Assembly: GCA_030432295.1 (NCBI GenBank)
Contig: JAUIHI010000041.1
Location: forward strand, 1-57,357
Origin: Anaerolineae bacterium
GTDB taxonomy: Bacteria; Chloroflexota; Anaerolineae; Caldilineales; Caldilineaceae
Reading direction: 5' to 3'
Length of the DNA stretch: 57,357 bases
Positions 1 through 57,357 of this stretch are shown one piece after another. Every line of letters starts with the position of its first letter. Within the stretch, counting starts at the first letter, position 1. The notes under the pieces were generated by a model. The model was not told the origin of the DNA and ran no database searches. It saw only the letters and a program-made list of their open reading frames with translations. The translations under genes were made by a program, and so were the position numbers.

Positions 1-72
1 TGCGCTTTTGATCGCCTGCTCGATTTGCTTCAATTCGGTTTCGTTCAGTTGATACTTCAGTTGTTTTGGCAT
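1..72 (-). CDS. IS630-like transposase, N-terminal fragment (cut by window edge)
   Basis: The minus strand reads MPKQLKYQLNETELKQIEQA and then IKSA to the window edge. This is the usual opening of IS630-type transposases, a short helix-turn-helix region of the form 'L(T/N)..E...IEQAI'. A purine-rich GAAGGA lies directly before the ATG. Only 24 codons are visible, so whether the element is intact cannot be judged, and no terminal inverted repeat can be confirmed. The neighbouring DNA to about position 530 is visibly more AT-rich than the rest of the window, which fits a mobile-element border. Family assignment rests on a short match and is tentative. Confidence 0.5.
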   Translation of the reverse strand, partial: MPKQLKYQLNETELKQIEQAIKSA

Positions 73-537
73 TCCTTCAGTATGCCATCAACTACCAGAA
101 ATCTAAAAACTTTCTCGACTCTACTTATGCCGCCACAAGTCAACGGAACAGTTAGCAGCACAAAGTATTGCTTTGCGCCTTCCATTCTTCCCATCTTGAC
201 GTTGAAGTATCCGTTCCACCATCCCTTTGCCCGATACACAGATAGTGAATCTCCAAGAATCTGTGTTGCCAGGAGCGCAGGAGCTATTCGGGGAGAAAAC
301 TCCCATATTATCAGCTATTTCCCCCGCATCATAAGTTTTCCGGAAAACGAATTGTCCCCATTCGTTCCAAACAATGGGCAGAAACAGCTCAACTGTAAGC
401 TTTGCGCACCCCCTAAACCGCATTAGTGCATGCACTTGAACCATCCCCAGATCAAAAACCACCCGTTTGTCTCTCATCTCTGGTCTAGCTCTCTCGTTTG
501 AGTCTGCAAGCGCCGACAGGGGGTGCAAAAACGCGGG
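73..537. other. 465-base region without a recognisable gene
   Basis: Open frames exist on both strands. The longest, about 140 codons on the minus strand ending near 121, contains no motif I recognise and has no good ribosome binding site. Base composition is more AT-rich than in the downstream operon. It may be decayed insertion-element or hypothetical-gene DNA. I support no CDS here. Confidence 0.5.
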
Positions 538-566
538 TTGCCCTTTCATCAGGTTGTTGCTATACT
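538..566 (+). promoter_or_regulatory. Sigma70-type promoter of the ABC importer operon
   Basis: TTGCCC (538-543) and TATACT (561-566) are separated by exactly 17 bases. They lie about 60 bases before the lipoprotein start codon at 628, which has a strong AAGGAGG at 615-621. Confidence 0.6.
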
Positions 567-627
567 ACGGCTCCTCGTCGGTTTACCCTACGACCCACAG
601 TACAAGCATGTCCCAAGGAGGAATGTC

Positions 628-2769
628 ATGGCAAGAGGTACACCCGTGTTGCATCCGTTCCGTTTGGCGGTGATCGCCCTGCTGATCGCCGCGTTCGTAA
701 TCTCCGCCTGTGGCGGTGATACACCCGCAGCCCCGGCCCAGGAAGCGGCCCCGGCAGCCGCAGAACCAGCCGCTGCAGAACCCGCTGCAGAAGCGCCTGC
801 CGCTCCCGCAGAGTCCGCCGCTGCGCCGGTGGCCCAGAGCAACGAGGAGTATCAGGCCCAGCGGGAGAACTGTACGATAGCCTCCCCCTGCTGGCCGGAT
901 ATCTCCGACACAGTTCCCGCCGCCTTCCAGGAGGCGCCGATGCTGGCAGAGAAGGTGGCCGCAGGAACGCTCCCGCCAGTTGAGGAGCGAGTTCCCCTGG
1001 AGCCGCTGGTGATTGAGCCGACCGAAATGATCGGCCAGTACGGCGGAACCCTCTATCGGGCCTTCACCGGGCCAGGCGACCGCCAGAATATAGAGCGCTG
1101 GAACAACGACTACGGCATCTTCTGGAACACAGGAGCCACAGACCTGCGCCCCCGGGTCTTCCAGTCCTGGGAGTCCAACGAAGACGCCACCCAGTGGACC
1201 TTCCATCTGCGCCGGGGTATGAAGTGGTCCGACGGCGAACCCTACACCGCCGACGATTATATGTTCTGGTACGAGAATATCGTTCAGAACGAGCAGCTTG
1301 TGCCCACCAAGGCCTGGTACATGACCTGGGGCGGCGAACTGGCCGTTTTTGAAAAGGTGGATGACTTCACCCTGCGCATGACCTTTGCCCAAGCCTTTCC
1401 CACCTGGCCGATGGTGATGTCTACCTCGACTGTAAATGGCCCCTACCAGGGCGGCCGCACCGGTGGTGGATTGGTGGCACCAGCCCACTATCTGGAGCAA
1501 TTCCATCCGAACTTTGTGGGCGAAGAGAAGGCGACCGAACTGGCAAAAGCTGCCGGTTTCGAGACGTGGAATCTGCACTTCCTTTCCAAAAACGATTCGG
1601 CAATGAACCCGGAACTGCCCGGCACCGCGCCCTGGCTGCCGGTCACGACGATCGCCTCCCAGGAATTTGTCCTGGAGCGCAACCCTTACTTCTTTGCCGT
1701 GGATACAGCGGGCAATCAGCTCCCCTACTTCGACCGCATCTCGCTGGAATTGGTCGAAGAACTGGAAGTGCTCAACCTGCGTGCCATCGCTGGCAACTAC
1801 ACCGTTCAGGGCCGGCATATGCAGTTCGCCAAGTTGCCGGTTATCCGTGAAAATGAGGCCCAGGGCAACTACTTCGTCAACTTCTGGGGCAGCAGCACTC
1901 GCAACCCGGTGGCTGTCTACATCAACCAGGACTGGAACGGCGATCCAGACATCGCTGCTTATACTGTCGGCAGTCTGGAATTTCGCCAGGCTCTCTCGCT
2001 GGCAATCGAACGCAACGAGCTAAACGAGACCTACTTCCTGGGTGTCGGCACAGAGGCATCGCTCTGCCCAGCCAACACACCGCCCTACTTCAACAGTGAC
2101 CGCTGGGACCAGAACTTTGGACGCTTTGCGCCGGATGAAGCCAACGCCATCCTCGATTCTATCGGCCTGGACCAGAAAGACGGCGATGGCTACCGTCTGC
2201 TGCCCAGCGGCGAACGACTGATCCTGCGCATCGATGCAGTCAGCGGTTCTTTCCTCCCCTACCCAGAGATCGGCGAAAGCATCGCCCAGATGTGGAAAGC
2301 CGTGGGGATTCAGTTGAATGTGAACCCGGTCGAGCGCAGTCTCTGGATCGAGCGCAGCGATGCGAACGAGCCGATGATGAGTCTCTTCGAAACAGGTGAC
2401 TGGAATCCCGAGACCGACACCCGCCTGATTCCCCAGAATCGCTGGTCGCCGATTGCCGGTGTATGGGGCAGCAAGCCCAATCCAGACCCGGCCGAGTACG
2501 ACGGTCCCCAGTGGCAGAAAGACCAGATTCTCAAGCACTGGGAAGCCATTCAGACCATCGACGCGGACAAGCGCCGCCAACTCTACGTCGAGGGTATGGA
2601 AATCCTGTGTGATAACCAGCCCCTCCTCGGTGTAGTGGTGAATGTGCCGGTCTACACGACACTGATCAAGAATGACGTTCGCAATGTGCCGAAGCCGATG
2701 GAGTGGGTTGTCTATGCCCAGACTCCCGGCAACGGCTACCCCGAGCAGTTCTTCCAGATTCAAGACTAA
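628..2769 (+). CDS. ABC importer substrate-binding lipoprotein, family 5 (peptide/nickel type), copy 1
   Basis: This 713-residue extracytoplasmic lipoprotein captures a solute, in this family usually a peptide but sometimes an oligosaccharide or other compound, for the permease pair encoded next. The start at 628 is chosen for its AAGGAGG six bases upstream. The signal peptide ends in a lipobox, VISAC, with Cys28 as the lipidated residue. An Ala/Pro/Glu tether follows to about residue 65. The family-5 signature around residues 180-215 (FHLRRGMKWSDGEPYTADDY) is clear. At over 700 residues it is longer than typical DppA/OppA (about 530). It is closely similar along its whole length to the product at 5135-7282. 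Substrate is unknown. Confidence 0.9.
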   Translation: MARGTPVLHPFRLAVIALLIAAFVISACGGDTPAAPAQEAAPAAAEPAAAEPAAEAPAAPAESAAAPVAQSNEEYQAQRENCTIASPCWPDISDTVPAAFQEAPMLAEKVAAGTLPPVEERVPLEPLVIEPTEMIGQYGGTLYRAFTGPGDRQNIERWNNDYGIFWNTGATDLRPRVFQSWESNEDATQWTFHLRRGMKWSDGEPYTADDYMFWYENIVQNEQLVPTKAWYMTWGGELAVFEKVDDFTLRMTFAQAFPTWPMVMSTSTVNGPYQGGRTGGGLVAPAHYLEQFHPNFVGEEKATELAKAAGFETWNLHFLSKNDSAMNPELPGTAPWLPVTTIASQEFVLERNPYFFAVDTAGNQLPYFDRISLELVEELEVLNLRAIAGNYTVQGRHMQFAKLPVIRENEAQGNYFVNFWGSSTRNPVAVYINQDWNGDPDIAAYTVGSLEFRQALSLAIERNELNETYFLGVGTEASLCPANTPPYFNSDRWDQNFGRFAPDEANAILDSIGLDQKDGDGYRLLPSGERLILRIDAVSGSFLPYPEIGESIAQMWKAVGIQLNVNPVERSLWIERSDANEPMMSLFETGDWNPETDTRLIPQNRWSPIAGVWGSKPNPDPAEYDGPQWQKDQILKHWEAIQTIDADKRRQLYVEGMEILCDNQPLLGVVVNVPVYTTLIKNDVRNVPKPMEWVVYAQTPGNGYPEQFFQIQD

Positions 2770-2785
2770 CGAACTGAGATAAAGG

Positions 2786-2836
2786 GAATAGAAGACTGCG
2801 AGATTCGTGTTCAGCCAATCTCGCAGTCTCCTATTC
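2786..2836. repeat. Intercistronic inverted repeat
   Basis: Arms 2786-2805 and 2817-2836 match at 19 of 20 positions around an 11-base loop. It lies between the binding-protein and permease genes. There it could attenuate readthrough or stabilise the upstream mRNA, as is common in importer operons. It also belongs to the palindromic intergenic family seen across this window. Confidence 0.7.
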
Positions 2837-2869
2837 CTAAGTCTCCCATCCCAATCCCCAGGCACACCT

Positions 2870-3853
2870 ATGCTAGGCTATCTGATTCGACGCATTACCT
2901 ATGGAATTGTGACGATCTTTGCGGTCTCAGTTCTCTCCTTTTTGATTATTCAACTGCCACCGGGCGATTATGTGACATCTTACATCGCTGCGCTGGAAGC
3001 ACAGGGCGATGACGTTTCAGCCGAAGAAGCCGAGACCCTGCGCGCCTACTTTGGTCTGGGCCAGCCGCCCTATGTCCAATATGGCAAATGGATGTATCAG
3101 ATTGCCCAGGGCAATTTGGGGCTTTCCTTCCAGTATCGGGTTCCGGTGACCGAAGTGATCGGCGAGCGGATGCTGCTGACGATTATTTTGGCCCTGGGCA
3201 GTGTAGTCTTTGTCTGGATCACGGCCATCCCCATCGGCATCTTCTCAGCGGTGCGCCAATATTCGATCCAGGACTATATCGCCACCACACTGGGCTTTAT
3301 TGGCCTGGCTGTGCCCGACTTTCTGCTGGCCCTGGTGATGATGTACCTGGCCTGGGACTGGTGGGGCTTCAGCATCGGCGGCCTCTTCAGCCAGGAATAC
3401 GCGGCCGCGCCCTGGAGTCTGGGACGGGTGGTGGACCTGTTGCAGCATATGATTATCCCAATTATTGTGCTGGGCACAGCAGGCACGGCTTCCCTGATCC
3501 GCATCACCAGAGCCAATCTGCTGGATGAACTGCGCAAGCCTTATGTGGTAACAGCCAGAGCCAAAGGCATGACTGAATGGCAATTGATACTAAAATACCC
3601 GGTGCGGCTGGCCCTGAATCCTGTGATCAGCCTGACCGCCTACATCTTCCCCTTCCTGGTCTCCGGCAGTATCATCGTCTCAGTTGTGCTCAGCCTGCCT
3701 ACGCTTGGCCCAGTCCTTCTGCGCTCTCTGCTCTCCCAGGATATGTTCCTGGCCGGCGCGATTATCCTGCTGATTGGGGTGATGACCGTCGTGGGTACGC
3801 TGCTCTCCGATATTCTGCTCGGGCTGGTCGATCCCCGGGTGCGGCTGGAGTAA
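2870..3853 (+). CDS. ABC importer permease, DppB/OppB type
   Basis: This 327-residue inner-membrane permease subunit has about six transmembrane segments. It begins MLGYLIRRITYGIVTIFAVS, the usual opening of DppB-type proteins. The cytoplasmic coupling (EAA) loop is recognisable around residues 225-250, in the stretch PYVVTARAKGMTEWQLI, which contacts the ATPases. The ATG at 2870 is preferred over an upstream in-frame start at 2807, because the family N-terminus begins here and the extra residues would be encoded by the hairpin region. It is second in the operon and expected to pair with the product of 3928-5079. Confidence 0.92.
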   Translation: MLGYLIRRITYGIVTIFAVSVLSFLIIQLPPGDYVTSYIAALEAQGDDVSAEEAETLRAYFGLGQPPYVQYGKWMYQIAQGNLGLSFQYRVPVTEVIGERMLLTIILALGSVVFVWITAIPIGIFSAVRQYSIQDYIATTLGFIGLAVPDFLLALVMMYLAWDWWGFSIGGLFSQEYAAAPWSLGRVVDLLQHMIIPIIVLGTAGTASLIRITRANLLDELRKPYVVTARAKGMTEWQLILKYPVRLALNPVISLTAYIFPFLVSGSIIVSVVLSLPTLGPVLLRSLLSQDMFLAGAIILLIGVMTVVGTLLSDILLGLVDPRVRLE

Positions 3854-3927
3854 CAGAAAGAGGGACGCAGATTTTCGCAGGTTTCATCAGTCTTCATCGG
3901 TAGCTATTCCCAGCTAAGGCAGAACGA

Positions 3928-5079
3928 ATGAGTCAAGAAATTCCGAATGAAAATGTAGAAGTCAAACTCCTCGAAGACAGAGTCAGTGTAGCTTCCCAGC
4001 GGCAGTTAATCTGGTGGCGCTTTCGCCGCCATAAGGTAGCCCTGGCCGGACTGGTCGTCGTCATCTGTTTCTATCTGGCCGCCCTGGGCGGTGAGTTTCT
4101 GGCGGTCAGCGATCCCACAGCGGGCCGATCAGCCCGGGCCGTCGTGCCGCCTCAGCCCATCCATCTTTTCGATGAGGGCAGCTTTTCCCCCCACGTCTGC
4201 GCAGTCGAGGGCAGCCGGGACCTCTACACACTACAAAAAACATACGAAGCCGATTGCACCCAAAAGATCGGTGTACGCTTTTTTGCCGAAGGCTTCGACT
4301 ATAAATTTCTGGGGCTGATCCCGTCCAATCGCCATCTGATCGGCGTGAGCGAACCTGAAGAGTACAAATCCGAAGAGTATATCTTTTTGCTGGGCACGGA
4401 TGTGCAGGGGCGGGACCTCTATTCCCGCATTATCTACGGAACCCGCTCGTCCATGACCATTGGCTTAATCGGCGTGACGATGAGTCTGGCCCTGGGCATT
4501 ACATTGGGCGGCATCTCCGGCTTCTTTGGCGGGGTGTTGGATAATGTCATCCAGCGCACAATCGAAATCATCCGTTCCATCCCGACGATTCCCCTGTGGA
4601 TGGGGCTGGCCGCGGCCCTGCCCGCTGACTGGTCGATCCTCCAACTCTATTTTGCCATCACAATAATTGTCTCTCTCTTTGCCTGGACCGATCTGGCCCG
4701 GGTGGTGCGTGGCCGCTTTCTGGCCATGCGCGAGGAAGATTTTGTGACTGCGGCGCTGGTGGCCGGCGCGCCCTGGCAGGATATTATCTTCCGCCATATG
4801 GTTCCGTCGTTCTACAGCCATCTGATCGCCAGTGCTACTTTGGCGATTCCCTTTATGATTATCAGCGAGACTGCGTTGAGCTTTCTCGGCCTGGGCCTGC
4901 GTCCGCCCGCTATCAGTTGGGGCGTGCTGCTACAGGCCACCCAGAATGTGCAGGCCATCGCCCTCACCCCTTGGCTGATGTTCCCGGCAGTGCCGGTGAT
5001 TGTGGCGATTCTGGCCCTGAACTTTATGGGCGACGGTCTACGCGATGCGGCCGATCCCTACAGCGCGGTGGAGTCATAA
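3928..5079 (+). CDS. ABC importer permease, DppC/OppC type, with enlarged periplasmic loop
   Basis: This 383-residue permease is the partner of the preceding DppB-type subunit. The N-terminal helix (LAGLVVVICFYLAALGGEFL) is followed by an unusually long extracytoplasmic segment, about residues 55-145, before the conserved LGTDVQGRDLYSRIIYGTR entry into the transmembrane core. The EAA loop is visible as DFVTAALVAGAPWQDIIFRH. DppC proteins are usually about 300 residues, so the extra loop of roughly 80 residues is notable and may shape recognition of the long binding proteins encoded on both sides. The start is supported by AAGG twelve bases upstream. Confidence 0.9.
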   Translation: MSQEIPNENVEVKLLEDRVSVASQRQLIWWRFRRHKVALAGLVVVICFYLAALGGEFLAVSDPTAGRSARAVVPPQPIHLFDEGSFSPHVCAVEGSRDLYTLQKTYEADCTQKIGVRFFAEGFDYKFLGLIPSNRHLIGVSEPEEYKSEEYIFLLGTDVQGRDLYSRIIYGTRSSMTIGLIGVTMSLALGITLGGISGFFGGVLDNVIQRTIEIIRSIPTIPLWMGLAAALPADWSILQLYFAITIIVSLFAWTDLARVVRGRFLAMREEDFVTAALVAGAPWQDIIFRHMVPSFYSHLIASATLAIPFMIISETALSFLGLGLRPPAISWGVLLQATQNVQAIALTPWLMFPAVPVIVAILALNFMGDGLRDAADPYSAVES

Positions 5080-5134
5080 CCCCCGCTATTCATTCCACCC
5101 ATTGCCAATCTTTTGTGACTGAGGAGTAGGCGTT

Positions 5135-7282
5135 ATGTCCCAACACCCCCAAACCCGATTCACTTTTCTGCTATCGATTCTGCTTGTGCTGGTCGTAGTT
5201 CTTTCGGCCTGCGGTTCGCCAGCCGCTCCAGCGGAAGCACCCGAGGCAGAAGCACCGGCTTCGGCAGCTCCCGCCGCGCCGGCGCCACAGACCGAAGCGC
5301 CAGCCACAGAAGCTCCGGCAGAGGCGGCTTCTTCCCCGGCGATGACGACCGCCGAATATCAGGCACACCGGGCCGACTGCACCTGGGCCGCTCCCTGCTG
5401 GCCCCAGATTGTCAACGCAGTCCCCGGCGAATTCCACGAAGCGCCGATGCTGGCCGCAAAGGTGGCCGCGGGTGAACTGCCCCCAGTGGACGAACGGCTC
5501 CCCCTGGAACCGTTGGTCATTGCGCCCCCGGAATCCGTGGGACCCTACGGCGGCATCTGGCGGCGAGCCTTCACCGGACCCGGCGACCGGCAGAATTTCG
5601 AGCGGATGATCAACGACTATAACATTTACTGGGATACGGCAGGCGCAGAAGTTGTGCCCCGCATTCTCAAATCCTGGGAGCAGAACGCGGACGCTACAGA
5701 ATACACATTCCACCTGCGCGAAGGCACGAAGTGGTCTGACGGCACGCCTTTTACCACCGCGGACTATATGTTCTGGTATGAGCATATCCTGAAAAACGAG
5801 ACACTGACGCCCACCCAGCCCTGGTGGATCAATTGGGGCAGCACACCCGCGGTCTTTGAACCGATCGATGACTTCACCTTCCGCATCACATTCTCCCAAT
5901 CCTTCCCCTCCTGGCTGGAGACGATGGCCTCCAGCGGGGTGGCCGGTCACTACAACAAAGGGGTGAGTGGCGGCAGCGGCGCGCTCTACGCACCGGCCCA
6001 CTATCTGGAACAGTTCCACCCGGATTTCATCGGCGAGGAAAAGGCCAACGAATTGGCCAAGGAAGCCGGTTTTGAGGCCTGGCATCTCAATTTCTTGTCC
6101 AAGAACGACGCCCATATGAACCCGGACGTGCCGGTAATGACCCCCTGGATGCCGGTCACGACGATTGCGTCCCAGGAGTATGTGCTCGAACGCAACCCCT
6201 ATTTCTGGGCAGTGGACAGCGAAGGCAATCAGCTCCCCTACTTTGACGGGGTGTCCGGCGAACTAGTGGAGGAATTGGAAGTGCTCAATCTGCGTGCGAT
6301 TGCAGGCAACTATACCCTGCAAGGCCGCCACATCGACTTTTCCAAACTGCCTGTCATCCGGGAGAACGAAGTCCAGGGCGACTATTTCGTCGATTTCTGG
6401 ACCAACCGAACCCGCCATCAGGCCAAAATTGCCTTCAACCAGGACTGGAACGAAGAGCCGGAGATCGCGGGTTTCCTGCAGAATCGGGACTTCCGCAAGG
6501 CGCTCTCCCTATCCATCGAGCGGGACGAAATCAACGAAACCTACTTCCTGGGCCAGGGAACCGAAGCCAGCTTCTGCCCCCAGGAGACGCCCCCCTATTT
6601 CAACAGCAGCCGTTGGGACGACGAATTTGGCCGCTATGCCACAGATGAAGCCAATGCGCTCCTCGACGGAATCGGGCTGGACCAGCGGGACGGCGAAGGC
6701 TACCGGCTGCTGCCCAGCGGCCAACGGCTGATCCTGCGCATCGACGCGGTGAGCGGTGCTTTCATCGACTACCCCAGCATCGCCGAGAGTGTGGGCCAGA
6801 TGTGGAAGGATGGCGTGGGCGTCCAGCTACAGGTCAACCCGGTGGAGCGCAGTCTGTGGCAGGAGCGGATGATGGCCAACCAGCCAATGATGAATATGTT
6901 CGCCACCGGCTCGTGGACACCGGATGTTTCCCCGACACTGCTGCCGACAGAACGCTGGGCTCCCCTGGCTGCGGCCTGGGCCAGCGATCCCAACCCGGAC
7001 CCGGCGGAGTACGACGGTCCCCAGTGGATCAAGGATTTGGTTGCCAAGCACTGGGCAGCCGTCCAGGAGACCGACCCGGCCCAACGCCGCCAGTTGTACA
7101 TCGAAGGCACGGAAATTATGTGCGACGCCCAGGCCCGGCTGGGAATGGTTGTCAATGTGCCTGACCTGACTGTGATCATCAAAAATCAGATGCGCAATGT
7201 GCCGCGGCCTTTGGGTCGGGATGTCTACGACCAGACGCCGGGGCACGGCTATCCGGAAACCTGGTCGGTTGTGCAAGAATAA
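5135..7282 (+). CDS. ABC importer substrate-binding lipoprotein, family 5, copy 2
   Basis: This 715-residue lipoprotein is a paralogue of the product at 628-2769. The signal peptide ends in VVLSAC, with Cys26 lipidated, and is followed by an Ala/Pro/Glu tether to about residue 70. The family signature TFHLREGTKWSDGTPFTTADY lies near residue 190. The ATG at 5135 has GAGGAG a suitable distance upstream. The two copies keep the same order of landmarks to the C-terminus (GxGYPE), which points to tandem duplication around the permease pair followed by divergence. Two receptors sharing one transporter would widen substrate range; this is inference. Confidence 0.9.
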   Translation: MSQHPQTRFTFLLSILLVLVVVLSACGSPAAPAEAPEAEAPASAAPAAPAPQTEAPATEAPAEAASSPAMTTAEYQAHRADCTWAAPCWPQIVNAVPGEFHEAPMLAAKVAAGELPPVDERLPLEPLVIAPPESVGPYGGIWRRAFTGPGDRQNFERMINDYNIYWDTAGAEVVPRILKSWEQNADATEYTFHLREGTKWSDGTPFTTADYMFWYEHILKNETLTPTQPWWINWGSTPAVFEPIDDFTFRITFSQSFPSWLETMASSGVAGHYNKGVSGGSGALYAPAHYLEQFHPDFIGEEKANELAKEAGFEAWHLNFLSKNDAHMNPDVPVMTPWMPVTTIASQEYVLERNPYFWAVDSEGNQLPYFDGVSGELVEELEVLNLRAIAGNYTLQGRHIDFSKLPVIRENEVQGDYFVDFWTNRTRHQAKIAFNQDWNEEPEIAGFLQNRDFRKALSLSIERDEINETYFLGQGTEASFCPQETPPYFNSSRWDDEFGRYATDEANALLDGIGLDQRDGEGYRLLPSGQRLILRIDAVSGAFIDYPSIAESVGQMWKDGVGVQLQVNPVERSLWQERMMANQPMMNMFATGSWTPDVSPTLLPTERWAPLAAAWASDPNPDPAEYDGPQWIKDLVAKHWAAVQETDPAQRRQLYIEGTEIMCDAQARLGMVVNVPDLTVIIKNQMRNVPRPLGRDVYDQTPGHGYPETWSVVQE

Positions 7283-7311
7283 CCTATTGCGTAATGCGTA
7301 TGATGAGCCTA

Positions 7312-7359
7312 GTGCGTAATGCGTGTACTGGTAGCGATATTGGTTCACGCACTACGCAC
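7312..7359. repeat. Short-word inverted repeat between importer genes
   Basis: GTGCGTAATGCGTG (7312-7325) faces CACGCACTACGCAC (7346-7359), matching at 13 of 14 positions. A third related word, TTGCGTAATGCGTA, lies just upstream. This is one of the word-repeat palindromes described in the findings. Confidence 0.6.
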
Positions 7360-7405
7360 CACCCCTCGATACTAAGTGTACATCCTTCATACAGAGCGAG
7401 GCTTT

Positions 7406-8464
7406 ATGTCCCAATCAACCCGCAGCGAAGCGGTCGCATCCCACAAAATCGACAACGGAGCGCCGCTTCTGGAAGTAAAAAATCTGCACACCCACTTCTT
7501 CACCGGCGAAGGAGTTGTCCTGGCGGTGGACGGTGCCAACTTTGAGGTCCACGCTGGCAAGACCCTCGGCCTGGTGGGCGAGAGCGGCTGCGGCAAGAGC
7601 GTGGCCGCCAAATCTATCCTGCAGATTGTGGACAAACCGGGCCGGGTTGTGGATGGCGAAATCATCTACTCTTCCCAGGTCTCCGCGGGCCAGGAAGTGC
7701 GCCGGGACCTGCTGCGGCTGGACGCAGGGGGCGCGGAGATGCGCGCTATCCGGGGCGGCGAAATTTCGATGATCTTCCAGGAGCCGATGAGTTCTTTCAG
7801 CCCGGTGCATACAGTGGGCAACCAACTGACCGAAGCCATTCAACTCCACACGGAGATGAGCGACAAAGAGGCAAACGAGACCGCCATCCAATGGCTGAGC
7901 CACGTAGGCATCCCCAACCCAACCCAACGGCTGAACGAATTCCCCTACCGGCTCAGCGGCGGCCAATGCCAGCGGGCGATGATTGCCATGGCCCTTTCCA
8001 CCAATCCCCGCATCCTCATTGCAGATGAGCCGACCACCGCCCTGGACGTGACGACCCAGGCCCAGATTCTCAACCTGTTGCAGCGCTTGCAGGCGGAGAC
8101 GGGGATGGCGATGATCTTCATCACCCACGACTTGGGGGTGATTGCGGAGGTGGCCGACGAAGTGGCAGTGATGTATCTGGGGCGGATTGTGGAAAAAGCG
8201 CCGGTGAAGGAGATTTTCCGCAACCCCAAACACCCGTACACAAAGGCGCTGCTCACATCCATTCCCCGCATCGATGCCCAGCCAAGAGAGCGGCTGCCCT
8301 CTATCAAAGGCTCGATTCCCCACCCGCAAAACCGGCCCTCCGGCTGTCCTTTCCACCCCCGCTGCCCTGCCTTTATCGCGGGCACATGCGATGTGAAGGA
8401 ACCCCAGCTTGCCGCAGTGGGTGAGAATCATCAGGCCAGTTGTTTTCTCTATCCGGGATGTTAG
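7406..8464 (+). CDS. ABC importer ATPase, DppD/OppD type
   Basis: This 352-residue cytoplasmic ATPase powers the importer. Walker A is GESGCGKS (about residues 57-64), the Q-loop region is [10 protein letters not shown], the ABC signature is LSGGQCQR, and Walker B is [12 protein letters not shown]. The C-terminal oligopeptide-type extension with clustered cysteines, [10 protein letters not shown] followed by a Cys, is present; in related ATPases it can bind an iron-sulfur cluster. The start at 7406 follows GAGCGAGG. An in-frame ATG at 7376 lacks a binding site and falls in repeat DNA. The signature has Cys where Met/Arg is usual, which is probably harmless. Confidence 0.92.
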
Positions 8465-8468
8465 GTAA

Positions 8469-8516
8469 CACAAGCTGTTAGCTTGTGCCGCAACAACCAC
8501 AAGCTGTTAGCTTGTG
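8469..8516. repeat. Twin copies of a 19-base palindrome
   Basis: CACAAGCTGTTAGCTTGTG occurs at 8469-8487 and again, identically, at 8498-8516, ten bases apart. Each copy is palindromic apart from the centre. They fill the gap between the two ATPase genes and may be an operator pair, an mRNA processing site or a mobile repeat. Confidence 0.8.
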
Positions 8517-8533
8517 ATACAAACGGTATATCT

Positions 8534-9538
8534 ATGAACAACGAAACTGTATTACAGGTCAACAACCTGAAAAAGTATTATCCGGTGGAAGCCGGTTTTC
8601 TAAAACGACAGGTAGGCACTGTGCGCGCGGTGGACGACGTGAGCTTTGCCATCCGCCAGGGCGAGACAGTCAGCCTCGTCGGAGAGAGCGGCTGCGGCAA
8701 GACTACCACCTCCCGCTGTATTGTGCGTGCGGTGGACCCCACAGACGGCGAAATCCTCTACCGGCGAGAGAACGGCGAAATCATCGATCTGGCAAAAATC
8801 AGCCAGGGCGATCTGCGCCCCATTCGCCGGGAGTTTCAGATGGTCTTCCAGGACCCTTTCTCCTCCCTCAACCCGCGTATGACGATCTATGAGATCATCA
8901 GCGAACCCCTGCGCGTCCACAACATCGGCAACCAGCGGGAGCGGGAAGATCGGGTGGCGGACCTGCTGCAACGGGTGGGGCTGCGGGCCGAGTATATGCG
9001 CCGCTTTCCCCACGCCTTCAGCGGTGGACAACGCCAGCGCATCGGCATTGCCCGTGCCCTGGCCGCCAGCCCCCGGCTGATCATTGCCGACGAACCGGTC
9101 TCCGCGCTGGATGTCTCGGTGCAGGCCCAGGTGCTCAATCTGATGATGGATTTGCAGGACGAGTTCGGGCTGACCTATCTCTTTGTGGCCCACGACCTGA
9201 GCGTCGTCAATCAGATCAGCAATACAGTGCTGGTGATGTACGTGGGCCGGGTGGCAGAGATCGGCCCGCCCCTGGAGCTTTTCCGCCGCCCTCTGCATCC
9301 ATACACCGCCGCGCTCATCGCTTCGGTCCCCAAGCCGGACCCCTTCAATCTCCAAGACCGGGTGATACCCGAAGGTGAGATTGCCAACCCGGCCAATCCC
9401 CCCAGTGGCTGCTACTTTCATCCCCGCTGTCCTTTTGTGGTGGACATCTGCAAGCAGGAAGCGCCCCCCCTGGAGGAGATCGAGCCGGGTCGCTTCGTCA
9501 GTTGTCACCGGGCCAGGGAAATTGAGTTGGTGGTGTAG
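8534..9538 (+). CDS. ABC importer ATPase, DppF/OppF type
   Basis: This 334-residue ATPase is the second motor subunit and the last gene of the importer operon. Walker [10 protein letters not shown], signature FSGGQRQR and Walker [13 protein letters not shown] are intact, and the C-terminal Cys-bearing extension ([14 protein letters not shown]) is present. The start at 8534 ([19 protein letters not shown]) fits the family N-terminus. The longer in-frame start at 8483 would translate the palindromic repeats and is rejected. Confidence 0.92.
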
Positions 9539-9583
9539 GAAGCGGGCAACGCCGGACGATTTTTCGCAATCCAGACGTAAAAC

Positions 9584-9620
9584 GTAAAACGTGAGATCGT
9601 TGAACGATCTCACGTTTTAC
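9584..9620. terminator. Bidirectional hairpin between convergent genes
   Basis: Arms 9584-9600 and 9604-9620 are perfectly complementary over 17 bases with a 3-base loop. They lie between the end of the importer operon and the convergent kinase gene. The arm contains the word GTAAAACGT, which is also repeated just before it. There is no clear T-tract, so termination is inferred from position and stem strength. Confidence 0.6.
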
Positions 9621-9670
9621 ATTTCTGCTACACAAGATATGACCCGCCACAAACAGGAAATTCGCCCGGA

Positions 9671-12391
9671 TCATTCACCGGCGTCCGCCAGAACTGCCTG
9701 AATTTTTGCCACCAGTTCCTCACTGTCGATCGGCTTCTGTAGCCAACCAGCCACCCCTTCGCTTTGCCAGTCCTGGGCCTGGTTCTGCATAGAGTGTCCG
9801 CTCAGGATCAATGTGCGGATACGAGGGTTATAGCGACACAGTTGGCGATGGGTTTCCAGACCGGTCATGCCTGGCATCGACATATCGGAAAGCACCAGAG
9901 CAAACCGCTCAGGGTTCTCGGCAAACAGCGCGACCGCTTCGGTTCCGCTGGCCGCCATCTCCGTCTCGTATCCATACATATCCAGAATGTCGCACAAGGC
10001 TTCACGCAGTGCGCTCTGATCCTCCACGACGAGAATGCGCGGAGAGAAGGGCGCGCTATCCGCATCGGCTGCCGATGGTTCGACCAAAGATGTCCCGGTC
10101 GCGTCCTGGGCAGGCGCGGGCAGATAGATGGTGAAACGGGTTCCCTGGCTTGGGCGGCTCTCCACCCGAATTTCGCCTTGATGTTGCTGGACAATGCCAT
10201 AGACTTGGGCAAGGCCGAGTCCTGTGCCTTGGCCTATCTCTTTGGTGGTAAAGAATGGCTCAAAGATGTGGGATAAAGCATCGGTGGCAATACCATCGCC
10301 GGTATCCTTCACCGACAGCGCATACCACTCCCCGGAAGCCAGCCCCGCCGGATGGTCTTCGGTTCCCTCGCTGGAGAGAAGCTCCAGGCAGAAGGTCAGA
10401 TCGCCACCCATTGGCATTGCATCCCGGGCGTTCAGAGCTAAATTCAGGCAGACCTGCTGCAAGAGGGTAAAATCTGCGGTCAGGGGAAATGGCCGGGCCG
10501 GGTATTCCAGACGAATGGCCACACTGTTCCCCAGCATTCGACGCAGAAGTTCTACAGTCTCATCCAAAAAGTCAGCCAGGTCTCTGGTCGTTCGACTCAG
10601 CATCGAGCGGCGACCGAAATCCAGAATTTGACGAACAAGGGTAGATCCGTGCTCGACCTGTTCCACCGACTTTTGCAAATAGGTGCGGCTTTTACCGGAA
10701 AGCCCGGTGTCCTCGGCTGTCAACTGGACGAATAGAAGAACCGAAGCAAGCAGATTATTGAAATCGTGGGCAATGCCCGCGGCCAGTTGACCGACCGCAG
10801 CCAGACGGGCCTGCTGCTCTCTTCGCTGCTGACGCATCCGATTTTGGGTCACATTGCGCACAACCAGCAGCCATCCGCTGTCGGGATTCAAGGCATCCAC
10901 AGCACGGGCAGTTACTTCAAAGACCTGGTGGGGTTCGGAAAGGAGTTCCATCTCCTGCACAGTCGGCTCAGATGTATTCGGCAAATCGTCGGCCAGCACA
11001 AAGCCCAGGTCTGCCAGCATCTGGCCCTGGAGCAATCCGCCCAGCGGTTCAAACATACTGTTTGCAGCCGGATTGAAAAGCAGAATCTGCTGCTTCGCAT
11101 CCAACAGAATGATGGCCTGGGGTGTCACATCGACGAGGGTCTGCATCTGGCGGGCCTGGGCCTGGATATTCGCTAACAGCCGCAGCCGCACAGCCGCAGC
11201 GCCGATCTCACGGCCAATCGCCTGCCCCAGCGCTTCTATCTCCTGGGACCAGTTGTGGTCGAGCCAGCAGCGCACAAGCAGACCGCCCATGCGCTCGCTT
11301 TCGTGGACTATTGGCGCGGCCAGCCAGCAGCCGTCCCCGCCATCTTCCGGGTAGAAACAGAAGGCACCGCTCTGTCCATCTGCATGCTCTTGTGTGGCCA
11401 GACTTTGTCGCAAAAGCGCAGCCTGATCCGGCGATACACCCCGGACTTCCACCACATCTTCCAACCAGAAGACTGCCTGGTCGCTGCCCAGCGCAGAGCA
11501 GAGACCGTCAGCCACCCTACCCAGGAGATAGCTGACATTCGTGGCCGCGGCGCAAACCCCGATCACCGCATTGAGGGCCGACAGATGGGCAGCCCGGCGC
11601 TGTAGCTCATTTTGAGCTAGGATATGCTCAGTGATATCCCTATCGATCCCGATGGTCAGTGGACGACCATCCACGTCGATAGGGCTGGCCGAATACTCAA
11701 TCACATTTTCTCGTCCGTCGGGACGTATCCACGAAAAGAGTCCCTGATAGCGGCGCTGCTCGCGGCGGATCTGTTCATTCTCAGCCCGGCTGAATTTTCG
11801 GCTCACCTTCTGCTGAAGTCGAGATGTATTGCTGCTGGCAAAGAGTTCTGAGCGGCTGTACCCCGACATCTCCACATAGCGGTCATTGCACTCCAGCAGA
11901 CGCCGCCCGCCACTCTCCGGCAATTCTTCGTAGATGCTGATACCCTCGAACGCATATTCAAATATCAAGCGCAGTTTCTCCTCTGAACTGCGGAATTGGA
12001 CCATTCGCTCGGCCCCCTCCAGAATGCCAGCCAGATGACGGGGAAGCCGGTTCAGAAACTTTGGCGTCTTGAAAAGATAGCTATGGACACCCGCCAGCAG
12101 TGCTTCTTCAGCCAATTCTTCGCTTTCCAGATCGATCAGCATCACAATCGACAGGTGAGGATGGGCTTCGCGTAAGATACGGAGAACGGCCAGAGACTGA
12201 TCATCCGCGCCGTCCTGATCGATCAACGCCACATCCACTTCGCTCATCCCAAGAAAATCCAACGCTTGGATGTGATCGGCGACAGCGTGCAGATGCAGGG
12301 CAGGAAAGTGTGATAGTAGCGAGCTTCGCATCAGCGGCTCCAGGGCCGGGTCTGCGCCGATCAGGAGGAGAGAAACGCTCTTTGTATTCAT
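9671..12391 (-). CDS. Hybrid sensor histidine kinase with receiver domains at both ends
   Basis: This 906-residue cytoplasmic signalling protein has no evident membrane segment. The order is: receiver-like domain (about 1-125, with VALIDQDG as acceptor loop), PAS (about 135-260), GAF (about 290-400), PAS (about 418-530), HisKA with phospho-acceptor His near residue 540 in GIAHDFNNLLA, HATPase_c (DTGDGI, then GTGLGL), and a C-terminal receiver (about 795-905) with acceptor Asp in LSDMSMPG. The AHDFNN type of H-box is typical of soluble NtrB-like hybrid kinases. The ATG at 12391 is preferred to an upstream TTG at 12457. No separate response regulator is adjacent. The nearest divergent gene encodes an MBL-fold hydrolase, and the signal is unknown. 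Confidence 0.9.
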   Translation of the reverse strand: MNTKSVSLLLIGADPALEPLMRSSLLSHFPALHLHAVADHIQALDFLGMSEVDVALIDQDGADDQSLAVLRILREAHPHLSIVMLIDLESEELAEEALLAGVHSYLFKTPKFLNRLPRHLAGILEGAERMVQFRSSEEKLRLIFEYAFEGISIYEELPESGGRRLLECNDRYVEMSGYSRSELFASSNTSRLQQKVSRKFSRAENEQIRREQRRYQGLFSWIRPDGRENVIEYSASPIDVDGRPLTIGIDRDITEHILAQNELQRRAAHLSALNAVIGVCAAATNVSYLLGRVADGLCSALGSDQAVFWLEDVVEVRGVSPDQAALLRQSLATQEHADGQSGAFCFYPEDGGDGCWLAAPIVHESERMGGLLVRCWLDHNWSQEIEALGQAIGREIGAAAVRLRLLANIQAQARQMQTLVDVTPQAIILLDAKQQILLFNPAANSMFEPLGGLLQGQMLADLGFVLADDLPNTSEPTVQEMELLSEPHQVFEVTARAVDALNPDSGWLLVVRNVTQNRMRQQRREQQARLAAVGQLAAGIAHDFNNLLASVLLFVQLTAEDTGLSGKSRTYLQKSVEQVEHGSTLVRQILDFGRRSMLSRTTRDLADFLDETVELLRRMLGNSVAIRLEYPARPFPLTADFTLLQQVCLNLALNARDAMPMGGDLTFCLELLSSEGTEDHPAGLASGEWYALSVKDTGDGIATDALSHIFEPFFTTKEIGQGTGLGLAQVYGIVQQHQGEIRVESRPSQGTRFTIYLPAPAQDATGTSLVEPSAADADSAPFSPRILVVEDQSALREALCDILDMYGYETEMAASGTEAVALFAENPERFALVLSDMSMPGMTGLETHRQLCRYNPRIRTLILSGHSMQNQAQDWQSEGVAGWLQKPIDSEELVAKIQAVLADAGE

Positions 12392-12603
12392 CAGATTGGG
12401 GTTCTCCCCTGGCTGAAACACTCGGAATAAGAACAAGACTGCTTGCCCAACAGACAATTGTCACGTACTATTGACGCTACAGAACGGTCCGATACGCTTC
12501 GATGCGACGGACGCTAATGCCTATTCTACATCTGTTCACCGTAAGATGAAATAGCCCTAAAATCAGAACAGTTGCTGCATCCACAAGAGAAAAGGAATAA
12601 GCC

Positions 12604-13401
12604 ATGCACACGTTATTGAATGCCAGCGAAATGTTGGCAAATCTGGCCGACTGGTATCAGGTGGACCCGGCAGACGAACCCGACTATCCGGAACTGGCGA
12701 CTTTGCAGCCAGTGGTCTGCCAGGCCCTTTGCATCAGCCGACCAGAAGGCATACTGCTCATCGACGCACCGGCCCACGACGACAATCCCGGCGGCGCGAC
12801 ACCGATTCCCGGCTATGCACCGCCGCCGCCGTTGGAAGAACAGTTGCAGGCAGCGGGTATCCCGCCGGAATCGATCAGCCATCTGGTCATCACCCACGCC
12901 CATTGGGATCACTTCAACGGGCTGACCCGCCAGGTGGATGGGGAAGATCAGCCCATCTATCCCAACGCGGTCCACTATCTGGGCCGGGGGGATTGGGAAA
13001 TGATTCAGCCAGCTCTGGCCGACCCCCAAAGTTTGCAGAGCCGCACGCTGGGCGCGGTGGAGCGGGCTGGTCTACTGCAACTGGTGGACGGAGAGATGGA
13101 GATTCTGCCCGGCATCCGCATCCTCCCCGCGCCGGGCGAATCCCCCGGCCACCAGATCGTGCGGATCGAAGAAGCCGACGGGGTGCTCTATCACGTGGGC
13201 GATCTCTACCACCACCGGCTGGAGGTTGCGCGCCCGGAATGGGCCTGCCACTGGGCCGAGGCAACCGCGCACAATGCCAGCCGGGCCGCTTTTTTAGCCG
13301 CTGCCTTGCCGGAAAATGCATCAATTCTGGCATCTCACATCGCCGGTTTCGGGCGCATCCGCAGCACAGGCGACGGGATGAAATGGGAGGCGGTGAGCTG
13401 A
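12604..13401 (+). CDS. Metallo-beta-lactamase-fold hydrolase
   Basis: This is a 265-residue cytoplasmic protein of the MBL superfamily. The metal-binding signature HAHWDH lies near residues 99-104. Further ligand candidates are the His in APGESPGHQIV (about residue 183), the Asp in YHVGDLYHH, and a C-terminal His in ASHIAGFG. These would bind a two-metal centre, commonly zinc. The superfamily includes lactonases, glyoxalases, esterases and others, and nothing here fixes the substrate. The ATG has AAAGGAA upstream. The gene is divergent from the hybrid kinase with a 212-base gap, in which TTGACG (12471-12476) and TACGCT (12493-12498) could form a promoter. Confidence 0.8.
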   Translation: MHTLLNASEMLANLADWYQVDPADEPDYPELATLQPVVCQALCISRPEGILLIDAPAHDDNPGGATPIPGYAPPPPLEEQLQAAGIPPESISHLVITHAHWDHFNGLTRQVDGEDQPIYPNAVHYLGRGDWEMIQPALADPQSLQSRTLGAVERAGLLQLVDGEMEILPGIRILPAPGESPGHQIVRIEEADGVLYHVGDLYHHRLEVARPEWACHWAEATAHNASRAAFLAAALPENASILASHIAGFGRIRSTGDGMKWEAVS

Positions 13402-13444
13402 CGAATTCCCCGGCTACGTTCTTGTGACGTTTCATCTACGCCGA

Positions 13445-13500
13445 CCTGATAGTCTGTGGTTATTGTCCCCATTGGGCCACGACAGCCCCAGACTATCAGG
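13445..13500. repeat. Inverted repeat just upstream of the secreted protein gene
   Basis: CCTGATAGTCTGTGG (13445-13459) faces CCCCAGACTATCAGG (13486-13500), matching at 14 of 15 positions. The right arm runs into the ribosome binding site AGGAG of the next gene. A folded leader could therefore hide that site, or the repeat may terminate the upstream gene. Confidence 0.65.
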
Positions 13501-13511
13501 AGAATGTAGAA

Positions 13512-16223
13512 ATGACGCAAAAATCATCTATACCCCACACCTGCCCGGCAGACCAGAAGACGGCTCGCCGACGGCCAAGTCACAGCCCGTTATTACGGAT
13601 TTTTCTGCTGATCGGACTGCTGGCCTCTCTCTTTCCCCACGGATTCACGGCCACTGCCCACGCGCAGACGCCTGCCATCTGCGCGCCCAGAGAGTCAATC
13701 CGCACGCTTTTCCTTCCCTTCACCGCAGGCGGCGGACAGGCCGTGGCGGCTGTGCGGGCGACACTCCACACCGAACCGCAGGCAGCCCCCCGCACACTGG
13801 CCTATCAGGTGGGCAAAACTTACACATACGACTGGCTGATGACCTCCGGGATAGCCTTTGGCACCCGCAGTGCAGAGGGCGTGCGCGAGGATAGCCGGGG
13901 TGAAACGCTGATTCAGGGCGTTGCCGAAATCGCCATAACAGGCAAAGAGGATACGGCTTTTGTGGGACAGGTCATCCTGCGCGACCCGTGGCTTTGCTCC
14001 ACCAGCGACGGCGGACCCAACGGGTTTGTAGAGGACCCCGCGCTGGCCGCCGAATTGCTCAAACCGGTCGTCTTCCAGCAACTTCCCAGCGGCGTCATTT
14101 CCCAGGTACAGCTACCCGCGGACATCTCGACAGACGCAGCCAATATCCTCAAAGGCATTCTCAATAATCTGCAACTGACGCTGATGGCCGCCAGCAATAG
14201 CTATCAAGCCAACGAAGAGGGCAGTCAGGGCAGCTACGCCGTCGATTATAGCCTGATGGAGAAACCGAACGCGCTGGCTATCCACAAAACCATCGACAGT
14301 GCCAACTTCACCAACTTTCTTTTTCAGGGCGCCAATACCGGCCTGGAACTGACCAATCGCGTCACAATGACGCTGGACAGCACCCAGCAGGTGATCAGCG
14401 AAGTCCGCTTCGACGAACAGACGAACAGCTACGACGAAACCCAGACGACAGCCGATCCAGCGGTGGGCGGCTGGGATGGCCTGGCCCTGTGGTATCGAAC
14501 CAATACCAGCGGCTCGCTGAAGCTGCGTTCGGTGGCTGCGTCGCCGGCCAATCTGACCAGAGGCAGCCAGGGCGTCTATCGGGTCAGTTCACTGGGCACA
14601 GAATTCGGCGATCCGGTCACAGCCTTCAGCCCGGTGGACCCGGAAACCGCAGACCTGAACGCCGAGTTGAATGCACTGGAAGCAGACCCAACCAATCCGG
14701 CCCAGAGCCGACGACTGGCCCTGCTTCTGGAGGCCGACGCCACCGGTGGCGCACTGAACACCGTCCAGAGCCGCTTGCAGGCAGCCAAAGCCAACGACAG
14801 TGTGGCCCGGGCCTACATCGATCTGCTGGCGATTGTGGGGACACCGGCAGCCCAGTCGGTTTTGTCCGAGATATTGACCCCCAACAGCCAGGGATTCGGC
14901 GACGACCTGCGCGAACAGGCCATTATCGGCTTGGCATTGCAGACTGAGCCTACGACAGCAAGCATTGATGCGCTGCTGGTGATCAATCGGAATACAGATG
15001 AACCGCTGCACGACACAGGTGTGCTGGCGTTAGGTTCGGTGGCCAGCGAACTGGCCCGCACCGACCCGACGAAAGCCAATGGGATTGTGGCCGATCTGTC
15101 CCAGGCCCTGCGCGGTTCTACGACCATTTCGCAGACTGAATTGAGTCTGCTGGCGCTGGGCAACAGTGGCCACAGCGATGTCCTCAACCTGGCCCAGGGC
15201 TATTTCGACGATCCGGCGCCCCAGGTGCAGGCCGCTGCCTATCTGGCGCTGGCCAATATCCCTGACCCGGACGCTGAAACATTTCTGATTCAGGGTTTGC
15301 AGAGCGAGAAAAAGTCGCCTTTTGTCAAGGAAGTCATCGCCGATGCACTGGAGAACAAAAAGCCCCTGTCCGAAGCAGCCGCTCAGACGCTGGACAATTG
15401 GCCGCCACCCAAGCCCCAGCCCGAAGGTGGCGAATTCTCGAAAAAGTGGAATCGCCCCTTTGGCGGCAAATGGGTCGGCGGCAATCTGCCCGGCGAAGCT
15501 TATGTAGCCAGCCCGCCCTTCTCGCCCAAATTGGAGATGTCCGTAGGCCAGAAGGCGGAGGTCTACATCACCACACCCAAAAAGCTCATCGATTTCAAGC
15601 GCACAGTGCTGGATACCCGTGCGTGGGTAGAACCCCAGGGCGACAGCCAGCGCATCAGCTACTATTTCAAAGTGGGCAAGAAGTTGGTGAAGAAGGAGAA
15701 CAGCTACACCGTCGCCTGTGCCTATCAGGAGACGAAGAAGATCTACAAAAACACCCTGGAAATTTATGAGGCCAGCTTCACATATCCCGTCTATGCAGGG
15801 ATTGCTGTGACCGCACTGGTCAAAGTGATGGGACACTACAGCATCGATCTCAACTATGCGGTGGACACCTGTGCCGTCCTGCAGATGACTGGGGATATCA
15901 CCTTCACCCCCAGCGGGCGTTTCACCGGTGAAGCCGGGGTGGGGCTAAAAGTTGGCCTCTTTCGGGGTGGGGTGAGTGTGGGACTGACGGTGATGGATTC
16001 CCAAATTCCAGCCAAACTTTCTACAATCTTCGACGCCAATGGGATGAAGTTTTGTGCAAATGTGAAGGCGAAGACAAAGCCGCTGGGTGGGGCCATCATC
16101 GGCTGGGTGGAACGCAAGAAGCTGAACGGGGATTGGAAGCGTTTCCTGGAATGGAACATCTGGGATTTTTCCGTCAAGTCCAAGAACTATGACGTGTTGG
16201 TCAAGTGCTGGCAAACGAATTAG
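13512..16223 (+). CDS. Secreted protein resembling vitellogenin-type large lipid transfer proteins
   Basis: This 903-residue protein has a Sec signal peptide (hydrophobic core FLLIGLLASLF, then FTATAHA before the likely cleavage site). Residues about 95-360 begin LAYQVGKTYTYDW and show the long beta-strand pattern of the vitellogenin N-terminal (LPD_N) sheet. Residues about 390-620 form helical repeats, including LSLLALGNSGHSDVLNLAQ and the following QVQAAAYLALANIPD, which match the superhelix of vitellogenin, MTP and apolipoprotein B in wording and position. The remaining part, about 640-903, is beta-rich with several cysteines. In animals these proteins carry lipid in a cavity formed by sheet and superhelix. 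A lipid role here is inference. The main alternative is an unrelated HEAT-repeat protein with a beta-rich N-terminus. Confidence 0.6.
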   Translation: MTQKSSIPHTCPADQKTARRRPSHSPLLRIFLLIGLLASLFPHGFTATAHAQTPAICAPRESIRTLFLPFTAGGGQAVAAVRATLHTEPQAAPRTLAYQVGKTYTYDWLMTSGIAFGTRSAEGVREDSRGETLIQGVAEIAITGKEDTAFVGQVILRDPWLCSTSDGGPNGFVEDPALAAELLKPVVFQQLPSGVISQVQLPADISTDAANILKGILNNLQLTLMAASNSYQANEEGSQGSYAVDYSLMEKPNALAIHKTIDSANFTNFLFQGANTGLELTNRVTMTLDSTQQVISEVRFDEQTNSYDETQTTADPAVGGWDGLALWYRTNTSGSLKLRSVAASPANLTRGSQGVYRVSSLGTEFGDPVTAFSPVDPETADLNAELNALEADPTNPAQSRRLALLLEADATGGALNTVQSRLQAAKANDSVARAYIDLLAIVGTPAAQSVLSEILTPNSQGFGDDLREQAIIGLALQTEPTTASIDALLVINRNTDEPLHDTGVLALGSVASELARTDPTKANGIVADLSQALRGSTTISQTELSLLALGNSGHSDVLNLAQGYFDDPAPQVQAAAYLALANIPDPDAETFLIQGLQSEKKSPFVKEVIADALENKKPLSEAAAQTLDNWPPPKPQPEGGEFSKKWNRPFGGKWVGGNLPGEAYVASPPFSPKLEMSVGQKAEVYITTPKKLIDFKRTVLDTRAWVEPQGDSQRISYYFKVGKKLVKKENSYTVACAYQETKKIYKNTLEIYEASFTYPVYAGIAVTALVKVMGHYSIDLNYAVDTCAVLQMTGDITFTPSGRFTGEAGVGLKVGLFRGGVSVGLTVMDSQIPAKLSTIFDANGMKFCANVKAKTKPLGGAIIGWVERKKLNGDWKRFLEWNIWDFSVKSKNYDVLVKCWQTN

Positions 16224-16248
16224 GAGAAGCCAACTTTCGATGGATTCA

Positions 16249-16283
16249 ACAGAGCCGCCGGTGGGAGACACCGGCGGCTCTGT
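16249..16283. terminator. Bidirectional terminator hairpin
   Basis: A perfect 15-base stem (16249-16263 with 16269-16283) around loop GGAGA lies 26 bases after the stop of the secreted protein and just before the end of the convergent regulator gene. It is GC-rich but lacks a long T-tract. Confidence 0.65.
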
Positions 16284-16299
16284 ACTGGCATCCTTGCCT

Positions 16300-19200
16300 T
16301 CAGACAGATTCAATGGGCTGGACGTTTGCCCTGTCCCAGGTGTTGCTCTCCACCGGTGGCAAGGGCGCGTCTACGTCGTCGGCCAGCACGAGGGAAAAAG
16401 CCAACAGGTGCTGGAGCGTCAATATTTCGGCTTGGGCCTGGATAGTCGCAAATTCACCGGGAGAAAGAAAAGTACGCGCCGTAGCCAGCGCGTCGTCGAT
16501 TTCAGTCTGATAGGCCGGTGGACGACTCTCTTGGCTGATCAGCCGATGATTTTCGCAGACAGCCAGCAGCAGCAGCCCCGCATCTGCCCGATCTATGCCT
16601 ATCAGCGAGATGGCAAAAGGTTCAAAGAAGTTCAATTGATGAACATCGAGAGGGATGGACCGATAGAGCGACAGCGCCGCGGCACACGCGTCAAAAGCAG
16701 AGCGGTGTTTCCCATCAAAGCGCAACATCCGTGCCCGAGAAATCCAGGCTGCGGCCAGCAGCACCCGATCTTCGCTGCTGCTGGCCGCAGCTTCCAGTTC
16801 GTCCACAGTCGCCCAGCCCAGATGAAAGCGCCCCGTCGCCAACTGATATTCCAGCAAGGCAGCCAAGCCATAGCCCAACAGACGCAGGGAGCCGCGTGGC
16901 CGAATCAGCGCAACGGCTTGCTCTAACAGCGGGCCGGCTTCTTCGTGCTCCCCTAAGGAAACGTAATGATTGCCCAAAGAGAAGAGCGCCACTGCCAGCA
17001 TACCGGACTGGCCGCCCGCTTCGGCCACGCGTATGGACTCCTGCAACAATTTTTGCCCCCGGGTCCAGTCCCCCACGCACTCGTACTGCACAGCCACATT
17101 TTGCAAAGCGAAAGCAATGCCCCAGTCATCCTCGGCCTGCTGATAGAATTGCAGGGCCTGTTGATGCCAGACGCGTGCCTCGGCATAGACTCCCCTGCGC
17201 CACGCCAGCGTTCCCAGGCCAGACGCAAGCCGGGCCTGTTCCGGCGCGGGCGTCCGCTTATCCACGCGCGCCCAGGCCAAATTCAGCCAACGGCGGCTCT
17301 CGTCTAATTGGGAGGTAGCATCCCAATAATAGGCCAGACAGCCCGCCAGGCGCAGGCCCAACTGAGCGCGTAGCCAGGGGCCATTCGGTGCGCCGCCCAA
17401 AGCCCAACCCAAAGCAGCGCGCAGGTTTTCATCCTCTCGCCCCAGCCGTTTGAACCAGGTGAATTCTTCGCCGCCGACCAGTTCCATTTCAGCCGTAGCC
17501 GCCAAATCCGTATAGTAACGGGCGTGGCACAGGGCCATTTCATCCACTTCGCCCGCATCCGCCAAGCGCTCCAGGGCATAGGCGCGTATGGTCTCCAACA
17601 TCCCATAGCGGGTGTCGGCTGCTTCCTCCCGCGCAAAAAGAAGCGATTTATCGACCAAACGCAGCAGCAGTTCGAAGACCGGTTCGCCGTCGATGGCAGC
17701 CAGGGCTAACCCAGCGTCGGGGTCAGCGCAGACAGCCTCTACCCCGCTCATCAACGCGCCCCCAGCAAAGACGGCCAGACGGCGAAAGAGGCACTGCTCT
17801 GCTGGGGAGAGAAGATCGTAGCTCCAATCGATGAGCGCGCGCAGGGTTTGCTGGCGGGGCAGAGCCGTGCGACTGCCGCTGGTGAGCAGAGAAAAGCGTT
17901 CGTCCAGCAACGCGGCGATGCGAGCTGGCGAAAGCGCGCGAACGCGGGCCGCGGCCAGTTCCAACGCCAGGGGCATCCCATCCAAACGGTGACAGATTTC
18001 AACTACCGCCGGGGCGTTGTCAATCGTCAGCGCAAAATCGGGCCGCTGGGCGACAGCCCGCTCCACAAAGAGACGGACCGCAGGCGCATCGGACAGCGCT
18101 TGCATATCCTCAGACATCACGACCGATGGGATAACGCCGGGCAGAGGCAGAGGCGACACAGGATAGACCTGCTCGCCGGAGATGCCCAGCGGCTCTCGGC
18201 TGGTGGCGAGAATCCGCACGCCAGGACAACGGGTGAGGAGCAGTTCGGCAGTGGTGGCAGCCGCGTTCAACAGATGCTCACAGTTGTCCAAAATCAGCAG
18301 CATTTGGCGCGGAGCCAGAAAATCGGCCATCAGGTGGGCGAGCGGGTGGCCCTCCCGTTCATCCACCCCCAGGCGATGGGCGATGGCATGGACAACCCGA
18401 TCCGGGTCGGTCAGGTCGGCCAGTTCTATCAGCACAACCCCGTCCGGGCAGGCGGCGGCGGAAGCCCGCCCACATTCCACGGCCAGGCGGGTTTTGCCGC
18501 TACCGCCGGGGCCAGTGAGGGTCAGCAGCCGGTTGTCCTGGAGCAGTTGGTGAATGGCCTCCATTTCGTCCTGGCGGCCAACAAAGCTGGAGAGAAGCGC
18601 AGGCAAATTGGTGGCGGGCAGGCGGGGCGGTGGCAAAGGTGTGGAAACGGAAGCTGGCGGCGAAGCGGCTGCCGGTTCCAGCAATTCCTGGTAAAGAGCG
18701 ACAGTCTTCGGCTCCGGGTCCACCCCCAATTCTTCGGCCAGAGCGGTCCGGCAACGGTGGAACTGTTCCATTGCGGCCGTGCGCTGGCCCATCCCCAGCA
18801 ACCCCTGCATAGCCTGACGATGGGCCACTTCCAGCCAGGGTTCCAGATCGAGCTGGCGCTGGGCATAGGCGTGTGCCCCGGCGAAATCCCTGTCAGTCAA
18901 TGCACAGTCGGCCAATGCGGCCAGGGCGGAGAGCAGCGCCAGGTGATATTGCTGTCGCTGTCCAGCCAGCCACGACTCAAAATCAGGCGCGTCCGAAAGA
19001 GTCAGACCTGCCAACAATTCGCCCCGATACAGTTCCACGGCAGCGGCCACGGCTTCCCGACAGGTGGCACATTCGGCCAAGCTGTTGTGCTGATGCTGGG
19101 CAGGCAGGGAGACACCTGCCCAGAAATCCGCGGTATCCGTACGAACCAATTCTCCGTGCAGGGTCACATCCCGGCGGGTGACACTACACATCTCACCGAA

Positions 19201-19452
19201 GAGGCCGGGCACGACAGTATCCAACACTTTGTTCAACCGGTAGAGAGACTGGCGTAGATTGCGCAGGCTGGTGCTGCCCTCCCCTTCAGGCCAGAGCAGA
19301 GCAGCCAGTTGTTCCCGGCGGTGGGGCTGTTCCGGCTGCAACAACAAATAGGCCACCAGCGCGCGCACTTTGTCTGTGGGCAGATCGACGGCAATGTTGG
19401 TGGTGGTTTCGGCGTGAAAGCCACCGAAAAGATGGAAAGTGATCCGAGGCAT
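16300..19452 (-). CDS. AfsR/SARP-type transcriptional regulator with NB-ARC ATPase and TPR repeats
   Basis: This 1050-residue cytoplasmic regulator has an N-terminal winged-helix DNA-binding part, about 1-90 (FHLFGGFHAE, later SLRNLRQSLYRLNKVL). It is followed by the bacterial transcriptional activation domain, about 95-260 (TALAEELGVDPEP). An NB-ARC-like ATPase occupies about 290-560, with Walker A GPGGSGKTRL near residue 314 and Walker B MLLILDNCEHLL. The rest to the C-terminus is tetratricopeptide-like helices. Such proteins act as ligand- or protein-gated activators; the signal cannot be read from the sequence. The ATG at 19452 begins MPRITFHLFGG, which is the family N-terminus. The gene is convergent with the secreted protein and divergent from the flavoenzyme at 19644, so it might control that enzyme. 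This is inference. Confidence 0.88.
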   Translation of the reverse strand: MPRITFHLFGGFHAETTTNIAVDLPTDKVRALVAYLLLQPEQPHRREQLAALLWPEGEGSTSLRNLRQSLYRLNKVLDTVVPGLFGEMCSVTRRDVTLHGELVRTDTADFWAGVSLPAQHQHNSLAECATCREAVAAAVELYRGELLAGLTLSDAPDFESWLAGQRQQYHLALLSALAALADCALTDRDFAGAHAYAQRQLDLEPWLEVAHRQAMQGLLGMGQRTAAMEQFHRCRTALAEELGVDPEPKTVALYQELLEPAAASPPASVSTPLPPPRLPATNLPALLSSFVGRQDEMEAIHQLLQDNRLLTLTGPGGSGKTRLAVECGRASAAACPDGVVLIELADLTDPDRVVHAIAHRLGVDEREGHPLAHLMADFLAPRQMLLILDNCEHLLNAAATTAELLLTRCPGVRILATSREPLGISGEQVYPVSPLPLPGVIPSVVMSEDMQALSDAPAVRLFVERAVAQRPDFALTIDNAPAVVEICHRLDGMPLALELAAARVRALSPARIAALLDERFSLLTSGSRTALPRQQTLRALIDWSYDLLSPAEQCLFRRLAVFAGGALMSGVEAVCADPDAGLALAAIDGEPVFELLLRLVDKSLLFAREEAADTRYGMLETIRAYALERLADAGEVDEMALCHARYYTDLAATAEMELVGGEEFTWFKRLGREDENLRAALGWALGGAPNGPWLRAQLGLRLAGCLAYYWDATSQLDESRRWLNLAWARVDKRTPAPEQARLASGLGTLAWRRGVYAEARVWHQQALQFYQQAEDDWGIAFALQNVAVQYECVGDWTRGQKLLQESIRVAEAGGQSGMLAVALFSLGNHYVSLGEHEEAGPLLEQAVALIRPRGSLRLLGYGLAALLEYQLATGRFHLGWATVDELEAAASSSEDRVLLAAAWISRARMLRFDGKHRSAFDACAAALSLYRSIPLDVHQLNFFEPFAISLIGIDRADAGLLLLAVCENHRLISQESRPPAYQTEIDDALATARTFLSPGEFATIQAQAEILTLQHLLAFSLVLADDVDAPLPPVESNTWDRANVQPIESV

Positions 19453-19643
19453 TTGATGGCAAGCGGCTGGTGGTTAGTACGGGAGTGGCTGGTATACGAG
19501 TGGCTAAAGGATACCTCGCAATCTGCATCCGCTCCTCTGCCACATCCCCCACATTCTAACACACCGACCCCTTCTTGCGCTCTTGCCCGCTTTGGGGTTC
19601 AATTAGCCCAAGTTAACACTACCCATCCAGGAGATTTTTTCCT

Positions 19644-20831
19644 ATGAACACATCGGACATTCTCGTCGTCGGCGCGGGCATCTACGGCACAACCGCAGCC
19701 CTGGAGCTGCGCCGCCGGGGACATTCGGTCACACTCATCGATCCCGGCCCCCTGCCCCACCCCCTGGCCGCGTCCACCGACATCAGCAAAGTCGTGCGTA
19801 TGGAGTACGGCCAGGACCGCCAGTATATGCAGATGGTGGATAAAGCTATCGACGGTTTTGTGGCCTGGAATGACGAACTGGGCGAGACGCTCTATCACAA
19901 CACCGGCGTTCTGATGCTCACCCGCCAGCCGATGGAGCAGGTCCCCTACAATTGGGAGAGCTACAAACTGCTCCAGGCCGAGGGCCACAGCCCCGAACGG
20001 CTGGACAGCGCCGCGATTGCCCAGCGCTTCCCGGCCTGGAACGCGGAGCGCTATGTGGACGGTTTCTACAGCCTGCGCGGCGGCTATGCAGAGAGCGGAC
20101 GGGTGGTTTCCGCGTTGCAGGCTCTGGCCCGTCGCGAAGGCGTTTCGCTACACGAAGGGCAGACCGGGGATGAACTGTTGGGTACAACCGGTCGGGTGAC
20201 GGGCGTGCGCACGCGAGAGGGCGAGACCTTCCACGCGGAGCACATTTTGGTGGCTGCCGGCGCGTGGACCCAATATCTGCTCCCCGAACTTCAGCCAGTG
20301 ATGAAAGCGACGGGCCATCCGGTCTTTCACCTGAAACCGCAAAACCCCACACTGTTCACGCCGCCTAATTTCGCGGTCTTCACCGCAGATGTCTCGCGCA
20401 CGGGCTGGTATGGCTTCCCCTTCAATCCGCGGGAAGGGGTGGTGAAGGTGGCGAGCCACGGGGTGGGCAAAGTCCTCCACCCGGAGCACGACGAGCGGGT
20501 GGTCTACGACAGTGACATCGCCCATCTGCGCGGCTTTCTGGCCGAGACCTTCCCGGCCCTGGCCGACGCAGAACTGGTCTACACCCGGCGCTGTCTCTAC
20601 TGCGACACCCTGGACGAACATTTCTGGATCGACCGCCACCCGGAACGGGCCGGGCTGAGCGTCAGCACCGGCGGCAGCGGTCACGGCTTCAAATTTGCGC
20701 CGGTGTTGGGTGGGCTGGCCGCAGATGTGGTGGAGGGCAAAGCCAATCCGTGGGCAGCCAAATTCGCCTGGCGTGCCCTGGCCGCAGGGACCAGCGGGGA
20801 AGAGGCGTCGCGATTTCATGGAGGGAAGTGA
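19644..20831 (+). CDS. FAD-dependent amine oxidase, sarcosine/N-methyltryptophan oxidase type
   Basis: This 395-residue flavoenzyme has an N-terminal Rossmann motif, VVGAGIYGTTAALELRRRG, and a C-terminal GGSGHGFKFAPVLGG that match monomeric sarcosine oxidase. RRCLYCDTLDEHFWID corresponds to the sarcosine oxidase segment in which the first Cys binds FAD covalently, so a covalent flavin is likely. The family oxidises N-methyl or secondary amino acids, releasing hydrogen peroxide. The exact substrate is unknown, and a DadA-like dehydrogenase is the alternative. AGGAG lies ten bases before the ATG. The stop codon sits at the first base of the following hairpin. Confidence 0.85.
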   Translation: MNTSDILVVGAGIYGTTAALELRRRGHSVTLIDPGPLPHPLAASTDISKVVRMEYGQDRQYMQMVDKAIDGFVAWNDELGETLYHNTGVLMLTRQPMEQVPYNWESYKLLQAEGHSPERLDSAAIAQRFPAWNAERYVDGFYSLRGGYAESGRVVSALQALARREGVSLHEGQTGDELLGTTGRVTGVRTREGETFHAEHILVAAGAWTQYLLPELQPVMKATGHPVFHLKPQNPTLFTPPNFAVFTADVSRTGWYGFPFNPREGVVKVASHGVGKVLHPEHDERVVYDSDIAHLRGFLAETFPALADAELVYTRRCLYCDTLDEHFWIDRHPERAGLSVSTGGSGHGFKFAPVLGGLAADVVEGKANPWAAKFAWRALAAGTSGEEASRFHGGK

Positions 20832-20892
20832 TGGGTGCTGCGTAATACGTGAGGATTTGCAAATCGCCTCACGTATTACGCAGCACCCATCA
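20829..20892. terminator. Long perfect hairpin after the flavoenzyme gene
   Basis: Arms 20829-20854 and 20867-20892 are perfectly complementary over 26 bases. The loop is itself nearly palindromic. The first three bases of the left arm are the stop codon of the upstream gene. The arm contains the word GCGTAATACGT, related to those at 7290-7360. Confidence 0.7.
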
Positions 20893-21068
20893 CGAACCAC
20901 ATGCGCCTTTCCATCCTTCCCACCGGCCGGAAAGTAAATTGAGTCAGTGACCTGTGGTGTATATGCCGTCAGCCGTCTGCGGCCCGCCCCCGGTTTGCAC
21001 GGAAATCTCCATTCAGCGACAATGGATGCAGGGCACTTCTGGCCCAGCCAATCCACCCGGACCTCTCT

Positions 21069-22265
21069 ATGCAATCCAGCGCTCCCGTCTCTACTGCTTC
21101 GCCCAGCCGGGCCGTCTGGCTGTTGACCGCAGCGGGCTTTTTCTCCTTTTTCATCTTCGGCTTTGTGGACAATCTGAAGGGGGCCACCCTCTCCAGCCTG
21201 CTGGTCGATCTGGATTTCAGCTATGCCCAGGGCGGCTCGATCCTCTTTGGGGCCTATCTGGGCTTCTTCATTGCGACATTGGCAGCCGGTGTCCTGGCCG
21301 ATTCGATGGGTAACCGCAAAATCCTGATTCTGGCCGGTGGGCTGATCAGCGTGGGAATTCTGGCTTTTGCTGGCGCTGGCACTTTCTGGCTGCTCTTTGG
21401 CGCTATGCTGATTATCGGCCTGGGTATGGGCTGCATCGAAGTCAGCGGCAACGGGCTGATCGTCCAACTCCACCCGCTCAACCGGGGGCGTTATCTCAAT
21501 TTGCTGGCGACCTTTCACGGCATCGGCGCACTGGTTGTGCCCCTCTACGCCGGTTGGCTGCTGAATGCAGGCGTTTCCTGGCGGCAGGTCTTTCAATACA
21601 GTCTGCCAATGGCCATCCTCCTGACACTGGCCTTTTTGTTGACACCAGCGCCTTCGAAAAGAGCGCCGAAATCCACGCAACAGCCTGCCTTCGATTGGCA
21701 GGCCGTAGGCAAGCTGGGATTCACCCGCCAGATGCTCTGGTTCTATGCGGCGATTGCCTTTTATGTCAGCGCCGAACTGGGCATCGGGGCCTGGATTGTG
21801 GAATTTTTGCAGCGGAGCAAAGGCTTCAGCCTGACCGGGGCCACGGGCTTTCTCTCCCTCTTTTTCGGGATGATTATGCTGGGACGGGTCGTGGGCAGTT
21901 TTGTGGTGGAGCGACTGGGCTATGTGCGCTCTGTGTTGGGCGCGGCCGCCGGTGGGCTGATCTGTGTGCTGATCGGCATCTTTGGCCCGCCGCCACTGGC
22001 CGTTTTCATACCCATCTGTGGCCTCTTTTTTTCGATTATCTTCCCCACCATCACAGCGGTCGTCTCGGATGTCAACCCGCAGAAGACCAACACAATCCTC
22101 GGCCTGCTCTTTGCCGCGGGGGGCGTGGGCGGCGCGCTGGGCCCCTGGGCCATTGGCCTTGCCAGCAACGGCCTGGGCATTCAAATGGGATTTGCCCTCG
22201 TCGCGGTCTATTGCCTGCTGGTCATCGGCGCGATGGGAATGGTGCAGAGGACTTTTCGTGGATAG
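21069..22265 (+). CDS. Major facilitator superfamily transporter
   Basis: This 398-residue inner-membrane protein has about twelve hydrophobic helices. The loop after helix 2 carries ADSMGNRKILI, an MFS motif A variant, and helix 4-5 has GLGMGCIEVSGNGLIV. The pattern resembles FucP-like sugar or drug carriers, but no substrate can be assigned. The inverted repeat and DUF4129 gene follow closely. No Shine-Dalgarno sequence is obvious before the ATG at 21069. The chosen start gives a short soluble N-terminus before helix 1. Confidence 0.85.
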   Translation: MQSSAPVSTASPSRAVWLLTAAGFFSFFIFGFVDNLKGATLSSLLVDLDFSYAQGGSILFGAYLGFFIATLAAGVLADSMGNRKILILAGGLISVGILAFAGAGTFWLLFGAMLIIGLGMGCIEVSGNGLIVQLHPLNRGRYLNLLATFHGIGALVVPLYAGWLLNAGVSWRQVFQYSLPMAILLTLAFLLTPAPSKRAPKSTQQPAFDWQAVGKLGFTRQMLWFYAAIAFYVSAELGIGAWIVEFLQRSKGFSLTGATGFLSLFFGMIMLGRVVGSFVVERLGYVRSVLGAAAGGLICVLIGIFGPPPLAVFIPICGLFFSIIFPTITAVVSDVNPQKTNTILGLLFAAGGVGGALGPWAIGLASNGLGIQMGFALVAVYCLLVIGAMGMVQRTFRG

Positions 22266-22280
22266 AGAGTTTGGCCGATC

Positions 22281-22346
22281 TGATTCCGGGAATCGGCCAG
22301 ATGATCAGAGGCATTCGGAACAATTTGTGGCCGATTCCCGGAATCA
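22281..22346. repeat. Perfect 18-base inverted repeat
   Basis: TGATTCCGGGAATCGGCC (22281-22298) is perfectly complementary to 22329-22346. Each arm is itself nearly palindromic around TTCC-GGGAA. Related TTCCCGGAA-centred hairpins occur at 28739-28804 and 50394-50444. Confidence 0.75.
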
Positions 22347-22361
22347 TCAACCGAGAGAGCA

Positions 22362-23852
22362 ATGATCTTCACCAACCGGCGTATACGCCTGATATTCATC
22401 GCCCTGGCCGGGATGGAAGCCGCGGTGCTGGCTCCGTTCCTGCTGCTGCTCTTCCGCGTCGAGTGGCTCTGGCGGGAAGGCGGTTCGCTGCTGGCGATTC
22501 CGCCCGGCTCTCTCGTCCTTTGGGTCTGGCTGGGGCTGCTGGGAATGATCGCAGCTATCGATCTGTTGGGCCGCAGCCGCCTCTCCGACCAGAGCTACCG
22601 GTTGGCGATTGTGGGTCTGGTGTTGATCAGCGGTCTGCTGGGCGTGCGCTGGGTGCTCTATCGGGGCGCGGGCACACTGAATTTCCACTGGCTGGCCGAG
22701 ATTGCAGATGGGCTGGTGAATTTCCATCTGGGGCTGCGGCCAGGGGTTTTCCTGCTCCTTTTTACAGGTTTTCTCTGGCTGCGGGCCTCGTCCGCGTCGG
22801 GACGGATGACCACTTTTTTCAGCGTCGGCGTCAGTTTTCGCCTGGGTGTATTGCTGGTTTTGCTGGGCGGCGGAGTTCTGGCCCTTCGCTTTCCCGCCCA
22901 GGGCACAACAGCCACACTCATCGCCACACTCTTTATCGGGCTGGGGCTGCTGGCGGTCTCCCTGGCCCGCAGCGACGAAAAAGCGGAAAGCGCGGCGGGC
23001 AGCACAGGCGCCTCCCTGCCCTGGGATCGACTGGTCCAATTGGCCCTGGCCGTGGCTTTGACGATCGGCCTCTCCCTGGCCCTGGCCGGTTTCCTTTCGC
23101 CGGATCGCATCCGCACGATCCTGGCCTTCTTCGATCCGCTCTGGAATCTGCTGGGCAACCTCTTCTTTCTGGTGCTGTTGGCCCTGAGCTTTGTGCTGGA
23201 AAAGCTCATTGGCTGGCTCTTTGCCTGGCTTGCACCTCTTTTTGCAAACGTCGATCTTGCCAAAACTCTGGGCGAGGCGTTCTCACGACTGACGGTCCCC
23301 CCGGAATTGCAGCAGGACCAGCCCCCGGAAGTCGGCCCACCCAGCGAAACTCTATTGATGTTGATGCGGGCTGCGTTTATAATCGGTGTGCTAGTCATTC
23401 TGCTGGTAATTGTCTATGTGCTGGTGGTGCGTCGCCGGGCACGCAGCCGGGCCGATGAAGAGGAGATCGCCGCCACGGAGTCGCTGAGCTTTGGCGGGGA
23501 CGCACTGCGCCGGGGCTGGCGACGGCTGCGCAATCTGGCCGGTCTGGTGCGGCGCTACGGGTTGGGGCGGGAGTTGCTCGACGCCATTTCGGTGGAGAAT
23601 CTCTACGCTAATCTCTGCCGTCTGGCCCGCCAGCGGGGGCAGACCCGCCAACCCAGCGAGCCGCCGGACGACTATCTGCCCCGGCTGGCCCTTGCCTTCC
23701 CCGGCCAGGACGACGGATTGGGCATCATCACCGAAGCCTATATGCGGGTCTACTACGGCGAACAGACGGTCAGCGGTGAGGAGTTGGAGCGTCTGCGTGC
23801 GGTCTACGAATCCGTGCGCCGTTCGGAGCCAAAGACGGACGCAGACGCTTAG
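22362..23852 (+). CDS. Multi-pass membrane protein with C-terminal DUF4129-like domain
   Basis: This 496-residue protein has roughly seven to eight hydrophobic helices up to about residue 250, a soluble segment, another helix near residue 345 (VILLVIVYVLVV), and a cytoplasmic C-terminal domain of about 120 residues. That C-terminal part (LYANLCRLARQRGQTRQPSE, then ADDYL-like spacing and a final ELERLRAVYESVRR) has the layout of DUF4129. This domain is often fused to transglutaminase-like or membrane proteins encoded near MoxR/DUF58 genes, none of which is present here. Its function is unknown. GAGAG precedes the ATG. Confidence 0.75.
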   Translation: MIFTNRRIRLIFIALAGMEAAVLAPFLLLLFRVEWLWREGGSLLAIPPGSLVLWVWLGLLGMIAAIDLLGRSRLSDQSYRLAIVGLVLISGLLGVRWVLYRGAGTLNFHWLAEIADGLVNFHLGLRPGVFLLLFTGFLWLRASSASGRMTTFFSVGVSFRLGVLLVLLGGGVLALRFPAQGTTATLIATLFIGLGLLAVSLARSDEKAESAAGSTGASLPWDRLVQLALAVALTIGLSLALAGFLSPDRIRTILAFFDPLWNLLGNLFFLVLLALSFVLEKLIGWLFAWLAPLFANVDLAKTLGEAFSRLTVPPELQQDQPPEVGPPSETLLMLMRAAFIIGVLVILLVIVYVLVVRRRARSRADEEEIAATESLSFGGDALRRGWRRLRNLAGLVRRYGLGRELLDAISVENLYANLCRLARQRGQTRQPSEPPDDYLPRLALAFPGQDDGLGIITEAYMRVYYGEQTVSGEELERLRAVYESVRRSEPKTDADA

Positions 23853-24016
23853 AGACCGGCCTCTCAAAGGCAAAGCGGTTCGGCTCAACCGGCGCTGCCC
23901 TCGGTTTCTCTGACCCCAATGGGCACTCCCGCTGCGCCGACTCTTCTTTGTACTTTTGAGAATTTGTGGTTCAATTGTCGTAACGTACCCTTCGCCTACC
24001 AGAAAGGAACCGACCG

Positions 24017-24679
24017 ATGGACTTTGCAGGGATGACTCAGACGTGGATTTCTGTATTGACCGGGCCGGGTGAGGAGGTCTTTGAGCGGGAGCAGGCAAGC
24101 CCGAACGCGACCCTCTCCACTGCCCTGATTTGGACAATTCTGGCTGCGGTTGTCGTGGCGGTTCTGGGTTTTGTCCAGAGCCTAATCTTTGCTTCCTCTG
24201 CCGCGGGGATGCTGGGAACGATCTCCCAGATGGACCTGCCGCCGGAGAGCCAGGCGCTGATCAACCAGATGATGGCAGGCGGTCTGATGACCGGGCTGAG
24301 CGGAGCCGGAGCCTTCCTGGGGATTATTCTAAGCCCCCTCTTCTTTCTGATTGGGGTGGGGATTATCCATCTGATCGCCAATGTGCTGGGCGGCCAGGGG
24401 GACTTTGGCCGCTATGCCTATCTTTCGGCAGCCATCGGCGCGCCCGTAAGTATTCTCAACGCATTTCTTGGCTTCATACCGGTGGTCGGGGGCTGCGTGG
24501 GATTCCTGCTTCTCATCTACAGTCTGGTTCTCAACTATTTTGCGATCAAAGTAAGCTACAGCCTCTCTTCTGGCCGGGCCATCGCTGTGATTTTGATTCC
24601 GGTGATAGTCGTACTGGGAGGTGTGCTGTGCATTGGTTTTGCCGTCGCCGCTGCCTTTGCGGGCATGGGCGCACAATAG
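24017..24679 (+). CDS. YIP1-family membrane protein
   Basis: This 220-residue protein begins with a soluble stretch ending in VFEREQASPN, followed by five hydrophobic helices. The layout WISVLTGPGEEVFE plus helices with GxIIHLIANVLGG matches bacterial YIP1-type proteins, whose role is unknown (membrane organisation or transport has been suggested for the fold). AGAAAGGA lies before the ATG. Sixteen bases separate it from the next small gene, so the two are probably co-transcribed. Confidence 0.75.
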   Translation: MDFAGMTQTWISVLTGPGEEVFEREQASPNATLSTALIWTILAAVVVAVLGFVQSLIFASSAAGMLGTISQMDLPPESQALINQMMAGGLMTGLSGAGAFLGIILSPLFFLIGVGIIHLIANVLGGQGDFGRYAYLSAAIGAPVSILNAFLGFIPVVGGCVGFLLLIYSLVLNYFAIKVSYSLSSGRAIAVILIPVIVVLGGVLCIGFAVAAAFAGMGAQ

Positions 24680-24694
24680 ACAAAGGAGTGCTGT

Positions 24695-24922
24695 ATGTCT
24701 CTCAGTTCCAAATCCCCCATCCGTGACCTGATCGCCAACCCGGAAGCCAAAGCCATTCTGGAAAAGCATCTGCCCGGCGCGGCCCGCCACCCGGACCTGC
24801 CCCAGGCCCTCTATATGAGCCTGCGGGAAGTGATGTACTACCCGGAGGCCGCCTCTGCCGGGCTGACGAAAGAGAAGCTGGAAGCCATCGACGCGGACTT
24901 GCAGGCGTTGGCCGCTGCGTAG
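24695..24922 (+). CDS. Small helical protein (75 residues), conserved-looking, function unknown
   Basis: MSLSSKSPIRDLIANPEAKA opens a compact, mostly helical protein with a strong AAAGGAG ribosome binding site. The pattern 'PIxDLLxNPxAKAxLEKHLPG ... LTxEKLxAIDADL' resembles a short module that I recall as a C-terminal domain on some secreted esterases and glycosidases, here standing alone. It has no signal peptide. It is likely co-expressed with the YIP1-like gene 16 bases upstream. Confidence 0.65.
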   Translation: MSLSSKSPIRDLIANPEAKAILEKHLPGAARHPDLPQALYMSLREVMYYPEAASAGLTKEKLEAIDADLQALAAA

Positions 24923-24962
24923 GGAGAACGGCGGATCGATCCGATTGATAGATGCGTTGCCT

Positions 24963-25025
24963 GAAAAGGTGAAGCGTGAAATGTGAGAGGGTTCGGTACT
25001 CTCACATTTCACGCTTCACCTTTTC
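24963..25025. terminator. 27-base perfect hairpin between convergent genes
   Basis: Arms 24963-24989 and 24999-25025 are perfectly complementary with a 9-base loop. The right arm ends in TTTTC. It separates the small helical protein gene from the convergent dehydrogenase gene and can terminate both. Confidence 0.8.
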
Positions 25026-25049
25026 TACAGGATAAAAAAGCTTTCCGTC

Positions 25050-25790
25050 CTACTGTTTCCCCTGCCGCTCCTTCGCCATCGCGTAGGCGTCGTCCTGGGG
25101 CGCGTAGCCCAGCTCCCGGCGCGCGCTACTGATGTCCAGCCGTTTGAAGCGGTTCTCCGAGACGCCGTGATAAATGCCAAAACTGATTGTATCTGAGGCG
25201 TTGACCGAGGCGGCAATCAGCCGAGCGCAGTCATCCCAGGTCAAAATGATGTCGATATACGGGTGTTCGAGATCGATGTGGCCGGAATCCCGGGGCTGGA
25301 CAGCGCCAAAGCGCAGACAGATGGACGAGACGCCGTGGGTGGCCGAATAGTAACGGCCCAGGGCTTCGCCCCAGCATTTGGTCGCGCCGTAGAGGTTGAC
25401 GGGAAAGATGGGCATTTCCGTGTGGACCTGCACATCCGCCGGGTAGCCAAAGACCGCATTGATACTGCTGGCGAAGATCACCCGCCGACAGCCAGCCAGC
25501 CGGGCCGCCTCGAAGATATTGTACGTGGCGATCACATTATTGGGTAGCAGACTATCCCACGTGGCCTGCATACTGGGGTCTGCGCCCAGATGGACGACTG
25601 TATCCACCCCTTCGCACAAAGAGCGCACCGCGTCGAAATCGCTCAGATCGGCCAGGTGGAAGGGATAGCCGTGGGTCTCCGCGGGTTCCCGTTTGTCGGT
25701 GAGGACAAAGTCGTAGTCGTCTTTGTAGGTCTTCAGAAAAAAGCTGCCGATGCGACCGGACGCGCCGGTAAGGAGGATTTTGCGTTTCAT
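25050..25790 (-). CDS. NAD-dependent short-chain dehydrogenase/epimerase, uronate-dehydrogenase-like
   Basis: This 246-residue extended-SDR protein has the cofactor motif TGASGRIG at residues 8-15, catalytic YGATK (Tyr and Lys) near residue 134, and the preceding ASSINAVFGYP strand. The combination VVHLGADPS, ATYNIFEAARLAG, and LYGATKCWGEALGRYY parallels bacterial uronate dehydrogenase, which oxidises galacturonate or glucuronate to the aldarolactone. Other sugar-nucleotide or sugar dehydrogenases of this fold cannot be excluded. The enolase-superfamily gene at 26853 is a candidate pathway partner, because oxidative uronate routes use such enzymes. Confidence 0.75.
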   Translation of the reverse strand: MKRKILLTGASGRIGSFFLKTYKDDYDFVLTDKREPAETHGYPFHLADLSDFDAVRSLCEGVDTVVHLGADPSMQATWDSLLPNNVIATYNIFEAARLAGCRRVIFASSINAVFGYPADVQVHTEMPIFPVNLYGATKCWGEALGRYYSATHGVSSICLRFGAVQPRDSGHIDLEHPYIDIILTWDDCARLIAASVNASDTISFGIYHGVSENRFKRLDISSARRELGYAPQDDAYAMAKERQGKQ

Positions 25791-25801
25791 TGGATGGGGT
25801 T

Positions 25802-25945
25802 TCCTGGGTGTTAGGGATTGGTGATTAGAGATTGGTATTCATACCCGGTTGAGGTGGGCACAAAGAAGGATTAAATTTTATCCACAGATGGCACAGATTT
25901 ATCCGTGTAGATCCGTCCTTTCCGTGTCGTCCGTCTTTCTATTTT
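25802..25945. repeat. Short-word direct repeats upstream of the dehydrogenase gene
   Basis: The gap holds near-repeats GGATTGGTGATTAGAGATTGG, then CACAGATGGCACAGAT, then CCGTGTAGATCCGTCCTTTC, followed by further CCGT words. They are period-7-like words of the family described in the findings. No palindrome is as clear as elsewhere. Confidence 0.4.
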
Positions 25946-25975
25946 CAGGTTCGCGATTCGGAGTCGTACCATCGA

Positions 25976-26689
25976 TTATTTGGTGAGAACAGCGACGTAT
26001 TGGCTGCCCGAAGAGGGAATAATTTCATCAATGCGCCAGCCGGTTCCTTCCACAATCTGGGCCATTTCGGTTTGGGAGACCATCAGATAGGGCATCCAAT
26101 CGCCGGTGTATTGGCGAAAGCGGCAGCGGATGCGCAGTTCTCCGGCCAGTTTGTCCCGGGCCTGGTTGCGCCGGTGATAGGCGAGATGCCCCGGTCTGTC
26201 GGTCGCATAAACGTCCCGGCTCTCGGCCACAATGCGGGCATCGGGACTGGTCACTCCCTTCAAACGGCGCAGCAGCCAGCGCGCCCGTTGCGGTGTGGCA
26301 AAGAGTCCGAAATTGTTGCCCATCATCAGAATTGTGTCAAAAACGCCGAGTGAGCCGTCGATCTGATGGAAGGGCAGAGAACGAACGTCCGCCACACCCC
26401 GCTGGCGGCAGACTTCCAGCGCGCCGGGGGAAACGTCGATACCGACGACCGGGTGACCCTTTGCCTGCAAATGGAGGGCAAAGCGCCCGGCTCCCACACC
26501 CACATCCAGCACACGCCCAGCCACCTGTGCCATCGCCTGCTGCTGAATTGCGCTCCACTGGGGATAGGCGCTGAAATAGGCCGACGCATCGCCAATCACA
26601 TCCAGAAAACCGTCGTCCCGCTCATAGACTTCGTATGCCGCTGTCCCTGTGTGTTGGGCCAATAGCAATTCGCCAAACGCGTCCGACAT
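25976..26689 (-). CDS. SAM-dependent class I methyltransferase
   Basis: This 237-residue cytoplasmic protein has motif I VLDVGVGAGRFALHL near residues 60-74, the acidic strand-2 end GIDVSPGALEVC, and motif IV region DTILMMGNNFGLF, a complete SAM-binding Rossmann core. The substrate is unknown. The ATG at 26689 has GGGAGGGG at a good distance. Longer in-frame starts reach into the divergent enolase gene and are rejected. Confidence 0.82.
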   Translation of the reverse strand: MSDAFGELLLAQHTGTAAYEVYERDDGFLDVIGDASAYFSAYPQWSAIQQQAMAQVAGRVLDVGVGAGRFALHLQAKGHPVVGIDVSPGALEVCRQRGVADVRSLPFHQIDGSLGVFDTILMMGNNFGLFATPQRARWLLRRLKGVTSPDARIVAESRDVYATDRPGHLAYHRRNQARDKLAGELRIRCRFRQYTGDWMPYLMVSQTEMAQIVEGTGWRIDEIIPSSGSQYVAVLTK

Positions 26690-26773
26690 AGGATTTCCCC
26701 TCCCAATAGATGGGTGATGCACGTAGCCTACCCGCCACCTGCAACTTTCCATTTTTAACCTGCCCTGCGCGCC

Positions 26774-26802
26774 TTGCCTATCATACCGACGCGTGCTATA
26801 AA
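26774..26802 (+). promoter_or_regulatory. Sigma70-type promoter of the enolase-regulator pair
   Basis: TTGCCT (26774-26779) and TATAAA (26797-26802) are separated by 17 bases, about 50 bases before the ATG at 26853. Confidence 0.65.
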
Positions 26803-26852
26803 GAGCAAACAGAAACCCACACCTTTTCCAAAGAGCCTTTTCAGGAGACCCG

Positions 26853-28031
26853 ATGAAAATCGACCGCATTGAACTCTTTCCCGTCGCTACCCCGCGCCAA
26901 ACGGGCATTGCCAACCAGCACGTCATCGTCCGGCTGGAGACCGCCGACGGCGCGGTGGGCTGGGGCGAGATGAGCGACCTTTCCCACGTCCCGATGTACC
27001 AGTTCGACATCGCCGAACTGGAAAAGATGCTCCAGCAGATGCTGATGGGCAAAGACCCCCGCAACATTGCCAAACTGATGGACGATCTCATCCGCTTCTT
27101 CCCGGACGAGGGCCATATGTACAGCCGCTCTGGGCTGGTGCGCCAGGGCGTGGATTTGGCCCTCCACGACCTGCTGGGCCGGGTGGACAATCTGCCCGTC
27201 TACACACTCCTGGGCGGCAAACTGCGGGACCGCACGCGGGTCTGCTATCCCATCTTCCGTATGCGCTCGGTGGAAGAGGTGGAACCGAACTTGCAGCGGG
27301 TGGAAGACAAACTGGCCGAAGGCTTCGATCTGATCCGGGTCTATGTGGGGGTCAATCCGGAGGCTGACGCGCAATTTTTGGCCGCCTTCACCGACCGTTT
27401 CGAGGGGCGGGTGCAGATCAAATCCCTGGACTTCTCCAATCTGGTCAAATGGCGGGAGTCGTCCAAACTGATCGAACGCTATGCGGACCTGTGCGACTTT
27501 ATGCTCATCGAAAGCCCGGTCCCCCGCAACGATTTCGACGGGCTGGCCAACTTCCGCAACTTCAGCCGCTGGCCCGTCTCCGAGCACGTCCTCCACATTC
27601 ATCACGGCTGGGCGCTGCTCAGCCAGGGCTGTGTGGACATTCTGAACGTCTCGCCCTATCTGCTCGGCGGTTTGCAAGCCAGCCTGCGCCTGATCGCCCT
27701 GGCCGAGGCCGCCCACGCCAGCGTCCTCATCGGCACAACACAGGAGTTGAATCTGGGCACGGCTGCGGTGGGACATCTGGCCGCGGCAGCCCGGGTCCTC
27801 GACTTCCCCAGCGACAGCACCGGCCCCCACCTCTACACGAAAGATGTGGTCAAATCGCCGGTCCAGTACGTCAACAGTCATCTGATTGTGCCCGAAGGCC
27901 CCGGCCTGGGCATCGAAGTGGACGAGGAATTGCTGCGAGAGATGAGTTCCGAGGCCCACTGGACCTTTGGCTTGGACCTGGCCGGTGTGCTGGATCGCAC
28001 CGCGGCCAACCGGCCTTCTGCGGAGAAATAG
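26853..28031 (+). CDS. Enolase-superfamily protein, mandelate racemase/muconate cycloisomerase type, with altered active site
   Basis: This 392-residue protein has the N-terminal capping domain (MKIDRIELFPVATPR, then GWGEMSDLS) and the C-terminal barrel. Metal ligands are recognisable as Asp in SLDFSN, Glu in LIESPV and Glu in WPVSEH. The end of barrel strand two, where family members carry catalytic KxK, reads LIRVYVGV, so the usual lysines are replaced by Arg and Tyr. Either the chemistry differs from classical racemases or a different base is used. AGGAG precedes the ATG. The stop codon overlaps the GTG of the downstream Crp/Fnr gene. A role in sugar-acid metabolism with the uronate-dehydrogenase-like protein is possible but unproven. 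Confidence 0.82.
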   Translation: MKIDRIELFPVATPRQTGIANQHVIVRLETADGAVGWGEMSDLSHVPMYQFDIAELEKMLQQMLMGKDPRNIAKLMDDLIRFFPDEGHMYSRSGLVRQGVDLALHDLLGRVDNLPVYTLLGGKLRDRTRVCYPIFRMRSVEEVEPNLQRVEDKLAEGFDLIRVYVGVNPEADAQFLAAFTDRFEGRVQIKSLDFSNLVKWRESSKLIERYADLCDFMLIESPVPRNDFDGLANFRNFSRWPVSEHVLHIHHGWALLSQGCVDILNVSPYLLGGLQASLRLIALAEAAHASVLIGTTQELNLGTAAVGHLAAAARVLDFPSDSTGPHLYTKDVVKSPVQYVNSHLIVPEGPGLGIEVDEELLREMSSEAHWTFGLDLAGVLDRTAANRPSAEK

Positions 28032-28729
28032 TGAGCAAATCGCTTGACACCCAATCCCAACTGACAGTGGCTGCACTCATGCGCAAAGTCAATCTGCTGC
28101 AGGGGATATCCGACGCTGCCCTGCAAAAGCTGATGGAAAGCGCGGTTCAGCGCAGTGTGGCTGCGGGGACGATTCTCTTTATGGAAGGGGAACCGGTCAG
28201 GGGTTTCTATCTCGTCGAAACAGGCCACGTGAAGATCAGCCGCCACGCCCAGGACGGGCGGGAGCACATTCTGCACCTCCTGGGCGAGGGGGATTCCTTC
28301 AACGAAGTGGCCGCGCTGGATGGCGGTCCCAACCCGGCCACGGCCACCGCGCACAGCGACGCGGTGGTCTACTGCATTCTGCGCGATGAACTGCGCAAAA
28401 TCGTACACGAGAATCCCGACCTGGCCTGGGCGATGATCGAAACCATCTCCCGCCGCGCCCGCCATCTGGTCGGAATGGTACAGGACCTTTCCATGCGCAG
28501 CGTCAAAGGGCGGCTGGCGAATCTGCTGCTGGATCAGGCCGAAGCCAACGAGACCGACGCGGTGCCCCGTATGCTCACCCAGGAAGAGATGGCGAGCCGT
28601 CTGGGCACCGTGCGGGAGATGGTGGGGCGTGCCCTGCGCGGGCTGGCATCCGATGGCATCATCGAATTCGACCGTCACCGCATCGTCGTTCTGGATGTGG
28701 AACGTCTGCGCAAAGAGGCGGAAGTGTAG
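28031..28729 (+). CDS. Crp/Fnr-family transcriptional regulator (copy 1)
   Basis: This 232-residue regulator starts at a GTG whose G is the last base of the enolase stop codon; GGAG lies five bases upstream. The cyclic-nucleotide-binding-like domain spans about 15-135 (ILFMEGEPVRGFYLVETG). The dimerisation helix follows, then the HTH (LTQEEMASRLGTVREMVGRALRGL). No N-terminal cysteine cluster is present, so it is not an iron-sulfur Fnr; a haem- or small-molecule-sensing DNR/NnrR or CRP-like type is more likely. Translational coupling to the enolase gene suggests local control of that unit. It is one of two candidates to bind the GAC-N4-GTC sites nearby. Confidence 0.88.
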   Translation: MSKSLDTQSQLTVAALMRKVNLLQGISDAALQKLMESAVQRSVAAGTILFMEGEPVRGFYLVETGHVKISRHAQDGREHILHLLGEGDSFNEVAALDGGPNPATATAHSDAVVYCILRDELRKIVHENPDLAWAMIETISRRARHLVGMVQDLSMRSVKGRLANLLLDQAEANETDAVPRMLTQEEMASRLGTVREMVGRALRGLASDGIIEFDRHRIVVLDVERLRKEAEV

Positions 28730-28738
28730 AGATGCCGA

Positions 28739-28804
28739 GCCTTCCGGGAAGCGGCCACTCAATTGAGGGCACTTCCTAAATGTTTTGGCCGCTTCCCGGA
28801 AGGC
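28739..28804. terminator. 19-base perfect hairpin after the regulator gene
   Basis: Arms 28739-28757 and 28786-28804 are perfectly complementary. The loop contains the small palindrome CTCAATTGAG. It isolates the enolase-regulator unit from the N-oxide promoter that begins nine bases later. Its TTCCCGGAA core is shared with 22281-22346. Confidence 0.7.
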
Positions 28805-28812
28805 CACGACGA

Positions 28813-28853
28813 GACATTTGTCGCAGAATGCACGCCCGATCTGTTCTATAGTG
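28813..28853 (+). promoter_or_regulatory. GAC-N4-GTC operator and -10 of the ferredoxin-cupin operon
   Basis: GACATTTGTC (28813-28822), followed by GCAG, is an inverted repeat with the GA-N6-TC core of Crp/Fnr sites. TATAGT (28848-28853) is centred 33 bases downstream. This puts the operator near -42, the class II activator position. A 13-base dyad (28852-28864 with 28876-28888) overlaps the predicted transcription start. Confidence 0.65.
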
Positions 28854-28901
28854 GTAAGGAACAGAGTAAATCTTCCTGTTCCTTACCATCGGACCGATCC
28901 A

Positions 28902-29153
28902 ATGCCTGTGACGAACCCGCTGCCTACTATCGACCACAATTTGTGTACTGGTTGCCGCCGTTGCGTGGAAATCTGCCCTACTCAGGCTCTGGCCCAGATC
29001 GCCGAGAAGGCGGTTCTGCTCCACCCGGAGTTGTGTACTTATTGCGTGGCCTGCCAGGATGTATGCCCCGAAAACGCGATTGCCCTGCCTTTTATGATTG
29101 TCTTTGGTCCGGCAGCCCCAAATCTCCCACCCGATCCAACAGAAAGTGAGTGA
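28902..29153 (+). CDS. Ferredoxin with two [4Fe-4S] clusters
   Basis: This 83-residue cytoplasmic electron carrier contains two cluster motifs, CTGCRRCVEICP and CTYCVACQDVCP, each CxxCxxCxxxCP, which is the classical bacterial two-cluster type. The ATG at 28902 (MPVTNPLPTIDHN) is chosen because the first motif then sits at the usual distance from the N-terminus. A longer frame from 28785 would run through the promoter. No clear Shine-Dalgarno sequence is visible. It leads an operon with a cupin, a polytopic membrane protein and perhaps two small membrane proteins, suggesting a redox job in N-oxide metabolism (inference). Confidence 0.85.
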   Translation: MPVTNPLPTIDHNLCTGCRRCVEICPTQALAQIAEKAVLLHPELCTYCVACQDVCPENAIALPFMIVFGPAAPNLPPDPTESE

Positions 29154-29156
29154 CCG

Positions 29157-29489
29157 ATGAGCAACCCTTATGTCGCCATCCCCGATGTACGCGCCCTGCT
29201 GGGCGAAATTGCCGAAGAGAGTATCGTCAGCCGCAATATCTACAACGAAGCCAATAGCCGGGCAATGCTCTTTGGCTTTGCCCCCGGCCAGGAGTTGAGC
29301 GAACACACGACGCCGATGGCGGCCACCATCCACATTTTGGAAGGCAACGCCACCCTCACCCTGGGCGGCGACAAAATGGAAGCTGCGCCGGGTACGCTCG
29401 TCTATATGCCGCCCAGCTTGCCTCACAGCGTCTATGCCCACGAGCAGGTGGTGATGCTGCTGACGATGATCAAGGACAGCGCCAAGTGA
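29157..29489 (+). CDS. Cupin-domain protein
   Basis: This is a 110-residue single cupin barrel. Motif one is recognisable from GQELSEHTTPMAATIHILEG and motif two from APGTLVYMPPSLPHSVYA, leaving His residues available as metal ligands. Small cupins of this kind are often found beside denitrification genes; their reaction is not known. It starts three bases after the ferredoxin stop, and its stop overlaps the GTG of the next gene, so the three are translationally coupled. Confidence 0.82.
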   Translation: MSNPYVAIPDVRALLGEIAEESIVSRNIYNEANSRAMLFGFAPGQELSEHTTPMAATIHILEGNATLTLGGDKMEAAPGTLVYMPPSLPHSVYAHEQVVMLLTMIKDSAK

Positions 29490-30583
29490 ACAACGCCCTG
29501 CGCTGGGAGCGCGCCCCGCTGCTGGCGCTGGCCGTTGCCACACTGCTGTTGGCCGCTTGGGCCGGAATCGTCCGCATCGGCTGGAGTTGGCCTGTGCTCT
29601 TCCCCGCCCTGCCGATGAGCCACGGCCCGCTGATGATCGGCGGCTTTCTGGGTACACTCATCGGCCTGGAGCGGGCGGTGGGCGTGCAGAAGCGCTGGGC
29701 CTACGCGGGGCCGCTGCTCTCTGGTCTGGGCGGGATGCTGCTGATCGGCGGCGCACCCGCGGGCTGGGGTGCTGCGTTGATGCTCCTGGGCAGCGCGGTG
29801 CTGGTCGTCGTCTTTGCGGGCATCATCCGCACAGTGCCGGCTCTCTATACCGTTGCCATCGGCCTAGGCGCGCTGCTCTGGCTGATTGGCAATGGGCTGT
29901 GGCTGGCGGGCTGGTCGATCCCCCAAGTGGTGCTCTGGTGGGCAGGCTTTCTGGTGATGACGATTGCCGGGGAACGGTTGGAACTGAGCCGGATGCTGCG
30001 TCTCAGCCGGACCGCATCCCGACTGTTTGTAGCCGCTACTGCGTTCTTTGTGGCCGGATTGCTCGTTTCACTGGCCGATTACCCGTCCGGCGTGCGCCTG
30101 GCCGGGCTGGGAATGCTGGCCCTGGCCGGTTGGCTGGCCCGCTACGACATCGCCTGGCGTAGACTGAAGGCCGGTGGACAGGCCCGTTTTGTGGCTGTCT
30201 GTCTGCTCAGCGGCTATGGCTGGCTGGCGATCAGCGGGGTGCTGGCCCTGGTCTACGGCGGAATGAGCGCTGGCCCCTTCTACGATGCCATTCTGCACTC
30301 ACTCTTTCTCGGCTTTGTGCTGGCGATGATTTTCGGCCACGCGCCGATTGTCTTTCCCGCGGTGCTGGGGCTGCCCATCCACTACTCGCCCTGGCTCTAC
30401 AGCCATCTGATTCTGCTCCATCTCACCCTTGCCCTGCGCGTCGGCGGTGATCTGCTGCTCTGGATTCCGGGGCGTCAATGGGGCGGGATGCTGAACGGAG
30501 TCGTTCTCCTGCTCTTTCTGCTGAACACCGTTGCTTCGCTGAGGGGAAACGTAAAACGTAAAACGCAAGAATGCGTCGTGTAA
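29486..30583 (+). CDS. Polytopic membrane protein of an N-oxide-associated (NnrS-like) family
   Basis: This 365-residue protein has about ten to twelve transmembrane helices. It starts at a GTG that overlaps the cupin stop by four bases. Helix 2 carries SHGPLMIGGFLGTLIGLERAV and a later helix FGHAPIVFPAVLGLPIHYSP, with conserved-looking His residues in membrane segments. The overall look is that of NnrS, a haem- and copper-containing membrane protein linked to nitric oxide stress, but the match is partial. The last residues, KRKTQECVV, are encoded by an intergenic-type repeat (30549-30600), so the native C-terminus may once have been different. Confidence 0.65.
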   Translation: MNNALRWERAPLLALAVATLLLAAWAGIVRIGWSWPVLFPALPMSHGPLMIGGFLGTLIGLERAVGVQKRWAYAGPLLSGLGGMLLIGGAPAGWGAALMLLGSAVLVVVFAGIIRTVPALYTVAIGLGALLWLIGNGLWLAGWSIPQVVLWWAGFLVMTIAGERLELSRMLRLSRTASRLFVAATAFFVAGLLVSLADYPSGVRLAGLGMLALAGWLARYDIAWRRLKAGGQARFVAVCLLSGYGWLAISGVLALVYGGMSAGPFYDAILHSLFLGFVLAMIFGHAPIVFPAVLGLPIHYSPWLYSHLILLHLTLALRVGGDLLLWIPGRQWGGMLNGVVLLLFLLNTVASLRGNVKRKTQECVV

Positions 30584-30600
30584 TCTTACCTTTTACGTCC
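30549..30600. repeat. Word-repeat palindrome overlapping a gene end
   Basis: Copies of ACGTAAAAC lie at the left and TTTTACGTCCC at the right, with an inner ACGCA-AGAA-TGCGT hairpin. The left half encodes the last nine residues and stop of the preceding gene. The words match those in the hairpin at 9577-9620. Confidence 0.6.
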
Positions 30601-30662
30601 CAACTCTCAGATAGAAGAATGAATTCACATCTGCAACTTTCCACTTTCCACTTGCAACACCC

Positions 30663-31082
30663 ATGCCATTTCTCACACGTCTTTTCGTAAAAACAGCGCT
30701 GGTCTATTTTATCGCCGCACTCCTGGCCGGGCTGCTGGTAGCGGCCCGGCCTGTGCTGGCGCTGCCGTCAATTGTGGCAGCGTTGACGCCCGTCTACTTT
30801 CATCTGCTGATGGTGGGCTGGGTGACCCAACTGATCCTCGGCGTGGCCCACTGGATGTTCCCCAAATTCAGCCGGGAAGAACCGCGGGGCCACGACTGGC
30901 TGACCTGGACGATTTTTATTTTGCTCAATGGGGGTCTGCTCCTGCGGGTCTTCGCCGAACCGATCCGCACGGTTAACACGGACCCCCTGTGGGGCTGGTT
31001 GCTGGCCCTCTCTGCGCTGCTCCAATGGCTGGCAGCGATGGCCTTCGTCGCCAACGTGTGGCCCCGGGTCAGAGGACACTGA
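30663..31082 (+). CDS. Four-helix membrane protein, first of a tandem paralogous pair
   Basis: This 139-residue protein has four predicted transmembrane helices. Helix 2 holds VYFHLLMVGWVTQLILGVAHWMFP, with a His near its start and another near its end. The pattern resembles haem-ligating helices of the haem-copper oxidase/nitric-oxide-reductase superfamily. The protein ends in NVWPRVRGH, paralleled by NAWPRVKP in the next gene. The two together could form a heterodimeric eight-helix unit. No ribosome binding site is obvious. The gap before it contains short-word repeats. Confidence 0.6.
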   Translation: MPFLTRLFVKTALVYFIAALLAGLLVAARPVLALPSIVAALTPVYFHLLMVGWVTQLILGVAHWMFPKFSREEPRGHDWLTWTIFILLNGGLLLRVFAEPIRTVNTDPLWGWLLALSALLQWLAAMAFVANVWPRVRGH

Positions 31083-31083
31083 G

Positions 31084-31503
31084 ATGCCCAAGCCGTCTAT
31101 CTGGTTTCTCCGTTCCGCACTGATCCACCTGGCACTGGGCTTCACCTTTGGCGGGCTGCTGCTCTGGAACAAAGGCATCCCCATCCACCCGCTGATGTGG
31201 CGGCTGCTCCCCGCGCATATGGAATTCCTGCTGGTGGGGTGGACGGTGCAACTGGCGCTGGGAGTGGCCTATTGGATTCTGCCCCGCTTCTACACCCAAC
31301 GGGGCGACGTACGGCCTGTCTGGCTGGCCTTTGCCCTGATCAACTGCGGTGTCTGGCTGGCGGGGATGGGAGCGACGCTGGCCGCGCCCGGTTGGGTGAT
31401 CCTGGCCGGGCGGCTGTGCGAGGCAGGCGCGGCTGGGGCTTTTGCGGTCAACGCCTGGCCCCGGGTCAAACCGATGGCCCAGGAAGCCAGCCATTTGCGT
31501 TGA
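31084..31503 (+). CDS. Four-helix membrane protein, second of a tandem paralogous pair
   Basis: This 139-residue protein starts two bases after the previous stop and is the same length as its neighbour. Helix 2 reads PAHMEFLLVGWTVQLALGVA and then YWILPRF, aligning directly with the neighbour's LMVGWVTQLILGVAHWMFP. The His at the end of that helix is Tyr here, while a His lies at its start, so the pair is asymmetric. It is probably an integral membrane partner of the preceding product. Function is unknown; haem binding is a hypothesis only. Confidence 0.6.
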   Translation: MPKPSIWFLRSALIHLALGFTFGGLLLWNKGIPIHPLMWRLLPAHMEFLLVGWTVQLALGVAYWILPRFYTQRGDVRPVWLAFALINCGVWLAGMGATLAAPGWVILAGRLCEAGAAGAFAVNAWPRVKPMAQEASHLR

Positions 31504-31516
31504 ACGCTTTCACCCA

Positions 31517-31545
31517 TTGCTGCGAAAGGGCGAGTCTGGTATTAT
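31517..31545 (+). promoter_or_regulatory. Promoter giving a probably leaderless transcript
   Basis: TTGCTG (31517-31522) and TATTAT (31540-31545) are 17 bases apart. The predicted start, about seven bases on, coincides with the ATG at 31552. No ribosome binding site precedes that ATG. Confidence 0.6.
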
Positions 31546-31551
31546 CTACCT

Positions 31552-31863
31552 ATGATGGACATACTCTTCTCAACTACCGATCCGCAGGGTCGGACTGTCG
31601 AATTGAGCCATAGCTGCTTCATCGAACACATTCGATATGAGCATCCGGATATGTCCGATGTCGAAGAAATCGAGCAAACGATTCGCAGAGCAGAATACAT
31701 TTGCACCGACGCTACTGATTCAGCAAGGCTGATCTATTACAGGACATTTCGCAGGCGACCTGAAAGATGGCTGATCAAAGTAGTCGTTGACGCCGGTGAG
31801 GTGGTTACGGCCTATCGAGTAAAGCGGATCAAACGGGGGGAAATGACAGTATGGCAGCGATAA
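31552..31863 (+). CDS. PBECR/DUF4258-like small protein, toxin-like half of a pair
   Basis: This 103-residue soluble protein has HIRYEHPDM followed by an 'EEIEQTIRRAEYI' helix, and then strands ending in KVVVDAGEVVTAYRVKRIKRG. This arrangement is typical of the BECR/RelE-related fold (PBECR or DUF4258 types), whose members include RNases. Catalytic residues cannot be assigned with confidence; His, Arg and Tyr candidates are present. It overlaps the next gene by 13 bases and appears to be translated from a leaderless mRNA. The alternative is a non-toxic phage-derived remnant. Confidence 0.55.
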   Translation: MMDILFSTTDPQGRTVELSHSCFIEHIRYEHPDMSDVEEIEQTIRRAEYICTDATDSARLIYYRTFRRRPERWLIKVVVDAGEVVTAYRVKRIKRGEMTVWQR

Positions 31864-32126
31864 CAATTCCTGAATCTCTACGAACTTACTTCCCGCAGCA
31901 CTTGAAACCAGAGAACTTGTGGATACACTATAATCCACTGGCGGATTCGCTCACCGTCTATTTTGACGGCGCGCCCACTCCCAGCGTCTGGGATGATGTG
32001 GACGAACACGCCTTTATCGGTATTTCGATCAACGACGATACGGTTGTAACCGGCGTGAAGATCGAGCAATTCACGACCTGGCTGGTCGTCTCCGGTCAGT
32101 CAAGCCGGGTTCTCGAACCTGCCTGA
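31851..32126 (+). CDS. DUF2283-like small protein, antitoxin-like half of a pair
   Basis: This 91-residue protein contains [16 protein letters not shown] and a later [20 protein letters not shown], the two strands characteristic of DUF2283 ('YDPEADALYI ... IVGIEI'). DUF2283 genes frequently sit beside DUF4258-type genes, as here, in what look like toxin-antitoxin pairs. The 13-base overlap implies coupled translation. Its 3' end also overlaps the end of the convergent membrane protein gene by 31 bases. Confidence 0.6.
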
Positions 32127-33340
32127 TTCGGGCGCAGGCTCAACAGCCAGACAAGCCCCGCCACACCCGCCGGCACGAAACTGCTCCACGTGGCCGCGCG
32201 CAGGAGAAGAAGCGCCGATACCGGCACAAATTGAAGCAGTCCCAGCCAGAGCAGCAGCAAAAGCATCCCCCCTACGCCACCGATCCAGGCCCAGCCCAGC
32301 CAGCGCACCCACTGGATTTTTCCCAGCCCCAAACGATCCAAAATCAACGCCAGCAGGGCACTGCTCATCCACCCCAGCAGCAAATTGTGCAGGAAGTAGA
32401 CCCGCAGTTGGGTGCGGCTGCTCCATTCCCACACACCGGGCCAGAGGACGACCAGCGCCATCAACCCGTGGACAGCCAGCATCCCAACAGCAAAACGCAT
32501 AAGCCAGGGCAGGTGCGCCCAGTGCCGCAGCAGCGCGGCCACGTGCCAGAAGAGCAGCAGGCCAGCCAGCCCATTGGCAACCGCAGCCACCCAAAAGAGG
32601 GGCGGCGAAACCAGCGCGGGGGACATTCCCAGAAAGAAAGTCGGGGCGATTGCCAGGGCCAGGAGCAGAACGGGCAAACGCCGCGGAAGTTCGATCCGTT
32701 CTCCCAGCCAGGCCCAGAGGAGTCCGAGCAGGGCCAGTGTAAACCAGCCCACCGCAAAGAGATCGAGGAAAAGATGGAGAAAAGTCTGCTGCAAAAAGAG
32801 ACTCTGGCCGCCACTGACAACCATTCCCATCAGCCCCAGCGCGCCGCCGGAGGAGAGCAGCAGGAGCAGAATCGCCCAATCCCACAGTTGCACAGGCAGG
32901 GGACGTCGGGGCAGATGTCGGCTTTCCCGCCAATAGAGCCAGGCAAAGAGATACCAGGCAAGACCGTTGAGGGAGGAGATGATCGCGCCCAGAGGCAGGG
33001 ACGCGGAGCCGATCTGCGTCAAGCCATAGCCATTGGCCCAAAAGGCGGGAAAGCTGAGCAGGGAAAGCACAGCCGTCATGCCCATCTGCCAGTGGACGCT
33101 GCGGGGCAGGGCGCGCCCGGTGTGCAGGGAGAGAAAGTGCCAGATCAGCGCCATCAGGGCCAGAGTGGCCCAGCCGAAATACATCAGATGGCTGTGGGCG
33201 TGGCGGATGGCCGTATAGTTGGCAGCCCAGGCAGGCATTCCCCAGCCCAGGCCGAAACGGAGAAGGGAACCAGTGGACGCAGCCACGAGGAGGGCGAAAA
33301 GGGCAACGGAGAGATAGGTCCGAACTTTTGATGCTTGCAT
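32096..33340 (-). CDS. Polytopic membrane protein with histidine-bearing helices (haem-copper-oxidase- or NnrS-like)
   Basis: This 414-residue protein has about twelve transmembrane helices. An early helix carries [22 protein letters not shown], with closely spaced His residues of the kind that ligate haem or copper in haem-copper oxidases, nitric oxide reductases and NnrS proteins. Others lie in [14 protein letters not shown] and [11 protein letters not shown]. No canonical subunit family is clearly met. It has its own GAC-N4-GTC promoter (33411-33451), placing it in the predicted N-oxide regulon. Confidence 0.6.
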
Positions 33341-33410
33341 TGGGCAAAAATTTCACACGTGGATAGTGGAACAACGACTGTTGCAACCCATTGTACCAAA
33401 TGGTTGCCCA

Positions 33411-33451
33411 ATCATAAGTCCTGGACCGGAGACCGATCCAGGACTTATGTC
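33411..33451 (-). promoter_or_regulatory. GAC-N4-GTC operator and -10 of the 414-residue membrane protein gene
   Basis: Read on the minus strand, TGTGACATAAGTC places the operator core at 33442-33451 and TATGAT at 33411-33416, centres 33 bases apart. A 13-base dyad (33413-33425 with 33437-33449) overlaps both elements. I first read that dyad as a terminator for the upstream operon, and it may serve both roles. Confidence 0.6.
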
Positions 33452-33480
33452 ACAGAAGATTGTGCCCCAACTATTTTCTG

Positions 33481-34695
33481 TCAATCACCGGCTGCGGGGG
33501 CGGCTACCAACTCCAACCGGTGGAGGGCAGAGCGGCTGATCTGGCCCATCTCCCAGGCGATCGGCAACATCGCGAGGACAAAGAATCCGTAGCCAAGCCC
33601 ACTGAGCATTGCCTGCTGTTCGGTCAGAAAGATGCTGGCCCAGATCAGCCCGCTGCCCACATTGACAGCCAGCAGACTCAGCCAACTGCCGCCCAGCCGG
33701 GGCGAATCTTCCCCGGCCAGGAAGCGGCGCATGAAATAGGGCAACAGGGCAAAGGCGAACTGAAGAACCCAGCCATAGATGAGGGCCTGGGGTGCGGTCG
33801 CTTCGATCCCCGCGCCGGGGAAGCCCGGCACACCCAGCAGAATCAACGGCGCCACCAACACCGGGGCCAGAATCCAGGCGTAGGAGAGAAGCAGATGCCA
33901 CCCGCCCGGCTTACCCAGCAACCCGGCCCGCCGGATACTGACAGCCGACAATCCCAGCAGCCAGATTGTCGCGCTCAGGTGCAGCACCAGCCCCGGCACT
34001 GTGGCCCAAAGCGCACCGCCCAGCCAGGGGCCGATCACCAGACCCAGAGCGCCCACACTCATCATCCAGAAAATGGTGTTGATCACCCGGTCGCTCGCCA
34101 ATTCCCGGCGACTCCAACGGGGGACCACATCCACCAACAGGCCGGCAAAGACGAGAGAGAGAAAGCCCCAATTGTTGGCGTGGATGTGGACTTCCACGGG
34201 AATTTGGATGCGCAGAGGACCGCTCCATCCCAGCCACAGTCCCGTGCCGATAATAATGCCCAGAAGCAGATAGAGCAGACCCATCACATAAAAACGCACA
34301 CTCAGCCGCGCCGGTGTGGAACTGTCGCCGCGCATCTGCCAGAGTTGTACGGCAAGCAGCGTGGCCGCCACAAAGATCAGTGTGCCGCCGGTGAAGATCA
34401 GCGCGCCGTTGATAATCGGAATGCCAACCAGCAGAATGACCAGCCCCACATTGAGAGTAAGCCAGATATCCCAGCGGGTTTTGGGACGGGGCAGACCGCG
34501 GCGGGCAGCTACCAGCCAGGGCAGCACGCCGAAGAGGGCTTCAGTCGCCATGCCCAGAGTGATGAAGTGGACCCGCAGCCAGCGCAGGCCACTGAACCAG
34601 GTCAGTAAATTCAGGCTGGTGAGGGAGGCATCGGCAGCCACCAACAGACCCACCAGCAGATAGAGAAGTGACATTAGCAGATAGGGATTCAACAT
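33481..34695 (-). CDS. Polytopic membrane protein related to haem-copper oxidase subunit I-like N-oxide proteins
   Basis: This 404-residue protein has about twelve helices. LRVHFITLGMATEALFGVLP near residue 45 and VEVHIHANNWGFLSLVFAGL near residue 170 each hold His residues at helix starts, as in cbb3-like or NorB-like proteins. The full set of six conserved ligands of catalytic subunits is not evident. Its helix wording resembles that of the two 139-residue proteins at 30663-31503. It follows the DUF6069-like gene by 22 bases and is third in the operon driven from 35569-35608. Function is unknown. Confidence 0.6.
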   Translation of the reverse strand: MLNPYLLMSLLYLLVGLLVAADASLTSLNLLTWFSGLRWLRVHFITLGMATEALFGVLPWLVAARRGLPRPKTRWDIWLTLNVGLVILLVGIPIINGALIFTGGTLIFVAATLLAVQLWQMRGDSSTPARLSVRFYVMGLLYLLLGIIIGTGLWLGWSGPLRIQIPVEVHIHANNWGFLSLVFAGLLVDVVPRWSRRELASDRVINTIFWMMSVGALGLVIGPWLGGALWATVPGLVLHLSATIWLLGLSAVSIRRAGLLGKPGGWHLLLSYAWILAPVLVAPLILLGVPGFPGAGIEATAPQALIYGWVLQFAFALLPYFMRRFLAGEDSPRLGGSWLSLLAVNVGSGLIWASIFLTEQQAMLSGLGYGFFVLAMLPIAWEMGQISRSALHRLELVAAPAAGD

Positions 34696-34717
34696 TTGTT
34701 TGTCCTTATTCGTTCAA

Positions 34718-35158
34718 TTAGCGATGAGAATTGGATATGCGCCGGTAGCCATTGCGCAGCAAGGCCACAATGATTACACCGGCAATGACGTGCAGAGCCG
34801 CGGCCACTGTGCTGGCCAAAAAGGTCCTGTGCTCTACGGGCAGCAGATAGTCGGGAATGAAGCTGACAACCAGCACGACGACAGCAATGCGCAGAAACTG
34901 GGCATCCGCCTGGGGATTGCGCCGGGCCAGCCAGGCGAAGAGCGCCGTCGCCCCGATGGCAGGCACAATCACAAAGAGGGCGCTGCGGGCGTAGCTGTCC
35001 AGCGGCTTGAAGAGGGCAATCTCCGGCCAGAGTTGGATGGCGATCATCTGGGCGACCAGCACTGCGATGACCGCGGGAACTGTGGCGACCAGGCCAAGTC
35101 TCAGCCAATCGCTACGGCTTGCTGTCGTTGAAGGAACCGAAGGTGCAGATGCACTCAT
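34718..35158 (-). CDS. Small membrane protein, DUF6069-like
   Basis: This 146-residue protein has a Ser/Pro/Thr-rich N-terminus and four hydrophobic helices. The sequence VATVPAVIAVLVAQMIA, then FVIVPAIGATALFAWL, then HVIAGVIIVALLRN is like the DUF6069 family, an uncharacterised four-helix group. It sits between a cupin gene and the 404-residue membrane protein gene in one short operon. Confidence 0.55.
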   Translation of the reverse strand: MSASAPSVPSTTASRSDWLRLGLVATVPAVIAVLVAQMIAIQLWPEIALFKPLDSYARSALFVIVPAIGATALFAWLARRNPQADAQFLRIAVVVLVVSFIPDYLLPVEHRTFLASTVAAALHVIAGVIIVALLRNGYRRISNSHR

Positions 35159-35197
35159 AATAAGTTTCTCCTCAAATGAAGGGATGAAGGCGTCAGG

Positions 35198-35524
35198 CTA
35201 GGCGGGTTTGACGGCCAGAAACGAGAGGCGACTCTCGGCCACAAGCCCACGGGTCGAGCCAGCCGGGGTGATGACTGTGGAACCGGGCTTGACCGCAAAG
35301 CTCTCGCCGTCCACGGTCATCGTGCCTGCACCTTCCAAAAAGTGATAGACGGCCTGAGACTCCGGGTGGGGTGGCAGACGCTGGCCCTGTTCCAGCCCAG
35401 CCAGAATCACTTTCAGGTTTGGTCCATCACCTATGAATTGGGGTTGAGGACCTTCGGGTGAATGGGCCACGGCTGTGCGCCAGTCGGCCAAAAAGACGAG
35501 GGGGGCTTCCATTACAGCGTTCAT
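35198..35524 (-). CDS. Cupin-domain protein, first gene of an N-oxide-regulated operon
   Basis: This 108-residue single cupin barrel has QRLPPHPESQAVYHFLEG as motif one, with the expected His pair and Glu, and a PAGSTRGLVAES region as motif two. AAGGAG lies before the ATG at 35524. It begins the transcript predicted from the operator at 35599-35608. It is a second cupin in the same regulon as the one at 29157-29489, although the two are not obviously close paralogues. Confidence 0.8.
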   Translation of the reverse strand: MNAVMEAPLVFLADWRTAVAHSPEGPQPQFIGDGPNLKVILAGLEQGQRLPPHPESQAVYHFLEGAGTMTVDGESFAVKPGSTVITPAGSTRGLVAESRLSFLAVKPA

Positions 35525-35568
35525 TGCATTTCTCCTTGGGTTACGATTGAAAACGAACGTACACCACA

Positions 35569-35608
35569 AGGATAGCAGGGGTGGGGAGGGATGTCTTCGA
35601 CTTTTGTC
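35569..35608 (-). promoter_or_regulatory. GAC-N4-GTC operator and -10 of the cupin-DUF6069-membrane operon
   Basis: On the minus strand GACAAAAGTC (35599-35608) is followed by TATCCT (35569-35574), centres 32 bases apart. It lies directly downstream of the Crp/Fnr gene that ends at 35626, so regulator and target are adjacent. Confidence 0.65.
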
Positions 35609-35625
35609 GGGTTTGGGGAAGGGGG

Positions 35626-36321
35626 TTACAGTGCGAGTTGTGCCCGTTGGCCCAGGGCGGCGGGGTCCAAAATCTGGATGCGCTGGCGATCTACAGAGAT
35701 CAGGCCTGCTTCGGAGAGGGTGCGCAGGGCACGGCTCAGCACATCGGGGACAGTGCCCAGCCGTGCGGCCAGCTCGGATTGGGTGTTCCAGCGGCGACGC
35801 ACCACTTCGTCGCCCTCGGCCTGCTCCAGCAGAAAGCGGGCCAGCCGCACTTCCACACTGTGCAACGAGAGATCAGCCACCAGTTGCACCAGACCAGTCA
35901 CCCGGTCGGCCATATTTTCCAGCACGCGCAGGGCTACGTCCGGGTGGGCAAGGAACAGACGGCGCAGGGCAGCCCGCTCGATCAGCCAGAGGGTGGCCTC
36001 TTCCAGGGCAATGGCCGTGGCCGGGTTGGGACGGTCTGCCAGCACACCCACTTCGTTGAAAGTCTCGCCCGGCCCCAGAAAACGGAGCACCTGCTCCCGG
36101 CCATCCAAAGAACTTTTGACGACTTTGAGCCAGCCGGTGCACAGATAGTAGAGGCCAGCGGATTGTTCTCCTTCCCAGAAGACGGGCGCGCCGGGGCGAT
36201 AGATTCGCCAGAGCGCGGCATCAGCCACTTCTTCCAGTATGGAATCATCCAGACCGCGCAGAAAGGATATGGCGCTCAGGGTTTCGATCAGTTCCGAGCG
36301 GGGTGGCTGGGTCGGGGTCAT
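35626..36321 (-). CDS. Crp/Fnr-family transcriptional regulator (copy 2), last gene of the nos accessory operon
   Basis: This 231-residue regulator has a cyclic-nucleotide-type sensor domain (PVFWEGEQSAGLYYLCTG), a dimerisation helix and an HTH with LAARLGTVPDVLSRALRTL. Asp-x-x-Ser-Arg occupies the recognition-helix place where Fnr/DNR proteins carry E-x-x-S-R. There is no iron-sulfur cysteine cluster, so sensing resembles DNR/NnrR (nitric oxide) rather than Fnr. The ATG at 36321 follows GGAAGAGG and is preferred to the ATG at 36354. It lies within the predicted nos transcript, so autoregulation through the operator at 41564-41573 is expected. It is the best candidate for binding GAC-N4-GTC. 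Confidence 0.88.
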   Translation of the reverse strand: MTPTQPPRSELIETLSAISFLRGLDDSILEEVADAALWRIYRPGAPVFWEGEQSAGLYYLCTGWLKVVKSSLDGREQVLRFLGPGETFNEVGVLADRPNPATAIALEEATLWLIERAALRRLFLAHPDVALRVLENMADRVTGLVQLVADLSLHSVEVRLARFLLEQAEGDEVVRRRWNTQSELAARLGTVPDVLSRALRTLSEAGLISVDRQRIQILDPAALGQRAQLAL

Positions 36322-36353
36322 TGCCTCTTCCTTTTCTGGTTTGGAGAAAACCA

Positions 36354-36388
36354 AAGATGCGCGGCTCGCCTGGCGGGCCGCGCATCTT
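36354..36388 (-). terminator. Hairpin between cytochrome c and regulator genes
   Basis: A perfect 12-base GC-rich stem, 36354-36365 with 36377-36388, lies after the cytochrome gene and before the regulator. It could reduce readthrough into the regulator. No long T-tract follows. Confidence 0.55.
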
Positions 36389-36415
36389 ATGCAATTGCTG
36401 GCACGAGCGACTATT

Positions 36416-36838
36416 CTACTTCAATGTCCGAATGTACGCTACTACGTCGTGCAATTGCTGTTCGGTGATAGCCGGGTTGCCGCCTTTGGCGGGCATCCCC
36501 ACGCCAGTGGTGTTGAGGGGATCGTCGGGCGTGCGACCCGCCAGGATGAAGGCAACCAGTTCGTCGTCGCTCTTTTGGGCGACAAATTCGCTGTCTGCCG
36601 GATAGAGGCTCTTGCCCAGCCCCTGCACACCTTTGGCATCCGGGCCGTGACAGGCGATGCACGTGCCCATATAGACGGTTTCGCCCGCGACCGCGTCGCC
36701 CACAACCGCCGCGGCCGGTGCTGCGGTGGGCTTGTCCGGTGCCGGTGTAGCGGTAGGTTCTGCTTCTTGGCCGCCACAGCCAGCCAGGGCCAAGAGAAGA
36801 ATAAAGAGAACGGTCAGAAGTGTCTTGCGGTTGAACAT
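36416..36838 (-). CDS. Lipid-anchored c-type cytochrome
   Basis: This 140-residue lipoprotein has a signal peptide ending in LALAGC (Cys21), a flexible Ala/Pro/Thr tether to about residue 45, and a single cytochrome c domain. Haem attaches at C60-I-A-C63-H64, and GVGMPAKGG supplies the likely Met ligand. In clade II nos clusters, small cytochromes c are thought to deliver electrons to NosZ, and this protein is the obvious candidate. It is co-directional with nosL and downstream of it. Confidence 0.88.
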   Translation of the reverse strand: MFNRKTLLTVLFILLLALAGCGGQEAEPTATPAPDKPTAAPAAAVVGDAVAGETVYMGTCIACHGPDAKGVQGLGKSLYPADSEFVAQKSDDELVAFILAGRTPDDPLNTTGVGMPAKGGNPAITEQQLHDVVAYIRTLK

Positions 36839-36874
36839 CGGAAAACCCTTTCAGTCAACGAGATGAGATGATAA

Positions 36875-36944
36875 GCGAGTTGCGAATTGCGAATTGCGGG
36901 CTGTGTTGGCAGTAGTCACTGTACCGACGCAACTCGCAACTCGC
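36875..36944. repeat. Word-repeat palindrome between cytochrome and nosL
   Basis: GCGAGTTGCGAATTGCG (36875-36891) faces 36928-36944, matching at 16 of 17 positions. The word GCGAATT is tandemly repeated at the left. Confidence 0.6.
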
Positions 36945-36951
36945 CATTCGA

Positions 36952-37446
36952 CTATTTGTGTCCGTGTGCGGCCCCCATTTTCATGCCGCCCATCTGTTCC
37001 CTGGCCTGGGCAAAGGAGAGAACGTCGCCGCCCCATTCATTTGCCAGGGCCTGGGCTTCCAGCTCCTGGGCGCTGGCAGCGATACCAAAACCCATTGGCG
37101 TTTGCAGAGAATCTGCTACCACAAACCAGGCTGATGTCGCGTCCAGCCACTCTCTACTATTATAGTCATGGACAAACCAACTGGCGATTTTCAACTGACC
37201 GTTATCCTCGGCCACAAAGGCGAACATCTCGCCTGCGTCGTCAAAGATCATCTGCTCGTAATCGTTGTCAGCTTTCTCGATCACCAGCGCGGCTGCGAAT
37301 CTATCATCGCTGATGATCATCCCGCAACGAGTACACACATCCTCGCCGTAGACAATCTCCGGCGGTACATTCGGGTCAATCTGCGCCCCACCGCAGGCGG
37401 CGAGAAGAAAGACAAGTAGGGTGAAAAGAATTGTTCTGTGTTGCAT
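36952..37446 (-). CDS. nosL: NosL, copper chaperone for nitrous oxide reductase
   Basis: This 164-residue lipoprotein has its lipobox at Cys18 (FLLAACGG). The family's copper-binding CxxCGM is present as C38-T-R-C41-G-M43, followed by IISDDRFAAALV. The C-terminus is rich in Met and His (GGMKMGAAHGHK), giving further copper sites. NosL delivers Cu(I) to NosZ on the outer face of the membrane. The ATG at 37446 with GGAG upstream gives a proper signal peptide, whereas longer in-frame starts do not. It follows nosY by 79 bases. Confidence 0.9.
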   Translation of the reverse strand: MQHRTILFTLLVFLLAACGGAQIDPNVPPEIVYGEDVCTRCGMIISDDRFAAALVIEKADNDYEQMIFDDAGEMFAFVAEDNGQLKIASWFVHDYNSREWLDATSAWFVVADSLQTPMGFGIAASAQELEAQALANEWGGDVLSFAQAREQMGGMKMGAAHGHK

Positions 37447-37525
37447 TGGTTTTGCTCCGTATTGCGTGCTGCGTATTTTATTCTTCGCTGGCGAGAACGT
37501 TCCTAACGATCCCCCAATTCCGCAC

Positions 37526-38356
37526 TCAAAAATCCCCTTCCAGCCGGAAGCGCACATACGCCCCCACCATCGGCAGGCCGACCCAGACGGCCAGGACGCC
37601 GATGAGCAGCGCGTTGAGCGCGTCCCCGTAGGTGCGAGTGGCATAGATGCCAGCGGGGCCGAGAATCTCCAGGCTGGCGCGCAGGCTGTTGACAGTGGCG
37701 ATTTTGAAAACCTGCAGCGGATTGAGCAGTGTCAGTGTAAAGAGCGTGCTGATGTGCAATTTCATCGCCATCGCCGTGCCCATCAGCCCCAAATCCCCCA
37801 CAAAGACGAGCAGCAGCCAGGCAAAGAGGGCCAGCCCCACGGCCAGCGCACCGCTGCGGCTCCAGGCCGAAATAAAAATTCCCAGGCTGAGAGTGGCCAG
37901 AGCCAGCATAAGCGAAAGGACGACCAGCGCGCCGTAGCGCCCGGCCTCCACTGCGCCCCCCTGCCAGGCGATGACTGCGGCGGAGAGGCCAAATCCCAGC
38001 AGGAGCGCGGCCAGCAGTGCGCCGCCCAGCCCCACCAGTTTGCCCAGCAGCACCTCAATTCGGCTGACGGGCTGGGCCAGAAGATAGGCCAGTGTGCCCT
38101 GCTCCCGTTCCCCGGCCAGGCTCTGTGCGCCGATTGTCAAACCCATCAGCGGCACAATCAGCAGGACCAGATTGATGAGACTGGCAGCGGTGCGCCCGAA
38201 GCCGGCAAAGCCGAACATTCCCGCGCCGCTGAGAGAGAGGCTGCTCAGGGCCACGGCCAGCACAGTGAAGGCCAGGGCGTAGAGGGCAAACCAGCGGTTG
38301 CGCAGGGAAGCGCGCAGTTCGTAGCTGGCGAGGGTGGCGATAGTTTTCAGGTTCAT
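37526..38356 (-). CDS. nosY: NosY, permease of the NosDFY complex
   Basis: This 276-residue ABC-2-type permease has six transmembrane helices. ELRASLRNRWFALYALAFTV at the N-terminus and SLAGEREQGTLAYLLAQPVS after helix 2 are characteristic of NosY. It forms the membrane channel of the NosDFY machine needed to assemble the copper-sulfur centre of NosZ. Its ATG overlaps the stop of the NosD-NosF gene by four bases, so the two are translationally coupled. Confidence 0.9.
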   Translation of the reverse strand: MNLKTIATLASYELRASLRNRWFALYALAFTVLAVALSSLSLSGAGMFGFAGFGRTAASLINLVLLIVPLMGLTIGAQSLAGEREQGTLAYLLAQPVSRIEVLLGKLVGLGGALLAALLLGFGLSAAVIAWQGGAVEAGRYGALVVLSLMLALATLSLGIFISAWSRSGALAVGLALFAWLLLVFVGDLGLMGTAMAMKLHISTLFTLTLLNPLQVFKIATVNSLRASLEILGPAGIYATRTYGDALNALLIGVLAVWVGLPMVGAYVRFRLEGDF

Positions 38357-40716
38357 CGGACGGGTTCCTCCAGGCTGAAAGCGACGGGGGACGGCAGACC
38401 GTTGACCACTGACGGCAGACCGCGGACGGCGGACGGTAGACCGGTGGCGACGGGTGCAGGGTCAATGATGGCTGACTCCGTAGACGAAAGGGGATGCACC
38501 CCTTGCGGTCTGCTGTCCGCCGTCCGCGGTCCTCCCAGCACCGCGGCGGGCGCGCCGTCGGCCACCAGCCGCCCGTCCCGCAGGATCAGCACCCGCTCGG
38601 CCAGCCGGGTCACTTCGTCCGCGTAGTGGCTGGTGAAAAGGAGGGTCTTGCCCGCGTCGCGCAATCCCACCAGCAGGTCGATGAAGTCGTCGCGAGTCGC
38701 CTCGTCCAGATTGCTGGTCGGCTCATCCAACAGCAGCACCGGTGGGTCGGCCAGGAGTGCCAGGGCCAGGGCCAGCCGCTGTTTCATCCCACCGGAGAGC
38801 GCGCCCACGGCCTTTTTCTCCTGTCCCGTCAGCCCCACCTGGGCCAACACAACCGGAATCCGCTCATCGCCCACGTTCTTCAACCGGGCATAGAAACGGC
38901 AACTTTCGGCAACGCTCAGGTCGTTGTGAAAGGCCAGTTCCTGGGGTACGTAGCCGAGGAAGCGGCGGGCCGTGCGTCCGTCCCGGCGCAGGTCATAGCC
39001 GTTCAGGTGCAGTTCGCCTTCGCTGGCCAGCAGGCCGAGCAGACATTTGAGAACAGTCGTCTTGCCCGCACCGTTGACGCCCCAGAGGGCGATGGATGTA
39101 CCGACCGGCAGTTCGAAGCTGAGATCGTCCACGGCAGTGACGGTTTCGTCGCTCCACCAGGCCCGGCCTGGGCGGGGGTAGCGTTTGGTGAGGTTCTGGA
39201 TTGTGAGCATATGGTGGCCCTTTAGAATTGGGGGGACAGGTATTGGGTATTGGATATCGGGTAGTGGTGTGATCTCGCTAGCCGGGCGGACTCGAATACC
39301 CAATATCCAATAGCGGATTTGTCCACTGAACATTGCCAGCGCGCCGAGCAGCATTGCGGCCGCCAGCCAGCCGATGCGGCTTTGGGCCTGGACGGATTGG
39401 GGCAGGGCCGCGGGCAGAATGGGCGTCATTTCGGGCGTTTCGTCGGTCAGCTTCGGCTTGGGTTTGATGACCGGAAAGGCTTTGGCCGCGAAGTCGATGG
39501 CCTGCTGGGCCGGGCTGAAGAAGAAGAGGCGCAGGTTGGGCTGGCGGTCGGCGATATTCTCGAAGAGACTCTCCGCGTGATAGGCGATGTCGCCCACCCC
39601 TTCGCCGGTGGCGTCGTAGCCCACATAATCGCTCCAATAGTTGCCGTCCCAACTGTTGCCGCCCAGTTCGTCGCCGGGATTGCTGCCTCCGCCCTTCACG
39701 CCCACCTGCTCCAGATTGTCCAGAAAGGTGTTCTGGCGCAGGAGGTTGCGCTTGACCGCGGGCATCATCAGCACGCCGATGTCGTTGAAGGCCAGGACAT
39801 TGCGCTCGATGGGATGGGAAATGTCCACATTGCCGGGCGAGTTGTCGAAGAAGAGGCCCACCCGGTTGTCCAGATAGTAGTTGTCCTGGACAGTCACCCC
39901 GTCCATATCCTTCAGGGCCGTGCCGTAGCCGCTGGGTCCCCGGTTCTGCTGGAAGGTGTTGCGCTGGATCAGCACATTTTTGCTGTACATCAGATAGGCG
40001 CCGACCGAATTGCCCACCATAAAATTGTCTTCGATGAGCATTTTGTCGGTGTACATCATATGCACGCCGTAGCGATTGTCGTGGAAAGTGTTGTCCCGCA
40101 CGGTCGTGCCGTCGCTGAACCAGAAGATAGCGTCCCGCACCCGTTCGACAGTATTGCCCTCGACGATACATTCCTCGCTCTGCCAGAGGCGCAGACCGTC
40201 TCCCCGGCGGGCGATGTCCAGTTCCTTGCCGGTGATGTAATTGCCCCGGATAACCAGCCGGTGGGCGTTGATGCCCCGGATGCCGTAGAGGACATCTTCC
40301 AGCCGGTTGTTGAGCAGTTGCACATCCTCGGCGTCTTCGACGGTAATACCGCCGTCCTCTTTGTCGATGACGTTACCGCTGTTGCGGATGACAAAGTTTT
40401 CCAGAATCACATTTGGCGCGGTGATGACGACGACTGTGCCTTTGCCCTGGCCGTCTATGACCGGGCGGCTGCCGTCCGCGGCCACGGCCCCGCGCAGGTG
40501 CAGAGGCTTGTCCACGGCCAGGTCGCCGTAGTAGACGCCCGCGGGCACGTCGATAGTTGCGCCCGGTTGCGCGGCTGCGATGGCGGCGGTCAGGTCAAAG
40601 CCGTTTTCTTGCGCTGCGCTTTGACCAACGCCGGCGAGAAGAATCAGGCCACTGATGAACACTGATAAATACTGATTTTTGATGATTCGGTTGAATCGAA
40701 CTACTTTGCCAGTCAT
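38353..40716 (-). CDS. NosD-NosF fusion: periplasmic beta-helix domain joined to ABC ATPase
   Basis: This is a single uninterrupted 787-residue frame. Residues about 1-35 are a signal peptide. About 40-430 form the NosD right-handed beta-helix with repeated N and G turns (LLNNRLEDVLYGIRG, VQDNYYLDNRVGLFF). About 448-470 is a transmembrane helix (RIGWLAAAMLLGALAMFSGQ). From residue 503 it is a complete NosF ATPase: GVNGAGKTT Walker A, LSGGMKQRLALALALL, and VLLLDEPTSNLDEAT. Topology is consistent, with NosD outside and NosF inside. The linker (about 471-502) and the last roughly 55 residues are encoded by intergenic-type repeats. ATG 39210, with AAAGGG upstream, could also start a separate NosF. 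In known organisms nosD and nosF are separate genes. Confidence 0.85.
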   Translation of the reverse strand: MTGKVVRFNRIIKNQYLSVFISGLILLAGVGQSAAQENGFDLTAAIAAAQPGATIDVPAGVYYGDLAVDKPLHLRGAVAADGSRPVIDGQGKGTVVVITAPNVILENFVIRNSGNVIDKEDGGITVEDAEDVQLLNNRLEDVLYGIRGINAHRLVIRGNYITGKELDIARRGDGLRLWQSEECIVEGNTVERVRDAIFWFSDGTTVRDNTFHDNRYGVHMMYTDKMLIEDNFMVGNSVGAYLMYSKNVLIQRNTFQQNRGPSGYGTALKDMDGVTVQDNYYLDNRVGLFFDNSPGNVDISHPIERNVLAFNDIGVLMMPAVKRNLLRQNTFLDNLEQVGVKGGGSNPGDELGGNSWDGNYWSDYVGYDATGEGVGDIAYHAESLFENIADRQPNLRLFFFSPAQQAIDFAAKAFPVIKPKPKLTDETPEMTPILPAALPQSVQAQSRIGWLAAAMLLGALAMFSGQIRYWILGIRVRPASEITPLPDIQYPIPVPPILKGHHMLTIQNLTKRYPRPGRAWWSDETVTAVDDLSFELPVGTSIALWGVNGAGKTTVLKCLLGLLASEGELHLNGYDLRRDGRTARRFLGYVPQELAFHNDLSVAESCRFYARLKNVGDERIPVVLAQVGLTGQEKKAVGALSGGMKQRLALALALLADPPVLLLDEPTSNLDEATRDDFIDLLVGLRDAGKTLLFTSHYADEVTRLAERVLILRDGRLVADGAPAAVLGGPRTADSRPQGVHPLSSTESAIIDPAPVATGLPSAVRGLPSVVNGLPSPVAFSLEEPVR
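38419..38530. repeat. Imperfect 25-base inverted repeat encoding the NosF tail
   Basis: Arms 38419-38443 and 38506-38530 match at 23 of 25 positions. GGACGGC/GCAGACC words are repeated further to the left. It lies in frame inside the 3' end of the fusion gene, after the end of the recognisable ATPase domain. Confidence 0.7.
39241..39312. repeat. Word-repeat palindrome encoding the NosD-NosF linker
   Basis: TATTGGGTATTGGATATCG (39241-39259) faces a complementary array at 39293-39312 with a few mismatches. It is in frame within the linker and looks like an intergenic element read through. Confidence 0.6.
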
Positions 40717-40797
40717 ACCACTACGCCTTTCGGGCGAGAGAATCAGAATCTTTCATCGCTGTTTTTTTTATCAGCGTTTATCAGCGTCCATCAGTGG
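40649..40797. repeat. Word-repeat inverted pair bracketing the start of the fusion gene
   Basis: An array of ACTGAT words at 40649-40680 is complementary, with about four mismatches, to TCAGCG/TCAGTG words at 40768-40797. The left array encodes part of the NosD signal peptide. The right one encodes the last residues and stop codon of the upstream membrane protein gene. Confidence 0.6.
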
Positions 40798-41458
40798 CTA
40801 ATTTTTCCGCGGCCTGGCGCGCCACCCGGCGGTAGTGGAGACCCAAGCCCGCCAGAATCGCGGCGACCAGGGCCAGATACCAGCCCGGCTGGAGGACGGC
40901 TGTGGTGCTGAATTGACCGACGACACCCGTGCCCAGCACTGCCGGGGTGAAGGGCTTAATAGCCCCGGAGAGGGCCGCGGTGGGGTCCAGATTGTTGCCG
41001 TAATACCAGAGCCAGACCCACAGGTCGCCGATGAAGATGAAGGGGAAGGTCATGGCCGGGATGGCAAAAACGGCCAGCCATTTGCTGTGGATGAAGGCCA
41101 CGCCGATGATCATCAGGCCGATGACGACCATTGCAATCGGCGCGATGGCCCGCTCGATCTCGGCGGCGTCGTTCAACGGGGCCATTCCGATGTAATGGTT
41201 CAGCCCGTCGATCTCGGCCACATCGCCTTCCATATAGTTCACGTAGACAGTCACAAACAGCCCGTTGGGGTATTGGGGTGCGTTCAGCCGCATCTTCCAA
41301 TAAGGAAAAAATGTGGAGACAGCCAGCACGGCCGCGGCGGCAATCAGCAGGGCTGTACTCAGGCGGAAGCTGGGCTGGCGGGAAATCTGGGCGATGGCGG
41401 AAAGTTGTTCGTTTTCGCCGGATTGGGGTGTTTTGGCAGTTGTTTCAGCGCTACTCAT
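40781..41458 (-). CDS. nos-operon membrane protein, first gene of the accessory operon
   Basis: This 225-residue protein has four to five transmembrane helices. Helix 1 (STALLIAAAAVLAVSTFFPYW) is followed by an external loop with EIDGLNHYIGMAPLNDAAE. This LNHYIGM-bearing protein type accompanies clade II nos genes, where a membrane protein often called NosB is encoded, but I cannot confirm identity with NosB. The last residues, ATDGR, come from a repeat arm. It starts about 68 bases after the predicted transcription start of the operator promoter at 41533-41573 and leads the operon through nosDF, nosY, nosL, cytochrome and regulator. Confidence 0.7.
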   Translation of the reverse strand: MSSAETTAKTPQSGENEQLSAIAQISRQPSFRLSTALLIAAAAVLAVSTFFPYWKMRLNAPQYPNGLFVTVYVNYMEGDVAEIDGLNHYIGMAPLNDAAEIERAIAPIAMVVIGLMIIGVAFIHSKWLAVFAIPAMTFPFIFIGDLWVWLWYYGNNLDPTAALSGAIKPFTPAVLGTGVVGQFSTTAVLQPGWYLALVAAILAGLGLHYRRVARQAAEKLATDGR

Positions 41459-41532
41459 TGTCTGCTCCGTACGCTATGGGTGCATTCCCACTTGGACAAG
41501 CTGGGAACAAATTGACATTGGCGATCGGGTAT

Positions 41533-41573
41533 AGTGTAGGTCAGAAGTGGGTGCGATGACTGCGACTTTTGTC
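41533..41573 (-). promoter_or_regulatory. GAC-N4-GTC operator and -10 of the nos accessory operon
   Basis: The 308-base gap between this operon and the divergent propeller gene holds GACAAAAGTC (minus strand, 41564-41573, followed by GCAG) and TACACT (41533-41538), centres 33 bases apart. I see nothing else definite in the gap; the ribosome binding site of the propeller gene is at its far end. Confidence 0.65.
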
Positions 41574-41766
41574 TCAGGCAAGATGACGATCCACAAATGA
41601 CTCTGCTGCACAAGGCCATCGTAGCGACGACGGAACGCTCACAGAGGCTGCCAGGCGCGAACGTCACCCCCCGAATTTCCCTGCGCCTCTACAGCGCAGG
41701 GACGCCGTAATGAAACTCCTCTTTCTGCAGTAGGCTCACACTGTGCTTTATGCGAAAGGCGGAAAA

Positions 41767-44700
41767 ATGAAACTCCCTTCTTTTCATCCCAAATTCAGAA
41801 TGATATGCACAGGGCTACTTCTGCTCCTGCTGCTCGCCGGAATGTTTTCGGGCGCAGCAGATGCCCAGCCGCCACTGTCGGTTGACGTGGACAGCCTGAC
41901 ACCCACCGGCCAGACTGGTGGGATTGCCCTGGCAGTGGAGACCCAGGGTAGCTACGCCTATGTTGGCATTGGTCCCCGCATCCACGTCTATAATGTCATG
42001 CAGCCGGGCGGTGAAGCCATTGGGGCCTCGCCTATTCTGTCCGGCGTAGTGCGAAGCATCACGGCTGCTGGAGATTCCCTCTTTGCCGTTTTGGGAGACC
42101 AGGGCGTCCAGATTCTCGACATCGCCGATCCCACCAAGCCAAACCCCGTAGGCCATTTTAAAACCGATGGACGCTCGACCGATGTGGCCGTAGCAGGCAA
42201 CTACGCCTTTGTAACATCAGTATTCGACAACTTCCGCGTTTTTGACATTTCCGACAGAGCTGCGGTGACCCGGGCAGGCGAATACAGCAGCGTTTCCATT
42301 GCCCAAGCCGTTGAGATCGCTGGCGATTACGCCTATTTGGCCGCGGGCGGCGATGGCTTAGTCACCGTCGATATAAGCACGCCAAGCAATCCCCAGGCAG
42401 GTGGACAACTCAAGGCCACAGGCTATGCAAGGGATGTAGTGGTCGCTGGCAGCTATGCCTATCTGGCCGATGGCTATGGCCATCCCACAGTCGTTTCGGT
42501 CAATGTGGCCTCTCCAGAATCTCCGTCGAAAATCGGCGGCTATCAGATGCCTGGTGAGGCATACGCCCTGGCGTTGGTCGGCGAGAGACTCTATGCAACA
42601 GCCTGGAGCAATGGCCTTTTCGTACTCAATGTGAACACCCCCAATGCACCCGTTCTCTTGGGAAACGTGGACACACCAGGCCGGGCGGTGGATGTGGCAG
42701 TTGCCGGTGGCTATGCGGTGATAGCCGATGACTGGGGTGGCTGGCGTTGGGCGAATGTAACAGATGTTGCCCATCCGACAATTACCAACGAAATGATCAC
42801 ACCCGGGGAAGTAAGCCAGGTGGCCGTGGATGGAGCACAGGCGCTGATTCTGGACAACAGTCTGGGGGCCTTCCCTGTCGATGTAGCCAACCCAGCCCAG
42901 TTGACCATCCAAGGACGGTCAACGGCCATAAATGGTGCAACCGACAACGCCAAAGACCTGGCATTGATGGGAAGCCACGCCTACGCTATCGACGGAGGCA
43001 ATGTCCGATATATTGACATTTCCATTCCAGATGCACCCACAGCCGGTGGTACACTCAACACTCCCGGTCAGGCCCAGGCAGTGAGCATATATCAGAACAA
43101 ACTCTTTGTGGCAGACGGAGAGGCTGGTCTTCAGGTGTACGATCTAACAAATCCGGCCAGCCCTACATTCCTGGGAAACTACGCTACAACGCCGGACGAG
43201 GCGACAAAGGTTCTGGTCAATGGCAACACAGCCTTTCTGGTGGCCAACGGCCTGCACGTGGTGGATGTGGCGAATCCAACTGTGCCAACCCAGGCTGGTT
43301 ACTACAAACCGGATGGGCTTATCTTTGATATGGCGCTGGCGGGTCATCGCCTCTATCTTTCGGGTGGATTCAAAGGTATATGGACACTGAATGTCTCCAA
43401 TCCGGCCACGCCCACCCAAATCGGCTACTATGAGAAATCCCTCGGATATCCCATTGCCGCTACAGAACAGGGAGTCTTTGTGGTCGATCAACAGTTTGAC
43501 CCGAATCTGACCTGGTTTGACATGAACGATCCCACCCACCCGACGAGCCTGGGAACCTACCCCACTGCCGTGCGGGATATGACGATTGTGGACGGAACCC
43601 TCTATGTAGCAGCCAACTGGAACGGATTGATGGCTTTCCCAGTACCCCAGGTGGTGACGGTCAGCGAAGTACGCCCCAATCAGGGGCGCGCCGCGTGGGC
43701 CAATCTGGTCAATGTCTATGGCAGCAATTTCATGCCAGGCATCACCGGCCATCTGGTCAAAGAGAATACCTTCAGTCCGGTCTCCCTGAACTACCTCAGC
43801 GCATCCCATCTCCAGGCAGTAATCCCGGCGGGTACACCGAGCGGTGTCTATGGCTTGCGGGTGACAAATCCCGACAACGGACGTGACATTTTGGATAGCG
43901 CCTACACCGTAATTCCAGAGAATGCGGATATCCTCTATGCCTACGCCGATGAGCTTTGGGTCGGCCCTTATGCAGCCCGGCAGAACATTGCGAGTGGTGT
44001 GGGGCTGGTGGTCCATCGAGCCGGGGGCAACGCTGACCGCACGGATGTGACTGTAGATTTCTATGTGGGCGACCCAAACGCGGGTGGACAGCATCTGGGA
44101 CAGGAAGCTATCCCCAGCCTTTCCCCCAACAGCTATGTGTCCACACTCCACACCCCCTGGACACCAGCTACAGAAGGAGCGGTGGCGCTCTACGGAGTGA
44201 TCAATCCGGGCAATCTTACAATCACACGCACAGTGGATGTTTTGCCACCAGCCGTCGATGCAGAACCACCGGTGGTAAACAGCATCCAGGCTGCGGGCGC
44301 GCCGGACTTCAGCGATGCAAACATCGATATAACAATCAGCGCGTCGGACAACAGCGGTGGCTCTGGCGTATCTTCCATTTACGTGATGGAGTTTGACTGG
44401 AATCCCAACGGGGGGATGTGGGTGAAGACGGGCGATTCGGGCTGGCTGGACTATACAGGCACGCCGATGGCCCTGGACTGGACGCTCAACTGGTCGCCCG
44501 GCGTGAAGAATCTGGTGGCCTGGGCCGGGGATCGAGCCGGAAACGTATCGATCTTCAACAAGACACTCTGGATCAACTTCATACCGACAACCCTTACCGT
44601 CAACCAGGGGATGTGGCAGATATTCAGTTATTGGTTGGATAGCGGGCGTCCCCTTTCCGCCACATCGACGCCGGTAAGCGGCGATCCAGACCTCTATCTT

Positions 44701-44988
44701 TGCTGCAACAGCGGCGGGTGGCTCGATAGCAGCATCAACGAGGGTAGCGTGCCGGATACCGTCAGTGGCGTTGCCCCTGCACAGGACATCTACTCCGTCG
44801 GTGTCTATGGCTGGACCACCTCTCGCTACGCACTCGTTGTGTCCGCCGGGGCTACACAACGGACAGCAGGAACGTCATCCCGCATCCCTTCCGGTGTGCC
44901 CGCTCTGCCCCAGGACGAGGCCCCACCCCAGGCTCTCCAGGCTGCACCCACCGGCTATCGTATCTATCTGCCTTCGACGATGAAATAG
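41767..44988 (+). CDS. Secreted LVIVD-repeat beta-propeller protein with IPT and C-terminal beta domains
   Basis: This is a 1073-residue extracellular protein. The signal peptide (GLLLLLLLAGMFSGAADA) is followed by about a dozen LVIVD-type repeats to roughly residue 620, of the form 'VxxxGxYAYVADxxxGLxVxDVSxPxxPxxxG' (for example LHVVDVANPTVPTQAGYYK). An IPT/TIG domain follows (VSEVRPNQGRAAWANLVNVY). Then come a CARDB-like part and a segment with PVVNSIQAAGAPDF and AWAGDRAGNVS, typical of Ig-like 'OmpL47' repeats. The protein ends YRIYLPSTMK. The ATG at 41767 follows AAAGGCGG. It interrupts the nos locus on the opposite strand, and no functional link to N2O reduction is visible. Confidence 0.82.
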   Translation: MKLPSFHPKFRMICTGLLLLLLLAGMFSGAADAQPPLSVDVDSLTPTGQTGGIALAVETQGSYAYVGIGPRIHVYNVMQPGGEAIGASPILSGVVRSITAAGDSLFAVLGDQGVQILDIADPTKPNPVGHFKTDGRSTDVAVAGNYAFVTSVFDNFRVFDISDRAAVTRAGEYSSVSIAQAVEIAGDYAYLAAGGDGLVTVDISTPSNPQAGGQLKATGYARDVVVAGSYAYLADGYGHPTVVSVNVASPESPSKIGGYQMPGEAYALALVGERLYATAWSNGLFVLNVNTPNAPVLLGNVDTPGRAVDVAVAGGYAVIADDWGGWRWANVTDVAHPTITNEMITPGEVSQVAVDGAQALILDNSLGAFPVDVANPAQLTIQGRSTAINGATDNAKDLALMGSHAYAIDGGNVRYIDISIPDAPTAGGTLNTPGQAQAVSIYQNKLFVADGEAGLQVYDLTNPASPTFLGNYATTPDEATKVLVNGNTAFLVANGLHVVDVANPTVPTQAGYYKPDGLIFDMALAGHRLYLSGGFKGIWTLNVSNPATPTQIGYYEKSLGYPIAATEQGVFVVDQQFDPNLTWFDMNDPTHPTSLGTYPTAVRDMTIVDGTLYVAANWNGLMAFPVPQVVTVSEVRPNQGRAAWANLVNVYGSNFMPGITGHLVKENTFSPVSLNYLSASHLQAVIPAGTPSGVYGLRVTNPDNGRDILDSAYTVIPENADILYAYADELWVGPYAARQNIASGVGLVVHRAGGNADRTDVTVDFYVGDPNAGGQHLGQEAIPSLSPNSYVSTLHTPWTPATEGAVALYGVINPGNLTITRTVDVLPPAVDAEPPVVNSIQAAGAPDFSDANIDITISASDNSGGSGVSSIYVMEFDWNPNGGMWVKTGDSGWLDYTGTPMALDWTLNWSPGVKNLVAWAGDRAGNVSIFNKTLWINFIPTTLTVNQGMWQIFSYWLDSGRPLSATSTPVSGDPDLYLCCNSGGWLDSSINEGSVPDTVSGVAPAQDIYSVGVYGWTTSRYALVVSAGATQRTAGTSSRIPSGVPALPQDEAPPQALQAAPTGYRIYLPSTMK

Positions 44989-45017
44989 CCACGCAACCCT
45001 TGCAAGCGTAAACAAAG

Positions 45018-45053
45018 GGAGAGGACGCCGCTTCTGGCGTCCTCTCCTTTTTT
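45018..45053 (+). terminator. Rho-independent terminator of the propeller gene
   Basis: A perfect 12-base stem (45018-45029 with 45036-45047), loop GCTTCT and a T6 tract lie 30 bases after the stop. The A-rich left flank allows it to work for nosZ from the other side too. Confidence 0.85.
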
Positions 45054-45125
45054 AACACTCACTTCCAGTGCGTGCACCGAACCGTAACCAACTCTATAAC
45101 CGATTCACGCAGCACGCAGCAATAC

Positions 45126-47171
45126 TCATTTCATTGCGCTGGACTCATCCGGCTCGATCATCAGATAGCCGTGCATTTCCAGATGCAGGGCCGAGCAGAA
45201 TTCGGTGCAATAGTAGCTGAACACGCCGTCTTTGTCGGCCACAAATTCGAAGGTGGCCGTCTCACCCGGTTCGATGCTCAGATTGACATTGTAGGCCGGT
45301 ACGGCGAAGCCATGCACCGCGTCCACAGCCCGCTCCAGATTGGTGATGTGCCAGGTCACATTGTCGCCCTCTTTGATGTTCACGTGTTCGGGGCTGAAAT
45401 GGCTGCGGATCGCCGTCATATAGACAGTCACATTGTTGCCGTCCCGCTCCACCCGCTCCTCACCCGACTTGGGCGCATCCGGGTTCACTTCCCACTTGTG
45501 CGGGTCCCAGCCCACTTCTGGGTAGACTTGCACAGCCTTGAGCCGTTCGGTCTTCATAATCTGGGCGTAGTGAGGTTCGCCAAAACCTACGGGCATATCA
45601 TAGAGCAGTTGCAGGCTGGCCCCTTCATTGCCGATATCAATCAGTTGGAAGTTCTGGGGCAGCAACGGGCCGACGTTGGCGAAGCGGTCCACCGACCACT
45701 TGTTCAGGCTGACCAGAAAGTCGCCCGCGGGTGTCACAGTGTCACCTTCCGCAGCCGCGATGTGGCCCACATTGTAGTGGATCGACTCTTTGTCGATGAG
45801 CGTCCAGCCTTCATCCGCGTGGGCATAGTCGCCGCCACCCAGAGACCAGCGGGCCACCATACTGTCCAGATAGAGGCTGGTGTAGGCGTAGCCCTGGTTG
45901 TCGAACTGAGTGTGGAGGGGTCCAAGACCCAACTCGACCTGGGCTTCCAGCACACTGTCGAAGTCCAGCACGGGGATGCCATAATCGTCGGGCGTCCACT
46001 TCTGATCAGCAATGGCCTGCTGGATTTTGTCAAAGGCGAAGATCGTCACGTGGGGGTCCAGCTTTCCGCTGACCACCATATAATCCCCGTTCGGCGCGAT
46101 GTCGATGCCGTGGGGAGACTTGGGTTCGGGGATAAAGAAGAGCAGATTTTCGGCGATGGCGGTCTCCATCGTCACGTAGTTCATGCCGTTTAGTTCATTG
46201 GTATTGGCCGCGGCCACCTGCTCCAACTTCTTCAGGTCGATGACGTGCAGGTAGTCCATATCGTTCTGGCTGGCACCAGATTCAAAGGGGACGGCCCCTT
46301 CCACCGCGCCCAGGCCACCGGTGGCCCGCTCGGTGTTGAAGCTGTTGCAGAAGATCCAGCCTTCGCTGACCAGTTTGCCGCTGTCGCACAGGTCCTGCCA
46401 ATAGGGAGGCAGCTCCATCGCGAAGGACTCTTCGGGAATGATGCGCCCTTTTTCCCGATCAAATTTCCAGAAGGTGATCATCCCCCGCCACTTTTCATTG
46501 TACTCGTCGATCCCGGCGAAGCTGCCCACCGGGGGAGCCGCGTACTGGCCGCCTTCGATCACCCATTCGGTATTGGGGGTGACAAACGCTCCGCCGTGAT
46601 CGTTCATAGCAATCGGGTTTTTGATAATCTGCTTCGTCTCAAAATCGCGCAGGTCAATCACAGCAATGCGGGACTGGGCTTTGTCGTTGATAAAGAGCCA
46701 CTCACCGTCATAGCTGCCCGCAGTTTCGGAAAGGGCCGGGTGGTGGGTGTCACCCCACGTGACCGAGCTTCCGGCCACTTTGCCCTCGTCAAACATCGCG
46801 GCCTGCGCCACATCGCCAAAACCATAGCCCTGCCACGGCTCCGGTGTAAAGACAGCAATCGTGCGCAGCAGACGCATAGAGGGAAGCCCAACCACGTGGA
46901 CCTGGCCGCTATGACCACCGGAGGCAAACATCATATAGGGGTCGTACTGACCGCTGGGCATATATGTCTTGAGCGCAGCGGTGACATTTTCCGGGGTCAG
47001 CCCCCGGTTTGCAATGACTTGGGCGGCATCTTCGGCGACACCGGCAGAAGTCTGTTGGGCAGGGGCAGCAGTCTGGCCGCCGCCCTCGCCGGGCGAAAGA
47101 ACCAGTGCTGCCAGGACGATCACCACCAAAACCAGGGCGGCGATAATCCCGTAAAGGACAGAACGCTTCAT
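45126..47171 (-). CDS. nosZ: Nitrous oxide reductase, clade II (Sec-type)
   Basis: This 681-residue enzyme reduces N2O to N2 outside the cytoplasmic membrane. The N-terminus (MKRSVLYGIIAALVLVVIVL) is a hydrophobic anchor or uncleaved signal without twin arginines, marking the Sec-exported clade. The seven-bladed propeller carries the CuZ ligands: His87 in GGHSG, His143-His144 in GDTHHP, His192 in NDHGG, then the His in KSPHGID, GPLHTQFD and VGHIAAA. The C-terminal cupredoxin domain holds the CuA site: VHGFAVP supplies a His, and C655-TEF-C659-SAL-H663-LE-M666 the rest. AGGAGG stands seven bases before the ATG. It is transcribed alone from the operator promoter at 47259-47298, with accessory genes on a separate transcript. 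Confidence 0.96.
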   Translation of the reverse strand: MKRSVLYGIIAALVLVVIVLAALVLSPGEGGGQTAAPAQQTSAGVAEDAAQVIANRGLTPENVTAALKTYMPSGQYDPYMMFASGGHSGQVHVVGLPSMRLLRTIAVFTPEPWQGYGFGDVAQAAMFDEGKVAGSSVTWGDTHHPALSETAGSYDGEWLFINDKAQSRIAVIDLRDFETKQIIKNPIAMNDHGGAFVTPNTEWVIEGGQYAAPPVGSFAGIDEYNEKWRGMITFWKFDREKGRIIPEESFAMELPPYWQDLCDSGKLVSEGWIFCNSFNTERATGGLGAVEGAVPFESGASQNDMDYLHVIDLKKLEQVAAANTNELNGMNYVTMETAIAENLLFFIPEPKSPHGIDIAPNGDYMVVSGKLDPHVTIFAFDKIQQAIADQKWTPDDYGIPVLDFDSVLEAQVELGLGPLHTQFDNQGYAYTSLYLDSMVARWSLGGGDYAHADEGWTLIDKESIHYNVGHIAAAEGDTVTPAGDFLVSLNKWSVDRFANVGPLLPQNFQLIDIGNEGASLQLLYDMPVGFGEPHYAQIMKTERLKAVQVYPEVGWDPHKWEVNPDAPKSGEERVERDGNNVTVYMTAIRSHFSPEHVNIKEGDNVTWHITNLERAVDAVHGFAVPAYNVNLSIEPGETATFEFVADKDGVFSYYCTEFCSALHLEMHGYLMIEPDESSAMK

Positions 47172-47258
47172 AAGTTTCCTCCTGTTGGGCCGCGTGTGCG
47201 GGGACTTGTGACAAATAACGCAATCAATGGCGAGACCGCGGGGTTGCGGTTCGGGGAT

Positions 47259-47298
47259 AGTCTACGTGAGGAGAGGCGGGGATGCTGCGACTTTTGTC
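47259..47298 (-). promoter_or_regulatory. GAC-N4-GTC operator and -10 of nosZ
   Basis: On the minus strand TGTGACAAAAGTCGCAG (core 47289-47298) is followed by TAGACT (47259-47264), centres 32 bases apart, predicting an 80-base leader before the nosZ ATG. The site is identical over ten bases with those at 41564-41573 and 35599-35608. Confidence 0.7.
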
Positions 47299-47322
47299 AC
47301 ACGGAGGCAGTCGGAAACGAAA

Positions 47323-47378
47323 AGAGAGACAAAAAGCGAGGGTCCAGCTGCGGTTGGACCCTCGCTTTTTGTCTCTCT
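47323..47378. terminator. 24-base perfect hairpin after the glycosyltransferase gene
   Basis: Arms 47323-47346 and 47355-47378 are perfectly complementary with an 8-base loop. The stem contains an AAAAAGCGAGGGTCC run. It lies 32 bases after the stop of the glycosyltransferase and just upstream of the nosZ operator, insulating the two. Confidence 0.75.
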
Positions 47379-47409
47379 GGCAATGGGCAAGACCCGAAGT
47401 GCAAAAGGG

Positions 47410-48669
47410 CTACGGCATACGATTGACCGAAAAGCTCCGGGCTTTGTCGACCAACTTCTCCTGGCGGAGTTGCCCGTGGGCAAGGGCGCTGCGAACCCGG
47501 CTCAGTTGAATGGCTTCCTCGTACAGTTGGGTATAGCCCGCCAGGACCCCAGACCAGCCGTGGCCCTCGGCACGCCGACGACTGGCCGCGCCCATCCCAG
47601 GCCAGGTCTGGGGATGGCTGATCAGATCGGCCAAGACCGAAGCTGCGTCGTCCACATCGTTGGCGCGGAAGAGACGGCCATTTTCCTGCTCGGTCACCAG
47701 TTCGGGTAGGGCCTGGGCACGGGCGGCCAGGATGGGACGTCCGCAGGCCATTGCTTCCAGGGTGGCAATACTCAGCAATTCGGCGTCGCTGGGCATTGCA
47801 AAAATATCGGCGCTGTTGAGGAGATTCCGCTTCTCCCCGTCGGGCACATAGCCCAGAAAATGGACCCGTTCCCCCAGCCCCAACCCAGCCACCAGTTCTT
47901 TGAGCGCGGTCAGCGCGGCCCCCCGTCCTCCCACAGCCAGATGACAATCTGTGCGCCCGGAGCGGGACAGCGCGTGGATCAGCACATCCAGCCGCTTCTC
48001 CTCGTCCACCCGTCCCACATAGAGCAGAAGATGCGCGGTGGGGTGCAGCCCAAAACTGCGGCGCACCGCCTGTTGATCCACTGTGTCGTCCACATAGAAT
48101 TCCGCCAGGTCCACGCCGCAGGAGATATGGCGGGGGGGGCGACGCAGTCCTCGCCCGGCCAGGATTTCTCCGGCTGTCCGGGATTGAACGGTGACAAAAT
48201 CGAGGCTATTGTAGAGTTGGAGCATCCAGCGCCAGAGCACTGCCCGATAGAGGGGTTGCCCACTCTTCCACAGGGGCAGATAGGGGGCCAGATTCTCCGG
48301 CATAAAATGATTTGTGCCTATTACGGGCAGGCCACGATTCCGGGCGGCCCTGGCCACACTCCAGGAGAGAGGGTAGTGGTCGTGGATGTGGACAATTTGC
48401 GGATGAAAGCGGTTGAAGAGGTTCTCCACAACTGGCTTGGACACAAGCGGCACAGCCGCGTCGGGATGCCAGTGGGTCAAGCGCAGGGTGGATGGACGCA
48501 CAATCTGCACGCCCTTGCGCACCCTATCTTCCTGCTGGCCGTTTTCCGAGGGGGCAAGCACAGCCACAGAATGACCGCTGGCGCACATTCGCTCGGCCAG
48601 GTGGGTCATAAAAACCGCTTGGCCGTTGAAAGCAGGGGCATAGGTCGTACCAGCCATTAGTATACGCAT
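47410..48669 (-). CDS. Glycosyltransferase, GT4/GT-B type
   Basis: This 419-residue GT-B enzyme transfers a sugar from an activated donor. The N-terminal acceptor domain begins MRILMAGTTYAPAFNGQAVF, with the glycine-rich loop and later IVHIHDHYPLSW. The C-terminal donor domain includes LLYVGRVDEEKRLDVLIHAL, a conserved phosphate-binding Arg/Lys region, and SDAELLSIATLEAMACGRPI, the ExxxxxxxE-like donor motif. Similar proteins make diacylglycerol glycolipids or mannosylated lipids. The substrate is not determined. It is last in a likely operon with DedA and UppP, which favours an envelope lipid role. Confidence 0.87.
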   Translation of the reverse strand: MRILMAGTTYAPAFNGQAVFMTHLAERMCASGHSVAVLAPSENGQQEDRVRKGVQIVRPSTLRLTHWHPDAAVPLVSKPVVENLFNRFHPQIVHIHDHYPLSWSVARAARNRGLPVIGTNHFMPENLAPYLPLWKSGQPLYRAVLWRWMLQLYNSLDFVTVQSRTAGEILAGRGLRRPPRHISCGVDLAEFYVDDTVDQQAVRRSFGLHPTAHLLLYVGRVDEEKRLDVLIHALSRSGRTDCHLAVGGRGAALTALKELVAGLGLGERVHFLGYVPDGEKRNLLNSADIFAMPSDAELLSIATLEAMACGRPILAARAQALPELVTEQENGRLFRANDVDDAASVLADLISHPQTWPGMGAASRRRAEGHGWSGVLAGYTQLYEEAIQLSRVRSALAHGQLRQEKLVDKARSFSVNRMP

Positions 48670-48725
48670 AGGTTCGGAGTTCCCCTCAAGAAGTTATTTG
48701 ATTCGGTGCCGCCAGGTTGCCTCAA

Positions 48726-49412
48726 CTATACGGATTTTTCACGTTTTGGTTGCGCCGGTTTCTGGGCATCATCTGGCTGAACCGCTGAACGTTTCCGCTT
48801 CTTCCACATGCCAAAGGCTTTGTACCCCAAAAAAAGCAGAACCAGTAGGGAACCGCCAGCCGCGGCATACGTAACGCCCCGCTCGATCTGGGAAAGATAG
48901 GCCGTGGCGTAGTAGCCTCCCAATACCAGACCGCCAGTCCAGAGCATCTCCCCGGCGAAGACCGGCAGGAACCACTTGCGCCAGGGCGCACGCACCAGCC
49001 CCGCCGCAATCAGGGCCGGAATGACCAGTCCCGCAGTCAGTTTGGCAACCAGCAAAATGCGGGTGGCGTTCTGGCGCACGCCTGCTTCCAATCGGTGTAT
49101 CTGCTCCTCTTTCAGGCCGATCCAACGGCCATAGCGCACCACATTCTCAATTCCCCCGCTACGGCCCAGCCCATACCAGAGCGCGTCCGCGGCAAGATTC
49201 CCCACAGCCGCGGCCGCAAAGACCCAGGGCAAATAGAGCGCGCCAGTGGCAGCCGCGGCCGCGCCCACCAGTGTGGCAATCGGCCCTTCCACCGCCACCA
49301 GCAGGGCCAGCAGCAGATAGGGCCAGTTGCCCCACTGGTGCACGGGAGATTGAAACTGGTGGAGCCAATCCCCTTGCAAAAGGCGGCTCAGTTCAGGTAG
49401 AAAATCGCTCAT
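48726..49412 (-). CDS. DedA-family (SNARE-associated) membrane protein
   Basis: This 228-residue integral membrane protein has PYLLLALLVAVEGPIATLVGAAAAATG, then NLAADALWYGLGRSGG and later ILLVAKLTAGLVIPALIAAGL, the DedA core. The Arg in the RSGG loop and the Glu in VEGP are conserved family positions. DedA proteins are implicated in flipping lipid carriers such as undecaprenyl phosphate, which fits the adjacent UppP gene. The C-terminus is a Lys/Arg-rich tail. The ATG at 49412 is chosen over an upstream TTG. Confidence 0.85.
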   Translation of the reverse strand: MSDFLPELSRLLQGDWLHQFQSPVHQWGNWPYLLLALLVAVEGPIATLVGAAAAATGALYLPWVFAAAAVGNLAADALWYGLGRSGGIENVVRYGRWIGLKEEQIHRLEAGVRQNATRILLVAKLTAGLVIPALIAAGLVRAPWRKWFLPVFAGEMLWTGGLVLGGYYATAYLSQIERGVTYAAAGGSLLVLLFLGYKAFGMWKKRKRSAVQPDDAQKPAQPKREKSV

Positions 49413-49433
49413 TATCAATAGTAACCGAATCAA

Positions 49434-50246
49434 TTAGCCAAGGACAAGAACCAGCAGACCCACCACTGCGCAATAGCCTGCAAAGAGATAGAGCGAGTGA
49501 CCGGCGAGATAGGTGATCAGCCAGCGGATGGCGATATAGCCAACGACACCGGCAGTCACGAAACCGACCAACAGGGGCGGAATCAGCGCGGCCATATCGG
49601 GCATTTCTGCCAAATCTTTCAAGGCCAGCACACCCGCGCCCAGCATCACCGGCACGGACATCAGAAAGGAGAAGCGGGCCGCCGCGGGTCGGTCCAGATT
49701 GCGGCCCATCGCTCCAGCCATTGTGGAACCAGAGCGGGAAACGCCAGGCAGCAGAGAGACCACCTGAGCCAGGCCAATCCAGAGCGCATCCTTCCAGCCG
49801 ATTGTCTCAAAGGAACGTCGGCGCTGGCCGATCAGTTCTGCCGCCACCAGAATTGCCGCAGTTAAAAGCAGAAAGCCGCCGGTGGCACGCAGGCTGGAGA
49901 AGGCGGCAGAGACCGCATCCTTAAAGAAGAGGCCGATCAGCACAGCCGGAATCGTCGCCAGAATCAGATACCATCCCAGACGCGCGTCCGGGTTGCCAAA
50001 GGGTTTGCGGGTCAGCAGCCCCTGCACAAAGCCGGTGGCAACCCGCACGAGATCGCTCCAATAGTAGACGATGACAGCCAGGAGCGTGCCCCACTGCACC
50101 AGCACATCGAAGACAAAAGTCTGCTGTTCTGCAAAACGCCAGCCCAGCAGATGAGGGATGATGACCAGATGGCCGGAACTGGAAATGGGCAGAAATTCCG
50201 TCAGTCCCTGGATAATGCCCATGACAATCGATTGCCAGATACTCAT
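49434..50246 (-). CDS. uppP: Undecaprenyl-diphosphatase UppP (BacA)
   Basis: This 270-residue membrane phosphatase recycles undecaprenyl pyrophosphate for peptidoglycan and other envelope polymers. Both family motifs are present: GLTEFLPISSSGHLVI near residues 14-29, and LLPGVSRSGSTMAGAM near residues 160-175, including the catalytic Glu and Arg/Ser residues. About eight helices follow the usual pattern. AGGAG precedes the ATG at 50246. Twenty-one bases separate its stop from the DedA start, so they are probably co-transcribed. Confidence 0.95.
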   Translation of the reverse strand: MSIWQSIVMGIIQGLTEFLPISSSGHLVIIPHLLGWRFAEQQTFVFDVLVQWGTLLAVIVYYWSDLVRVATGFVQGLLTRKPFGNPDARLGWYLILATIPAVLIGLFFKDAVSAAFSSLRATGGFLLLTAAILVAAELIGQRRRSFETIGWKDALWIGLAQVVSLLPGVSRSGSTMAGAMGRNLDRPAAARFSFLMSVPVMLGAGVLALKDLAEMPDMAALIPPLLVGFVTAGVVGYIAIRWLITYLAGHSLYLFAGYCAVVGLLVLVLG

Positions 50247-50393
50247 GCGGTTTGCTCCTAAAAAGGGGAGAAGTTTGGCTGCGCAGACGGCACAATCCCC
50301 TACGCAAAGAGTCAGCGCCGGTTGCGCTGACTCTCTTATTCTACAACGATTTGTGCTGAATGCCCTGTCTGGGCCGATGCCTACGCGATTGCG

Positions 50394-50444
50394 GGGAATG
50401 GGCCGGCCAATGACTCGATGGGTGAGATCACTCGGCCCATTCCC
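50394..50444. repeat. Inverted repeat between uppP and the giant surface protein gene
   Basis: GGGAATGGGCCG (50394-50405) is perfectly complementary to CGGCCCATTCCC (50433-50444). The outer flanks GATT and AATC extend the symmetry. It is placed where the transcript of the giant gene would end. Confidence 0.65.
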
Positions 50445-50458
50445 GGAATCGGATGTCC

Positions 50459-53400
50459 CTATTGTCCATCTGTCACCGACGGCAGAAAGAGCCGGAACAT
50501 CGCCTGCTGCATCACGCCAAACTCGGTCAGGTGGTCCAGGACGGCGGTTAGCGTACGGTTGGCCGCATTGTGGGTGGCCGCTATCTGCATCCATTCCCCA
50601 TCCGGCGTCTTCCAGTAGTAGAGCGAAGGCGCAAGGGTTTCCCCGGCGGGCAGAGCCGCATAGCGCACAGTGAGCAGGAAGGGCGGGTCGAAGGAAGTCA
50701 CCGGCGTTCCGCCCAGGGTGCGCGCCGTAATCTGGAAAAGACGGCCCACCACCTGCAAGTTGCCAGTAGCGGGTCCGCGCTCCATCGGCTGCAACGTCAC
50801 ATCCACCGGCTCTGTCACCGCGCCGGGCGGGAAGGTGAGAGAAAGGCTGATGCCAAAGGAGGCGCTGAGATGGCCGCCAGTGTCGGGGTTGATGCGGGCG
50901 GTGATGGCCGTCTCTGTAATTGTCGCCGTTGGGGTGACAGTCGCTGTCGGCGTGGCAGTGACGGATGGCGTAGCTGTCGATGTGCCAGTGGGTGTCCCTG
51001 TGGCTGTCGGCGCGCTGGTGGGCGTGTTTGTCGGCGTCACTGGTGTGGGTGTAGCTGTCGGTGTGTCCACACCAGATGACACAGTGAAGACGGCTTCATC
51101 GGAGAAACCCCAGAAACCACTATTTACGTCTGTTACAGTGACCTTAACCACATAATCTCCAGCGGACAAAACTCCTAAATCCTCCCCAAATTGCCAGGAT
51201 GTTATGACCATTGAGCAGATCAGTTCTGGTATATTGGTGATAGTCGCCTCTACATCAACGACATAATCGGATATAGAGTAATGGTGACTAATTTTCGGAC
51301 AAGAACTACCCCACAAACCAGAAATCCGCAGAGTGACCTCATCATTCGTCGCCGGGTAAGCGGGCCATACAGCGATATGCTGACTGAGCGGTCTGGCAGT
51401 GGCTGTAGGGGTGCTGGTTGGCAGGACGCTCGTTGGAGTGTCGGTCGGCGTCACCGGTGTCGGCGTGCGCGTCGATGTGTTTGTTAAAGTGACCGTTGGC
51501 GTACTAGTGACTGAGGGAGCGGGTGTCCTCGACGGCGTGGCGCTGGGCGTGGCTGTTCGGGTTGCAGTGGGCGAGGGCGTCTCAGAGGACGTCGGCGTCG
51601 GCGTCGCTGTGCCGGTGGGCGTCGGTGTACTCGTCATTGTCGCCCTGACCGTCGGTGTAGCGCTGGGTGTGGGCGTCTTTGTGCGAGTCGGCGTGGGTGC
51701 GCGCGTCGGTGTGAGGGTAGGCGTCGTCTCGAAGACGACTGTAGACTGGGCCGTGTTGTTTGCCAGATTGCTCTCGGCCACCCGCCCATAGGGGTTGACC
51801 ATCACTTTGACCGGTACATCGCCGCTGAAACCGGTAGTATCCCACTGGATGCTGACCGGGGCGCTGCCCCCGTTCTTGGACAGATTGGCCACAAAAGCAC
51901 TGCCGATGTACCAATCCCCCCAGCCTTCGGCGTGGGCGAAGAAGGCCGCGGTGACCGGGCCGCTGTCCAGCCCGCCCGGATTGCGAATGGTGGCCTGGAC
52001 GGGGATGATATCCCCCTCCTTCCACAGCGCGCCGTTGGGCTGGGCACGGGTCGGGTTGAGGGTGAGACCGTCGGCGCTGAGGTCAGTCTTGTCGCTGGCC
52101 GCGGCGCTGTAGTCGTTGAGGGTCACAGCCCGGTTGGGGGCGACGTGAATGCGGATGGGCACGTCCACATCGCCGCTTTTGCCGGAGAGATAGGTGTTGA
52201 CCGCGGCGGATAGATCGCCGGTGAGCAGGCGGTGGGGCAGGCTGGGTGTGCCGCTGTAGCTCCATTCGATGGAGCCGTTGTTGCCCACATCCAAGGCCAC
52301 TGTCAGGGGCGCCATGCCGCTGCCGTTGACAGTAAAATCGAGCAGGAAGTTGCCGTAGGCGCGAGCCGGAACGCGAGCGCTACGTACTTTGCTGCCCGCG
52401 GTGGAGAGTTGCAGATTGGTGAGCAACGCCTGGGCCGGTTGGGAGAGATAGAGCTTGACCGGCACATCCAGATTGCCGGTTGTGGGCGCGCCGTGGGCGG
52501 ACCACCAGGCATTGAAGGCCCCGGCTAGGTCTGGGCCATGGAAGGTGTCGGCATCGGTGATGACCCGGCTGGTCTGCCAGTCCCAGGAGTTGTCGTTGCC
52601 GATGTCCAGTTTGATGGCCGTCGTGCCACTGACGATGCCGCTGACCAGAGCGTCCAGCGTGGCGGTGACGGCCATACCAGCGGGGATGCGCAGCGTCGTG
52701 TTCAGCGTATTGGTGTCAGTATAGACCAGCTTGCGCCCGAACTGGACCTGATAGGTGCGGCTCTGGCCGGTGGGGATAGCTTCGGGCAAATTGAGACGAG
52801 CGGTTGTGTAGGGTGTGGATTCAATCTGCTCGGCAATGTAGCAGTTAAGTTTCTGCGTGCTGGCGGGTGGGTTCGTTGTGCCAGTGAGGGATTCGCAGTG
52901 TTCGATACGGATGCGGCCTACCCCTCCTGCACCTCCATTGGTTTCTGTTCCGCTATCTGCTCTGCCTATTCCTTGCTGAGCACCACCTACTGCTGTTACT
53001 ATTGAACCTCCAAGATTTGCAGTTTGTGCTTTAACAAATATCGATCCACCTGCGCCAGCACCACCCCACGATTCTGTTCTTCCGCCACTTCCCTTTACGC
53101 CAACAGTGCCTCCCGACATAACACTACCAGTCACGACAACATTTGACGAGAAGATGTTTATTATTCCTCCACCGTTTCCCCCTATTGACCCGGTTTCAAC
53201 AGTTACGCCACCAAAAAAATCTCCCGATCCGCCCCCTCCTCCTCCCCCAAACGTCATAGTAATTAGATCGGCAGATCCAGACACTAAACCACCAGCAACA
53301 GATGATCCATATGCTCCTGTCAATCCAATACCTCCAAATTGACCCATTGTGCCATTCCCTCCCCCTGCTCCCCCTGTATTTATAGATCCGTTATTCCCTC

Positions 53401-56400
53401 CTGAACCCCCATTTCCGTTAGGAAAATTATTTTGATAAGACGCGCCGACAGTTCCCTCTCCAGAGCCTGATGCAGGATATCCAGAGTATCCTTTTCCACC
53501 TCTAAAACCCTTACCTGCTGCATTGATAGTGCCTGTTATCGCCACGGTTCCTGACGCTAAAAATGCCAAAATTCCACCCACTGTACCATTCCAAGCTTTG
53601 ACAGCCCATGTTGTCCCTGGATTGATCGTTACATTCGTATATTGTTTCAAAACTAGGGCTTGAGCACCAGTTGTATAGTTAGCATTCAGCGGTTGAGCGA
53701 GGGTAATGATGCCTTCCGAATACCCAATAATTTTGTTTTGCATCCAAACGCCAGCGTTCGCGCCCTGCGTCTGATGTATTAGGATGATCTGACCTGACGC
53801 AAAACTAGCATTTATGGCAGCCAAAGTGTAGGTTCCAGAAGTGCCGGAACAGGCTGAATCAATCGGATTATCAATTGTGTCAATCGCTATCGTCAGTGGC
53901 CCATCTCGCCCATCACCAAACATTTCATACGATGCTGTGCCCTGACCAAAATCTGTAGCAACCTTACCGACACCAACCAGTGATGCATAACTCTGGGTGT
54001 ACACCTTCACCGGATGCAGCGTCTGCGGAGTCGGTCCCAGGCTATGGGTGAACTCAGCCCAATCGCCCTGGTTTTTCGGCCCCTGCACCGTCACCGGCAC
54101 GTCCAACGGACGGCGCAACATGCCGCCGGATGTATCGCCGGTGGCTGCGGCGATCTGGCCGGTCACCCGCACGGAGACGGCGGGGCGAGTTGGGTCGCTG
54201 GTATGAAGGGTGGCGGTCTGGTCGTAGGGGCCGACGGGCAGGGCAGCTGTGCCCAGGAGCAGTTCGTAATCCACCACATCCGCCGCGCCGACGGTGCGGG
54301 CGCGGCGTTGCAGGCTCAGCCCCGACGTAGTGTTCAGATAGGTGTAGAGCGCGCCGTGACCCGTATTGGCCAGGGGCAGCGTGTGCTTGAGCAGGGTGCC
54401 CTGGGCCACTGTGCCGAAGTTCCAGGTAGGCACATCGCCGGTCAATTTGGGCAGGGGGTCTTGCTGGAAGCTCGAAAGCGGGCGGCCCGCGGTGTCCAGT
54501 ATGTTGCCTGCGTAGTCGGTGAGGAAGGCCATGACGATGTAGTCGTCGGTCTCAGAAGTTCGACTTCTGGCAGAAGTCGAACTTCTAATAAGATCCCCGC
54601 TGTCGAACGTGACCGGCGTGTAGGTCGGTCCCGGCGGCAGGGTGACGGTCAAGGGCACTTCCGAGGCGACTGTGCCGGAGATATTGACAAATTCCAGGAA
54701 GAGATGGGCGTCGGTCAGGGAGGTGGCGGATGGGTTGTTGACCAGCAGATTGAGGCTGTTGCTGCCAGTTGCAAAGGGGGCGACGGTGACAATCTCCACG
54801 CCCACATCCGGCAGCATCTGCCCGGCAAACTGGCTGAGATTGTCCGTGGGCGCGGACAGTTTCATAGCCTGGGGCGGGATGACAAAGCGGTGGTTGCCCT
54901 GGGGGTCGTTGTAAGAGACGATGACCAGCGGCTCCGTGTGGGGTTCCCGGTTGACGGTGTACTGGAAGGTGTCCCGGGGCGTGCGGGCGGCGACGGTAAA
55001 GCTCTCGCCGTTTTTGACGGACCCGCTGTAGAGGGCCAGAGTCAGCCCGAATGTGCCCACAACCCGGAAGGTGGGCGAGGCATAGCCCGCACCGAAGTTG
55101 AGGCTGCCACTCTTGCCTGCGCCGTCGTTCCAGGCCAGACTCCACGTACCGCTGCCCACGGCGCAGCCGTTGACGTTGCCACAGGTTACGGTAAAAGTGT
55201 AAGTGCGGTCGCTGTTGCCCGTATAATAGCCGCCCGCATTGGGCGCGGCGTGGCTGTTCTGACCGTTCCAGGGCGTCTGGGAGAGGTCTTGGGTCACAAT
55301 GCGGCTGCCCACCACCACCTGTTTGAGCGCGCGCACCCGGCCCGACCCGCCCACAGTATTGTTGTCGATGACGATGGAATCATCGGGCGCAATCATCACC
55401 GCCTCCACCCCATAGGCGTCGTAGAGACCGGTGTTGAGCAGGGAGAGGGTGGCCGTGACCCGGTTGCCCGCCGCGATGCTATGTAGCCCCGCCAGCACTT
55501 CCGGGCGGGGGAAGGAGGCGGCGTCGGTGGGGTCCGTGCCTAGGCGATCTTCCGAACGGTCGCTGAAACCGTCCAGGTCGCTGTCCTGGTTGAAGCGGAA
55601 GAGGGCCACGCTGCCGGGCACGGCCTGGGTGTCCTGGAAGCCTTCGCTGCCGTCGCCCAGCCCATCGGTGTAGACGTTCCACCACTCGGCGGTGGAGAGG
55701 GTATGCTTGCACCAGAGCGCTTTGCTGGGCTGGTCCGTGGGGCGGAAGCTCCCCTGGCACCAGGCGGGGGTGTCGCTGCGGTACTCCGGGGTCCAGATGG
55801 CGGTCATCATCCCGTTGGCGTCGGTCTCGTGGGGGAAGTAGCGTTTGAGGACGTTGAGGACATTTTCCGTGCCCCAGGTGGGGATTAGGTAGCTGTCGAT
55901 CAGCTCGTCGCCGTCTTCTGTGCCGTCCTCGATGGCGATCTGCACACCGGCGTTGGCCGCGTCCTGGTAGAATCGTTCGTCGATGCCATAGGCGAAGTCC
56001 TCCACGACGATGCGCAGGGGGCCGCCCAGATCGATAGCCGCCATCTGTTCCAGGCTGAGGGGGATGCGGGCTGAGGTAAAGGTCTTCTCTTGGCCGGGCA
56101 TAAAGTTTGTAAAGAGGACCGTATCCCCTGGCGTCCCGCAGGTACCGGTTGCCAGAAAATAGGTGCAAGCTGGATTGGGGTCATCGCCGATGTAGACATT
56201 AAAAGCCAGGTGAGTGATTTCCAGCGCATACTCCGTCCCCGTGTTGCGTACTTTGTAAGTGAACCAGAGGTCAGCGGCGTGGGCGGAGTCGATGGCCGTG
56301 GCTGTGCGCCAGTCCTCGCCGGTAGTGAAGGCTTCGCCGTTGGTTATGGTTTGTTCTTCGTACTGTGAATGAGATGTTGAGTGAGAACCACCTGTCGATC

Positions 56401-57357
56401 TACCCGTCGTTGTTGTTTGCGTTGGTAGCGGTCTAAACACTGGCGACGTTACCTCGGTTTTTTTTTGGACTGCTACAGACTGTCCGGTTTGCTTAAATAG
56501 GTATCCAGAACTGCCTGGATTACCATTTTGATATTCAGTAGATGGATCATCTTCCGCTGCAATTTCATCACCTGTCGCCTTATGTGGCGATGGACCAACT
56601 AAATATCCATTTTCATCTATCGAAAAACCATTAAGCGCTTCTTTCACAGGTTTTGAATCCAGATTTATGCTGTCTGGTATACCCGCATCTGGCGGTATGT
56701 CGAACTTAGGGTAATCATATATGACAGGATCGTGTACAACCTGACCCAGGCAAAATATAGCTAAGCAAAGATCGATACTTGGAGAAATATTCAATCGGAA
56801 ATCTGAGAACTGCCAGCTGAATAGTGGCTCACTATCTTCCCTAGCAATTATGACAGTCGATTTTCTTGCAAATTGATGCACTGGTTTACTAATGGACACC
56901 TCAGTCCAACTATTCCAGGTCTCAGTATCAGTTACGCTGCTACTTGTCCCTTCAGTCTTCGCCGTGCTATAACTCTGGGTCTTCTGGGTCATCGTCCCCT
57001 TTTCGGTTGTCACGGTCGTCACTAACTCCATCTTCAACGACGATTCCACCACATCGATCTCCGGCACAGGGAAGGCCGCCACCAGCGGATGGTTGCCCGG
57101 CGCTTTCACCCAGGAGGGCATCTCGGCGAAGATGACGCCCCAATCCTCGTTGCGGGGCAGAGGGCCGTAGGAGCAAAAGCCGCCCGCGCCGGTGCAGTGG
57201 GTGTTGCCAAAAAGCTCTTGGCCGTCGTCGAATTTGTCCCGATCCGTGGATTCCCGGTTGGGATTCAGCCCCAACTCAAAGGTCTCCACCCGGTCGGGCA
57301 CAGAATCCTTGTCCGAATCCGTGCAACCGTCGATTTCCGGCGGCCAGCCCAGAAAGG
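50459..57357 (-). CDS. Giant mosaic surface protein (N-terminus outside the window)
   Basis: More than 2290 residues are visible; the frame stays open to the window edge. Reading from the N-terminal side: thrombospondin-3-like calcium repeats ([20 protein letters not shown]; again [18 protein letters not shown]), a long beta-rich part, an ASH-like domain ([10 protein letters not shown]), a Gly-rich beta-helix-like block (about 52.9-53.9 kb), a CARDB domain ([14 protein letters not shown]), two Pro/Thr-rich linkers (about 51.35-51.75 and 50.93-51.07 kb) enclosing an Ig-like domain, and a ZU5-like domain ([20 protein letters not shown]) ending HLTEFGVM. The last residues are [11 protein letters not shown]. 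It is probably exported and cell-surface attached or secreted. The role could be adhesion or sheath formation, which is inference. Two to three internal blocks are clearly more AT-rich than their flanks. Confidence 0.8.
54554..54586. repeat. 15-base inverted repeat in frame within the giant gene
   Basis: AGAAGTTCGACTTCT (54554-54568) and its perfect complement AGAAGTCGAACTTCT (54572-54586) are three bases apart. Each arm is nearly palindromic. They encode the low-complexity stretch [12 protein letters not shown] on the minus strand, unlike the surrounding beta-domain sequence. Confidence 0.75.

Follow-up and report, generated by a model that had tools for sequence, protein, structure and literature searches.

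A secreted Chloroflexota protein very likely homologous to the animal large lipid transfer proteins over its first two domains

We describe a bacterial protein of 903 amino acids that is very likely homologous to the animal large lipid transfer proteins (LLTPs) over two consecutive domains, an N-terminal β-sheet and an α-helical superhelix. Its gene lies at 13512..16223 (+) of the window, by which we mean the whole stretch of DNA analysed (57,357 nucleotides). LLTPs are usually treated as an animal superfamily, the one behind yolk and circulating lipoproteins. On balance we favor a bacterial relative of the LLTPs that is secreted, about the size of MTP, and engaged in lipid binding or transfer; the lipid function is inferred. 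A fold thought to be animal is also present in bacteria, where it is rare and diverse and may carry lipids too. Bacterial proteins that share these two domains, diverse as they are, offer outgroups for rooting the LLTP superfamily; being small and single-chain, they could be expressible with neither PDI nor apoB as a partner. Should lipid binding prove true, this would be a first example of LLTP machinery in bacterial extracellular lipid traffic.

The open reading frame occupies exactly these coordinates, starts with ATG, and has no in-frame stop. A Shine-Dalgarno-like AGGAG (13498..13502, +) is located 9 bases 5′ of the start codon. Residues 1-51 (13512..13664, +) form a Sec-type signal peptide by our reading of the sequence, with an RRR n-region, a LLRIFLLIGLLASLF core, and a cleavage site between AHA and Q; a leader is found in all homologues. 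The GC content (58.5%) and GC3 (0.71) of the gene resemble those of the bacterial neighbor genes, and the contig bearing it is Chloroflexota. The Caldilineaceae MAG ACE_CHL8 (L006) has the same gene, 89% identical, with the same flanking genes. Both the gene and its leader are shown. Between the leader and the N-terminal module lies a C...(V/L)(F/Y)LP segment (13665-13740 of the window) that is common to several Chloroflexota members (equivalents in L045, L036, L037, and L082); a similar segment, YLPLV, occurs in a secreted protein (4622-5539) encoded next to the homologue in L082.

The Pfam model Vitellogenin_N matches the window protein with 77.5 bits (E = 1.1e-21; curated cut-off, 24 bits), in two stretches that correspond to the N-sheet and the superhelix. 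HEAT_2, also from Pfam, matches with 39.7 bits, and a search of NCBIfam returned no model for the protein. Among all PDB sequences, the sole significant phmmer match is lipovitellin (1lsh, E = 1.2e-5, residues 181-587 vs. 80-509). As a yardstick, lipovitellin is scored 28.3 bits by the window protein versus 25.8 bits by human MTP (8eoj_B). Homologues were gathered from whole genomes. The alignment (A1) contains 12 members, the window protein and 11 others, all from Chloroflexota; the G720 member, from the same phylum, was added after this alignment, giving 13 bacterial members. All 12 aligned members match Vitellogenin_N. Searched against the PDB, the 12-member profile finds 1lsh (8.4e-25, over profile positions 67-565) and human MTP (4.5e-13), and it is colinear with both across ~500 residues. 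The LLTP superfamily is described by 22 conserved motifs (N1-N22), with the N-terminal LLT module as its marker (PMC1783640), and superfamily membership is met at this marker module. Homology to the animal LLTPs over the N-terminal sheet and superhelix is therefore very likely, and we count it among the results shown rather than inferred. The original prediction had claimed a vitellogenin/MTP/apoB likeness and quoted the peptides LAYQVGKTYTYDW (from residue 96), LSLLALGNSGHSDVLNLAQ, and QVQAAAYLALANIPD. All three peptides are present, the likeness held for these two domains and is stronger than claimed, and the search against Vitellogenin_N that it proposed supports it.

The N-terminal β module (residues 96-372; 13797..14627, +), supported by profile A3, Pfam, and the alignment, holds NILKGILNNLQLTL and E...G...Y motifs and is homologous to the LLTP N-sheet/barrel. 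Profile A3 represents the N-terminal part only, with the helical repeats removed. Against the whole PDB at E < 10, the only chains it recovers are 1lsh (1.6e-10) and those of two MTP entries (2e-4). Since this repeat-free profile finds just lipovitellin and MTP, the vitellogenin match is independent of the HEAT repeats. The original prediction was to be refuted by a lack of profile similarity beyond the repeats; it survived, and the convergence that it had allowed as an option is rejected for the N-terminal half. With hhalign, the separated N-part aligns to lipovitellin at 3.3e-10 (probability, 96.7), and a reversed MTP control stays at noise level. A shared signature, P..........G.I......N[IMFL].[KR].......Q..L....E....G.....Y, is near-complete in all members, and the helix motif NI.RG.L...Q..L of the module is kept. 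In the animal proteins a Cys follows the last G of the signature (GNCKVTY in MTP, GICQTTY in lipovitellin); this Cys of the animal E...G.C..TY element occurs in none of the 13 bacterial members in the alignment.

The superhelix (residues 373-630; 14628..15401, +; ~15 helices) is supported by an AF2 model, Foldseek, and hhalign, the last aligning the separated region to lipovitellin at 3.6e-9 (probability, 96.1). When modelled alone with AF2 (373-630), it gives 15 helices (pLDDT, 75.6; pTM, 0.58), so that a helical model of the second domain is shown. A Foldseek search of 350,542 PDB chains ranks 1lsh first (E = 4.5e-5, TM 0.67) and MTP 11th (TM 0.66); bee vitellogenin has a TM of 0.67-0.68, and regular alphaRep solenoids are close behind. 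By VIA-align, residues 1-258 of the model correspond to MTP 296-563 (Z = 15.2, rmsd 4.5, 249 residues), and residue 296, where the alignment begins, is the start of the MTP helical domain. AlphaReps reach a Z of up to 18.0 with the model (224 residues, rmsd 3.6), and 1lsh is absent from the 50 VIA-align rows, though it is Foldseek's first match. The superhelix fold by itself is HEAT-like, and the LLTP assignment comes from sequence and extent. For this part, the structural comparison proposed in the original prediction is met, the model being matched end to end by lipovitellin and by MTP. The shared sheet-plus-superhelix cavity that it also expected is not shown: full-length AlphaFold, run from two sequences only (window and L006), gave an unusable model (pLDDT, 35.7), and the complete cavity remains an inference.

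The original prediction was silent on residues 640-903 (15429..16220, +), an amphipathic-β domain that makes up almost a third of the protein and has no detectable relative. This region has no match in Pfam, NCBIfam, or the PDB. The MTP C-terminal domain scores 0.1 bits in hmmsearch, which is shuffle level, and has a probability of 0.4% in hhalign; in sequence, the third domain of the window protein shows no kinship with the lipid-binding domains or sheets of the LLTPs. The β character of the domain is shown: averaged over the family, the alternation of hydrophobicity at β period lies at z = 7.8 above shuffles, and in single sequences the β amphipathicity z is 3.3 for the window domain and 1.1 for the MTP C-terminal domain. 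Cys736 and Cys787 are invariant, and Cys848/Cys899 are found in part of the family. Once leader cysteines are set aside, the number of cysteines is even in every chain, as expected of a disulfide-bonded extracellular protein; the even counts are shown and the disulfides inferred, with Cys736-Cys787 and Cys848-Cys899 as the predicted pairs. Most family members have no added domain, and extra C-terminal parts are seen in two, a ricin-B lectin in the G025 homologue and a cysteine-containing tail in G720. The loci with such extra parts are L037:7810-11196, where the addition is the ricin-B lectin, and L082:5820-9209, where it is an unidentified cysteine-containing tail of roughly 150-200 aa.

Downstream, the convergent neighbor is a SARP/AfsR-type regulator (BTAD, AAA, TPR; 16300..19452, -). 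Between the two genes is a 15-bp perfect hairpin (16249..16283, no strand assigned; dG -39.6 kcal/mol for a 60-nt stretch), likely a bidirectional terminator. Upstream are genes for a peptide ABC transporter, a hybrid histidine kinase, and a metallo-beta-lactamase-fold protein, and no conserved neighboring lipid-metabolism gene was found at the loci examined. A close SARP orthologue (83%) is confined to the two genus members that carry the LLTP-like gene. G025 and G720 likewise have SARPs next to the gene, making three lineages with the window genus; the source genome has 27 BTAD (SARP-type) genes. A conserved SARP plus LLTP module was considered and rejected: The G720 regulator is closer to five other SARPs of the source genome than to the window's, so the flanking SARPs are not orthologous, and a regulatory linkage is no more than a weak hint. 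Elsewhere in the window, a 787-aa ORF (38356-40716, -) appears to be a NosD-NosF fusion, with NosD at 158-366 and an ABC ATPase at 530-668; not far from it is a gene resembling nitrous oxide reductase (45129-47171; nos_propeller, COX2/cupredoxin). A CARDB domain is present in a very large ORF near the contig end (50459-57301, -; 2280 aa).

Seven of 400 sampled Chloroflexota genomes match the N-module profile, all at E < 1e-95 and with nothing intermediate. Vitellogenin_N is matched by 17 genomes of the phylum, 10 of which vanish with the N-module profile and are HEAT-only. The LLTP-like gene is present in four of the 46 members of the bacterial family, two of the seven members of the genus, and six of 158 genomes of Chloroflexia, mostly Herpetosiphonaceae. 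Members are found in near-closed Herpetosiphon genomes. Herpetosiphon aurantiacus DSM 785, recognized through its plasmid, has three copies, one of which, Haur_5045 on plasmid pHAU01, is already annotated "Lipid transport protein domain." Bacterial members are therefore already known to databases as domain annotations; no paper on bacterial LLTP homologues was found in the open-access literature searched. No relatives were detected in viral contigs or phages, and the plasmid collection gave only pHAU01; outside Chloroflexota, the search covered only these collections plus 14 control genomes. One further candidate, G014, was rejected: its match was at the leader only, and no homologue was found there.

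The bacterial members are mutually divergent, with identities down to about 18-19%. An unrooted tree has two bacterial clades, one of Anaerolineae and G315 and the other of Herpetosiphonaceae, with the animal pair between them. Although G315 is in the same class as Herpetosiphon, its protein clusters with that of the window at a support of 100, which suggests that the LLTP-like gene moved between classes. With just two animal sequences included, the tree does not tell whether the gene passed from bacteria to animals or the reverse. A bolder reading, which we entertain without quite favoring it, is that the LLTP fold predates animals or has a history independent of them. The bacterial proteins would then be a secreted lipid-transfer lineage with its own third domain, either ancestral to MTP, vitellogenin, and apoB or sharing a pre-animal ancestor with them.

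Under the lipid-carrier reading, the protein would be exported by Sec and then oxidized outside the cell. An N-terminal β barrel/sheet would be followed by the helical superhelix, like in lipovitellin and MTP, with the C-terminal amphipathic β domain (~265 residues) in place of the MTP lipid-binding domain. This third domain probably makes a hydrophobic pocket beneath the arch of the superhelix. The most likely cargo would be a modest load of phospholipid or glycolipid, not a large triglyceride core, and the putative role is extracellular lipid shuttling or storage, MTP-like instead of a yolk particle. Lipid binding, cargo type, and physiological role are all inferred. We propose binding or transfer because size and layout are most like those of MTP, a protein for which phospholipid transfer has been argued as the ancestral activity (PMC3337244). 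Against this reading stand the unrelated sequence of the C-terminal domain, the unusable full-length model, the absent animal Cys, and the lack of adjoining lipid genes; the added C-terminal parts in two members, one a ricin-B lectin, would also suit a surface adhesin.

The last point leads to the rival that we regard as possible, an LLTP-derived fold without lipid cargo. The protein would then serve as an extracellular scaffold or adhesin, its C-terminal domain, and the lectin where there is one, attaching to glycan, protein, or the surface of another cell. This rival is favored by the lectin of the G025 homologue and the other, cysteine-rich tail in G720, by the lack of kinship between the C-terminal domain and known lipid-binding sheets, and by the absence of lipid genes nearby. 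However, most members lack added domains, NI.RG.L...Q..L is kept, and the strands of the C-terminal domain have one hydrophobic face, which fits a lipid pocket. We consider it unlikely that the protein is a predation or competition factor, secreted to take lipids from other cells' surfaces or bring lipids to them. Herpetosiphon is a predator of bacteria, and H. aurantiacus has three copies, one on a plasmid; yet no killing or secretion-system genes were seen adjacent, and the gene is carried by Caldilineaceae, which are not known to include predators.

Two further explanations were considered. A generic HEAT-repeat solenoid, its vitellogenin likeness being convergent repeat wording, could account for the HEAT_2 matches, for alphaReps that equal or better MTP in VIA-align (Z = 18.0 vs. 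15.2), and for the ten other Chloroflexota genomes that match Vitellogenin_N through repeats only. It is all but excluded, since the repeat-free profile still retrieves only lipovitellin and MTP and the N-part aligns to lipovitellin with hhalign; for the N-terminal half it is refuted. The patchy distribution (two of seven in the genus, four of 46 in the family) would agree with a recent gene transfer from a eukaryote into the lineage or with eukaryotic sequence contaminating the assembly. Such an origin is very unlikely given a base composition that matches the bacterial neighbors in GC and GC3, an uninterrupted ORF with a bacterial ribosome-binding site, an identical gene order in the independent MAG L006, members in near-closed Herpetosiphon genomes and on pHAU01, and two deep bacterial clades with identities as low as about 18-19%.

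Among known systems, lipovitellin (1lsh) shares the N-terminal sheet and superhelix with the window protein, colinear over ~500 residues at ~22% identity, and vitellogenin is likewise secreted. In contrast to vitellogenin, the window protein is shorter, has a third domain unrelated in sequence, and lacks the animal Cys of the N-module. The open β-sheet DUF1943 and VWD of the vitellogenin family have no Pfam match in the window protein (E ≤ 10) or the 12 members (E ≤ 1), DUF1081 of the apoB/apolipophorin family has none in the window protein or the 12 members, and the MTP C-terminal lipid-binding domain has none among the 12 members, at sequence level only. Since these C-terminal domains are not found, membership in the vitellogenin, apoB, or MTP family is not met for the window protein. 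The MTP large subunit (6i7s, 8eoj) is similar in size (894 vs. 903 aa) and has the same three-part layout, with domains at 22-297, 298-603, and 604-894, the last of which binds lipid (PMC3337244); the N-module matches at 2e-4 and the superhelix aligns from residue 296. MTP differs in being ER-resident with PDI, whereas the window protein is secreted, in a C-terminal domain that cannot be aligned, and in a likeness lower than that of lipovitellin. HEAT-repeat proteins and alphaRep designs share the helical repeat solenoid but have neither the N-terminal sheet module nor the C-terminal β domain. Haur_5045 and its chromosomal paralogues in Herpetosiphon aurantiacus, although only ~19-25% identical, without the Cys57/Cys162 pair, and in a separate clade, belong to the same three-domain family and align over the full length.
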